Positions 1 to 43,534 of a DNA stretch of 43,534 nucleotides are shown in pieces. Source of the DNA: Coriobacteriales bacterium (lineage in GTDB: Bacteria > Actinomycetota > Coriobacteriia > Coriobacteriales > UMGS124); NCBI GenBank assembly GCA_017515595.1, contig JAFWFL010000087.1:1-43534 (forward strand), read 5' to 3'. The notes under the pieces are model-generated. The model was not told where the DNA came from, made no database searches, and worked only from the letters and a program-made list of their open reading frames with translations. Within the stretch, counting starts at the first letter, position 1; every line of letters begins with the position of its first letter. The translations under genes and the position numbers were made by a program.

Positions 1-118
1 GTTTGACAGGAAAAGAACGAAGGAACCATCCCCCCCGTTCTCGTTCTTTTCCTGTCAAACCACCGTCCCCTGTCATACCCGTTCTTTTCCTGTCAAACCA
101 CCGTCCCCTGTCATACCC
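1..118. repeat. 20-bp inverted repeat plus two tandem 38-bp repeats
   Basis: Positions 1-20 (GTTTGACAGGAAAAGAACGA) are the exact reverse complement of 41-60, giving a hairpin with a 20-nt loop. Positions 43-80 and 81-118 are identical 38-bp tandem copies, each beginning GTTCTTTTCCTGTC and ending with CATACCC; a partial third copy starts at 119. On the minus strand each copy reads GGGGACGGTGGTTTGACAGG, which resembles REP sequences mobilised by RAYT transposases (inference). The window starts inside this element. I see no gene in 1-267; a TATGAT at 221-226 may be the -10 of the next gene. Confidence 0.85.
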
Positions 119-267
119 GTCTCCTGTCATATTCACCCGCCCTTCTGCCTCATCTCTTGCTCACTGCAACATTATATCGAAAATTAACCGCAAGAGTGTA
201 TATTCAAAGACCTTGTGTGTTATGATAGATACCGTACACAAGGCACCGTTACAAGAAAGGATGAGCC

Positions 268-1632
268 ATGAATACAAAATGCAAGGGTAAGCCTCCGCTA
301 TTCCAAAGGCTACCGCGCAAAGGCAGCCTGCTTGTTTTGCTGCTGTCTTTTGTCTTCTGCTTTGCAGCTTTTAGTATGGCTTTAGCTTCTGAGCCAGCGA
401 CAAGCACCGCAGCCAAGATTCAACTCAACAAAGCGGCGATTAGCTGCGATGCCGGCGAAGCTTATCAGCTCAACGCAACGTTTGATTCAACTCCTGTCTC
501 GACAGACAGCGCTCCTAAGGTAACCTGGTCCTCCTCTGACAGCTCGGTAGCCACCGTTGACGCAAACGGCAAGGTTACCGCCATCGCCCATGGCTCGGCA
601 ACCATTACCTGCGCACTTGCTGATAACAAAGACGTAAGCGCAGCTTGCAACATAACCGTTGCCGGTAACCTTATTGACGCGAAGACCATTAGTGAATTCC
701 AGAGCCCGCACCCCTATAACCCTGATTCACGCGATTGCTGGCGCTATACCGCCACCCCGTTTGCCAGTATTCTCGTGCTGGAATTTGATGCAAAGACCTT
801 TGCCGAGAAGGACTTTGACTGCATCGAGGTATCAGGCGCTGACGGCAAGCTTATTCAGCGTTTCACCGCAGATGAGCTCGCCTCCGGCGAGGTTTATGTA
901 GACGGTAACGTAGCATGCGTACGTGTTGTCTCCGATGCTGCCATCAACGAGTGGGGTTTTGCGGTTGTCTCGGTTACTCCCATCGTCTTTGACGGCTGGT
1001 ACGAACTCGCCGGCAACGTATACTACTATCGTGACAACGAAATGCAAAAAGGCATTGTTGATGCAGATGGCGTGCTCTATCACTTTGATGACGAGACCGG
1101 CGCTTTTATAGATGTCTATACACCGCCAGCGACTGAAGAAGTACCTGTAGTTGTACCTGATCCTGAGTTCGAGTACCCCGTGCTGCCCGACGCCGGCGGA
1201 CCTGCGGTATACAAGATGCCATATCTTTTGGGTATGTTCTACACTGATGCTGAGGCACAGCTTGAAAGCATGGGAATTATTGTTGATGAGCTTTGGATTT
1301 ATGACGACTTCTTTAAGACTCCCTGGGGCACCGTTACTTCTCAGAACCCGAATGCCGGCATGGATATTGCCGCAACCGAGCACGCACAGCTTGAGATCAG
1401 CCTTGGCCGGTCACCGGTTGAGGTACCTGATGTAGTAGGTATGGATGTTACTGACGCGTATAACGCCCTTATAGCCGCAGAATTCTGGCCCAAGTATGCT
1501 CCCGCAATTCCAACTTCTGATCCCGCCCTGTTTAACAAGGTAGCTTGGATGGATCCTCCGGGTGGCTCTCTTGCATCTCCCGACACCGGTATTACCATTT
1601 GCCTTTACGTGAACGAAAACGCCAAGGGTTAA
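268..1632 (+). CDS. Secreted Big_2/PASTA domain protein
   Basis: A 454-residue exported protein. Residues 1-40 form a classical Sec signal peptide (KGS, then a run of Leu/Val, ending MALA). Residues about 50-132 are a bacterial Ig-like Big_2 domain (WSSSDSSVATVDANGKV, then GSATIT). Residues about 242-282 (DGWYELAGNVYYY, then DGVLYHFDDETG) resemble a glucan or choline-binding type repeat. Two PASTA domains follow at about 318-380 and 385-452; the second starts VEVPDVVGM. PASTA domains bind peptidoglycan fragments, so a cell-wall or surface role is likely, but there is no kinase domain, LPxTG or C-terminal anchor. The start is chosen because AGAAAGGATG lies just upstream. It appears monocistronic, with a terminator at 1674. 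Confidence 0.85.
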   Translation: MNTKCKGKPPLFQRLPRKGSLLVLLLSFVFCFAAFSMALASEPATSTAAKIQLNKAAISCDAGEAYQLNATFDSTPVSTDSAPKVTWSSSDSSVATVDANGKVTAIAHGSATITCALADNKDVSAACNITVAGNLIDAKTISEFQSPHPYNPDSRDCWRYTATPFASILVLEFDAKTFAEKDFDCIEVSGADGKLIQRFTADELASGEVYVDGNVACVRVVSDAAINEWGFAVVSVTPIVFDGWYELAGNVYYYRDNEMQKGIVDADGVLYHFDDETGAFIDVYTPPATEEVPVVVPDPEFEYPVLPDAGGPAVYKMPYLLGMFYTDAEAQLESMGIIVDELWIYDDFFKTPWGTVTSQNPNAGMDIAATEHAQLEISLGRSPVEVPDVVGMDVTDAYNALIAAEFWPKYAPAIPTSDPALFNKVAWMDPPGGSLASPDTGITICLYVNENAKG

Positions 1633-1673
1633 CACAAAGTAGGGCCGGTACCGGCTGCGATAAGTTTGGAACG

Positions 1674-1705
1674 CCCGGGGTGCTGTGACCGGCACCCCGG
1701 GTTTT
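1674..1705 (+). terminator. Rho-independent terminator after the PASTA protein
   Basis: CCCGGGGTGC (1674-1683) pairs perfectly with GCACCCCGGG (1692-1701) around an 8-nt loop, followed by TTTT. It ends the upstream gene and lies immediately before the tadA start. Confidence 0.85.
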
Positions 1706-1735
1706 ATCTCAAAAGCATTGGCAGAGAAGGTATTG

Positions 1736-2227
1736 ATGGAAGACTCATTAGATGAGCAGTTTATGCGCATCGCCCTTGAAGAGGCTGCTTTGGCAGCTGC
1801 TATAGATGAGGTTCCCATTGGAGCCGTGGTGGTATGCAACGGCGAGGTCGTCGCCCGGGCACACAACATGCGCGAGACAGACGCAGACCCCTCTGCCCAT
1901 GCGGAGTTCACGGCGCTTGTACAGGCGGCAAACACACTCAACCGCTGGCGTCTTACCGGCTGCACGGTGTATGTCACCCTCGAACCGTGCCTTATGTGCG
2001 CCGGCCTCATGATCAACGCCCGCATAGACCGCTGTGTCTACGGCGCCCCCGACCCAAAGGGCGGAGCTCTGGGCACCCTCTATGACGTAAGCCATGATCC
2101 CAGGTTAAACCATGAATTCGAAGTAACCTCAGGGGTTCTCGAACAAGAGTGCGCCCAAGCGCTCAAAACCTTCTTCGCCCGCCGCCGCGCTCAGAACAAA
2201 GTTCGGATGTGCGAGGGGACCGTCTAA
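1736..2227 (+). CDS. tadA: tRNA-specific adenosine deaminase TadA
   Basis: A 163-residue cytidine-deaminase-fold enzyme that converts adenosine 34 to inosine in the anticodon of tRNA-Arg(ACG). The zinc site is complete: H55-A-E57 (SAHAEF) with the proton-shuttling Glu, and P84-C85-L-M-C88. The GAPDPKGGALGTLYD stretch is typical of TadA rather than of guanine deaminases. The ATG at 1736 is chosen because AGAAGG ends five bases upstream; an in-frame ATG at 1685 falls inside the preceding terminator. The gene stands alone between the terminator and a palindromic element. Confidence 0.93.
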   Translation: MEDSLDEQFMRIALEEAALAAAIDEVPIGAVVVCNGEVVARAHNMRETDADPSAHAEFTALVQAANTLNRWRLTGCTVYVTLEPCLMCAGLMINARIDRCVYGAPDPKGGALGTLYDVSHDPRLNHEFEVTSGVLEQECAQALKTFFARRRAQNKVRMCEGTV

Positions 2228-2232
2228 AACTA

Positions 2233-2429
2233 CCTTTGCGTACAGATATTTCCCTTTCTTAGCTACTCAAACGCATTTGAGTTGTCAGTCGAAGAAGATA
2301 AGAAAAAGTGTCCGAGAAAAACCTGCAGGTCAGAAGGCCAGGACTTCTCGGACGCTTGATCCGAGGGTATAAAACAGGCTACTCAAACGCATTTGAGTTG
2401 CTATAAAAGAGAGATTTCTGTACGCAAGG
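2233..2429. repeat. 197-bp imperfect palindrome, MITE-like
   Basis: The ends are inverted (CTTTGCGTACAGAT at the left; ATTTCTGTACGCAAGG at the right). Inside, an identical 23-bp sequence beginning GCTACTCAAACGC occurs at 2262-2284 and 2378-2400. Each copy is itself a palindrome (ACTCAAA-CGCA-TTTGAGT), so the two are both direct and inverted repeats. A central 12-bp stem pairs 2307-2318 with 2345-2356 (GTCCGAGAA/TTCTCGGAC). The whole folds as nested stems. It lies between convergent genes and encodes no protein. It could be a MITE or a large bidirectional terminator. A further 16-bp perfect palindrome follows at 2436-2451 (TAGGGAGCTCTCCCTA). Confidence 0.8.
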
Positions 2430-2457
2430 GTTGTCTAGGGAGCTCTCCCTACATATT

Positions 2458-3171
2458 TTAATCTGCGAGCTTGGCTACTAGCGGCTCAAAGGGGACGCGC
2501 TTGCCTGCTTTGTAGCACCAGAGGAGGCAGCCGTATACGGCGTTTGCTAAGAATGCACCCCACATAACGACCATTACGGGGTCCTGGGCGATGATCCACA
2601 TGATTACGGTTACTATGTCTACCGCAATCCAGTAGAACCATTGCTCGGCAAAGCGCGATACCATGAGAAGAGTTGCAAAGATTGATGCGAGGGTGGTAAA
2701 TCCGTCGAGCGCTGCCATGGAGCCGCCAAGGTATCTGAGAAATACCTGGTAAGCAAAGGTAGCAGCGAGTAGCAGTACCGCCGAGCCAGCAAACTGTAAG
2801 CCGGTCATGGCACGCCCCTGGACTTCTCCTATGCGCTGCTTATGGGCATTGCGCTTCCACACAATAAAGCCCACAATGTTGCTTGGCACATAGAAGAGCA
2901 TGTTGAGCATGACTTCTCCGTAGTAATTGCTCGAGTAGCTAATGAACGAGTATCCAAGGGCATTGATGATTCCAAATAAGAACCCGCTGCGCTTGCCTTT
3001 TGCCGCAAGAACAACCGAGCAGATCCCACATACTGCCGCAATTGTCTCGATACCTGCAAACAGCGCGTTTTGTGTTGCGAGTCCATGGACAAAGCCAATG
3101 AGAGCAGCTATTGTTACCAGGGCGATCATTGAGAGTTCGACCATATTAAAGCTCCGCACAAGATGTCTCAT
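2458..3171 (-). CDS. pnuC: Nicotinamide riboside transporter PnuC
   Basis: A 237-residue membrane protein with about seven hydrophobic segments. It carries the PnuC family pattern of Asn, Tyr and Trp residues in the core helices (FGIINALGYSFISYSSNYYG, then MLFYVPSNIVGFIVWKRN). PnuC proteins facilitate uptake of nicotinamide riboside, which is trapped by phosphorylation. The neighbouring nadR gene would supply that kinase, so substrate and partner agree. The ATG at 3171 is chosen because AAAGGAG lies seven to eight bases upstream; a longer in-frame reading to 3282 overlaps nadR and lacks such a site. It is the second gene of a nadR-pnuC operon with a 55-bp gap. Confidence 0.9.
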   Translation of the reverse strand: MRHLVRSFNMVELSMIALVTIAALIGFVHGLATQNALFAGIETIAAVCGICSVVLAAKGKRSGFLFGIINALGYSFISYSSNYYGEVMLNMLFYVPSNIVGFIVWKRNAHKQRIGEVQGRAMTGLQFAGSAVLLLAATFAYQVFLRYLGGSMAALDGFTTLASIFATLLMVSRFAEQWFYWIAVDIVTVIMWIIAQDPVMVVMWGAFLANAVYGCLLWCYKAGKRVPFEPLVAKLAD

Positions 3172-3226
3172 ACGAGGTACTCCTTTATTCTTGAGTTGTA
3201 ACGTGTCCAGACAGATGGATTGTCTG

Positions 3227-4330
3227 CTATGCGTCGAGAAGAGATTCTGTGAGTTTAATTGCCTGCCGATAGTTCTCTTCATAGGTGCCGTTTAGCACAT
3301 GGTAGACAATGCCTGCTTTGTCATACAGGCTTTTAAGCAGACTGTCTCCCTGCGAGCGCTGCTCGGGTGAGCCAAAGCAGCGGTATCCGTCATCAACCCA
3401 GGGTACGGTTGGCTCTACATAGAGTACCATATCGTAGTGGCTCTCTTGGGCAATTGCATAAGCCAAGGGCAGCTCTGACTTCTCGAACATTCGTGCATAA
3501 TAGGCGGTTACCAGGGCATCTGTATCGCAAAAGTAGACGCGGTTAGCGTGTTCGCAGGCTTTTTGCTCAAGGCTCTTCTGGCCAAAAAGAAACCCGTTAT
3601 AAAGCCCGATGCCCGGTGAATTCACGTTGTATTCCTCGCAAACAAGCTTGCCGTATTCCTCGGTAAAGGTTGTGGCAAAGAAGGCGGCAAGTTTGCGGAC
3701 CAAGTTGGATTTACCGCAACTCTCGGTCCCGGTAATAAGGACTGATTTGTTAAGCAAGACTTGGTAAGACCTGGGTAAGTGCACATAAGCGCGGCTCAGA
3801 GGCATCGCCCTGAGGTCTGTACCGCTTATAGGAACATCTTTGCGCTCCGGGTCTAAAAGCACCGCCTCTGACCATGGGTAAAACTCACGGAACGCGCGGG
3901 AATATGCTTCTTCGCTCGAAAACGCGGCATCAAAGTGCCCCATAAGGTTCACCATATCCTCGCATTCATAATACCAGGGATGCTTACCTTCGCGCTGAGC
4001 CCTCTCGTCCGCCTCGCGGCAATCATATGAGATGACCTCGATATTCTCGAACGGCTGTAATTCATGACGCAGGGCAAGCTCTCGGTATTCGGGAGTGAGA
4101 TATCGCTTGGGAAAACACGGCGCTTTATCGCCGGATGGCGCATCTTCCTGCTCCCACGCAAAGAACTCAAGCTCCTCCGGCCCATGATGCATGAGCACTA
4201 CATTGAGCTTCTCGCACTGGGCTGCGGCCCGGAATATACAGTTAAGATGTCCTTGATGAAACGGGAGGAACTTCCCTCCATAAAACCCCGTGCCAAAACG
4301 AGGTTTGTAAATTGAGTATTGTTGCGGCAT
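3227..4330 (-). CDS. nadR: Bifunctional NMN adenylyltransferase / ribosylnicotinamide kinase NadR
   Basis: A 367-residue cytoplasmic enzyme of NAD salvage. Residues 14-175 are the nucleotidyltransferase domain: GKFLPFHQGHL holds the HxGH motif (25-28) and ISGTDLR (168-174) is the second ATP-binding signature. Residues about 195-367 are the ribosylnicotinamide kinase domain, with a Walker A GTESCGKS at 201-208. There is no N-terminal helix-turn-helix, so this is the enzyme-only form and not the enterobacterial repressor. The ATG at 4330 follows GAAAGGAT. Together with PnuC it makes NAD from imported nicotinamide riboside. The leader upstream is duplicated (4338-4545). Confidence 0.93.
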   Translation of the reverse strand: MPQQYSIYKPRFGTGFYGGKFLPFHQGHLNCIFRAAAQCEKLNVVLMHHGPEELEFFAWEQEDAPSGDKAPCFPKRYLTPEYRELALRHELQPFENIEVISYDCREADERAQREGKHPWYYECEDMVNLMGHFDAAFSSEEAYSRAFREFYPWSEAVLLDPERKDVPISGTDLRAMPLSRAYVHLPRSYQVLLNKSVLITGTESCGKSNLVRKLAAFFATTFTEEYGKLVCEEYNVNSPGIGLYNGFLFGQKSLEQKACEHANRVYFCDTDALVTAYYARMFEKSELPLAYAIAQESHYDMVLYVEPTVPWVDDGYRCFGSPEQRSQGDSLLKSLYDKAGIVYHVLNGTYEENYRQAIKLTESLLDA

Positions 4331-4337
4331 GCGGAAT

Positions 4338-4545
4338 CCTTTCGCTTTGGATGACAGTTTTAAGCCATAATTTGCGACAGCGACAAACATCTTGGGCTAT
4401 AAGAAATACTTTTGGTAAAGAGCATCAGACCAGCTCATGCCTGTTGTTTTATGTATATGGCGGTGATAACATACGCGGCTCCTTCGCTTTGATGGACAGT
4501 TTAGATTAAGAAGGACATACTTTGCGACAGCGACAAACAACTTGG
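4338..4545 (-). promoter_or_regulatory. Duplicated nadR leader with TGTCGC-TGTCGC element
   Basis: Two related blocks lie about 145-150 bp apart. 4338-4396 and 4481-4545 share, on the minus strand, GTTTGTCGCTGTCGCAAA, then AAACTGTC, then CAAAGCGAA and a Shine-Dalgarno sequence. The proximal copy leads into the nadR ATG. The distal copy leads into an ATG at 4472 that stops after seven codons. The conserved tandem TGTCGC hexamers suggest a repressor or promoter site controlling NAD salvage. Which regulator binds is unknown; it does not match an NAD riboswitch that I recognise. Confidence 0.6.
4449..4472 (-). other. Seven-codon mini-ORF in the distal leader copy
   Basis: Reading minus, GAAGGAG is followed at normal spacing by ATG at 4472 and the peptide MLSPPYT, then TAA. 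The ribosome binding site and start are copies of those of nadR. This is either a leftover of the leader duplication or an upstream ORF that affects nadR translation. Confidence 0.35.
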
Positions 4546-4694
4546 TCCTTCACGCATCACTTTCAATGCGTGCTTACGGGATACACCTCAAATCAATCAC
4601 CGTCAATCCCACTCACCCAACTACACGCGAACGACACAGTCCGGATGACAGAAGGCACAACCCCAGGAGGAGAATTGGAGACGGTTCTTTTTTC

Positions 4695-4928
4695 TCATTC
4701 AATAAACCATTCAAGTCTTCCGCAGGATGTGCACTCAAAAACTGATGCTGATCTGTTTGCCCAATCGAGGTTTATAAATGTCAGGCCTGCTGTATTCAGC
4801 TGAGCTTCTGAGCGATAGAACCTTTTATTTCCGCAGTGTGGGCAAACAAGTTGTTTTTGAGCAATCATATATGACTCGCCCGCTGGTTTATTGCTTGCCG
4901 CCTTTTTTAATTCGCTAAAAAATCCCAT
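4695..4928 (-). CDS. Zinc-ribbon protein, predicted nucleic-acid binding
   Basis: A 77-residue protein with two Cys pairs, CPHCG (C29, C32) and CTSCG (C66, C69), forming a zinc ribbon. It resembles small predicted nucleic-acid-binding zinc-ribbon proteins (COG3478-like). GAAGGAGA precedes the ATG at 4928 at good spacing. It lies 54 bp downstream of the ABC permease on the same strand and is probably the last gene of that operon. No function is established. A plus-strand reading across this region (4522-4803) has no ribosome binding site and is rejected. Confidence 0.75.
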   Translation of the reverse strand: MGFFSELKKAASNKPAGESYMIAQKQLVCPHCGNKRFYRSEAQLNTAGLTFINLDWANRSASVFECTSCGRLEWFIE

Positions 4929-4982
4929 GGGTTCTCCTTCAAGAATAAGAATTGTGCCTTTACATCTCTCCGCTCTTGAGAA

Positions 4983-5687
4983 CTACAGCTCCCTTGTACG
5001 GTAGAGATACAGTGAGAGCGGGATGCTGGCAAGAAATACGAGAATGCCCGCAAATGGTATTACTGAGGACAATGAATCTAATGCTGTAACAAGCCTGAAG
5101 CCAAAGTGTGACTGGATAAAACTGACCAGCATCGTCCCAAGAATAATGAAGAGAATAAATGCGAGTGTGATGTAGCGGGCTGCTTTTGTCATGCCAAACT
5201 TCATGGCGAGAGGCAGCATGATTCCGCACAAAAAGAGGGTTACACATGTACCGCAAAAGCTCGATGTTACAATACGTCCAAATGCTTCGCCGGATAACCG
5301 GTACTGACCCAAAGATGTAAATATGCCCGATAATCCCTGCATGATAAGGTAACATACCGTAATCACCACAATAGTACCAATCATAGTGGCAAATGAAACA
5401 AGAGCTGCGGTTGCGTATCTGCCCAGCACAGTTTCTTTTCTGCTTATGGGCAACGTCGCGCGCAACTGGCTCCAGCCGCTTTTATCCTCTATGTCGGCAA
5501 TTGTATACATAAGCGTATAGGGAATCATAACCGTGAGAATCGTAGCTGCGATCCTGAATGCCATATCATCTGCACTGTTATTTCTTGTTATGGCTATCAT
5601 AAAGAGAGCAACAAGCAAATAAATAAGAATGCTCGATCTTAACTGGGGCTTCATCAGAGCGATATCAGAGATTATCATGGTTTTCAT
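4983..5687 (-). CDS. ABC-2 type transporter permease
   Basis: A 234-residue integral membrane protein with about six hydrophobic segments, resembling the permease of two-component ABC-2 exporters (ABC2_membrane_5-like). The cytoplasmic loop DIEDKSGWSQLRATLPISRKE after the second helix is characteristic of that group. Its ATG overlaps the last four bases of the ATPase gene, so the two are translationally coupled. With the YtrA-type regulator upstream, a role in exporting or resisting a cell-envelope-active compound is likely but not shown. Confidence 0.82.
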   Translation of the reverse strand: MKTMIISDIALMKPQLRSSILIYLLVALFMIAITRNNSADDMAFRIAATILTVMIPYTLMYTIADIEDKSGWSQLRATLPISRKETVLGRYATAALVSFATMIGTIVVITVCYLIMQGLSGIFTSLGQYRLSGEAFGRIVTSSFCGTCVTLFLCGIMLPLAMKFGMTKAARYITLAFILFIILGTMLVSFIQSHFGFRLVTALDSLSSVIPFAGILVFLASIPLSLYLYRTREL

Positions 5688-6571
5688 AGGGACTCTCCCT
5701 TCAGCATATGGAGCATATACGCATCAATCGAAGCCGCATCAACCGTCACCTCGGGGAAGGCACGCGTAAAAGCAAAGCGGTCCGGCACAAGCACATCAAC
5801 ACTATATGCATGCCTGATGTAGCATAAACCTGACTGCGTGCTTCCTGCCTGGATACTTGCGGTGTTTTGTACTACGGCTTCGAACTCGTCTTTATGGCAG
5901 CGCGCAATCCCGGCCTTTAAGCAGATATCATCTTTTGGTATATTGAACACAACTTTGCCCTCATCAAGGCAAATAATGGTATCTGCAATAGCTTCGAGAT
6001 CAGAGGTAATATGACTCGAGATGAGAATTCCGCGCGATTCATCTGTCATATAATCCCGTAAGATGTCGAGAACTTCTTGCCTGGCGATTGGGTCAAGGCC
6101 TGCTGTGGGCTCGTCAAGAATCAAAAGCTGCGGCGTGTGTGCCAGCGCAAATGCGAGTGACAGCTTCATGCCCATACCGCGCGAAAGTGTCTCAACGGTT
6201 TTGTCGCTCGGAATACCAAAGCTCTTGAGATATGCGGTATATGCGTTGTCATCCCAGGAGTGATATGCTGCTTTCCCAAGGATTTTAAGATCTGTAATTT
6301 CCATTTCTTTTGGAAGCTGGCAGGCATCAAAGACAACACCCACGTTTTGCCTCCAAAGGCCGTCTTCTCCGGCAGGTTTATCAAAGGCCTCAACACTGCC
6401 TTCATCAAAGCTGACAAGACCCAAAAGCCCCTTAAGTGTTGTGGTTTTGCCGGAACCGTTTGATCCAATGTAGCCAACCACATACCCGGAAGGTACTTCA
6501 AGATCAACATGGTCAAGACAAAAGCCCTCGTAGCGTTTTACCAGACCGGTACCTTTTATAAGACTTGTCAT
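5684..6571 (-). CDS. ABC transporter ATP-binding protein (YtrB/BcrA type)
   Basis: A 295-residue ATPase. Walker A is GSNGSGKTT (36-44), the signature is LSRGMGMK (129-136, a degenerate LSGGQ usual in this subfamily), and Walker B is LLILDEPTAGLD (to 160). The C-terminal 80 residues form the extension typical of antibiotic-type ABC-2 systems. The start at 6571 follows AGAAGGAG. It lies 15 bp downstream of the GntR gene and overlaps the permease gene, so the set is one operon. Confidence 0.92.
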   Translation of the reverse strand: MTSLIKGTGLVKRYEGFCLDHVDLEVPSGYVVGYIGSNGSGKTTTLKGLLGLVSFDEGSVEAFDKPAGEDGLWRQNVGVVFDACQLPKEMEITDLKILGKAAYHSWDDNAYTAYLKSFGIPSDKTVETLSRGMGMKLSLAFALAHTPQLLILDEPTAGLDPIARQEVLDILRDYMTDESRGILISSHITSDLEAIADTIICLDEGKVVFNIPKDDICLKAGIARCHKDEFEAVVQNTASIQAGSTQSGLCYIRHAYSVDVLVPDRFAFTRAFPEVTVDAASIDAYMLHMLKGESL

Positions 6572-6586
6572 AGTATGATGCTCCTT

Positions 6587-6967
6587 CTAAACGAGGGTAT
6601 TCTCGGCCAGGACATCCAGCATGGAATGAAGTTCATCAAGATCAATGGCTGCGGTTTTAGCCTCATCAAGCGCATTCTGAAGATGTGCCTCAATCCTGCG
6701 GAGGCGCTCCTCGCGCAAAACGTCCACGTTACCCCCGGTGACAAAACACCCCTTACCCGGAACTGTGTCAATAAACCCCTGAGCCTCAAGATCTGTATAG
6801 GCTCGCTTGGTGGTAATTACACTTACGCGCAAATCATTAGCAAGCGCCCTGATTGAAGGCAACGCTTCACCGGCCGCCAGCTGCCCCGACAAAATAGCAT
6901 TCTTAAGCTGGATGGTAATCTGCTCATAAATTGGCTTGTCACTGGCATTCGATATAATAATGTCCAC
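6587..6967 (-). CDS. GntR family transcriptional regulator, YtrA subfamily
   Basis: A 126-residue protein, short for GntR but usual for the YtrA type. Residues about 8-75 are the winged helix-turn-helix (PIYEQITIQLKNAILSG, LPSIRALANDLRVS, TTKRAYTDLEAQGF). They are followed only by a helical tail and no large ligand domain. The GTG at 6967 is chosen because AAAGGAGG lies seven bases upstream; an ATG at 7012 has no such site. It heads the GntR-ATPase-permease-zinc-ribbon operon and probably represses it through the operator at 7083-7101. Confidence 0.9.
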   Translation of the reverse strand: MDIIISNASDKPIYEQITIQLKNAILSGQLAAGEALPSIRALANDLRVSVITTKRAYTDLEAQGFIDTVPGKGCFVTGGNVDVLREERLRRIEAHLQNALDEAKTAAIDLDELHSMLDVLAENTLV

Positions 6968-7082
6968 GCTGCCGCCTCCTTTCCCCCAACAAAACCGCTG
7001 CGTTGGCATCAACTGATGTGCAACAATCCGTAACTTCTGTCAGAACCAATCTCCTAAAACCAACCATCTTACACAATCTTAT

Positions 7083-7130
7083 GTATATATTCGCTATATA
7101 CAGTATAATCACATCGCTAATTACAGCCAA
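7083..7130 (-). promoter_or_regulatory. Promoter and operator of the GntR/ABC operon
   Basis: On the minus strand, TTGGCT (7125-7130) and TATACT (7102-7107) are separated by exactly 17 bp, a good sigma-70-type promoter. Immediately downstream GTATATATTCGCTATATAC (7083-7101) is an inverted repeat with 7-bp arms covering the expected transcription start. That is where a GntR repressor would block transcription. A similar GTATAT/ATATAC site follows the ECF sigma promoter at 11749. Confidence 0.65.
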
Positions 7131-7348
7131 ACCTAATCCGAACTGTTCCATAAATTCTTAACAATACAGCCAAACTGTAAGTAACATATACTTTTGGGTA
7201 TATCAGACCACCGATAACCAGGCATAATGCAATAGTATTGGTGAACAAATTGCAACTTTGACATTACTTTCCAGATATATACAGATAACAAAAATTAAGG
7301 TTAGCAGTCTAGAATGAAAGATCTGGATTTCTTAGCCAGGGGCTTGTT

Positions 7349-7809
7349 GGTAAAAAGGCGGTTAACGCACCAAGATAAGAGTAACAAACTCCTCAGCAAA
7401 AGCCTGATGGCAAAAATGTGACGATCGCTGCCTCAGACAAGAGATTGGGGCTTCTTGGCCAGAGGCTGGTGGCAAAAAGGTGACGATCGGTTGTCTTGAA
7501 GCCAGAATTTTACCTCTCGGACAAGCGGAAATGACAAAAAGGTGAGGATTCGTTGTCTCTATCAACCTAATGCAATGGTGCCTCTCGGCTTATCAAAGAT
7601 AAAATACCAGTTAAATGTATATTTCGTAATTAATTATTTTATTCTGAAGACGTTCTCAGACAACGGATCGTCACCTTTTTGCCAGTTCGCCCTTGCTAAG
7701 AAGACTAAACGGGTTTCTCAGACAACGGATCGTCACCTTTTTACCATTAAGCTCTTGCCAAGAAACCCTTGCCTCCCTTTTTGGACAACGAATCGTCACC
7801 TTTTTGCCA
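7349..7809. repeat. Mirror-symmetric array of 27-bp repeats with a 62-63 bp period
   Basis: Copies of CAAAAAGGTGACGATCGGTT and variants occur forward at about 7408-7433, 7470-7496 and 7531-7558, with a decayed copy near 7349-7370. They occur reverse-complemented at 7658-7684, 7720-7746 and 7783-7809. Centres are 62-63 bp apart in both arms and mirror about position 7608. The intervening sequences also share TTCTTGGC/GCCAAGAA-like segments, so the arms can pair as one long imperfect hairpin. The array sits between divergent genes. In 6968-8050 I see no protein gene, only the promoter at 7083, this array and the hairpin at 7941. Confidence 0.8.
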
Positions 7810-7940
7810 TTTGGAGCTAGAACAACAGTATTTACAAATTAATACGTCAATGGACCAACCCTCCTGCAAGAGAAATATCCTTTTTGCACAGTTGTTATAT
7901 GTGTAATGTGGGGTTGTGTATCTTGTAGTAAATCGGTATT

Positions 7941-7978
7941 ATTCTTTTGCCACAGTTTTTGAGCTGTGGTAAAAGAAT
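7941..7978 (+). other. 15-bp inverted repeat in the flavoprotein leader
   Basis: ATTCTTTTGCCACAG (7941-7955) pairs with CTGTGGTAAAAGAAT (7964-7978), with one G-T pair and an 8-nt loop. It lies about 70 bp before the start codon. There is no T-run, so it is more likely an operator or mRNA structure than a terminator. Confidence 0.55.
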
Positions 7979-8050
7979 AGTTTCATTCGCGTTTTGTTTT
8001 TGCCGGCACATGAAACCGCGCTGGTTTCGACAGAAAGGGGTGTCACAAAG

Positions 8051-10333
8051 ATGCAGAATGAATTTGCACCAACACGTCGTGGCTTTATTAAGGGTGCTGC
8101 TTTGGCAGGAACCGCCGCTCTCGTTGGCGAGGCCGGAATCTCCGCAGGTCTGTGCTCCGTTGCTTTCGCAGCTGACGGCAAGAAGCCTACGCTTACTTTT
8201 CTTCCAAGGACTACCCAAGGCACTGCTCAGGGTAAGCATGGCCCCATCACCGTTGAGGTAACATTCTCCGATCACTCGGTTGATGACATCAAGGTCATCT
8301 CTCAAACCGAGACCAAGGACTTAAGCGAAGTTGCCCTTACCGTGATTCCGCTTGCAATTCTCGCCAACCAGTCCCTGAATGTTGATACCGTCTCCGGCGC
8401 TACACTTACCTCGTTTGGTATCATCAACGCCGTGGCTGACGCAGCCGAGAAGGCCGGCGGTTCGCAGACCCTCAAAGATGCTCCGGCAGAGTATGTCGCT
8501 GTTCAGGCCATGACTCCCGGCACCTATACCGCCGAGGCTTACGGCAAGTGGAAGGAAGGCCAGATTGAGGGTGCCCGTCACGGCGCTGCCGACCCCATTA
8601 TGCCCACCCAGGTTGAAGTTACCGTCGACGAGACCTCGATTCTCTCGGTTAACGTGCTTGATTGCTCCGATACTCCTGGTTTCAAGGATCCGGCACTCGT
8701 ACGCACCCCGGCAGAGATTGTTGACCAGCAGTCGATCTACGTTGACACGGTTACCGGCGCAACCATGACCGCTGCCGCCATCACCGCTGCTACCATGAAG
8801 TGCCTGAAGCAGGCCGGAGCAGACCTTGTTGGTTTTGCCAAGCGTTCGCCCAGGGTTATGGCCGAGGAGACCTATGACGCTGACCTCGTCATTGTGGGTG
8901 GCGGCCTTACCGGTACCTCCGCAGCTCTCCGTGCCTCTGAGCTGGGCATTAAGACCCTTATTATCGAGAAGACCAACCGTGTCTCGGGCACCGGTGCCTG
9001 CTCGTCTGGCCCATTCGCGGTACAGTCAAAGCTCGCTCTCGGCGCAGGCATCAACATGACCGTTGACGAGGCCTTCCTTCTCCGCATGGAAGAGGACAAG
9101 GGTCGCACCAACGCTGCTCTCGTATACAAGGTTGTCTCGAACACCGGCCGCATGGCTGACTGGCTGCAGGCTAACTGGGAAGCCATTGGCGACAAGGGTA
9201 TGGCAGTAAACCCGAGCAATGACCCCATGAACATCATGCATATGTATGGCAAGGGCACCCAGAAGTTCCAGGACCTCTATGACAATTACATCCTCCCTGC
9301 CGGCACAACCCTGCTCTTTGAGACCCAGGTTGACGACATCGAGACCGATAAAGAGGGCAACATTTGCGCTGTGACCGCTCATAAGCAGGACGGTACTGAC
9401 GTAACCGTCAACTGCAAGGCCGTGCTCTTTGCAACCGGCGGCTTTGGCGGCAATGATGCCATGATGGAGAAGTACCTGAACGGCACCTTTGACAACATCG
9501 GCCTCTCCTCCAACGTTGGCGCGGGCATCAACATCATGCTCGACCACGGCTGCCGTCTCTCCGATGACCTCGCTCCCGGTCTCGCCGAGTTCTGCGGCAA
9601 CGACGTTCTTGACTACTACTCCGGCTACATGAAGTTCATAAACCAGATTGGCTTCCTCATGCTCGACCCCGCAGGCGCCCGCTTCATGAACGAGGAATGG
9701 TGCATCACCGAGTCCAACGGTGTTGGCGCCGCCGCTATGCGCCGCGCAAGCTGGAGCTGGGTCATCCTTACCCAGGCCGACCTCGAGAACCTCCAGACCA
9801 AGGGTGTCCACGGCCATCTCACAGACGAATACATCGCCCAGTGGGAGGTTCGTTCACGCATTATCAACCCGGTTTACACCACCATTATTGACGAGATGAA
9901 CCGCTGCATCGAGTATGGCCAGGCCTTCAAGGCAGATACCCTTGAGGAGCTTGGAAAGGCCGTTGGCTTTGACGAGGCAACCTATGCCGAGGCAATCGCC
10001 GACTACAAGCAGGTCATCGCAGACGGCGTTGACCCGCTCTTTGGCAAGGATCCTCGTCTTCTTTACCCGCTCGATGAGGGCCCCTTCTATGCAGTCCGCA
10101 TCATCAGCCCCATTGACAACACCTATAACGGCATCCGCATCAACACCTACTTCCAGGCGCTTGACCGCAAGCTCACGCCGTCCATTAAGGGTCTCTATGT
10201 TGCCGGTATGGACAGCGGCGGATACTTCACCGTTCCGTACTCCAACTTCCTTGGCTCCTCTTCAAGCTACTGCCTGACCTCAGGCATGCTCGCAGCCGAG
10301 AGCATCGCCGCTTATCTGGGCGTGGAAGCATAA
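8051..10333 (+). CDS. Tat-exported FMN-binding flavoprotein reductase, fumarate reductase family
   Basis: A 760-residue extracytoplasmic flavoprotein. The Tat signal is TRRGFIKGA (8-16) followed by a hydrophobic stretch. Two FMN-binding domains follow, with covalent attachment motifs DTVSGATLT (112-120) and DTVTGATMT (232-240), where ApbE-type transferases link FMN to Thr. From about 275 comes an FAD_binding_2 domain with the dinucleotide fold DLVIVGGGLTGTSAA and the terminal GLYVAGMDSGGYF segment. The architecture matches soluble fumarate/urocanate-type reductases that serve as anaerobic respiratory acceptors; the substrate cannot be read from sequence. Two FMN domains in tandem are less common than one. 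The ATG at 8051 is preferred over 7994 because it places the Tat motif normally and follows GAAAGGGG. Confidence 0.88.
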   Translation: MQNEFAPTRRGFIKGAALAGTAALVGEAGISAGLCSVAFAADGKKPTLTFLPRTTQGTAQGKHGPITVEVTFSDHSVDDIKVISQTETKDLSEVALTVIPLAILANQSLNVDTVSGATLTSFGIINAVADAAEKAGGSQTLKDAPAEYVAVQAMTPGTYTAEAYGKWKEGQIEGARHGAADPIMPTQVEVTVDETSILSVNVLDCSDTPGFKDPALVRTPAEIVDQQSIYVDTVTGATMTAAAITAATMKCLKQAGADLVGFAKRSPRVMAEETYDADLVIVGGGLTGTSAALRASELGIKTLIIEKTNRVSGTGACSSGPFAVQSKLALGAGINMTVDEAFLLRMEEDKGRTNAALVYKVVSNTGRMADWLQANWEAIGDKGMAVNPSNDPMNIMHMYGKGTQKFQDLYDNYILPAGTTLLFETQVDDIETDKEGNICAVTAHKQDGTDVTVNCKAVLFATGGFGGNDAMMEKYLNGTFDNIGLSSNVGAGINIMLDHGCRLSDDLAPGLAEFCGNDVLDYYSGYMKFINQIGFLMLDPAGARFMNEEWCITESNGVGAAAMRRASWSWVILTQADLENLQTKGVHGHLTDEYIAQWEVRSRIINPVYTTIIDEMNRCIEYGQAFKADTLEELGKAVGFDEATYAEAIADYKQVIADGVDPLFGKDPRLLYPLDEGPFYAVRIISPIDNTYNGIRINTYFQALDRKLTPSIKGLYVAGMDSGGYFTVPYSNFLGSSSSYCLTSGMLAAESIAAYLGVEA

Positions 10334-10350
10334 GCTTCTGATCCGTCAAG

Positions 10351-10386
10351 CGGGGCAGGCGCTCTACGGGGTACCTGCTCCGTTTT
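10351..10386 (+). terminator. Hairpin and T-run between flavoprotein and small membrane peptide
   Basis: CGGGGCAGG (10351-10359) pairs with CCTGCTCCG (10374-10382) with one G-T pair, followed by TTTT. The ribosome binding site of the next small gene begins only eight bases later. Partial termination that lowers expression of that gene is plausible. Confidence 0.55.
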
Positions 10387-10407
10387 CAATTTCAAAGGAG
10401 TATTAAA

Positions 10408-10578
10408 ATGAATGGCGGAGGAATCATCTGGTGGTTAGGTATTATCCTGGGCCTTATCCTCTTGTTCTGCACCATCGCCGGTATTGATACCACTGTGGTT
10501 GAGGATATCGCTGATTACAGCGGTATCACCCCTGTTGAGATATCCGTAGACGATATTGTGGATGCTCTGAGCGAATAG
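10408..10578 (+). CDS. Small single-pass membrane protein, 56 aa
   Basis: ATG at 10408 follows a strong AAAGGAG at 10394-10400. The peptide begins MNGGGIIWWLGIILGLILLF, giving one transmembrane helix at residues 6-25. An acidic tail follows (VVEDIADYSGITPVEISVDD, ending DALSE). It lies 74 bp after the flavoprotein on the same strand. The tail orientation and acidity suggest a membrane-tethered partner, perhaps of the flavoprotein; that is inference. I recognise no family. Confidence 0.7.
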   Translation: MNGGGIIWWLGIILGLILLFCTIAGIDTTVVEDIADYSGITPVEISVDDIVDALSE

Positions 10579-10599
10579 TCCATACATCGCAAGTCTTTA

Positions 10600-10630
10600 T
10601 GCCGTATACTATGACTCACAGTATACGGCA
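10600..10630 (+). other. 11-bp perfect inverted repeat before the hydrolase gene
   Basis: TGCCGTATACT (10600-10610) is the exact reverse complement of 10620-10630, with a 9-nt loop. It ends ten bases before the Shine-Dalgarno AAGGAGC. Without a T-run it could be an operator, a translation-controlling hairpin or a weak terminator for the small peptide gene. Confidence 0.5.
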
Positions 10631-10651
10631 TACTTGTGGAAGGAGCAGAAT

Positions 10652-11578
10652 ATGTTACATGAAGTAAAGTTTGATTCCTTTAACGGACGCGATAAGGTTA
10701 CCGGCTGGATTTATGTCCCGGCTTGCGAGCCCGAGGGCATTGTGCAGCTTGTACACGGTTTTGGCGAGCATTCGCGCCGCTATTTCCACCTCATTGTTGC
10801 CCTGATGGATGCCGGCTACATTGTTGCCGCAAATGATCACGTAGGGCATGGTGCCACCGCCATCGCAAACAATACCTGGGGCGACTGGGGAGACGCAGGC
10901 CCTCATACCATGATGGAAGACGAGAAGCGCTTTAAGGACGTTGTCTGCGAAAAGTATCCTGACCTGCCGTACTTTATGTTCGGACACTCAATGGGTTCAA
11001 TGATTGCCCGCGACTTTAGCGCCAAATACGGCGACGAGCTGAGCGGTGTTATCTATTGCGGCACAACCGGCATCTTCAAGAATACCCATGAGGTTCGCGC
11101 AAAGGTTGACGCCATTATTGAGGCCGGTGGAGCGCATGACAGCGAGCCAAGCCTGGTGGGCGAACTTATGGGCTGGATGTTCACCCGCTGTGATGAAGGC
11201 GTTAAGCTGGGCAATGAGTGGATTTGTCACGATCCTTATGTACAAAAAGACCATGCCGAGGATCCCTTTGATGCATTTACCCACCCGGTTCACAACATCT
11301 CGTTGCGAGACTTTATTGACATGATGCTTTGCATAGAAGGCACCGAGTGGGCACAAAAGGTACCCACCGGCCTGCCCGTCCTGCTCATCGCCGGCGATCA
11401 GGACCCGGTGGGCAACTTTGGCGAAGGCGTTTACACCACAGCCAACTGGCTCCAAGACACCGGCCATGATGTAGTAACCAAACTCTACAGCGGCTACCGC
11501 CATGAGATCCACAACTACGACGACCTCAAATTCGAAGTAGAAGACGACATCATAACCTGGCTCTCAGCCTGCCTGTAA
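10652..11578 (+). CDS. Alpha/beta hydrolase, lysophospholipase/monoacylglycerol lipase type
   Basis: A 308-residue serine hydrolase of the Hydrolase_4 (serine aminopeptidase S33) family, with no signal peptide. The oxyanion loop is VHGFGEHSRRY (34-44), the nucleophile elbow GHSMGS (111-116, Ser113), the acid AGDQDPVG near residue 250, and the base His in YRHEIHN near 281. Family members hydrolyse monoacylglycerols or lysophospholipids; the substrate here is unknown. The ATG at 10652 is chosen because GGAAGGAGC lies just upstream. A long hairpin follows the stop. Confidence 0.88.
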   Translation: MLHEVKFDSFNGRDKVTGWIYVPACEPEGIVQLVHGFGEHSRRYFHLIVALMDAGYIVAANDHVGHGATAIANNTWGDWGDAGPHTMMEDEKRFKDVVCEKYPDLPYFMFGHSMGSMIARDFSAKYGDELSGVIYCGTTGIFKNTHEVRAKVDAIIEAGGAHDSEPSLVGELMGWMFTRCDEGVKLGNEWICHDPYVQKDHAEDPFDAFTHPVHNISLRDFIDMMLCIEGTEWAQKVPTGLPVLLIAGDQDPVGNFGEGVYTTANWLQDTGHDVVTKLYSGYRHEIHNYDDLKFEVEDDIITWLSACL

Positions 11579-11582
11579 ACAG

Positions 11583-11639
11583 TGAGACAACGGGATGAGA
11601 CAACGAGGACGGAGAGTATTGTCTCATCCCGTTGTCTCA
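11583..11639. repeat. 21-bp perfect inverted repeat, terminator-like
   Basis: 11583-11603 (starting TGAGACAACGGGATGAGA) is the exact reverse complement of 11619-11639, with a 15-nt loop containing GAGGACGGA. The stem contains internal repeats of GAGACAA. It lies just after the hydrolase stop and probably ends that transcript, although there is no T-run. It belongs with other long hairpins in this window. Confidence 0.75.
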
Positions 11640-11718
11640 TTCGTCCTCGTGACTCACTACCCATAAACGAGGGCTTCTCGGTAAAGCCACCGTTTGCATC
11701 TGTGAACGGTAAAACTTG

Positions 11719-11764
11719 TTGGCAAGCTGCAATTTGGTAAGATATAGTGTATATTACGATATAC
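11719..11764 (+). promoter_or_regulatory. Promoter and operator of the ECF sigma/RiPP operon
   Basis: TTGGCA (11719-11724), 18 bp, then TATAGT (11743-11748) is a good housekeeping promoter. GTATATTACGATATAC (11749-11764) is a 6-4-6 inverted repeat right after the -10 and covers the likely start of transcription. The island is therefore probably opened by the main sigma factor and blocked by a repressor. The site resembles the GntR operator at 7083-7101. Confidence 0.6.
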
Positions 11765-11791
11765 CTATAGCCAACATGTAAGGACGTTGCC

Positions 11792-12346
11792 ATGGACGAG
11801 ATGGACGAACAAATATATAAACGCTATCTCGCCAAACGCAGTGAAAATGACCTGCGTATCCTTTTGGAGCGCTACAAAGAAGGCCTCATATTATTTCTTT
11901 ATAATTACGTACATAACATGGAAGATGCCGAGGATCTCATGCTTGATGCCTATGCGCGCATCGCGTCAGGTACAGGTTTGTTTGCCGGCAGAAGCTCCTT
12001 CAAGACCTGGCTGTTTTCCATTGGCAAAAAACTGGCCTTCATGCACCTAAGAAAATCGCCACCCCCCTCTGAGCAGCTTGATGAATCATTAAACGATGAG
12101 TCTGACCCGCTTGACCTGGGCATTCTGCAAGACGAACAAAACAGGCAGCTCTACCAAGCGCTGAGGCAGCTCAAACCCGAGTACCAACAAATCCTGACAC
12201 TTCTTTACTTTGAACAAATGTCTCATGAAGAAGCCGCTCGTGTTATGGGCAAAACCAAGAAACAAACATATCATCTTGCAGAGCGGGGTAAGGCTGCTTT
12301 AAAAGAGAAACTCGAGCAAATGGGGTTCGAAAATGCGTACAACTGA
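11792..12346 (+). CDS. ECF-type RNA polymerase sigma factor
   Basis: A 184-residue sigma-70 family protein with region 2 at about 15-90 (RYKEGLILFLYNYVHNMEDAEDLMLDAYARI, then FKTWLFSIGKKLAFMHLRK). Region 4 lies at about 120-172 (LPEYQQ-like KPEYQQILTLLYFEQMSHEEAARVMGKTKKQTYHLAERGK). Region 3 is absent, as expected for an extracytoplasmic-function sigma. Its ATG follows AAGGACG. Its end overlaps the next gene by 14 bp. Position at the head of a 14-gene run, together with a PrsW-like protease, suggests that it responds to an envelope or peptide signal and activates this island or other genes. Confidence 0.9.
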   Translation: MDEMDEQIYKRYLAKRSENDLRILLERYKEGLILFLYNYVHNMEDAEDLMLDAYARIASGTGLFAGRSSFKTWLFSIGKKLAFMHLRKSPPPSEQLDESLNDESDPLDLGILQDEQNRQLYQALRQLKPEYQQILTLLYFEQMSHEEAARVMGKTKKQTYHLAERGKAALKEKLEQMGFENAYN

Positions 12347-12659
12347 AGAGCAGCTTAAAGAGATCAATCAAAGAGTAAATACCATACAAAAACAGAGATC
12401 GCTACGACGGCAGATTGCTCTGGATTTGGCTTCCGGTGGCAGCTGCCTCATTTTGTTGGTTGTTGTCTGCATCTGGATACCCAAGCTTACAGAACAGGAG
12501 ATCGAAAATACCGCAAGCAACTATGGAGGTTTACTTCTAAGTGCGCCGTATTTGGGTTATGTATTGGTAGGTATTCTTGCCTTCACATTAGGCATATGTG
12601 TCACGCTTTTATGCTTTCATTATAAAATATTAAAGCAACAAGAGCAGGAACGTAAATGA
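12333..12659 (+). CDS. Two-TM membrane protein, candidate anti-sigma partner
   Basis: A 108-residue protein. Residues 1-29 are a charged, helical cytoplasmic segment (TEEQLKEINQRVNTIQKQRS). Transmembrane helices lie at about 33-50 and 75-96, with a short tail rich in Lys, Gln and Glu. It overlaps the sigma gene by 14 bp, the usual arrangement for an anti-sigma factor, but it lacks the zinc HxxxCxxC motif. It is clearly paralogous to the protein at 14221-14688: both have a TEE/TEQ start and GGLLLS/GSLLLS, then GYVL, then a G-x-x-x-TL-x-C end. Role inferred from context only. Confidence 0.75.
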   Translation: MRTTEEQLKEINQRVNTIQKQRSLRRQIALDLASGGSCLILLVVVCIWIPKLTEQEIENTASNYGGLLLSAPYLGYVLVGILAFTLGICVTLLCFHYKILKQQEQERK

Positions 12660-13438
12660 TCTTGCCGATTGCCTTAGACATCCTCTCGGCTATTGTGCAA
12701 ATGTGCGTGCTTGTCGCCGCAATCAGGCTGCTTGGACGTGCAAATATCCTATTGCCTGTCGCGTTTTTTACCTTTGCTTTAGCCTGTGTTTTGCTGAGTA
12801 CTCTCTATTGGATCACGTTTGACATTATACAACCGGGGATGCGCATGCCCTTCGCAGCCAATCAAATTGGAGAACTGGCGTTATTCCTTCTCTTGGCTGT
12901 ATGTCTGAAATCAGTCATTCCTCTTAATTACTATGGGCATGGTGCGGCAGTTATTGCCACAACACTCTTTGCGGTTGCTAATATTGCACTTTGGATAGCT
13001 TGGTCCGGGGAATGGGTACAAGACATCTTGGGAGGCATTCCTTTTGGGTACCTTTTGTGTATCACCGTCCTCTGCCTGCGGCAATCAGAAGCACTCACAT
13101 ACAAAGAACAAGCCATTATTGGTGTTTTATGCATGGTTTTGATCATTACGCAGACTTCAATTTTCTTTGCTCCGGACACAGCCAAACACCTGCTTGACCT
13201 CTTTTGTTATAGCCTGCTCTTTTTTATTGGTGCATGCATTATCCTGCGCGCGCTCCACTCATTGCGTACGGACAGCCCGCCAGCAGCATCTTTGAGCCTT
13301 GCTTTTGCCTCATACGCCTGGATGACAACTGCCATGTACATGAGTGACGGCGGCTTTTATCTGGTTGCGTTTGCCCTTGTTACCCTGTGCTTTCCGCTCA
13401 TGCTGCACGCGCTGCGCAAGGTGGTGACAGCCCCGTGA
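12656..13438 (+). CDS. Multi-TM membrane protein of unknown function
   Basis: A 260-residue protein with about seven to eight hydrophobic segments and short loops, and no catalytic motif that I recognise. It overlaps the preceding gene by the ATGA tetranucleotide and the following PrsW-like gene by GTGA, so the three are translationally coupled. It might be a sensor or an accessory to the protease. I do not recognise the family. Confidence 0.75.
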   Translation: MILPIALDILSAIVQMCVLVAAIRLLGRANILLPVAFFTFALACVLLSTLYWITFDIIQPGMRMPFAANQIGELALFLLLAVCLKSVIPLNYYGHGAAVIATTLFAVANIALWIAWSGEWVQDILGGIPFGYLLCITVLCLRQSEALTYKEQAIIGVLCMVLIITQTSIFFAPDTAKHLLDLFCYSLLFFIGACIILRALHSLRTDSPPAASLSLAFASYAWMTTAMYMSDGGFYLVAFALVTLCFPLMLHALRKVVTAP

Positions 13439-14070
13439 TTTATGCCGAGAATATCCTTTTGTGCATCGCAATACCATTAGCCGTCTCAGCGCTCTTTGTG
13501 CGCGAGGATGCCCGACGCTTTGTAGTTGCTTTTCTTATAGGTATGGTGGTATGCCTTACGAGCTCTTATATAGACGGGTTTCTCAACTTGGCCAGTGGTA
13601 TGGGTGCAGAAAACACATCAATCTTCATCTCCCCTGTTGTGGAAGAGTGTATGAAGCTCTTGTCTTTGTTGTGCCTGCTGGTTTTGCTGGATCCGCCAAA
13701 CCGCACGCTCACAATATTCGCCGTTGCTATTGGCGCGGGTTTCGCTACCTTTGAGAATTGTTGCTACATTCTTACAACAGGTGCAGAGAGCTTTATGTAC
13801 GTCCTTATTCGAGGTATGGCAGTTGGCGTCATGCACGTTGTGAGCATCCTGGCACTGGCCATCTGGTTCATCGCGGCCAAACGTCTGGGAGCTTTTACTT
13901 TCTCGGCAGTCGTAGGGGCAGGAGCACTTCCCGTGACATTTCATGCCCTGTATAACCTGCTTGTGTCACAGCCGGGCGTGTCGAGCACAATTGGCTATCT
14001 GCTGCCAATCGCCACCGCATTTGCGCTGTATCTCATCTATAAAAAAGTATTGCCCAAGTTTGAAAACTAA
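13435..14070 (+). CDS. PrsW-like intramembrane metalloprotease
   Basis: A 211-residue multipass protein carrying the PrsW signatures: SPVVEECMK (E70, E71, K74), FATFEN (103-108), GVMHVVS (H134) and the C-terminal FHALYN (H170, N174). PrsW makes the first cut in anti-sigma RsiW in Bacillus subtilis, and related CAAX-type glutamate proteases share these residues. Here it is coupled to an ECF sigma factor, so the two-TM proteins nearby are candidate substrates. The GTG at 13435 is chosen because it overlaps the upstream stop and follows AAGGTGG; an in-frame ATG at 13387 lies well inside the upstream gene. Confidence 0.8.
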   Translation: MIYAENILLCIAIPLAVSALFVREDARRFVVAFLIGMVVCLTSSYIDGFLNLASGMGAENTSIFISPVVEECMKLLSLLCLLVLLDPPNRTLTIFAVAIGAGFATFENCCYILTTGAESFMYVLIRGMAVGVMHVVSILALAIWFIAAKRLGAFTFSAVVGAGALPVTFHALYNLLVSQPGVSSTIGYLLPIATAFALYLIYKKVLPKFEN

Positions 14071-14220
14071 CAATCAACAGGGTGTTGGCAGTCAATGGGG
14101 ATGGGCGTTATTGTCCGCGAATGGTGTTGTGTAGATTATGTGACAGGTGGGTAAACGCCTGACAAACCGCAACTAATAAGCAAACGAGCAGAAGTGCTAT
14201 TGGTTGGCAGGTGAGCATAG

Positions 14221-14688
14221 GTGCGTTACACAGAACAGGAAGCCTTGGCCGAGATCTTGCGGCGTACAAAACGGATTCAGGCAGAACGGGACCGTCGCAC
14301 CACCACCTGCTTACAAACTGCAGCATCAGTACTCTCCTGCGCATTGATCTTGGCTATTGTCCTTTTGCCGGACAGAAGCGCAATTACACCGGGAGAATCC
14401 TTCTTTGGGTCGCTTTTGCTCTCCCAAGAGGCCGGGGGTTACGTACTCACAGCAGTTATCGCCTTTTCACTGGGTGTCGCGATCACACTTGCTTGCCTGC
14501 GCTACAGGCAAGCAAACGAGTCTTTGGACAAAGCGCAGGAGCCGCGCCGTAGATCCGGCGTTGGCAGGGTACGTCTGGATGACAGCCTTCTTGGCAGCGT
14601 CGCAGGCGGCATAGATGAGAAGGCGGACGGGTCAAAAAAAGACAAACAGTTTGCCCAAGATCTCAAAAAGAATGAGGTGCATCAATGA
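14221..14688 (+). CDS. Two-TM membrane protein with C-terminal double-glycine motif
   Basis: A 155-residue paralogue of the protein at 12333-12659. It has a charged N-terminus (1-30), transmembrane helices at about 33-50 and 73-95, and a longer cytoplasmic tail. The tail contains LDDSLLGSVAGGIDEK with the GG at 129-130. This closely resembles the leader end of the precursor at 16494 (DDEELEAVAGGVID). Cleavage there by the C39 exporter would release a 25-residue, Lys-rich, Cys-free peptide. GTG start at 14221 after a GGTGAG-like site. A 150-bp gap separates it from the PrsW-like gene, the largest gap in the island apart from that before the exporter. Confidence 0.75.
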   Translation: MRYTEQEALAEILRRTKRIQAERDRRTTTCLQTAASVLSCALILAIVLLPDRSAITPGESFFGSLLLSQEAGGYVLTAVIAFSLGVAITLACLRYRQANESLDKAQEPRRRSGVGRVRLDDSLLGSVAGGIDEKADGSKKDKQFAQDLKKNEVHQ

Positions 14689-14906
14689 GTAATGTGTTTC
14701 GAGAAAAGAGTCTTGAGCGGGTTTCCTCACCTGAGGAGCTCAACGACTACATAAGGGTGACCAGTCCATCTGTCTGGCTGGTGCTGCTGGGCACGGCAAT
14801 CCTGCTTGTAGGGATGCTTGTATGGTGTGTTCTGGGTACGGTCGAGGTAGAAAATGAAGATGGCACTACAACACAGGAGCATCCCATATCTTTTGTAACT
14901 AATTAG
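14685..14906 (+). CDS. HlyD/NHLM-type adaptor reduced to its membrane anchor
   Basis: A 73-residue protein starting in an ATGA overlap with the previous gene. The sequence FREKSLERVSSPEELNDYIRVTSP followed by WLVLLGTAILLVGMLVWCVLG matches what I recall of the N-terminus of NHLM-system secretion (HlyD family) proteins. In those a cytosolic arm and one transmembrane helix precede a long periplasmic coiled-coil and barrel. Here the protein stops about 20 residues after the helix. The absence of the periplasmic part fits a monoderm cell. It is a complete reading frame with normal signals, so reduction, not recent truncation, is likely. Confidence 0.65.
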   Translation: MSNVFREKSLERVSSPEELNDYIRVTSPSVWLVLLGTAILLVGMLVWCVLGTVEVENEDGTTTQEHPISFVTN

Positions 14907-14953
14907 GTACAGCACGGCAGAATAACACGCTACACAAATCTGAGGAGCTTACG

Positions 14954-16411
14954 GTGAGGTATATACTGAATGGACGGTACCGCTTTCGCGGCTGGAAAAA
15001 GGCACAGACCGGCGTTTATGATGCCGCTACAAAGACAGCCAAATTCCTGAACAAAAAACAGTATCTGATGCTTCTGCGGTGCGACGGTGCACATGATCTT
15101 GATGAACAGGACCTCTCTGAGGAAGATAAGAAATTCTTTGAGGAACTCTTAAACAGCGAGGTTATTCGCCCTGCCCGCTTAATGGAGCTTTTGCATCCCG
15201 TGCAGAGCTACAAAGAATATCCTGCAGAATACCGTAAGTCAGTACAGTGGTCTATTACCGGCGCCTGCAACCTCAAATGCCGGCACTGCTTTATGTCTGC
15301 GCCGCATGCAAAGCACGGCGCACCAAGCCACGAGCAAATTATTGCAATTGCTGACCAGCTTGCCGAGTGCGGCATCTTTCAGGTGAGCCTGACCGGTGGT
15401 GAACCGCTTATCCGCGAAGATTTTCTTGACATCATTGACGCTTTAAATGAACGCGAGATTGGTATCGACACCATCTACACCAACGGCTGGCTGGTAGATG
15501 AAGCTTTTTTGGATGATCTCGACAAACATCATGTTCACCCTCCCTTCCAGCTGAGCTTTGACGGCGTGGGCTGGCACGACTTCCTGCGGGGAGTACCAGG
15601 AGCTGAGGACCGCACAATCAGTGCTTTAAAACTGCTGCAAAAACGAGGTTGCCCGGTGTCAATATCAATGTGCATGCATCGCAAGAACCGCCACACCTTG
15701 CGCAAAAGCATAAACTTACTGGCTTCCCTGGGGGTGCGCAGCGTCAAATGCGGATCCATGATGCAACTGGGCGAATGGGCACAGCCGGAGCTGCATGACC
15801 TTCAACTGACAAAAGAGGAAGAGCTGCAGATGTTTGAGGAGTACATTCCGCAGTACTTTGAGGACGATGCACCTGTTTCCCTCATGCTGGGCGGAGTCTT
15901 TATGTACGACCCCGGCGACCCCATGTGGAACATCTTCTTCCGCCGGGAGTGCGCTCCTGAAGACGAGCGTCTTATGCCTTCTTGCGGTATTTTAACCAAG
16001 AACTTCTATATTGGGGCCGAGGGTATGGTATGCCCCTGCATGGGCATGGGGGATTGCGGCTATGCCAAGAACTTCCCCAACCTGTTCGAGACACCGCTCA
16101 GAGAAATCCTCGACGATTCTGACTTCACGCACTTATGCCAGACTAAGGTGGGCGATATCCGGGATGCCAACCCTCAGTGCAGAGAATGCAAATACCTTGA
16201 CCGCTGCACCGGCGGCTGCCGCAACTCAGCCCTCATGGCAGGCGACAACTACTGTGGTATTGACCCAGAGCAATGCTGGTTCTTTGAACACAACGGAGAA
16301 GAGCGGATCGCAGCTGCCGCCAAAGATGCCTTCGAAGCATATATCAGACGTCACCCACCAACAAACGGGCAAGCAAAGCCTGCTGATGACGCGATGGCAG
16401 AATGCCCGTAA
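14954..16411 (+). CDS. Radical SAM/SPASM peptide maturase
   Basis: A 485-residue enzyme. Residues 1-75 resemble a PqqD-like precursor-recognition domain. The radical SAM core starts at about 97 with TGACNLKCRHC; C105, C109 and C112 hold the [4Fe-4S] cluster. TGGEPL is the SAM-binding GGE motif. The C-terminal SPASM region is Cys-rich (SCGI, CPCMGMGDC, CRECKYLDRCTGGC, then C near YCGID), enough for two auxiliary clusters. Such enzymes install thioether, C-C or C-O links in RiPP precursors. The gene immediately before the Nif11 precursor makes that its likely substrate. GTG start at 14954 after GAGGAG. Product chemistry cannot be read from the sequence. Confidence 0.88.
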   Translation: MRYILNGRYRFRGWKKAQTGVYDAATKTAKFLNKKQYLMLLRCDGAHDLDEQDLSEEDKKFFEELLNSEVIRPARLMELLHPVQSYKEYPAEYRKSVQWSITGACNLKCRHCFMSAPHAKHGAPSHEQIIAIADQLAECGIFQVSLTGGEPLIREDFLDIIDALNEREIGIDTIYTNGWLVDEAFLDDLDKHHVHPPFQLSFDGVGWHDFLRGVPGAEDRTISALKLLQKRGCPVSISMCMHRKNRHTLRKSINLLASLGVRSVKCGSMMQLGEWAQPELHDLQLTKEEELQMFEEYIPQYFEDDAPVSLMLGGVFMYDPGDPMWNIFFRRECAPEDERLMPSCGILTKNFYIGAEGMVCPCMGMGDCGYAKNFPNLFETPLREILDDSDFTHLCQTKVGDIRDANPQCRECKYLDRCTGGCRNSALMAGDNYCGIDPEQCWFFEHNGEERIAAAAKDAFEAYIRRHPPTNGQAKPADDAMAECP

Positions 16412-16493
16412 TACCCAGCGGGCAATAAAACGGATACATAGCGTGGATTGCGCTTTGTATAAAGAAAACAAGCAATGAGAAAGGAATGGAAAA

Positions 16494-16961
16494 ATGGCAA
16501 TCGAGAAGGTAAAGAGTTTCTTTGAAAAGCTGAATGAGGATCCTGAAGCGCAGAAGCTGTTCGAAGCGCTTCCTGCAGCGGAGAATCCGGAGGATGCCGC
16601 CAAGGCATATGCCGGCCTTGCAGCACAGCTCGGTTTCAGCCTGACTGCAGAAGATTTTGCCGAGGCTTACAAGGAATCTGAAGCACGCAGGCATAAGGAC
16701 ACCGAGGAGACGGCTCAGAAGGTCGGTGCTATTGATGACGAGGAGCTCGAGGCGGTAGCCGGAGGTGTCATTGATCACGGCGACTCCTGCTACAGTGACT
16801 GGCAGTGCAATAAAACCTATGAGGATTACGAGAACTGCTGGAGTAATGATGCATGCGACAATTCGGTCACTCATTACAAGGGCTACATCTGCTATTGGGA
16901 AAATAAAGGAACCTGCAATATCCTTGCATCAAAGAATGGAGGGTGTTCGTGGTTCTTCTAG
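16494..16961 (+). CDS. Nif11-type RiPP precursor peptide
   Basis: A 155-residue precursor. Residues 1-91 are a Nif11-like leader (KVKSFFEKLNEDPEAQKLFEAL, then the helical AAQLGFSLTAEDFAEAY) ending DDEELEAVAGG at 90-91. The core, 92-155, has seven cysteines (99, 105, 115, 121, 133, 141, 151) and twelve aromatic residues, with CX5C pairs at CYSDWQC and CWSNDAC. Such a core suits radical SAM-made thioethers, disulfides or aromatic crosslinks. ATG follows GAAAGGA. A hairpin at 17094 separates it from the exporter genes, as expected when precursor mRNA must exceed transporter mRNA. Confidence 0.88.
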   Translation: MAIEKVKSFFEKLNEDPEAQKLFEALPAAENPEDAAKAYAGLAAQLGFSLTAEDFAEAYKESEARRHKDTEETAQKVGAIDDEELEAVAGGVIDHGDSCYSDWQCNKTYEDYENCWSNDACDNSVTHYKGYICYWENKGTCNILASKNGGCSWFF

Positions 16962-17093
16962 AGTCACAATACCTGATGCATTCAGTGGCCGGTACTAGTG
17001 CTACACCAAGTTATTGCTTTTTGGAGTCATGACGCCGGGACCGCTTACTGCCATCCCATAAGCGTTGGTGAGTCTGAATAATATCTTGTTTAA

Positions 17094-17139
17094 CCCCGGC
17101 CTCTCCGGAACGCAATAAATGCCTTCCGGAGGGCTGGGG
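17094..17139 (+). other. Stem-loop between precursor and exporter genes
   Basis: CCCCGGCCTCTCCGGAA (17094-17110) pairs with TTCCGGAGGGCTGGGG (17124-17139) with one bulge and a 13-nt loop. There is no T-run, so it probably stabilises the precursor mRNA or partly halts transcription before the exporter. Confidence 0.65.
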
Positions 17140-17186
17140 TGTAATTGGTTAGAGAACCGCTTAGACCGCAAATGAAACGAGGGCAT

Positions 17187-19424
17187 ATGCGAGACAAGGC
17201 AATCAAGCAGCCGGTGAGGTCCGGTGTTGCAAAAGTGCCTGTTATCATGCAGATGGAAGCGCTGGAATGTGGCGCCGCTTCCTTATGCATGGTGCTGGCA
17301 TATTACAACAAGTGGATCCCTTTAGAGCAGGTCCGCGCAGACTGCGGCGTAAGCCGTGACGGCTCAAACGCACGCAACGTCCTCAAAGCAGCCCGCAGTT
17401 ATGGCCTTAATGCCCAAGGGTACCGCTATGAGCCGGAGGATCTTCAGCGGGAGGGAACGTTCCCCTGTATTATTCACTGGGAGTTTAACCACTTTGTGGT
17501 CTGCGACGGCTTTAAGGGAGATAAAGTTTACCTCAACGACCCTGCCAAAGGCAGCTATGCCGTAAGCAGGGAGCGCTTTGATGAGAGCTTTACCGGCATC
17601 GCGATTCTGTTTGAACCGGGCGAAAACTTTGAGCCCAGCGGCAAGCCAAAAAGTGTGTTGGACTTTGCACGCAAACGCCTGCAAGGCGCCGGTCCGGCTA
17701 TCGCCTTTGTAGCAATTACCACAGTCATCGCCTCACTTGCTGCCATTCTCAACGCAGGCTTCTCACGCGTGTTTATGGACCAGCTTCTACCCGGGCGTAA
17801 TGAAGACTGGATTGTACCGTTCTTTATAGGTTTGGGTATACTCACGCTCCTCCAGCTTGTATCTGCCTGGATTCAGGCAATATATGCGCTTCGCCTCAAC
17901 GGCAAGATGGCTGCTGTGGGCAGTAGTACGTACCTTTGGCATGTGCTGCGCCTGCCCATGGAGTTCTTCTCACAACGCATGGCCGGCGACATCCAAATGC
18001 GCAAGGAGTCAAACGCTACCATTGCAAGTAACCTTGTCAACACCGTAGCGCCGCTTGTTCTTAATACCGCTATGATGGTCTTTTACCTGGTCGTGATGCT
18101 GCGCTACTCGGTTTTGCTCACAGCTATTGGTCTGGGCGGTGTGGCAATAAACGCGGGAGTCTCGCGCTACATCTCGGCCAAACGCGTCAACATCACGCGC
18201 GTCATGATGCGCGATGCAGGCAAGCTCTCGTCATCCACAGCGAGCGCGATTGATATGATCGAGACCATCAAAGCGAGCGGTGCCGAGAATGGATACTTTG
18301 AGAAATGGGCCGGCTACCAGGCATCCGTCAACACACAGAACGTTCGCTACCTCAAACAGAACCAGTATCTGGGCCTCATTCCCAGCGCTGTTGGGACGGT
18401 AACTAATGTCGCTGTATTAGTGCTTGGCGTGTGGCTCACCATGCAGGGGCAGTTCACGGCTGGCATGGTCTTTGCATTCCAAGGGTTCATGGGTGCCTTC
18501 ACAGCTCCCGCCAGCGAGCTCATCAGTGCGGGCCAGTCAATTCAGGAGATGCGCACCTCAATGGAGCGCGTTAATGACGTAATGGAATACCCGCTCGACC
18601 CGGTTTTTTCGCAAGAAGTAAAGGCTCAGGATGAGCAGACTCCGGTTGAGAGCCAACCGCACACTGAAGTCTTAACCCAGGCAGAAGAGCAGAGCTTTGA
18701 TAAACTCTCGGGCACCTTGAGCCTGCGCCATGTGACCTTTGGCTACTCCAAGCTCGCCGCTCCCCTTATTGAGGACTTCAACCTCGAGCTCAAGCGCGGT
18801 CAGCGGGTTGCCTTTGTGGGTACCTCAGGATGCGGCAAGTCTACGCTTTCAAAGCTTATTTCAGGACTTTACCAGCCCTGGAGTGGCGAGATACTCTTTG
18901 ACGGAAAACCCATTGATGCTATAGACCGTGCCGTATTCACCGGGTCTGTGGCGGTGGTTGACCAGGATATCATTCTCTTTGAAGACAGCATTGCAGCCAA
19001 TATCAGGATGTGGGACAACTCCATTGAAGACTTTGAAGTAATTATGGCTGCCCGCGATGCCAGTATTCATGAGGATATCATGCGCAGAGCCGGCGGCTAC
19101 CAATATAAGATCACTGAAGGCGGCCGCGACTTCTCGGGCGGGCAGCGGCAGCGCCTCGAGATCGCCCGTGTTCTGGCTCAAGACCCCACAATTATTATCA
19201 TGGACGAGGCAACGAGCGCTCTTGATGCCCGTACAGAGTACGAGGTAGTCGACTCTATTAAAAACCGTGGCATCACCTGCATTGTCATTGCGCACCGGCT
19301 TTCCACCATCCGCGATTGTGATGAAATTATTGTACTTGACCGGGGCCATGTGGTAGAGCGGGGCACCCATGACGAGCTCATGGCACTTGGCGGCACTTAC
19401 AAAACGCTCGTGAGCAGCGAATAG
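17187..19424 (+). CDS. NHLM-type peptidase-containing ABC exporter
   Basis: A 745-residue protein with three parts. The C39 peptidase (about 17-135) has Q22, catalytic C28 (ALECGAAS), H102 (HWEFNHF) and D118 (NDPAKG). Six transmembrane helices lie at about 160-440. The ATPase has Walker A GTSGCGKST near 543, signature FSGGQRQR near 648 and IIIMDEATSALD. It should cut leaders after the double glycine and export the core. The ATG at 17187 follows CGAGGG at short spacing; 17172 is an alternative start. A 14-bp gap leads to the second exporter gene, which it probably partners. Confidence 0.9.
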   Translation: MRDKAIKQPVRSGVAKVPVIMQMEALECGAASLCMVLAYYNKWIPLEQVRADCGVSRDGSNARNVLKAARSYGLNAQGYRYEPEDLQREGTFPCIIHWEFNHFVVCDGFKGDKVYLNDPAKGSYAVSRERFDESFTGIAILFEPGENFEPSGKPKSVLDFARKRLQGAGPAIAFVAITTVIASLAAILNAGFSRVFMDQLLPGRNEDWIVPFFIGLGILTLLQLVSAWIQAIYALRLNGKMAAVGSSTYLWHVLRLPMEFFSQRMAGDIQMRKESNATIASNLVNTVAPLVLNTAMMVFYLVVMLRYSVLLTAIGLGGVAINAGVSRYISAKRVNITRVMMRDAGKLSSSTASAIDMIETIKASGAENGYFEKWAGYQASVNTQNVRYLKQNQYLGLIPSAVGTVTNVAVLVLGVWLTMQGQFTAGMVFAFQGFMGAFTAPASELISAGQSIQEMRTSMERVNDVMEYPLDPVFSQEVKAQDEQTPVESQPHTEVLTQAEEQSFDKLSGTLSLRHVTFGYSKLAAPLIEDFNLELKRGQRVAFVGTSGCGKSTLSKLISGLYQPWSGEILFDGKPIDAIDRAVFTGSVAVVDQDIILFEDSIAANIRMWDNSIEDFEVIMAARDASIHEDIMRRAGGYQYKITEGGRDFSGGQRQRLEIARVLAQDPTIIIMDEATSALDARTEYEVVDSIKNRGITCIVIAHRLSTIRDCDEIIVLDRGHVVERGTHDELMALGGTYKTLVSSE

Positions 19425-19437
19425 GAAGGAGGAAACG

Positions 19438-21639
19438 ATGGGTTGGTTTGATGAACAAATACGGCAGCGCAAACTGGCAGACGATGCCGCTTTTGAGGAC
19501 TCCTTCCACCAAATTGCCGGCGCGGTTATGGGCCGGCAGATGTCTGACGCCCTGAATAGCGACAGGCAGCTCGCCACTGATGCCATTGGCGAAATTCTTA
19601 AATATTACCATGTGAAACCCCGCGAAGTACCGGACAGTGTTAAAGATATAAATGAGGTGCTTGAGCACCTCATGAGACCGAGCGGTATCATGCGCCGCAC
19701 CGTACGCTTGGACAAAGGCTGGCGCAAGGATGCGGTAGGCGCTATGCTGGGCACCCGTACAGATGATGGCAGCGTTGTAGCACTCCTGCCCAGCGGTATG
19801 GCCGGCTATAAGTATTATGACCGTGCTTCAGGCACATATGTACGTGTGAACTCCCGTAACGAAAGCCTCATACATACCGAGGCGATTGCTTTTTATAAAC
19901 CATTCCCGCTCAAGAAGATGGGTATTGGAACATTAATGCGATACATTTGGGAGCAGGTTGCTCCTGCTGACCTTGCCATGCTCTGCATCATCATGGCCTT
20001 TGTCACGCTGGTAGGCATGCTCACGCCGCGCATCAACGCTATGCTCTTCTCTGACGTGCTTGCCTCAGGCAGCGCGAGCGTACTGGTGGGCACGGGCATC
20101 TTTTTGCTTTGTGCTATGTTGAGCAGTTTGGTTTTTGGTGTAGTCTCGGCATTGGTAAATGCCCGCATTATGACCAAAATGAGCGTCAATGTAGAAGCGG
20201 CTTCTATGATGCGGATGCTGTCTCTGCCGGCGAATTTCTTCAAAAACTACAGCGCAGGCGAGTTATCAAACAGGTTGCAATACATGAATACCCTGGCCGA
20301 GCAGCTCGTGAGTATTGTGCTCTCGTCAGCTTTAACCTCGGTATTCTCGCTTGCCTACGTTGCTCAGATATTCTTGTATGCTCCAGCCTTGGTTGCTCCG
20401 GCACTTACGGTCACGTTCCTCACGCTGGCCGTAACAATTGCCACCGTCCTTATTCAAGTGCGAATAACGCGCGAGCGGATGCTCTTGGGCAGTAAAGAAA
20501 GCGGTATCAGTTATTCTCTCATCTCAGGCATCCAAAAGATACGCCTTTGCGGTGCCGAGAAGCGCGCTTTTGGCCGTTGGGGTAAGGCATATGCCAAGCA
20601 AGCCGCACTGACGTACAACCCGCCCACGTTACTCAAAGTAAGCCAAGTAATCATCAGCGCAATCTCTTTGGTGGGAACCATGGTGATGTACTACGCAGCT
20701 ATCGCAAGCCAGGTCTCGATTGCTGAGTACTATGCCTTTAACACAGCCTATGGCATGGTCAACGCCGCCTTTCTCTCGCTTGCGTCTGTCGCAGCCTCCA
20801 TTGCCCAAATACGCCCCACACTCGAAATGATTAAACCTCTCATGGAGACCGTTCCGGAGGTATCTGAGGACAAAGAGGTTGTTACCCGGCTTTCCGGCGG
20901 TGTAGAACTCAACAACGTTACCTTCCGCTACAGCGAAGACATGCCGCCTATACTTGACAACATAAGTCTCAAAATCAGACCCGGCCAGTACGTAGCCATT
21001 GTGGGCAAAACCGGCTGCGGCAAGAGCACCCTCATGCGTGTAATGCTGGGATTCGAAACGCCTCAAAAAGGTGCGGTTTACTACGACGGCAGAGATTTGA
21101 CAAGCATCGACCTCAAGTCGCTACGGCGCAAGATTGGCACCGTCATGCAAAACGGTAAACTCTTTACCGGCAATATCTTCTCGAACATCACCATCTCAGC
21201 CCCCTGGCTTACGCTTAATGATGCTTGGGAAGCAGCAGAGATCGCGGGTTTGGCCGAGGATATCCGCCACATGCCCATGGGAATGCACACCCTCATCTCA
21301 GAAGGTCAGGGCGGCGTCTCGGGCGGGCAGCGGCAGCGCATCCTCATTGCGCGCGCTGTAGCGCCTAAGCCGCGCCTGCTTATGTTTGATGAAGCAACAA
21401 GCGCTCTTGACAACCTCACACAAAAACAGGTGAGCGAAGCGCTTGACAAGATGAAGTGCACGCGCATTGTTATTGCCCACCGCCTCTCAACCATCCGCCA
21501 ATGTGACCGCATCATTGTATTGGACAAAGGCAAAATTGTAGAAGACGGCACTTATGAAGAACTCATTGCGGCAAACGGCAGCTTTGCTGAACTGGTTGAG
21601 AGACAGAGGCTCGATAATCCCAAAGAAGTATCCCAATAA
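19438..21639 (+). CDS. NHLM-type second ABC exporter subunit
   Basis: A 733-residue ABC protein. The N-terminal 160 residues form a cytoplasmic domain unrelated to C39. Six transmembrane helices (about 165-455) and an ATPase follow, with Walker A GKTGCGKST near 522, signature VSGGQRQR near 626 and LLMFDEATSALD near 650. Peptidase-less partners of this layout are the second ABC subunit of NHLM bacteriocin-type systems, where they sit next to the C39 subunit as here. It follows a strong AGGAAGGAGG. It probably forms a heterodimer with the preceding subunit. Confidence 0.88.
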   Translation: MGWFDEQIRQRKLADDAAFEDSFHQIAGAVMGRQMSDALNSDRQLATDAIGEILKYYHVKPREVPDSVKDINEVLEHLMRPSGIMRRTVRLDKGWRKDAVGAMLGTRTDDGSVVALLPSGMAGYKYYDRASGTYVRVNSRNESLIHTEAIAFYKPFPLKKMGIGTLMRYIWEQVAPADLAMLCIIMAFVTLVGMLTPRINAMLFSDVLASGSASVLVGTGIFLLCAMLSSLVFGVVSALVNARIMTKMSVNVEAASMMRMLSLPANFFKNYSAGELSNRLQYMNTLAEQLVSIVLSSALTSVFSLAYVAQIFLYAPALVAPALTVTFLTLAVTIATVLIQVRITRERMLLGSKESGISYSLISGIQKIRLCGAEKRAFGRWGKAYAKQAALTYNPPTLLKVSQVIISAISLVGTMVMYYAAIASQVSIAEYYAFNTAYGMVNAAFLSLASVAASIAQIRPTLEMIKPLMETVPEVSEDKEVVTRLSGGVELNNVTFRYSEDMPPILDNISLKIRPGQYVAIVGKTGCGKSTLMRVMLGFETPQKGAVYYDGRDLTSIDLKSLRRKIGTVMQNGKLFTGNIFSNITISAPWLTLNDAWEAAEIAGLAEDIRHMPMGMHTLISEGQGGVSGGQRQRILIARAVAPKPRLLMFDEATSALDNLTQKQVSEALDKMKCTRIVIAHRLSTIRQCDRIIVLDKGKIVEDGTYEELIAANGSFAELVERQRLDNPKEVSQ

Positions 21640-21659
21640 CAAAAACGAAAGGCAATGAG

Positions 21660-21962
21660 ATGCTCGAGATTCGCAAAAAACAGGATGGCGATACACTTAA
21701 CGTAGCGCTTATAGGACGGCTTGATACCGTTACTTCACCTCAGCTTGAAGGCGAACTTCGCGTTGCAGTGAATGACGTTAAAACACTCATATTTGATCTC
21801 GCAGACCTTGAGTATGTTTCTTCTGCCGGGCTGCGCGTCTTTTTGAGCGCTCAAAAAGTCATGAACCGCCAGGGCGAAATGAAGGTGCGCCATATACGGC
21901 CCGGAATCATGGAGATTCTTGAGGTTACGGGGTTTATTGACCTCTTGGATATTGAAGAATAA
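21660..21962 (+). CDS. STAS-domain anti-sigma factor antagonist
   Basis: A 100-residue single STAS domain. The conserved phosphorylation region is LEYVSSAGLRV, with Ser54/Ser55. Proteins of the SpoIIAA/RsbV type are phosphorylated here by an anti-sigma kinase and reactivated by a PP2C phosphatase; both occur downstream (25985 and 22904). GAAAGG precedes the ATG. It begins 20 bp after the exporter, in the same run. Confidence 0.92.
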   Translation: MLEIRKKQDGDTLNVALIGRLDTVTSPQLEGELRVAVNDVKTLIFDLADLEYVSSAGLRVFLSAQKVMNRQGEMKVRHIRPGIMEILEVTGFIDLLDIEE

Positions 21963-21973
21963 AGGTATTGCAA

Positions 21974-22897
21974 ATGCAGGACGGCCACAGCTTGGATTTC
22001 ACACCGGTGCGCCTTACTGACTATGACCGGATATATGCTTATACTTCGCGGTTTGGAGAAGGTTCTTGCCAGCATTCGCCGGTAAGCATGTATTCTTTGG
22101 CCGAGAAGTATGGCGATGCTGTTTGCGAGTATGACAGTGTGCTTTTTACGCTGCGAAACAAGCTTTGCAGCAGCAAATACCGTGTTTACCTTGCCCCACT
22201 GGGAGATGCCCGTTCAATGGGCACGGCATATGCAAAGATAGCCGGTGATGCAGCCGCATATGGCAAAAAAGCGTGCTTTTTCACACTTACACAGGCACAA
22301 ACAAAAGTATTGGAAGAAGCATTACCGGGACGTTTCACTATTAGCGAAGACCGTGACCTTGCTGAGTATTTCTATTCCACAGAGGTTATGGCTAGCTTTT
22401 CTGGGCATGCGCTCCAGCGCAAGCGCGGTGAAATTCATGCATTTTGGGCTGCTTATAGCAGCCGGGCCTCTGTTGTACCAATACAGCCCTCTGATATGGC
22501 TGAAGTGCTTGATTTTGAACATAAATGGCTTGCCGGTAACGCTCAAACGCATGATGCAGAAGCTTTAGAGCGCGAATCACGAATGATTGAGCTGCAGATG
22601 GCATACTTTGACGCCTTGCATCTGTGTGGTGTTATAGCATATATTGACGGGCGCATATGCGGATTCACCTACGGCACCAAGTTATGTGAGAACGTTTTTG
22701 ACGCAATTATTGAGAAAGGCAGCCGGGAGGTACCACATCTCTATAAAGTACTCAGGCAGGAGCTTGCAAAACAGTGTGCCTGTGGATGTACATACATAAA
22801 TATTGAGGAAGATTTGGGGGTTGAGGGACTCAGGGCAATGAAACTTGCCTATCACCCCCACCATTTGCTCCGCAAATACCGGGCAACCGAGAAGTAG
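21974..22897 (+). CDS. DUF2156 / LPG-synthase C-terminal domain protein
   Basis: A 307-residue cytoplasmic protein of two GNAT-like halves, with LDFTPVRLTDYDRIYAYT at the start and INIEEDLGVEGLRAMKLAY near the end. This matches DUF2156 (the soluble catalytic domain of aminoacyl-phosphatidylglycerol synthases), without the membrane flippase part. In MprF-type enzymes the domain transfers amino acids from aminoacyl-tRNA to lipid; stand-alone members have unknown acceptors. In this island it might modify lipid for self-protection or modify the peptide; both are inference. ATG at 21974 after AAAGG; a TTG at 21968 is possible. Confidence 0.75.
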   Translation: MQDGHSLDFTPVRLTDYDRIYAYTSRFGEGSCQHSPVSMYSLAEKYGDAVCEYDSVLFTLRNKLCSSKYRVYLAPLGDARSMGTAYAKIAGDAAAYGKKACFFTLTQAQTKVLEEALPGRFTISEDRDLAEYFYSTEVMASFSGHALQRKRGEIHAFWAAYSSRASVVPIQPSDMAEVLDFEHKWLAGNAQTHDAEALERESRMIELQMAYFDALHLCGVIAYIDGRICGFTYGTKLCENVFDAIIEKGSREVPHLYKVLRQELAKQCACGCTYINIEEDLGVEGLRAMKLAYHPHHLLRKYRATEK

Positions 22898-22903
22898 GCA
22901 GAC

Positions 22904-25900
22904 ATGAAACTTGGCAAACAGGGTCTCGCGACTATTGGCCTTATAGTTATTACGTGCTTAGCGGCAATCCAGTACGTATTCTTACGTAATGTGCCCAGCA
23001 CTGTCTCAACGTTTGCCTTTGTTTGCATTACCAACGCAATTGGCCTCATAGTCCTTGCGTTAATACGTCCCAAAAAGCTTGCCGGCATGCATAAAACAAC
23101 AATGCTCAAAGGCGCCTTTTTTGCTTTTGAGCTGACGGGTTTTAATGTATTTTTGCTGCTGGGGTCTCACAACCTTGACGCGGTTGTTATTTCGAGCGTG
23201 CTGAGCATGTACTTTGTATTTATTACCCCGCTTTTGCTTTTACTGCGCAAGCGGGTCAGCTTTTTCTCAGGCATTGCAACAGTCATTGCAATCATTGCTC
23301 TTTTGCTTTTGTTTGGCGCCGATACCGACGCCTTGTTCTCTTCTGCCGACGTGGTGTATCTGATCATCGCAGATGCCTTCTTTGCCGCATATGTGGTAAG
23401 CGTCTCTATTCTTGGTGAGTCAGAAGATTCGACTCATCTTACGCTCGCACAAATGGGCTTCTCGGCATTGTTTGCGCTTGTGGGATGGCTTGTTGAATGC
23501 ATGGTAAGCGGTCAGAATTTTGCCCTTCCCACTGAACCGGGCTTCTGGGTAAGCGCTGTCTTTATAGGCGTCTTCATCAGGGCAGTTTATGGCATTGTAC
23601 AAATCTCCTGCCAAAAATATGTATCTGCCCTTAAGGCGTCACTCATTTTTTCTTCTGAGATCATTGTCACTTTGGTTACCAACCCATTCATGTGCAATTT
23701 ACTTGGTGTGCCGTATACGCCTGTCACGGTTTTCCAGATCCTGGGGGGCCTTTTGCTTATTGCAGCCACCCTCATGGTGGACGACACTGTGATGGCACGC
23801 CTGGGTTATGAGGATTTGCAAGAAACCGTGAGCATAGATGCATCAGGTACTGTTTTTAAGCGCACCTCGGTGACACGCAAGGTGATCTTGCTTACGCTCT
23901 CATTTGCTATGATCACGCTTGTGCTCTGCGCCAGCACATTCCTCTCGGCTATTCATGTCATCCGCTCTTCTGCGGTAGAGAATTCCCAGAACCTGGGTGA
24001 GAATGCCTCATCCATCAGCTCTGAAGCTATGATTGGCAAACTTGAAGAGCGCATGATCAACCAAGTGCAGGATAAAGCACTTATGGCCGAGCAAAAACTC
24101 AGCGCTTATTCTGATGCGGTGCTCCTCGCTGCTTCTTATGCACATACGCTGCTTCTGGAACCGGACAGCTATCCCCAAAAAGAAGTTGCCCGTCCGTTGA
24201 GCAAAAACGCAGGTACATGGACCATGCAACGGGCATTGGCAAACGAGGAAATTGATTATAAGGGCTTACAGGCACAAAGCGCTCTTTTGGGTAATATGGA
24301 AGATGTGTTCGCTCCCCTTGTGGAAAACAGCGATAACATTGCAACCATCTACTTGGGAACAGAAAACGGCTTGCAAATTGCTTATGACCCGTTTTCTGAT
24401 GGTGACGCAGCAGAAGAGAGCTACTATGAGTATCGCGATTCGTCGTGGTATGAGCTAGGCAAACATGCAGACAGATACGCCTTCACTGATGCGTATCAGG
24501 ACGGCTATGGCAGAGGTCTCACCATCACATGCGTAGCGCCGTTCACAGATGCAAACGGTGGCCTTGTCGGCTGTGTCGCGATTGACATCCTTATGAGAGA
24601 GCTTAACGCCTCGATGGTTAATGACGGCATTGTTGACCCAAGCGCAGCAGTGCTCATTGATTCTCATGGTGCCTATATCGCAGGCAAAGACATTGACCCT
24701 GCCACTGAAGACGCAGGCAGCGTTTTTGACGATGACGGACCTTTGAGCCAGGCTGCTCCCGAGATTCTGCGCAGAAAGAACGGCATTACCAGTGTTGGCA
24801 CCGGTGAGGACGCCGTGTACATTTCTTTTGCATCAATAGATTCAACAGACTGGATTCTATGCATCATGAGCCCCGTTGCATCAGTCATAAGCCCGGCACT
24901 CTCCATCCGTGAGAGCATTAACCACAACACCGAGGGCGTGGTTGCCACAGTTACACAGGAGATTCTCAATGTCATTCAATATTGTCTTTTGTTAAGCGCG
25001 CTCATCCTGCTGTTTGTGACACTGTTTGCCGGAAGATCATCAAAAAAGATTTCTGACCCGCTTAAACAGCTTGAAGCTGATGTGCTCCGGATCAGTGGCG
25101 GGAATCTTGATAACCGCACCCAGGTTGTGACTGATGATGAAATTGGAAGCCTTGCTAACTCGTTCAACACTATGACTGACTCACTGCAACGCTACATTGC
25201 CAACCTCAAAGAGGTTACGGCAAAAGAAGAACGCATAGCCGGTGAATTGGATGTAGCGCGGCATATCCAGGCGAGCATGCTGCCGCGTGACTTCGAGGGT
25301 TTCTCGGCAAAAAGCGAGTTTGACCTCTATGCTTCTATGACACCTGCCAAAGAAGTAGGCGGCGACTTTTATGACTTTTTCTATACTGACGAAAATCATG
25401 TGTGCCTTGTTATGGCAGATGTCAGTGGCAAGGGTGTCTCGGCAGCATTATTCATGGCGATTGCTAAAACCCTCATTAAAAACCGCGCACAGATGGGTGG
25501 CGGACCGGCGGAAATCCTGTCTTATGCGAACGAGAAGCTCTGCGAAGGCAATGAGGCTGAGCTGTTTGTAACCGTGTGGCTTGCGATTATTGATCTTACA
25601 TGCGGTAAGGGGCTTGCTGCCAACGCCGGACATGAGCATCCGGTAATCCGGCACGTAGACGGTGAATATGAACTGGTGAAGTACCGTCATTCGCCTGCCG
25701 TAGCCACAATGGAAGGCATACGCTTCCGTGAGCATGAGTTTGAACTACAACCCGGTGACAGGTTCTTTGTCTATACTGACGGTGTAGCTGAGGCAACCAA
25801 TGCCACAAATGAGCTCTTTGGTACAGAAAGAATGCTCCAAGCCCTTAACTTCAACGTTTCTGCGACGCCAAAAGAGCTGCTTGAACATGTGAAAGCGCAG

Positions 25901-25984
25901 ATAGATGCATTTGTGGGTGAGTCAGATCAGTTCGACGACATTACTATGTTAAGTTTCTATTATTATGGGCCAAAGGAGCTTTAA
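22904..25984 (+). CDS. EamA transporter-Cache-HAMP-PP2C phosphatase fusion
   Basis: A 1026-residue membrane protein. Residues 1-300 are an EamA/DMT-like domain with about ten transmembrane helices. One helix at about 325-350 leads to an extracellular dCache-like sensor (about 355-670). A second helix at about 685-710 leads to HAMP (about 712-765). The C-terminus (about 775-1026) is a SpoIIE/RsbU-type PP2C with the metal residues in GGDFYDFF, ADVSGKG, TDGVAEA and DDITML. The phosphatase should dephosphorylate the STAS protein upstream under control of the sensor. The reading frame is continuous through all domains. The start follows AAGTAGG. Fusion to a transporter-like domain is unusual for RsbU proteins. 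Confidence 0.87.
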   Translation: MKLGKQGLATIGLIVITCLAAIQYVFLRNVPSTVSTFAFVCITNAIGLIVLALIRPKKLAGMHKTTMLKGAFFAFELTGFNVFLLLGSHNLDAVVISSVLSMYFVFITPLLLLLRKRVSFFSGIATVIAIIALLLLFGADTDALFSSADVVYLIIADAFFAAYVVSVSILGESEDSTHLTLAQMGFSALFALVGWLVECMVSGQNFALPTEPGFWVSAVFIGVFIRAVYGIVQISCQKYVSALKASLIFSSEIIVTLVTNPFMCNLLGVPYTPVTVFQILGGLLLIAATLMVDDTVMARLGYEDLQETVSIDASGTVFKRTSVTRKVILLTLSFAMITLVLCASTFLSAIHVIRSSAVENSQNLGENASSISSEAMIGKLEERMINQVQDKALMAEQKLSAYSDAVLLAASYAHTLLLEPDSYPQKEVARPLSKNAGTWTMQRALANEEIDYKGLQAQSALLGNMEDVFAPLVENSDNIATIYLGTENGLQIAYDPFSDGDAAEESYYEYRDSSWYELGKHADRYAFTDAYQDGYGRGLTITCVAPFTDANGGLVGCVAIDILMRELNASMVNDGIVDPSAAVLIDSHGAYIAGKDIDPATEDAGSVFDDDGPLSQAAPEILRRKNGITSVGTGEDAVYISFASIDSTDWILCIMSPVASVISPALSIRESINHNTEGVVATVTQEILNVIQYCLLLSALILLFVTLFAGRSSKKISDPLKQLEADVLRISGGNLDNRTQVVTDDEIGSLANSFNTMTDSLQRYIANLKEVTAKEERIAGELDVARHIQASMLPRDFEGFSAKSEFDLYASMTPAKEVGGDFYDFFYTDENHVCLVMADVSGKGVSAALFMAIAKTLIKNRAQMGGGPAEILSYANEKLCEGNEAELFVTVWLAIIDLTCGKGLAANAGHEHPVIRHVDGEYELVKYRHSPAVATMEGIRFREHEFELQPGDRFFVYTDGVAEATNATNELFGTERMLQALNFNVSATPKELLEHVKAQIDAFVGESDQFDDITMLSFYYYGPKEL

Positions 25985-26461
25985 ATGGATGAGATCACCC
26001 TGGAAGCAGAGGACAGCAATCTCGAAGAACTGCTCGGCTTTATTTCTCAACGGTTTGAGGGCATAGATTACTCAGAAAGAACAAAAATGCAGATTGACGT
26101 GTCGGTAGAAGAGGCGTTTGCTAACATTGTGAGATATGCCTATACGCCGGGAACAGGATCTGTAACGTTACGGGTACAGATTGAGAAAAATGATACCGTT
26201 CAGCCGGAATTATGCATAACAACAGGCTCCGAGGCAGATTCGAGCAAAAACGCTGAATGCCCGGTTGCAATAATCACCCTCATTGATCAAGGTATTCCCT
26301 ATAACCCCCTTAAGAAGAGCGACCCTGACGTGACTTTAACCGCTGAAGAGCGCAAGATTGGCGGACTGGGAATCTTCCTTATAAAAAAAAATATGGATGC
26401 GATAGATTACGCCTATGAAAACGGGTGTAATGTTTTAACCCTGCGCAAAAAGCTTGTATAA
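25985..26461 (+). CDS. RsbW/SpoIIAB-like anti-sigma serine kinase
   Basis: A 158-residue HATPase_c protein with N box EEAFANIVRYAY, G1 LIDQGIPYNP and G2 GGLGIFLIKK. It follows the phosphatase stop directly, with AAAGGAG inside the end of that gene. Such kinases phosphorylate a STAS antagonist and, when free, bind and block a sigma factor. No SigB-type sigma lies in the window, so the target is the ECF sigma at 11792, a distant sigma, or another protein. With the STAS and PP2C genes it makes a complete partner-switch set. Confidence 0.88.
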   Translation: MDEITLEAEDSNLEELLGFISQRFEGIDYSERTKMQIDVSVEEAFANIVRYAYTPGTGSVTLRVQIEKNDTVQPELCITTGSEADSSKNAECPVAIITLIDQGIPYNPLKKSDPDVTLTAEERKIGGLGIFLIKKNMDAIDYAYENGCNVLTLRKKLV

Positions 26462-26463
26462 AA

Positions 26464-26497
26464 ACTGCCCTGCAACCCGTGCGGGTTCTTGGGCAGT
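26464..26497 (-). terminator. Bidirectional hairpin between convergent genes
   Basis: ACTGCCC (26464-26470) pairs with GGGCAGT (26491-26497), with an inner AACCCG/CGGGTT stem. On the minus strand it is followed by TTTTT, so it best serves the convergent peptide gene at 26588, and may also end the island transcript. Confidence 0.65.
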
Positions 26498-26587
26498 GGA
26501 AACAAACATCTGCCGCAAATTCACTCTTAACTTATCCGATACCACTCGGGGACAGGCCAGAAGCCCGCGACGAGTTGGCCCAGCTCA

Positions 26588-26836
26588 TTAGTAGGGCCAA
26601 CCGGTCGTCTTCAGCTTCTCCAGCTCTTGTGAGTTAATCTCGTTAGTGGTGTATCCGTTGTTGTACGCGTAATAATATGCATCGTAATAACTATCGAAAC
26701 GCGCAACCGGGTCTCCATTTTTGTCGAGGACCTCCCAATGGGAACTTTCAGATCCACGCTCTGCGAAGTAGAGATAGCCTCCTGCGACTCCCTCGACCTG
26801 CTCGTCGCCCAAAAGCTGCAATTTGCTATCGCTCAT
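26588..26836 (-). CDS. Small double-glycine (VAGG) precursor-like peptide
   Basis: An 82-residue protein with a short leader LQLLGDEQVEGVAGG (GG at 19-20) matching the cleavage motif of the Nif11 precursor. The remaining 62 residues have no Cys. They include WEVLDKNGDPVARFDSYYDA and a Tyr-rich stretch YYDAYYYAYNNGY, ending TTGWPY. GAGGAGGA precedes the ATG at ideal spacing, and a promoter lies at 26911-26939. It faces the island and is the natural second substrate for the C39 exporter. The mature part could be a folded small domain, not a modified linear core. No family recognised with certainty. Confidence 0.75.
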   Translation of the reverse strand: MSDSKLQLLGDEQVEGVAGGYLYFAERGSESSHWEVLDKNGDPVARFDSYYDAYYYAYNNGYTTNEINSQELEKLKTTGWPY

Positions 26837-26910
26837 TCGTTCCTCCTCTAGTAGTTACCGTTCCCTGCTCGTGATTATGCCCGGGCTTTCCCCTCCGAAC
26901 CGTACCCAGA

Positions 26911-26939
26911 CACATAAAAATCATTTATATTGAAATCAA
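26911..26939 (-). promoter_or_regulatory. Promoter of the VAGG peptide gene
   Basis: On the minus strand TTGATT (26934-26939), 17 bp, TATGTG (26911-26916). It is about 75 bp before the start codon and overlaps the 3' end of the PIN remnant. Confidence 0.45.
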
Positions 26940-27100
26940 TCACAATATTGCCTAAGTGCTTGATCTGCATCAACTGCTTTCAGCGGACTGTGTTCAAATG
27001 CTTTAATATCCCTTGTTACAATCACATCTATGCCTGAAAACTCTGCCACAGCTCTTATAAGGCCATCTTCAAAATCATGTTCATCTGATTCTATGGCTGT
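26936..27100 (-). pseudogene. C-terminal remnant of a PIN-domain (VapC-like) toxin
   Basis: Fifty-four codons read cleanly on the minus strand to TGA at 26936, including DEHDFEDGLIRAVAEFSGID and VIVTRDIKAFEHSPLKAV. This matches the C-terminal half of PIN-domain proteins (acidic DFEDG, then VTRDIKAF). An in-frame TAA at 27101-27103 closes the frame upstream and no start codon is present, so the gene is truncated. No antitoxin is seen nearby. The rest of 26837-27187 holds only a promoter and a terminator. Confidence 0.65.
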
Positions 27101-27130
27101 TTAACAATCAGGGCTTCTTGGCCAAGATTG

Positions 27131-27170
27131 TGCCGAGAAACCCTCGCGGGCGGGCAAGGGTTTCTCGGCA
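27131..27170 (-). terminator. Terminator of the CmpB-like gene
   Basis: TGCCGAGAAACCCT (27131-27144) pairs perfectly with AGGGTTTCTCGGCA (27157-27170) around a 12-nt loop. It lies 18 bp beyond the stop of the minus-strand gene at 27188. A T-rich stretch follows on the plus side, so it may work in both directions. Confidence 0.7.
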
Positions 27171-27187
27171 TTATTTATATAACCGTA

Positions 27188-28243
27188 TCAGGCAAGATCG
27201 ACAAAGTTGAGGATTGCGAGAAATACGTACATGCCTATGAGGCCAAATGCTGCTGCGTTCACAACTCCTCGAGGTGCACGGCGCAAGACAGTATCCATAA
27301 GAGGGTACACTACCCAGACAATGAGCGTCGCTACAATGCTGTATACCAGGGAGTTTTGCAGGCAAACCTGGCCCATAAAGTTAAAGGGAAGCGCGCGGTA
27401 ATCCCAGAGACTGTAGTCCTGGTTGGCAACCATGCCCGTAGTAAAGTCAATGCTTGTGCATACGAACATATTGACCAAAAAACTCAGCACTACAGCCAGC
27501 GCAACATTGCCGTTGGTCTTCTCGCGAAGCCACAGAGATACCGGGTGCAATATGACAACAATGGCAACAAGCGCGGCTCCCTCGGCTGTGAACGGGAAGA
27601 GCCACTGATCCCAGAGCATGGCGTTGGTTGGGTCATAATCACCCATAAAAACACCTGCAATAATGAGCCGGCAAAAGAGTATCTCAGCCCAATGGCCCAG
27701 GATTGAGAAGACAATGAAATAGATAATAAGATCGCGCCAGAACTCCCAGGTACGAGCTCGTTCTTTTAAAGGCTTATCCCAGCTGTGTCCCGCCTTATAA
27801 CTCCGTACAAGATCAGGAGGAGCACAGAGCTCATGCTTTGCATGGAACGAGAAGCCCAGGTAAAGCGCCACACCTATAGCTCCCAGATATTCAAGCATCA
27901 CAATGGTGTTGGTAACCGGGACGCCAATGTACGTACCCAGTGTTTGGTAAGCTCCAAACACCGCATGATCAACAATAGAAAGTGCCGCACACCCCAGCGC
28001 CGTACAGATTCCCAGGACCCTCGCGCTTTGAGCGTGTTGTGACATAAGCCAGAGCGTACAGGTACCTCCCGCCATGAGCAACAAGACGCGCACCATGCTG
28101 ATGTCGTAGTCAAACATCTCACGGTCGCACACAAAAGCAAACACAAGCGCCAAAACCATTGCCAGCACAAAGTAGACTTTGCACAAGCGAAGTCCAAACC
28201 AACCCTTCAAAGCAACCGAGACGTTCTCCATACCAAAACCCAT
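27188..28243 (-). CDS. CmpB-family (putative ABC transporter type IV) membrane protein
   Basis: A 351-residue protein with about nine to ten hydrophobic segments. The C-terminal half, including GHWAEILFCRLI and LWDYRALPFNFMGQVCLQNS, matches the ABC_trans_CmpB family (PF06541). The family is annotated as a transporter component without clear biochemical proof. There is no strong Shine-Dalgarno; an in-frame ATG at 28231 is an alternative start. A soluble loop at about 150-170 is rich in charged residues. Function unknown. Confidence 0.72.
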   Translation of the reverse strand: MGFGMENVSVALKGWFGLRLCKVYFVLAMVLALVFAFVCDREMFDYDISMVRVLLLMAGGTCTLWLMSQHAQSARVLGICTALGCAALSIVDHAVFGAYQTLGTYIGVPVTNTIVMLEYLGAIGVALYLGFSFHAKHELCAPPDLVRSYKAGHSWDKPLKERARTWEFWRDLIIYFIVFSILGHWAEILFCRLIIAGVFMGDYDPTNAMLWDQWLFPFTAEGAALVAIVVILHPVSLWLREKTNGNVALAVVLSFLVNMFVCTSIDFTTGMVANQDYSLWDYRALPFNFMGQVCLQNSLVYSIVATLIVWVVYPLMDTVLRRAPRGVVNAAAFGLIGMYVFLAILNFVDLA

Positions 28244-28302
28244 TCAACGGCGACAATAACGTAACGCCTTGTTATACGCGCCATTGGCCTTTGCGTCTCA
28301 AC

Positions 28303-30402
28303 TTACTTATGCAAATAGTGCCTGGTGTTTGATGCGGCAACTGCGAGGGTTGAGGCGTTGTGGAGATAAGCCGCGGTTGAAATGGGTAGAATGCCCGCGA
28401 CACCAAGGGCAATGAGTGCGGTATTAAACGCTACAATAAAATGATAACGCCCATGAACGCGCCGCATGAGACTCATGGCGAGTTTTCTGGCTATGACCAG
28501 GGATTCCAGCGAAGAGTTGAGTATCGAGACATCAGCCACGGCACGCGCGATATCGCTTGCGTCGGCCATCGCAACGCTCACATCTGCAACCGCCAGAGCA
28601 GGGGAGTCATTGATGCCGTCTCCAACCATGATAACACTGCCACCGGCCTCGCGAATAGCCTGAACATAACTGCTTTTATCCTCGGGCAGTACTTGCGCAT
28701 AATATTCGTCAAGCATGAGCTCTTGGGCAACATTTGCCGCTCCTGTTTGCGAGTCTCCGGTTAGCATCACAATTTTGGTAATACCAAGCTTGCGGAGCTT
28801 TTGCAAAACAGAGGCTGCCTCCGGGCGAAGCGGGTCGCTCACACAAAGAGCGCCAGCCGCTTGGCCGTCGAGCGCAAAGTATACTACTGATGACCTGGGG
28901 GCTTCTCGTTCTATGAGATCTTTGAGATAACCGGGCTGCGGGATGGCAGAATCTTCGAATACAAAATGATGGCTGCCAATAACAGCCTCCCGGCCATTGA
29001 TGGTGGTTTTGATGCCATGGGCAACTATGTACTCTACCTCTGCATGGAGTTCAAGATCATGAGCAAGCCCGCGTGCTCGTGCGCCTTCTACAATAGCGCG
29101 TGCTACCGAGTGCGGAAAGTGCTCCTCTATACATGCCGCAAGACGCAGCACCTCGTCCTCAGGCATGCTGCCAAGAGGTATGACTTTTTCTAGCGTGGGG
29201 AGCGCTTGAGTAAGGGTTCCGGTTTTATCAAAGACCACAGTATCTGCCTGAGCAAGGGACTCGAGATATTTCCCGCCTTTTACAACAATACCATGCCCGG
29301 TAGCTTCGCTCATAGCGCTCATAACACAAATGGGAGTGCTCAACCTGATGGCACAAGAGTAGTCAACCATAAGAACTGCCATGGCCTTAACAATATAGCG
29401 GGTAATTCCCCATATGGACAAAAATGCCAAAAGACTTACCGGCACAAGGGCATCAGCCAGGTGTTCGGCTTTTCCCTGAGAAACCGCTTTGCTGGCGGCT
29501 GATTTCTCCACCATAGCAACAATCCCGTCAATACGTGCTTTACCCGGAGGCGCGGTTACTTCTACCATAAGATCTCCGTCCTCAAGCGCAGTACCGGCAA
29601 ATACGGTTGCATCCTTGTCTTTATGGATCAAACGGGCTTCTCCGGTCATAGAGGACTCATCTATCTCCCCTTCTCCGCTGAGAACCGTACCGTCTACCGG
29701 CAACACTGATCCTGAGCGAATATGGAGCACATCGCCCTCTTGGATCTCATTAACAGGGATTTCAACCTCCAGACCGTTCTTCACCAGCCATACGGTAGCA
29801 GCGCGGGTAATGATATTCTCGCCCAAGGCAAGGCGCATTCTTCTTTGAATATGGTTTTCCATAGCCTCGGTAAGGCGGAGAAGCATCATTACAGCTCCTG
29901 CGTCAGAAAACGACCCGCGCAGGATCGAGGCACTTATTGCCGTAGCGTCAAGTACTTCTACCGTGAGTTTGTGTTGTTTGAGAGCCAAGATACCCTTAAC
30001 AACAAAAGGAATCGCCTGAATAACCGTGTATGCGGCGGCAACAGGTGCCGGCAGTAATAGTTTGCGCAACATATGCCAGCCAACAATACCGGTAGCTTTT
30101 ACGAAAAACCTGTTGTTCTCAAGCGCTGTTGCGAGACTGGTTGGTATATCCAAACTATCAGGTGATACCTGTGGAAGCCGGTACACATCAAACTGCCTGA
30201 CAGCAGCAAGGACATCATTTTTAACAGCAGGGTCAAATACAACCAGTATGGACCCGTTTGCTTCATGGACTTCTGCATAACGAACACCGGGAATGTGCAT
30301 AAGGGCCAGCGAAACACCATATGCCTCCGGTTCACAAAAGATATGCTCACCGCACCGCAGCCTGAGCCTGCCCGGAATATCATTGATTATTTTTGCATAC
30401 AT
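28303..30402 (-). CDS. P1B-type heavy-metal translocating ATPase
   Basis: A 699-residue pump. The N-terminus MYAKIINDIPGRLRLRCG is an HMA-like domain without CxxC. The actuator has MTGEARL, the phosphorylation site is DKTGTLT (Asp near 391) and the hinge is MVGDGINDSPAL. In the metal-binding helix the usual CPC is replaced by DYSCAIRLSTP. This suggests a subfamily with unassigned metal (perhaps Mn, Fe or Zn). DUF6110 proteins such as that at 30636 usually accompany this type. The start at 30402 is chosen because upstream residues would be encoded by a repeat: an open frame to 30525 crosses a REP-like motif and one arm of the inverted repeat. Confidence 0.87.
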   Translation of the reverse strand: MYAKIINDIPGRLRLRCGEHIFCEPEAYGVSLALMHIPGVRYAEVHEANGSILVVFDPAVKNDVLAAVRQFDVYRLPQVSPDSLDIPTSLATALENNRFFVKATGIVGWHMLRKLLLPAPVAAAYTVIQAIPFVVKGILALKQHKLTVEVLDATAISASILRGSFSDAGAVMMLLRLTEAMENHIQRRMRLALGENIITRAATVWLVKNGLEVEIPVNEIQEGDVLHIRSGSVLPVDGTVLSGEGEIDESSMTGEARLIHKDKDATVFAGTALEDGDLMVEVTAPPGKARIDGIVAMVEKSAASKAVSQGKAEHLADALVPVSLLAFLSIWGITRYIVKAMAVLMVDYSCAIRLSTPICVMSAMSEATGHGIVVKGGKYLESLAQADTVVFDKTGTLTQALPTLEKVIPLGSMPEDEVLRLAACIEEHFPHSVARAIVEGARARGLAHDLELHAEVEYIVAHGIKTTINGREAVIGSHHFVFEDSAIPQPGYLKDLIEREAPRSSVVYFALDGQAAGALCVSDPLRPEAASVLQKLRKLGITKIVMLTGDSQTGAANVAQELMLDEYYAQVLPEDKSSYVQAIREAGGSVIMVGDGINDSPALAVADVSVAMADASDIARAVADVSILNSSLESLVIARKLAMSLMRRVHGRYHFIVAFNTALIALGVAGILPISTAAYLHNASTLAVAASNTRHYLHK

Positions 30403-30469
30403 ATGGTACGTCCATTCGAGTGTGCCAAAGGGGACGGAGGTTTTTGACACGTTGACAGAGAGCGTATCA

Positions 30470-30622
30470 GGATGACGGTTCTTACGATACCTTCTGGTCT
30501 TTAAGAAAGGGGTGCTGGTACACATTTCGTCCGGAGCGTTTTTATGAGGCTAAAGCGAAGGATGACATGTGTACCAGCACCCCTTTCTTAAAGACCAGAA
30601 GGTATCGTAAGAACCGTCATCC
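30470..30622. repeat. 56-bp perfect inverted repeat
   Basis: 30470-30525 is the exact reverse complement of 30567-30622, with a 41-nt loop. Each arm contains GGGGTGCTGGTACACAT. Both strands therefore open with the same peptide reading MCTSTPFLKTRRYRKNRHP, which makes spurious ORFs on each side. A GGGGACGGAGGTTTTTGACA motif (30430-30449) lies next to it. It separates the DUF6110 gene from the ATPase gene; it may stabilise the upstream message or be a mobile REP-like element. Confidence 0.85.
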
Positions 30623-30635
30623 CCGTAGCAAACCT

Positions 30636-30938
30636 TTATGCTTCAGCGCCAAGAGCGTCAATGCGCTCGGTTTCCTCGGCACGAATGCCTTCTTCAAGAG
30701 CTGCAAGACGTTCTTGTACAGCGGCGTTGATTTTTGCCTGACGACGTGCTTCTGCGCGGCAATCATTGGCATCATCAATAATGTTTTGGGTTTCTGTGGT
30801 TATAGCATCGCTGCATGCCATAACACCGCTTGTTACGGCAACAGCTCCTTTGTGGAGAATACCTTTTTGTGCAAGGCCCGCTACCGTTCCCGCAAGCGCA
30901 GCTCCACCTAAAGCGAACAAAGCATGATGAACTGACAT
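30636..30938 (-). CDS. DUF6110-like small protein
   Basis: A 100-residue protein. The first 20 residues are a hydrophobic membrane or anchor segment (HALFALGGAALAGTVAGL). A helical, charged remainder rich in Ala, Glu and Arg follows, probably a coiled coil (AEARRQAKINAAVQERLAAL). It resembles the DUF6110 proteins that accompany P1B ATPases in anaerobes. GAGGGGAT precedes the ATG. It is transcribed first, with the ATPase after the 56-bp inverted repeat. Function unknown; a regulatory or membrane-tether subunit is possible. Confidence 0.7.
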   Translation of the reverse strand: MSVHHALFALGGAALAGTVAGLAQKGILHKGAVAVTSGVMACSDAITTETQNIIDDANDCRAEARRQAKINAAVQERLAALEEGIRAEETERIDALGAEA

Positions 30939-30989
30939 ACGAATCCCCTCTCTCTTATAAGATAGTCATATCTAACTATAAGTAATAAA

Positions 30990-31018
30990 AGTATAACTAT
31001 TTAATTGAAACACGTAAA
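30990..31018 (-). promoter_or_regulatory. Possible promoter of the DUF6110/ATPase operon
   Basis: On the minus strand TTTACG (31013-31018), 17 bp, TATACT (30990-30995). AGTTAGATATGACTAT lies just downstream (around 30963-30978) and resembles the metal-regulator half-sites of the divergent operon. The region is AT-rich, so this is tentative. Confidence 0.4.
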
Positions 31019-31096
31019 TGAAAAGTGCCAACTTGCACACATAGAAAGTTAACTCCATATAATTTCCAATTAAACAACCGCTGTCACATTCATGTC

Positions 31097-31141
31097 TTGA
31101 CATGTTAGACTAATATAACTATTATGTTATATTAGTCTAAC
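31097..31141 (+). promoter_or_regulatory. Iron-operon promoter with paired DtxR-like boxes
   Basis: TTGACA (31097-31102), exactly 17 bp, TATTAT (31120-31125). The promoter is overlaid by a perfect 16-bp inverted repeat, 31104-31119 with 31126-31141, whose loop is the -10 hexamer. Each arm contains TTAGNCTAA (31105-31113 and 31132-31140), the core of the DtxR/IdeR consensus. A DtxR-family metal-dependent repressor is the likely regulator. Confidence 0.75.
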
Positions 31142-31200
31142 TTTATAGTTATCTAAGACTCGATAAGTTGTCAAGGCCTCTGAATAGAAAGGTTGTTTAT

Positions 31201-32235
31201 ATGTCTAAACGCATTTCAAATGTACAGATGATGAATCGCCGCAGGTTTATAGCTGCTATGGCAGCAGCCGGAATCACATGCGGAGCTGCCATGAGTGGTT
31301 TTGCTTTCGCAGACGAAAACAAAGATTCTGAGAAGGACGCGTTCCCGGTAACCATTAAGCATGCATTTGGCGAAACCACCATTGAGGCAATACCTGAGCG
31401 CGTGGTTACTGCCGGTTGGAGCGTTCATGATGTACCGCTCGCCCTGGGAATTGCTCCCGTTGCTTGTGAAGCCGCAAATTTTGGCATTGTGGAGGGTCAA
31501 ACTCTGCTTCCCTGGTCAGAGAAGGCATATAAAAAACTGGGTGTCGAACCTATTACCATTGATAACAACGACGGCTATGACTTTGAAGCCATCAGCGATG
31601 CTCGTCCGGACGTTATTCTCTGCACATATTCAGGCGTAACCGAGGAGGATTACAAGGAGCTTTCCAAAATTGCACCCACCGTACCGTACCCCGAGGTAGC
31701 CTGGTCTATCCCCTGGCGCACCAATATTCAAATGTGCGCGGCAGCCCTTGGCAAAGTCAAAGAAGGCGACAAGCTCATTGAAGATCTCGAAAAGCTCATG
31801 GCTGACTAAGCAAAAGAGTACGGTGTTGACGGTCAGAATGTCGCATTCCTTAACGTATCGGCAACCGACATGGGAACGCTTTACTTCTATATTCCTACTG
31901 ATGGCCGTGGCAGCTACCTTGTTGACCTGGGTTACAGTTGCCCGCAGAGCATTCTTGACATCGCCGGCGATACCAAAGATTTTTATATCCAAGTCAGCTC
32001 TGAAGATGCAGATAAACTGAGCGACATCGAAGCCATGGTGATTTATGGCGATGAGGCATTTAAAAAGCAGATTATGGCCGACCCGCTGCTTGCGCTTATT
32101 CCGGCCGTGGCAAACGGCCGCCTCGCAATGATTGACGGTTCAAAGCCAATCGCTGCGGCAAGCAATCCTACCTGTCTGTCTATCCCCGCAACCATTGATG
32201 AGTATCTCTCGCTTATCAGGGGAGTTCTGGAGTAA
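31201..32235 (+). pseudogene. Iron/siderophore ABC substrate-binding protein, interrupted by an in-frame TAA
   Basis: The reading frame encodes a PeripBP_2 (FepB/FecB-like) binding protein of about 344 codons. It starts with a Tat-type signal (NRRRFIAAM) and ends at 32235. Codon 203 (31807-31809) is TAA: the frame runs LEKLMAD, stop, AKEYGVDGQNVAFLN and continues unbroken to the end with family features (GDEAFKK, IDGSKPIAAASN). CAA to TAA would explain it by one change. As written, a 202-residue protein lacking the second lobe would be made. GAAAGG precedes the ATG. A sequencing error or recoding cannot be excluded. Confidence 0.82.
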
Positions 32236-32238
32236 CGT

Positions 32239-33315
32239 ATGATGATGTCTCAGATGTTGAGACGCATGGGCTCATCCCAGAGCGTCTCGCACCAATCGAG
32301 ACAGACATGGATTATTGTGGCGCTGGCAGTGCTTTGCATTGTTGGCGTCACACTGGTTTCTGTGTCTGTAGGCACGCGTCAGCTTGAATTTGGCGATGTA
32401 ATGTATGCGCTTTTTACCGGCGACCAGTCAAACGTTACCGGCATCATCGTGTGGAAGCGTGTCCCACGCACCGTGTTTGGCCTCCTCGCCGGCGCTGCTC
32501 TGGGTGTTGCGGGCCTGCTCATGCAATCAGTAACGCGCAACCCCATTGCCGACCCTTCCATCCTTGGGGTGAACAGCGGCGCTTCACTCGCCGTGGTCTC
32601 GGGAATCGCGTTTTTGGGCATTACCACCGCTGCTCAATACATGGTGCTTGCCATTGCAGGAGCCGCTGCTGCAGCGATTCTGGTATATGGAGTAGGTTCT
32701 GCCGGGCGCGGAGGAGCAACGCCATTAAAGCTTGCGCTCGCGGGTACAGCAATCAGTATGGCGCTCACCTCACTGGTAAGCGTTATTGTTATGCCAAACA
32801 CCCAGGTCATGGATCAGTTTCGCTTTTGGCAGGTAGGGAGCATCAGCGGAGCTAACTGGGACGGCATCATCGCATTTCTCCCTATATTCATTATTGGTAT
32901 TCTGGTGGCATTCGCCATAGCGCCGGCGCTTGAAGTGCTCGCCATGGGAGATGAAGCCGCTGTTGGCCTGGGAGCACGTCCGGGGCTTGTGCGCCTGGTA
33001 AGCTCAATAGCTGCCGTGGCACTCTGCGGTGCCACAACCGCCATAGCGGGCCCCATTAGTTTTGTGGGCCTTATGGTACCTCACGCCGTGCGTGTGATCA
33101 CTCATACAACCATGCGTAACCAGGTATTTTTATGTGCTCTTACAGGCGCGCTTTTGCTGGTTGTCTCTGATGTAGCCGGACGTGTTTTAGGAAACATGCT
33201 CATCGCTTCTTCGACCGAGCTCGAGGTTGGTATTATAACAGCCTTCATTGGTGCTCCGGTCTTTATCGCCATTGCCGTACGTGCCGGTGGCAGCCGGGCA
33301 TTGGAGGCGAATTAA
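32239..33315 (+). CDS. Iron-siderophore ABC transporter permease (FecCD family)
   Basis: A 358-residue protein with about ten transmembrane helices. FecCD landmarks are RVPRTVFGLLAGAALGVAG, NPIADPSILGVNSGA and the ATPase-contact region AGPISFVGLMVPHAVR. It appears intact. It follows the binding-protein gene by three bases and precedes the second permease by two, so it belongs to one operon driven from 31097. Because both neighbours are damaged, this intact permease may no longer work in a complete transporter. Confidence 0.9.
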   Translation: MMMSQMLRRMGSSQSVSHQSRQTWIIVALAVLCIVGVTLVSVSVGTRQLEFGDVMYALFTGDQSNVTGIIVWKRVPRTVFGLLAGAALGVAGLLMQSVTRNPIADPSILGVNSGASLAVVSGIAFLGITTAAQYMVLAIAGAAAAAILVYGVGSAGRGGATPLKLALAGTAISMALTSLVSVIVMPNTQVMDQFRFWQVGSISGANWDGIIAFLPIFIIGILVAFAIAPALEVLAMGDEAAVGLGARPGLVRLVSSIAAVALCGATTAIAGPISFVGLMVPHAVRVITHTTMRNQVFLCALTGALLLVVSDVAGRVLGNMLIASSTELEVGIITAFIGAPVFIAIAVRAGGSRALEAN

Positions 33316-33317
33316 CC

Positions 33318-34652
33318 ATGCTGTCTTCGCTTCAAAACGTAGGTACGCTTGAAAGAACCATGCAGAGACATGACCCTTCTGTAGCTTTTGCAACCTTACC
33401 CAAAATTAATCCGGCGGGCGTCGAGCGAATTAAAGCGGTTCTCAAAGAAGGCCATACGCGGTGGCTCACTGTTACTCTTGTTTTGTTTTTTCTGGTATGT
33501 GCTCTGACCGTCACCATGATGTGTGTAGGTAATACCATCTATAGCCCGGCGGAGATATGGCACGTCCTTACGGGCGGCGAAGCCGAGGCGCACACTCTGC
33601 GCTCTGTGTGGGATTACCGCCTGCCCCGCATTGTGGCTGCTCTTTTGGTTGGTTTTGCATTTGGCATTGCGGGAAATACCTTCCAAACTATGCTGAGAAA
33701 CCCGCTCGCAAGCCCTGATGTCATTGGTATTACATCAGGTTCAAGCGTGGCAGCGGTATTCTGCCTGCTCATCCTCCACATGGGAGCAGGCGAAACCTCA
33801 GGCATAGCGGTTTTGGCGGCACTTATAGTTGCTGCGGCAATTTACGGACTCGCAAACATTGGGGGTTTCTCGGCCGGAAAACTCATATTGGTTGGCTTGG
33901 GAATTCAAGCCATGGCCAAAGCATGCACTTCATTTTTGCTGCTTAAAGGTGCCGAGTTTGATGTTGCAACAGCGCTCAGGTGGCTCAGCGGCTCGCTCAA
34001 CGGCGTTACCATGGAAGAAACCATACCGCTTGTGGTCATTATCCCGCTTGCGGTAGCAGCCATTCTTTTGGGCAGGCGTCTGCGCATTTTGGAACTCGGT
34101 GAAGAAGCCGCGACAACGCTTGTGCCCGACGGAGTACGCGTGGCAGACCTCGTTGCACGGGGAAGGTTTCCGTACCAGCCGTTTATGGGCGGCATGAAGC
34201 AAGAAGACCTTGATGCGGTAAACGAGTCAATGCAGCTCATGGGTGTAGATACACTCGCGGACCGCTGCGTAGACGAACTCTCCGGAGGCCAGCGCCAGCG
34301 CGTATGGATTGCGATGGCGCTTGCCCAGCAAACTGAGATTCTCCTCTTGGATGAACCCACTACCTATCTTGATATCGCGTATCAAATCGAAATTCTCGAC
34401 TTGCTTGCAACGCTGAACCGCGAGCGCAAAACAACCGTTGTCATGGTACTTCACGACATCAACCTCTCAAGCCGCTACGCAGCTTACATGTTTGCCCTGC
34501 GCAAAGGCGAACTCTATTGCGAAGGCACCCCTCAGGAAGTTGTGACCGAGAAAACCATGCGCGACGTCTTTGAGCTCGACTGCATGATCATCAGCGACCC
34601 TGTCTCGGGTTCCCCTTTTATTGTCCCCAAACAGAAAGCGGTTGCTGTGTAG
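33318..34652 (+). pseudogene. Chimera of truncated FecCD permease and truncated FepC ATPase
   Basis: A 444-residue open frame joins two incomplete proteins. Residues 1-268 are a FecCD permease (RLPRIVAALLVGFAFGIAGN, NPLASPDVIGITSG) ending at LGEEAATTL, before the last helices and the usual GPIxFVGLxxPH segment. Residues 269-444 are the C-terminal two-thirds of a FepC-type ATPase (VADLVARGRFPYQ, LSGGQRQRVWIAMALAQ, LLLDEPTTYLD, LHDIN). It lacks Walker A. The junction is at about 34119-34124. An in-frame internal deletion of roughly 0.5 kb between neighbouring permease and ATPase genes is the simplest origin. Without Walker A it should not hydrolyse ATP. Confidence 0.85.
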
Positions 34653-34795
34653 GCTCCACCGGGCGTGGGTTATTTTTAGAAATATGCTATTGATGGCAAG
34701 TCAAACGTGAGCGCGTGGGATTTTTGTATTAGTATTCAATCCTTGGTAACAGAGTATGATGACCGGTTGTTACTATGTTGACGGGGGTGAAGCTT

Positions 34796-35470
34796 GTGAG
34801 ACTTGAAGACTGCATGGATGAGGCGTTAATCAACAAGTTTGAGTTTCACAACTACGGTCATGCTCTCGAGATTCTTCATGATTCATTTGCCAACGAGTGG
34901 AATGAGCTGCAGACTTGTCTTAACAGCCTGGAGCTGACGGTTGACGATATTCGCCAGGCAGGCGGTAATGAATCTCCCATTCCCAAAAAGTTTGATGACG
35001 TGCTGTATCCCTTTGGCTGGCGGGAAATCCGTATCTCGGGAGATCTTCTCGTCAAAAAATATCCGCGGCAAAAGACTCAAAGACGAGGGAAGTTCGCAAG
35101 CGAGCCCTATGAAACCGAGCTTATAGAAGGGTACATTGACGGGCATAACATCGACTTTCTCAAAAACCGAGTCGCGTTTGATCTTGAGTGGAACAGTAAA
35201 GACCAGACGTTTGACAGAGACCTTCTGGCAATGAGAACGTACTTTGACTGCGGCCTTATAGATGTTGGCATCATTGTGACAAGGTCAGAAGAACTCAATG
35301 ATATCTTCAAGATCGTAAATGATGACAGCGGCCAGGCCCTTATGCGCAAATACGGCGCCAGTACCACGTGGATTGGCAAACTCATATCCAGACTTGACTC
35401 CCGCAGAAACGGCGGATGCCCAATTCTGGCTATTGGTATTAAAAAAGGATGTGTCAAGGGATATGAGTAA
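34796..35470 (+). CDS. BglII-family type II restriction endonuclease
   Basis: A 224-residue protein (from the GTG) resembling the Endonuc-BglII family. The PD-(D/E)XK core region is KNRVAFDLEWNSKDQTFDRD, followed by LIDVGIIVTRSEEL as in BglII relatives. The methylase gene overlaps its end by eight bases. BglII itself cuts AGATCT; the site here is unknown. The start is uncertain: GTG at 34796 follows GGGGGTG, whereas the ATG at 34775 lacks a clear ribosome binding site. It lies just downstream of the decaying iron operon. Confidence 0.78.
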   Translation: MRLEDCMDEALINKFEFHNYGHALEILHDSFANEWNELQTCLNSLELTVDDIRQAGGNESPIPKKFDDVLYPFGWREIRISGDLLVKKYPRQKTQRRGKFASEPYETELIEGYIDGHNIDFLKNRVAFDLEWNSKDQTFDRDLLAMRTYFDCGLIDVGIIVTRSEELNDIFKIVNDDSGQALMRKYGASTTWIGKLISRLDSRRNGGCPILAIGIKKGCVKGYE

Positions 35471-36107
35471 CATCGAGCTCACCATCAGCGACTTGCTGAA
35501 GCATACCAAAGGCAAAAAATACAATACCATCTATGCCGACCCACCCTGGCAATTCCAAAATAGAACCGGCAAGGTCGCGCCTGAACACAAGCGCTTGAAC
35601 AGGTACGAGACTATGTCGCTTGAAGAAATCAAAGAATTGCCTGTTGCCGAAATAAGTGACGAGAAAGCCCAGCTCTATCTGTGGGTACCCAACGCGCTTT
35701 TGCCCGAGGGACTCGAGGTCATGGATGCATGGGGCTTTGAGTACAAAACAAATATAGTCTGGGAAAAAGTGAGAAAAGACGGTTTTCCTGATGGCAGAGG
35801 CGTGGGGTTCTATTTTAGAAATGTGACAGAACTCCTGCTCTTTGGTATCAAAAAGGGAAGCAGTCCCAACAGAACGCTTGCTCCTGCCCGCTCTCAGGTC
35901 AATCTTATTCGCTCAAGAAAGCGCGAACATAGCAGGAAACCTGATGAAATTGTAGATGTCATTGAATTGTGCAGCCTGCCTCCAAGGATTGAGCTCTTTG
36001 CCCGCGGTGTACGCGACGGCTGGGACATGTGGGGCAACCAGGCCACAGAAGACTACGAACCCTCCTGGGACACCTACGCCAATCACACAAAAGCAACCTC
36101 CAAGTAG
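35463..36107 (+). CDS. MT-A70 family adenine-N6 DNA methyltransferase
   Basis: A 214-residue methylase with the catalytic DPPW (26-29, NTIYADPPWQF) and the MT-A70 layout: MSLEEIKELP, LYLWVPNALLPEGLEVMDAWGF, then the SAM-site motif near RIELFARGVRDGWDMWGNQ. The ATG at 35463 is inside the end of the endonuclease gene and follows AAGGGA; a longer frame to 35319 is a shadow of that gene. It should protect host DNA against the overlapping endonuclease. Pairing with a BglII-like enzyme suggests adenine methylation of a site containing GATC, which is inference. Confidence 0.87.
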   Translation: MSNIELTISDLLKHTKGKKYNTIYADPPWQFQNRTGKVAPEHKRLNRYETMSLEEIKELPVAEISDEKAQLYLWVPNALLPEGLEVMDAWGFEYKTNIVWEKVRKDGFPDGRGVGFYFRNVTELLLFGIKKGSSPNRTLAPARSQVNLIRSRKREHSRKPDEIVDVIELCSLPPRIELFARGVRDGWDMWGNQATEDYEPSWDTYANHTKATSK

Positions 36108-36147
36108 TAGCAGTGAGATTTTCTCGCTTTAGGTGCAAGAAAAAACG

Positions 36148-36178
36148 CCCGGCTCCTCTTTTGTGAGGAACCGGACAT
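36148..36178 (-). terminator. Bidirectional terminator
   Basis: CCGG-TCCTC (about 36149-36158) pairs with GAGGA-CCGG (36165-36174). TTTT follows on the plus strand and TTTTTT on the minus strand. It ends both the methylase transcript and the convergent ferric-reductase-like gene. Confidence 0.8.
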
Positions 36179-36208
36179 TTTAAAGGAATGGTTTAAGTTA
36201 ATTCCGGA

Positions 36209-36979
36209 TTATTTGTCCTGGAAGCCCTGATCAATAATAGCCTCGGTCAGGTCTACCTTATCGCGCTTGTCAGCCTTTGCACGCATGATGCGCAGAACCA
36301 TATAGCTAATAAGAATAACCGAGTACACAATAAGGTTAATCAAAGCTGTTGTGCCACCACGTACGGCGCTTGGGCCAAGCATGCAGGCAACATGAACAAA
36401 AATAAGAACATAGAACACATAGGCGCCTGATTGGAGCTTGCGCCAGGTGCGCACGTTCATATGACGCTTAACAAACCTGAACGATGTAACACCAAGCACA
36501 ATCACAAATACCATCATGATAATGCCAACAATAATCGCTGCGGCAACATTATCTGCCGGCGAGCTTCCGCCGAGCATACGTGAACCAAACGACACGAGGT
36601 AATGTACCATATGGCCTGCAATAAGGAAGGACGCAATGATAGAAAGCTCGGCGCGAATAGGCCTCAGCCACTTAGAAACCTTGCTGCCCCTGGGCAGAAC
36701 ACCCATGTACATAACCACAATAAAGAGGGCCGTAGCCAGACCGCCACGTACCATGAGCATTACTTTTTGGATATTGACCGCAGACGGCAGCGTCATTCCC
36801 CAGCTCGCAAACAGGAAGATGTCGAGTGCGATAGCAAGGATATAACACACCCATGGCCAACGTCTGATTGGCTCGCGTAAAACAAACACGCCAATAATTG
36901 TACAAACAAGAATCAGTAAAAAGTTCACAAAACCAGCCTCCCTCAAGCTGTTCGCTACAGTTCTCTCCCACTGTAACAT
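36209..36979 (-). CDS. Ferric-reductase-like transmembrane protein
   Basis: A 256-residue membrane protein with about seven hydrophobic segments. The ferric_reduct-type core has paired helices with candidate haem-ligand histidines (AGHMVHYLVSF, then FVKRHMN and IFVHVACML). It resembles the membrane cytochrome b half of MsrQ/YedZ-type proteins. No FAD/NAD domain is attached and no MsrP neighbour is present, so its partner is unknown. TAGGAGAG precedes the ATG. In this context it may pass electrons to exported redox proteins, which is inference. Confidence 0.75.
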   Translation of the reverse strand: MLQWERTVANSLREAGFVNFLLILVCTIIGVFVLREPIRRWPWVCYILAIALDIFLFASWGMTLPSAVNIQKVMLMVRGGLATALFIVVMYMGVLPRGSKVSKWLRPIRAELSIIASFLIAGHMVHYLVSFGSRMLGGSSPADNVAAAIIVGIIMMVFVIVLGVTSFRFVKRHMNVRTWRKLQSGAYVFYVLIFVHVACMLGPSAVRGGTTALINLIVYSVILISYMVLRIMRAKADKRDKVDLTEAIIDQGFQDK

Positions 36980-37096
36980 CTTTAAACGCTCTCCTATGCG
37001 TATAGTACCATGAAATTAACCCAAATTGACTGCATATAATATTTTAAACTTTGTTCCCCCATAACACCATAATGTCAAAACCCGTAAAGATAGCAG

Positions 37097-37146
37097 ACGG
37101 TTTGATAGACATCAGGAGGACGTCCTCCTGATATCTATCAAACCGT
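37097..37146. repeat. 50-bp palindrome with one mismatch
   Basis: Two 25-bp arms abut without a loop: 37097-37121 (beginning ACGGTTTGATAGACATCAGG) and 37122-37146, with one C-A mismatch. The centre is GGAGGACGTCCTCC. It lies about 30 bp past the stop of the minus-strand gene at 37178 and resembles the GGTTTGACAGG-containing hairpin at 1-60. Confidence 0.8.
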
Positions 37147-37177
37147 TCTAGGTATTTATAGGTTTTTTGCTTGCAGA

Positions 37178-39193
37178 TTATTGCATTTGTAATACCGGCC
37201 AGTCGCGGCAGTCATCCTCAACGAGGCCAATGCCCATATAATTGCTGATGAACGCCTCAGATATTCTGTTCTTGGGATCTTGAATGCGGTCATCTGCCAA
37301 AGCGAGCGCATGCTGGCCGTCGCTTACTTCGAGATTTGCAAAACCGTCTGCATTGGTGGTAACGGTAAAGGTATCTGCGCTGTCAACCTGGATGGTAACT
37401 TCTGTATTGGCGGCAGGTTTACCGTCACTGTTGGTAATGAGCACCGTCGCTGTCCAGGTTGGAGCAGGCTCATAGCCGCTCGCTCTGAAAGCAATATTGC
37501 CCTGCGTTCCCGGCATGGCAGGAAGGCTCTCGCCTCCGGCATTCTCAAGGAGTGTTTTAAAGTATGCCTCAATTGACTCCAAGTCACCGCCAATCTCCGC
37601 TGTTAAATCAACATCAGCCAAGGGAGAATAAGCGCCTGTCATAATGTATGAATTCGATACAAGCACAAGCGGAGTTTGATCATCAGTCATATCAAGCGGG
37701 GTGTCTGCACCGTCAAGCGTCATAGAAATAACGCGCTGCCCTGCCACCTGTCCCGGATCAGCAACAACCTTAAGACCTGTTACCTGTTCAAACTCTCCAT
37801 TTACTTCTGTTTGGAGCAGCATTCCGGTTGCAGTATCCTGCCCGTCACATGCCGAGAAGCCCCACTCAAAGAAGCCCTTCAAAAACGACGGTGTAACCTT
37901 TTTTACCATTACCGTATTGGAGAAGGGGAATGCGGTTACAAAGTCACCGCGTATAAGCATGCCCCTTATCATCTTGTCGCGAATGGCGCCTCCGTTAACC
38001 ACACCCACAATAGGCGTCGATGTATCACCAATGCTTTCCATATATGATTTTGCCGCCGTGCGATACGCATCACAAACAACATTGGCAAAATTTGTCTCAA
38101 CTATACGCGTAGGATTATCAATAGTTTTTTGGTTTACCCATCCCGCCCAAAGTGTGGTTGGGTTTTCGCATATCTCAACATTCAGAATCTTTTGCTGCTC
38201 ATCATTGATTTTCTTAAGTTCCTGCGATACGTTTGCATCAGGCTGAGCATCGGACATGACAGTTGCTACGTCCAAAAGCTCTACGGCGCAAGAAACCCCG
38301 TCGTCCTTAAACGACAGTGTCAGTTTGCCTACCGCGTTAAGATAGCACCCGGTCTGGACCACAGTTACACCCTGCACTAGGGCGTTTTCTACCGCATGAC
38401 TATGTCCGTCAATAATTACAGAAACACGGGCGGCAGATTCCGGCTTTAAATACTTTGCGAGCTCAACTGCCCTGCACGGTACATTTCCGTTTCCCAGATG
38501 GGCCAGACATATAATTGTGTCTACTTGCTGATCTGCAAGTTTGGCAATCTGTTCTTCTGCCGTTTTGATCTCATCGTTAAAGGTGAGATCCTTAACATAC
38601 TCCGGCATAACCGTGTAGGTAGTTGCTGTAGTTGTGAGGCCAAATACGCCAATACGGCGTCCGCCGCATTCAAGCACGGTTGAGCATCCATCACCGCTTA
38701 CGCCAACTCCGGCAGTCAGAACGGCACCTTCCTGAGAAAGTACATTTGCTCCCAAAACCGGAAACTTTGCAGCCGCAACGTTTTGAAGCAAAACGTCTGT
38801 TCCATAGTCAAACTCGTGGTTCCCCAGGCACATCGCATCATAACCGGCATAGTTCATAAGATCAATGGGAGAGGAACCCTGGCTGAGCGATGCGAGAGGG
38901 GCGCCTTGTGTTGGATCACCGGCATCCAAAAGAAGAGCATTTGGTACGGTTGATTTAAGACCTGCCACATAATCAATACCCGCAACTTTTGAACCGTCGC
39001 CTATCATATAACCATGCATATCATTGGTATGGAAGATTACAATCTCATCTGCCGGAGCGATATCGCCGGTTTGGGCGGGTTTCTCGTCTGCCAAAACAGA
39101 GCTCAGCCCCAAAAGATTATCGCAAGCTGCCAAACCCAATACTGCCGCAGAACCCTTCACGAACGAACGCCTGGTAATGGTCGAGGTATTCAT
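37178..39193 (-). CDS. Tat-exported 5'-nucleotidase / UshA-type phosphoesterase
   Basis: A 671-residue exported enzyme. The Tat motif ITRRSFVKG is at 6-14. The metallophosphatase domain has HTNDMHG (55-61), DAGD (90-93), GNHEFD (124-129) and IDGHSH further on. The 5_nucleotid_C domain follows (NGGAIRDKMIRG, FPFSNTVMV). The last 90 residues are an Ig-like domain (WTATVLITNSDGKPAANTEV). It should hydrolyse extracellular nucleotides or cyclic nucleotides for scavenging. The ATG at 39193 follows GAGGAG, preferred over 39208. It begins 16 bp after idi in a probable three-gene operon. Confidence 0.9.
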   Translation of the reverse strand: MNTSTITRRSFVKGSAAVLGLAACDNLLGLSSVLADEKPAQTGDIAPADEIVIFHTNDMHGYMIGDGSKVAGIDYVAGLKSTVPNALLLDAGDPTQGAPLASLSQGSSPIDLMNYAGYDAMCLGNHEFDYGTDVLLQNVAAAKFPVLGANVLSQEGAVLTAGVGVSGDGCSTVLECGGRRIGVFGLTTTATTYTVMPEYVKDLTFNDEIKTAEEQIAKLADQQVDTIICLAHLGNGNVPCRAVELAKYLKPESAARVSVIIDGHSHAVENALVQGVTVVQTGCYLNAVGKLTLSFKDDGVSCAVELLDVATVMSDAQPDANVSQELKKINDEQQKILNVEICENPTTLWAGWVNQKTIDNPTRIVETNFANVVCDAYRTAAKSYMESIGDTSTPIVGVVNGGAIRDKMIRGMLIRGDFVTAFPFSNTVMVKKVTPSFLKGFFEWGFSACDGQDTATGMLLQTEVNGEFEQVTGLKVVADPGQVAGQRVISMTLDGADTPLDMTDDQTPLVLVSNSYIMTGAYSPLADVDLTAEIGGDLESIEAYFKTLLENAGGESLPAMPGTQGNIAFRASGYEPAPTWTATVLITNSDGKPAANTEVTIQVDSADTFTVTTNADGFANLEVSDGQHALALADDRIQDPKNRISEAFISNYMGIGLVEDDCRDWPVLQMQ

Positions 39194-39209
39194 ACTTCTG
39201 CTCCTCATC

Positions 39210-39854
39210 TCACATAACTCTTATGCTATCTTGACCGCGAGCCATGGTTGCCGAGAAAACCATAGGGGCCCAGGCGGTAAAGTGTTTGGGCTTTTGGGCA
39301 AGTTCCTGCGCCAGTGTGTCAAAAGATACCCAGCGCACTTCGCTCACCTCAGACGGGTCAAACGGAATGTCATCTGTGCAGGTACATTGACCAAGAAGCA
39401 CATGGTCATACTCATATTCACAGAGGCCGTTATCAAACTCGGCACGATAGGCAAACGCCGCGATCTCATGCAGATCAATAGCTTTAATCCCCAGCTCCTC
39501 TTCTACACGACGGTACGCAGCATCTATGGTTTCTTCTCCATCACGAGGGTGTGAGCAGCATGAATTGGTCCATAGCCCGCCTGAATGGTATTTCCCTAAA
39601 GCCCGTTTGGCAAGAAGGAGCTCCGGGCCATCCGGGCTCTCGCGCATCAGTACCACAGAAAATGCGCGGTGCAAAAGACCTTGCAGGTGTGCCTCGAGTT
39701 TTGTTGCCGTACCTATTTTACGGTCAAGGCCGTCTACAAGGATAAGCAGGTCATCCCGGCCAGGGTCTTGGAGCGCCTGCATAGTATTGGGCGTCATTTC
39801 CCGCAACTGAATTGTATCACCCTCCAAGCTGGACATAGTCTCAAAATGCTTCAC
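39210..39854 (-). CDS. idi: Isopentenyl-diphosphate delta-isomerase, type I
   Basis: A 214-residue Nudix-fold enzyme that interconverts IPP and DMAPP. The catalytic Cys is in TNSCCSHP, with LLHRAFSVVL before it, the Nudix-like RRVEEELGI, and the catalytic Glu in EYEYDHVL. The N-terminus carries about 35 extra residues. GTG start at 39854 after GGGAGG; an ATG at 39836 is an alternative. It lies between apeA and the nucleotidase gene. Type I idi is an accessory enzyme in organisms using the MEP pathway. Confidence 0.92.
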   Translation of the reverse strand: MKHFETMSSLEGDTIQLREMTPNTMQALQDPGRDDLLILVDGLDRKIGTATKLEAHLQGLLHRAFSVVLMRESPDGPELLLAKRALGKYHSGGLWTNSCCSHPRDGEETIDAAYRRVEEELGIKAIDLHEIAAFAYRAEFDNGLCEYEYDHVLLGQCTCTDDIPFDPSEVSEVRWVSFDTLAQELAQKPKHFTAWAPMVFSATMARGQDSIRVM

Positions 39855-39904
39855 GCTCTGCAGCCTCCCGGGTCAGCACTCCGTACCTGCCAATATGTAC
39901 CTTG

Positions 39905-41353
39905 TTATTTGCTCAGCAAAAATGCGTGGTAACCCTTGTAGGCTTCATACATGTCTGCCTTGCTCGTTACTTCCCATGGCGAATGCATGCTCAGCACCGC
40001 AACACCCGAGTCAATTACGTTCATGCCGTACTCAGCCAAAATGTATGCAATGGTTCCGCCGCCACCCAGGTCAACACGGCCAAGCTCGGCAGTTTGGTAA
40101 TATACGCCCGCATCCTGCATAATCTTGCGCACAAGCGCCATGTACTCGGCATTGGCGTCATTGCTGCCACCCTTGCCTCGTGCACCTGTGAACTTGTTAA
40201 ATACTACGCCACGTCCCAGGAATGAGGCATTCTTTGCCTCGAATGCATCAGTAAAGTTGGGGTCAACGCCGGCAGAGACATCACAAGAAAGCATGCGTGA
40301 GTTCTTGAGAGCACGACGCAGGGCAAGCTCGCCCTTCTCGCCTGCAAGAGCCATAATCTCGGCCATGGTATTCTCAAAGAAGCGCGAATGCATGCCGGTT
40401 GCTCCTACCGAGCCAATTTCTTCTTTGTCAACCAAAAGCGTCACCGCAGTGCGGGCCGGTGCCTTCTTGTTTTTTGCAAGCTTAAGCTGGGCAATAAGGC
40501 TCGCGTATGCGCAGGAGCGGTCATCCTGGCCATAGCCCAAAATCATGCTCCGGTCAAAGCCCATTTCGCGGGCAGGTCCGGCAGGCACAACCTCAAGCTC
40601 GGCCGAGAGAAAATCTTCTTCTTCGATGCCATACTTTTGAGCCAGGAGATTCATGACATATGCCTGAACGGGATGCTTCTTCGCTTCTTCTGCCTGAGGA
40701 TCGCAGGGCTCTCCCTCAGCAGGCTTTTGGCCGCTTTCCGGGATAACAAGCGGACGGCTGCCAATAATGAGATCGAGCATTTCGCCGCTAATAACCTCGG
40801 CAGCAGTCTTTTGAAGCTGCTCATGCGAAAGATGAATCAAGAGGTCAGAAACGCAGAACACCGGGTCCTGGGGGTCTTCGCCCACATTGATTGTCACCTG
40901 AGTGCCGTCGGCCTTTACCACAACGCCATGGATTGCGAGGGGAAGCGTGACCCATTGATACTTTTTGATACCGCCGTAATAATGGGTATCAAACATTGCA
41001 AAGTCGGTAGCCTCATAGAGAGGATTCTGCTTAATGTCAAGGCGCGGCGAGTCAATATGGGCGCCTAAAATGTTCACGCCATTCTCGAGCGGCTCAGCGC
41101 CAATGTGGGCCAAAAGAATGGTTTTGCCGTATGCCGTTGCCCACACCTTGTCATTTGCCTTAAGTTTCTTGCCTTTTGCAATGCACTCTTCCAGTGACTT
41201 ATACCCCGCAGCTTCTGCTGCGCAAATTGCTGCCTGAGCACACTCGCGCTCGGTTTTATTCTGTGAGATAAACTCTATATAACCTTGAGCAAACTCGTCT
41301 ACTTTGACAATATCCTGCTCAGAATATTCTTTCCACGCGTTTTTGCGTTCCAT
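39905..41353 (-). CDS. apeA: M18 family aminopeptidase
   Basis: A 482-residue cytoplasmic metallo-aminopeptidase. Features include NILGAHIDSPRLDIKQNPLY (first zinc His/Asp), LLVDKEEIGSVGATGM (catalytic Glu and metal ligand), LSCDVSAGVDPNF, and IDSGVAVLSMHSPWEV (last zinc His) near the C-terminus. The family removes N-terminal aspartyl or other residues from peptides. The ATG at 41353 follows GAAGAGG; an in-frame start at 41404 lacks this. First gene of the apeA-idi-nucleotidase run. Confidence 0.93.
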   Translation of the reverse strand: MERKNAWKEYSEQDIVKVDEFAQGYIEFISQNKTERECAQAAICAAEAAGYKSLEECIAKGKKLKANDKVWATAYGKTILLAHIGAEPLENGVNILGAHIDSPRLDIKQNPLYEATDFAMFDTHYYGGIKKYQWVTLPLAIHGVVVKADGTQVTINVGEDPQDPVFCVSDLLIHLSHEQLQKTAAEVISGEMLDLIIGSRPLVIPESGQKPAEGEPCDPQAEEAKKHPVQAYVMNLLAQKYGIEEEDFLSAELEVVPAGPAREMGFDRSMILGYGQDDRSCAYASLIAQLKLAKNKKAPARTAVTLLVDKEEIGSVGATGMHSRFFENTMAEIMALAGEKGELALRRALKNSRMLSCDVSAGVDPNFTDAFEAKNASFLGRGVVFNKFTGARGKGGSNDANAEYMALVRKIMQDAGVYYQTAELGRVDLGGGGTIAYILAEYGMNVIDSGVAVLSMHSPWEVTSKADMYEAYKGYHAFLLSK

Positions 41354-41453
41354 CTGCAAACCTCTTCTTTCGCGTTTGGCTCCGGTATTTTTATTGAGCC
41401 GCATCAGCTGTTACAAGTTGCCACACTTTAGCACAAATACGCTAGAAATGCCT

Positions 41454-41470
41454 TATAATATTGCGCAATA
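41454..41470 (+). promoter_or_regulatory. -10 box with overlapping 12-bp palindrome
   Basis: TATAAT (41454-41459) is followed by TATTGCGCAATA (41459-41470), a perfect palindrome over the likely start of transcription. A -35 is not obvious (TTAGCA at 41428 gives 20-bp spacing). Candidate operator for the next gene. Confidence 0.4.
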
Positions 41471-41502
41471 AAAATATTCACCAGGAGAAAGGCTTAAGCT
41501 TC

Positions 41503-41991
41503 ATGAGCAGCTTTGGGTTTTCTTGGATAGGAGCGCTGTATCTGATCGCGCTTTTTGTTCCCAACATTTTATGGGCACGTAATAAACCCGAGAGTTATGA
41601 CAAGCTCGCATCACACGAGGCCCCTTGGATGGTATGGTGCGAACGAATAGGAGAAGTTCTCACCTGTACCTGCGCCGCCATTTTTGCCGAGACAAACCCG
41701 CATGCCCCAATTGACGTTTGGACAAGCTGGCTGGTTTTCTCGGTATCATGCATGTTTTTATATCTTGCATCATGGAGAATATATTTCACAAGCACTGAAA
41801 AACTTGAAGCTATGTATGCGCCGGTTATGGGTATCCCCGTACCTCTTGCTTCGCTCCCGGTAGCTGCATTTTTGCTGCTGGGAATCTATGGCCATGCCTG
41901 GCCGCTTGTCGCGGCAACCGTGATTTTGGGCATAGGACATATTGGGATTCATGTATGTCACGCAAAAGAGCTTGGTCTTAGTTTGAGGTAA
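41503..41991 (+). CDS. Small multi-TM membrane protein, unknown
   Basis: A 162-residue protein with four hydrophobic segments (ALYLIALFVPNILWA; a second around residues 45-60; WLVFSVSCMFLYLASW; ASLPVAAFLLLGIYG onward). It has a conserved-looking NKPESYD and EAPWMVWCERIGEV after the first helix. The ATG at 41503 follows GGAGAAAGG; upstream TTG at 41461 falls in the operator. It is monocistronic. I do not recognise a function. Confidence 0.72.
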   Translation: MSSFGFSWIGALYLIALFVPNILWARNKPESYDKLASHEAPWMVWCERIGEVLTCTCAAIFAETNPHAPIDVWTSWLVFSVSCMFLYLASWRIYFTSTEKLEAMYAPVMGIPVPLASLPVAAFLLLGIYGHAWPLVAATVILGIGHIGIHVCHAKELGLSLR

Positions 41992-42042
41992 ATGATTTGG
42001 GATGCGACCGATAACGGGCCGGTGTTTCGTTGTACCCCAATA

Positions 42043-42072
42043 TTGACAGAACGTTTGTATTTGTTGTAAGTT
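42043..42072 (+). promoter_or_regulatory. Promoter of the LUD-domain gene
   Basis: TTGACA (42043-42048), 18 bp, TAAGTT (42067-42072), about 80 bp before the start codon. Confidence 0.5.
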
Positions 42073-42151
42073 ATACGCCTGAAGCTTGCTGTTTTGAGTT
42101 GATTTTATAAGTATTGATATGTATTGGAACGTCGATGGAGGGAGTAATCAC

Positions 42152-42781
42152 ATGAATCCGAACATTACCAAACGCAATGAGCTGCTCGCTAAAAAGGTGA
42201 TTAAGGGTTTAAAGACACGCAACATGACCGGCTATTATGCAGCTACCAAAGAAGAAGCCTTAAAACTTGCTCTTGAGCTTATTCCTGAAGGCAGCAGCAT
42301 TGCCATGGGCGGAACCATGAGCGCGGCTGAGATTGGTTTGGTCGACGCAATTAAAAGCGATGCATACCACTTTATTGACCGCATGTCTTACAGCGACCCC
42401 CATGATGCAGGGCTTGCCACATTCGATGCAGATATTCTCTTGTCAAGCGCCAATGCCATAACCGAGGACGGCGTTCTTGTGAACATCGACGGTAACGCCA
42501 ACCGCGTCTCTGCCATCGCATACGGCCCGCGCAAGGTTATCTTTATTGTGGGCATGAACAAGGTGTGCAATGATATTGACAGCGCCATGAAGCGCGCCCG
42601 CAATGTTGCCGCGCCCATTAACGCGCAGCGCTTTGGCCTTGCAACCCCCTGCTCGCTCACCGGTTCATGCTTTAACTGCAAGTCGCCCGACACCATTTGC
42701 TGCCAGTTCCTCATCACACGCTACTCACGTCATAAAGGCCGCATCCACGTCATCCTCGTAAACGACACCCTCGGCTTCTAA
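42152..42781 (+). CDS. LUD-domain (LutC/DUF162-like) protein
   Basis: A 209-residue cytoplasmic protein of the LUD superfamily. Features are IPEGSSIAMGGTMSAAEIGL, DADILLSSANAITEDGVLVN and GPRKVIFIVGMNKV, plus a Cys-rich C-terminal segment (TGSCFNCKSPDTICC). LUD proteins occur in lactate-oxidation complexes, but no lutA or lutB is next to it; stand-alone members have unknown roles. The Cys cluster might bind a metal. The ATG at 42152 follows GGAGGGAG, better than 42119. Confidence 0.88.
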   Translation: MNPNITKRNELLAKKVIKGLKTRNMTGYYAATKEEALKLALELIPEGSSIAMGGTMSAAEIGLVDAIKSDAYHFIDRMSYSDPHDAGLATFDADILLSSANAITEDGVLVNIDGNANRVSAIAYGPRKVIFIVGMNKVCNDIDSAMKRARNVAAPINAQRFGLATPCSLTGSCFNCKSPDTICCQFLITRYSRHKGRIHVILVNDTLGF

Positions 42782-42792
42782 ACCTGACAGAG

Positions 42793-42844
42793 AAAACACT
42801 GGGGAGATAATGCTTGTTTATTAGTATTATCTCCCCAGTGTTTT
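42793..42844 (+). terminator. Strong terminator after the LUD gene
   Basis: A perfect 19-bp stem, 42793-42811 (AAAACACTGGGGAGATAAT) with 42826-42844, a 14-nt loop, and T-run TTTTT. The A/T-flanked stem should work in both directions. Confidence 0.88.
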
Positions 42845-43007
42845 TGTCCATAAAGCAACTGCTACTATAACAGCAGCGCAGACTGCGCTTGTTTACTAAA
42901 GGCCGCCCATTTGCTTAGGGGCCTTGATTGTCTGACACATTGCTAAACCGCAGTGTTCGCCAGGAAGAACACATAGATAGCTGTTCACAAAGAGGCTACC
43001 GGCTTTG

Positions 43008-43187
43008 TTATAACAATAGTAATTTTTGCACAAGTTCCTTGCGTTCTTTCAGCAAGATCAGCATCTGCATGACTTTGCGCTTTCCAAGAGTTGGGCTTAA
43101 TATCGCTACGTCTCGAACAGCTTCTCTTAGATCCTTTTCGTACACAGGACCGCAAGTACCAGAATTATATACAGCATTGATATCGAC
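43008..43187 (-). pseudogene. Unrecognised C-terminal coding remnant beside the CRISPR array
   Basis: On the minus strand 59 codons read without a stop to TAA at 43008, containing GTCGPVYEKDLREAVRDVAI, SPTLGKRKVMQMLILLKERK and ELVQKLLLL. The composition is protein-like and amphipathic. Upstream the frame is closed by TAG (43188-43190) with no start codon, about 33 bp from the array. I take it as a truncated gene end; I do not recognise the family. The rest of 42845-43222 shows no gene. Confidence 0.4.
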
Positions 43188-43222
43188 CTACCTATCACAT
43201 CAACGTGCATCACAATATATGA

Positions 43223-43534
43223 GTTTCAATCCATGCGCCTCGTGCGGGGCACGACCGGATCCGCACCAGCGTGGTTCTGGCTCATCAATAAGTTTCAATC
43301 CACGCGCCCCGCGCGGGGCGCGACTAGTGCCCGACAAAATAAAAGGTATTTTTTGGTGGTTTCAATCCACGCGCCCCGCGCGGGGCGCGACTTTCAATAG
43401 TCATAATTAACAATTACCCCCTGGCCGTTTCAATCCACGCGCCCCGCGCGGGGCGCGACTTTTCAGACTTCCCGCAAACCAGACTATCATCACAGGTTTC
43501 AATCCACGCGCCCCGCACGGGGCGCGACCTAACA
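43223..43534 (-). CRISPR. CRISPR array (type I-C-like repeats), distal end
   Basis: Five 33-bp repeats start at 43223, 43292, 43359, 43427 and 43496. Each begins GTTTCAATCCACGCG and ends GGGGCGCGAC on the plus strand. Spacers are 36, 34, 35 and 36 bp, and a fifth begins at 43529. Read on the minus strand the repeats have the GTCGCG...GTGGATTGAAAC form of type I-C. The first repeat (43223-43255) has several changes and the fifth has one (GCACGG), so the decayed trailer end is at 43223. The leader should lie beyond the window. No cas gene is visible. Confidence 0.95.

Follow-up and report, generated by a model that had tools for sequence, protein, structure and literature searches.

A Nif11-leader precursor with an invariant CX3D unit points to an apparently undescribed, probably ranthipeptide-like RiPP family from rumen and gut bacteria

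We analysed a 43,534-nucleotide stretch of DNA from a Coriobacteriales bacterium (the window) and found that it encodes a SPASM radical-SAM maturase, a Nif11-leader precursor and a pair of NHLM transporters with a C39 peptidase, which is an orthodox RiPP layout (Table 1). Comparison with related precursors draws attention to one unit of the core, C-x3-D, and we regard it as on balance probable that this ranthipeptide-like cassette forms a thioether between Cys115 and Asp119. The family occurs in rumen and gut bacteria and is apparently undescribed. A literature search for the motif strings, with most subscription journals outside its scope, returned unrelated papers only, and no description of the motif was found in the Nif11 literature that we examined.

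Table 1. Features of the cassette, with positions in the window
Feature	Position	Strand	Basis or remark
HlyD-like NHLM export protein, short (73 aa)	14685..14906	+	Only first 43 positions of TIGR03794
SPASM radical-SAM maturase with putative N-terminal RRE-like domain	14954..16411	+	Pfam, alignment, AF2
Nif11-leader RiPP precursor, 155 aa, ATG start	16494..16961	+	PF07862 over cut-off
Precursor leader, residues 1-91, ends ELEAVAGG	16494..16766	+	Double-Gly; predicted helical, folded
Core peptide, residues 92-155, 64 aa	16767..16958	+	Seven Cys, four Trp and six Tyr
Conserved core motif C105-x3-Y109 / C115-x3-D119-x-C121-x6-Y128 / C133	16806..16892	+	Comparison of relatives
Invariant CX3D unit C115-W-S-N-D119; proposed Cys-Asp thioether	16836..16850	+	Spacing-only comparison
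Strong RNA hairpin, precursor-transporter intergenic region	17093..17140	+	z = -5.4 vs shuffles
NHLM ABC transporter 1 (ABC1) with C39 leader peptidase	17145..19424	+	TIGR03796, 938 bits vs 853
NHLM ABC transporter 2 (ABC2)	19438..21639	+	TIGR03797, 734 bits vs 709
STAS-domain protein	21660..21962	+	Pfam; recurrence near related cassettes

The precursor scores 31.5 bits against PF07862 (Nif11; Pfam cut-off 23.8). With TIGR03798 it reaches 26.1 bits and stays below the curated cut-off of 32.3, which the paralogous precursor (L002) passes with 39.8 bits. The leader ends in the double-Gly motif AVAGG (residues 87-91), with a C39 transporter encoded nearby. In the AF2 model pLDDT is about 85-97 at residues 1-80, while no confident fold was obtained for the core (pLDDT below 50 from residue 90 onward). 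Translation of the ORF confirmed every count of the original prediction, namely a Nif11 precursor whose 64-residue core holds seven Cys (positions 99, 105, 115, 121, 133, 141 and 151), four Trp, six Tyr and CX5C twice (99-105 and 115-121). About 50 other precursor cores are homologous to that of the window, and a 29-column core profile gave only two matches in the whole genome, the window core itself (E 7e-12) and one paralogue. Thus, the core pattern is more than a chance arrangement.

Cassettes of similar make, with maturase, precursor and NHLM export genes, were found in many gut and rumen MAGs. From 70 maturase relatives and a leader-based search we obtained about 100 candidate precursor ORFs, and cores were sampled for the motif only by their Cys spacing and by a GG close by, Asp not being asked for. 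Among 16 precursors of what we call class A (the window, its paralogue, eight tandem members at locus L014, L015 and others), Gly90, Gly91, Cys105, Glu113, Cys115, Asp119, Cys121, Tyr128 and Cys133 are invariant. Family-wide conservation of Cys is limited to positions 105, 115 and 121; Cys133 is kept in the nearest class, and Cys99, Cys141 and Cys151 are unconserved. The two CX5C spacings are therefore not two copies of one element, and the "CX5C twice" of the original prediction is no repeat, since the Cys that opens the first of them is unconserved.

The family-wide motif is modular and can be written as C1-x3-[V/Y/F] ... C2-x3-D-x(1,2)-C3-x6-Y. Picking by CX9CX5C yielded 45 sequences, and 41 of these belong to the family as judged by eye over the whole core; the 41 have D at C2+4 and V, F or Y at C1+4 without exception (41/41 each) and Tyr at C3+7 in 39 cases, all counts being taken from related and hence non-independent sequences. 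Picking by CX9CX6C added seven members of the CWGxDGGC type, again judged by eye, with D at C2+4 and Tyr at C3+7 in 7/7. As C3 is shifted by one in these cores and D is still found at C2+4, the fixed pair is C2-D and not D-C3; neither C2-x3-D nor C3-x6-Y is disrupted by the extra residue that separates D from C3. Likewise, longer C1-C2 linkers (L037, L042, L045 and L048) do not break the C-x3-D-x-C-x6-Y unit. A second set, the CAATVE cores, is mostly accompanied by maturases only about 38-41% identical and nevertheless shows the Cys spacing of class A. We read the motif as a set of three movable units, with one Cys and one candidate partner in each. Some later loci (L102 on) were retrieved with a profile that contains the Asp, a bias from which the maturase-retrieved loci are free.

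Other readings of the same residues were tried and rejected. An NxxcA-like NxxC motif fails on the Asn, which precedes D in most cores but varies; in a W-x-N cyclophane motif neither W nor N is conserved; and CX5C does not serve as a repeat unit, as the spacing to C3 varies (CX5C or CX6C) and CX3D is constant. The number of Cys was of no help either. The original prediction had taken the odd count as an argument against pure disulfide pairing. However, homologous cores have 3-9 Cys, about half of them an odd number (two rows of the list are chance matches, and a few cores in it were truncated prematurely), so that parity is unconstrained and uninformative on disulfides. Its guess of at least one thioether or other crosslink still appears likely, with the invariant C2-x3-D as a better basis than parity.

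The maturase passes the Pfam cut-offs for both Radical_SAM and SPASM. Its CX3CX2C motif (C105, C109, C112) and its SPASM Cys set, C344-x12-G357-x4-C362, C409-x2-C412-x5-C418-x3-C422 and C441, are invariant in 28 aligned maturases, which makes seven canonical SPASM Cys. No Cys was found six residues past C344 in this alignment. Counting ligands by analogy with those of anaerobic sulfatase maturases, the sequence is compatible with an AuxI cluster that three protein ligands would hold, leaving a site open as in CteB. For CteB the open AuxI site has been described (PMC8326336). In the AF2 model (pLDDT 90.4), strands and helices form a putative RRE-like domain at the N-terminus, and the alignment of the model with SuiB spans 489 columns. 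SuiB, SkfB and PqqE are the best PDB fold matches; the match to SuiB is as good as that to SkfB, while by sequence SkfB is the nearest solved structure (87 bits with the family profile) and outscores SuiB. The maturase thus resembles RiPP SPASM enzymes, in line with the presumed maturation of the precursor by this adjacent enzyme; a grouping with non-RiPP SPASM enzymes, named in advance as counting against this, was not seen. Membership in known maturase families was rejected on curated cut-offs: TIGR04068, of which we take PapB to be a member, gave 31.4 bits (cut-off 500), TIGR04103 (nif11-class maturase 3) gave 75.3 bits (cut-off 725), and TIGR03974 (SCIFF, cut-off 425 bits) had no match at E 1e-5.

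In the maturase tree the motif is confined to a single 30-row branch (SH-aLRT 89) with three sub-branches supported at 100. The motif is absent from all 52 other maturase loci when the same strand is searched to a distance of 6 kb; the bare Cys spacing occurs there in six chance matches, all lacking the Asp. The core profile has matches in 6 of 301 genomes of the window's order, and of 391 genomes sampled from the class to which G061 belongs it matched G061 alone, the 390 further genomes being empty.

Contig C4 of the window's genome carries a paralogous maturase/precursor pair (62% identity). This maturase and its class A precursor (L161, G000:C4:17000-36500) lie downstream of proteins with Tat-like signals; no transporter was found within the 19.5 kb read, and the pair may borrow the exporter of the window. 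At L014:9501-14597 a single maturase is followed by about ten tandem precursors, eight of class A and two of class B. The genome of L029 (G066) has seven motif-bearing Nif11/GG precursors spread over several contigs (L103-L106 and L108-L110), and the 6-10 kb inspected at these loci contain no family maturase; three family maturases are encoded elsewhere in this genome, and a prochlorosin-like maturation in trans is possible. In G153, G288 and G300 (L116, L117, L120 and L121) motif-bearing precursors were found and no family maturase was detectable in the genome. Such orphans may be relics, the result of incomplete assemblies or substrates of another enzyme. A maturase match of 39% identity with one internal TGA stop (L008, G019:C9:27963-29405) may represent a pseudogene or result from an ORF-end effect.

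Several CAATVE cores continue into a zinc-ribbon-like tail (CPxCG ... CxxCG), among them L023:6651-7118, L025:155-652 and L029:7544-7966, four precursors at L044, and those at L104-L106, L108-L110, L117 and L121. For these tails NCBIfam gave only sub-threshold zinc-ribbon matches. The arrangement looks like a fusion of a RiPP motif with a metal-binding-like domain.

A second group of precursors, class B, has no CX3D and is described by DGHEMGC-x3-[Y/F]...WC-x3-[Y/F] (GHEMGC...YH...WC). They are encoded next to maturases of the same close clade as class A, at some loci alone. The residue at +4 from the first Cys is Y or F in all 16; the second Cys is retained in 15 of 16, with Y, F or W at +4 in 15 of 16, and where the optional third Cys is present, Y or F mostly follows. 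It follows that the enzyme has other acceptors, perhaps aromatic residues at +4, or that its rule is not CX3D; the C-x3-aromatic pattern hints at a wider range of acceptors.

CX3D is the natural crosslink motif of PapB, which joins Cys S to the C-beta of Asp in freyrasin (PMC9413430). This unit, together with the likely open AuxI site as in CteB, is why we propose the Cys115-Asp119 thioether. In the route that we infer, the N-terminal domain of the maturase would bind the folded Nif11 leader, and SAM-derived radical chemistry would join the S of Cys115 to the side chain of Asp119, most likely at C-beta, with a loss of 2 Da. Cys105 in the C-x3-Y109 unit and Cys121 in the C-x6-Y128 unit could serve as additional donors or be joined in disulfides once exported, and Cys99, Cys133, Cys141 and Cys151 would most likely be disulfide-paired or free. 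The C39 domain of ABC1 would cleave after Gly90-Gly91, and ABC1/ABC2 would export the product. The maturase would thus act like PapB while lying outside PapB's family.

For the Cys115-Asp119 bond we count the invariance of D, the restriction of the motif to one maturase branch, the identity of CX3D with the PapB motif, the complete SPASM set compatible with an open AuxI site, the thioether-forming SkfB as nearest solved sequence and the lack of a predicted core fold. Against it stand the class B precursors at the same clade, the orphans in three genomes without a detectable family maturase, and the fold match to SuiB, which makes a Lys-Trp C-C bond. Moreover, conservation at C1+4 and C3+7 comes close to that of D, so that the bond could lie elsewhere, and the conserved Asp can have a structural, metal-binding or recognition role instead. 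One such alternative is that thioethers, alpha- or beta-linked, are made to +4 residues generally, chiefly aromatic ones or Val (C105-Y109 and C-x3-[Y/F] of class B), with Asp119 as one of several acceptors or none. The unbroken V/F/Y at C1+4, the +4 aromatics of class B and the single maturase clade common to both classes speak for it; yet an i,i+4 spacing is also produced by a helical face, the counts are non-independent and the pattern was spotted post hoc, and we consider this alternative unlikely. In a wider form, also a doubtful one, the clade would link Cys to a +4 residue of any kind (Asp, Tyr/Phe or Val) on movable modular units, including the zinc-ribbon-tailed cores and scattered precursors served in trans by few maturases. 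If this were true, thioethers from Cys to an aromatic residue at CX3[Y/F] would be without precedent among ranthipeptides.

That the enzyme instead makes an aromatic C-C or C-O crosslink (cyclophane or SuiB-like), for example at W116-N118 or Y128, with all Cys in disulfides or free, is quite unlikely: Y128 is nearly invariant and SuiB and PqqE are among the best fold matches, but D119 is conserved where W and N of W-x-N are not, and the sequence score favours SkfB over SuiB. We find it very unlikely that the product is a disulfide-rich secreted peptide, the radical-SAM enzyme having another job (e.g. epimerisation) or another substrate. Several Cys are indeed present, and C133 is conserved in class A; however, no core fold is predicted, only three of the seven Cys are conserved family-wide, and Cys number and parity vary widely among siblings of one locus, whereas disulfide scaffolds usually retain their Cys. 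A degenerate or non-functional cassette, for which the short HlyD-like gene might be quoted, is most improbable, as homologues of this short gene recur at related loci, all catalytic and SPASM Cys are retained in the maturase and both transporters score above curated cut-offs.

The hairpin between precursor and transporter genes has no T-run and is possibly an attenuator or a transcript-end stabiliser. Past the transporters (21660-26461), the STAS gene is followed by genes for an LPG-synthase-C-like protein, a PP2C phosphatase (22904-25984) and an RsbW-like protein (25985-26461). STAS/PP2C/RsbW partner-switching genes, whose link to the peptide is putative, recur near several related NHLM cassettes. 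On the other side of the cassette, 11792-14688 encodes an ECF-type sigma factor, a PrsW-like protease and two small membrane proteins that look alike (12333 and 14221). This may be a sigma/anti-sigma module; the gene set was not found at related loci.

Overall, a vague remark on an odd Cys number can be replaced by one testable bond, C115-D119. The compact motif of this radical-SAM RiPP family is usable for genome mining. Moreover, precursors with CX3D and with CX3-aromatic units on a shared maturase clade offer a natural test of acceptor choice in thioether-forming SPASM enzymes.

The family resembles several known systems and differs from each of them. With Nif11-derived peptides such as the prochlorosins (N11P, Haft 2010, PMC2887384) it has in common the Nif11 leader, GG cleavage, NHLM transporters, paralogous arrays and dispersed precursors, but those peptides are matured by LanM or azoline enzymes and the window's presumably by a SPASM radical-SAM enzyme. 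The spliceotide system PlpX/PlpY also combines radical-SAM chemistry with Nif11 or NHLP leaders (PMC11002830); in a comparison by family scans only, it differs in that PlpX cuts out tyramine and relies on a stand-alone RRE protein. SCIFF/thermocellin-CteB (TIGR03974) shares the radical-SAM/SPASM enzyme, a Cys-rich peptide and the likely open AuxI site, whereas the window maturase lacks a TIGR03974 match, the core layout is unrelated and the leader is Nif11. The N118-x-x-C121 of the window core recalls the Cys-Asn link of the NxxcA ranthipeptide, yet the family conserves Asp and not Asn. SkfB, from the sactipeptides, has the D-G-x-HD-x-LRG stretch in common with the maturase, while core layout and leader differ. 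Freyrasin with PapA-PapB comes close in its CX3D unit, SPASM radical-SAM maturase and Cys-rich core. In contrast to freyrasin, which has six CX3D, the window core has one, the system uses a Nif11 leader and NHLM export, its maturase reaches 31 of the 500 bits for TIGR04068, and the family adds the conserved C-x3-[V/Y/F] and C-x6-Y units.
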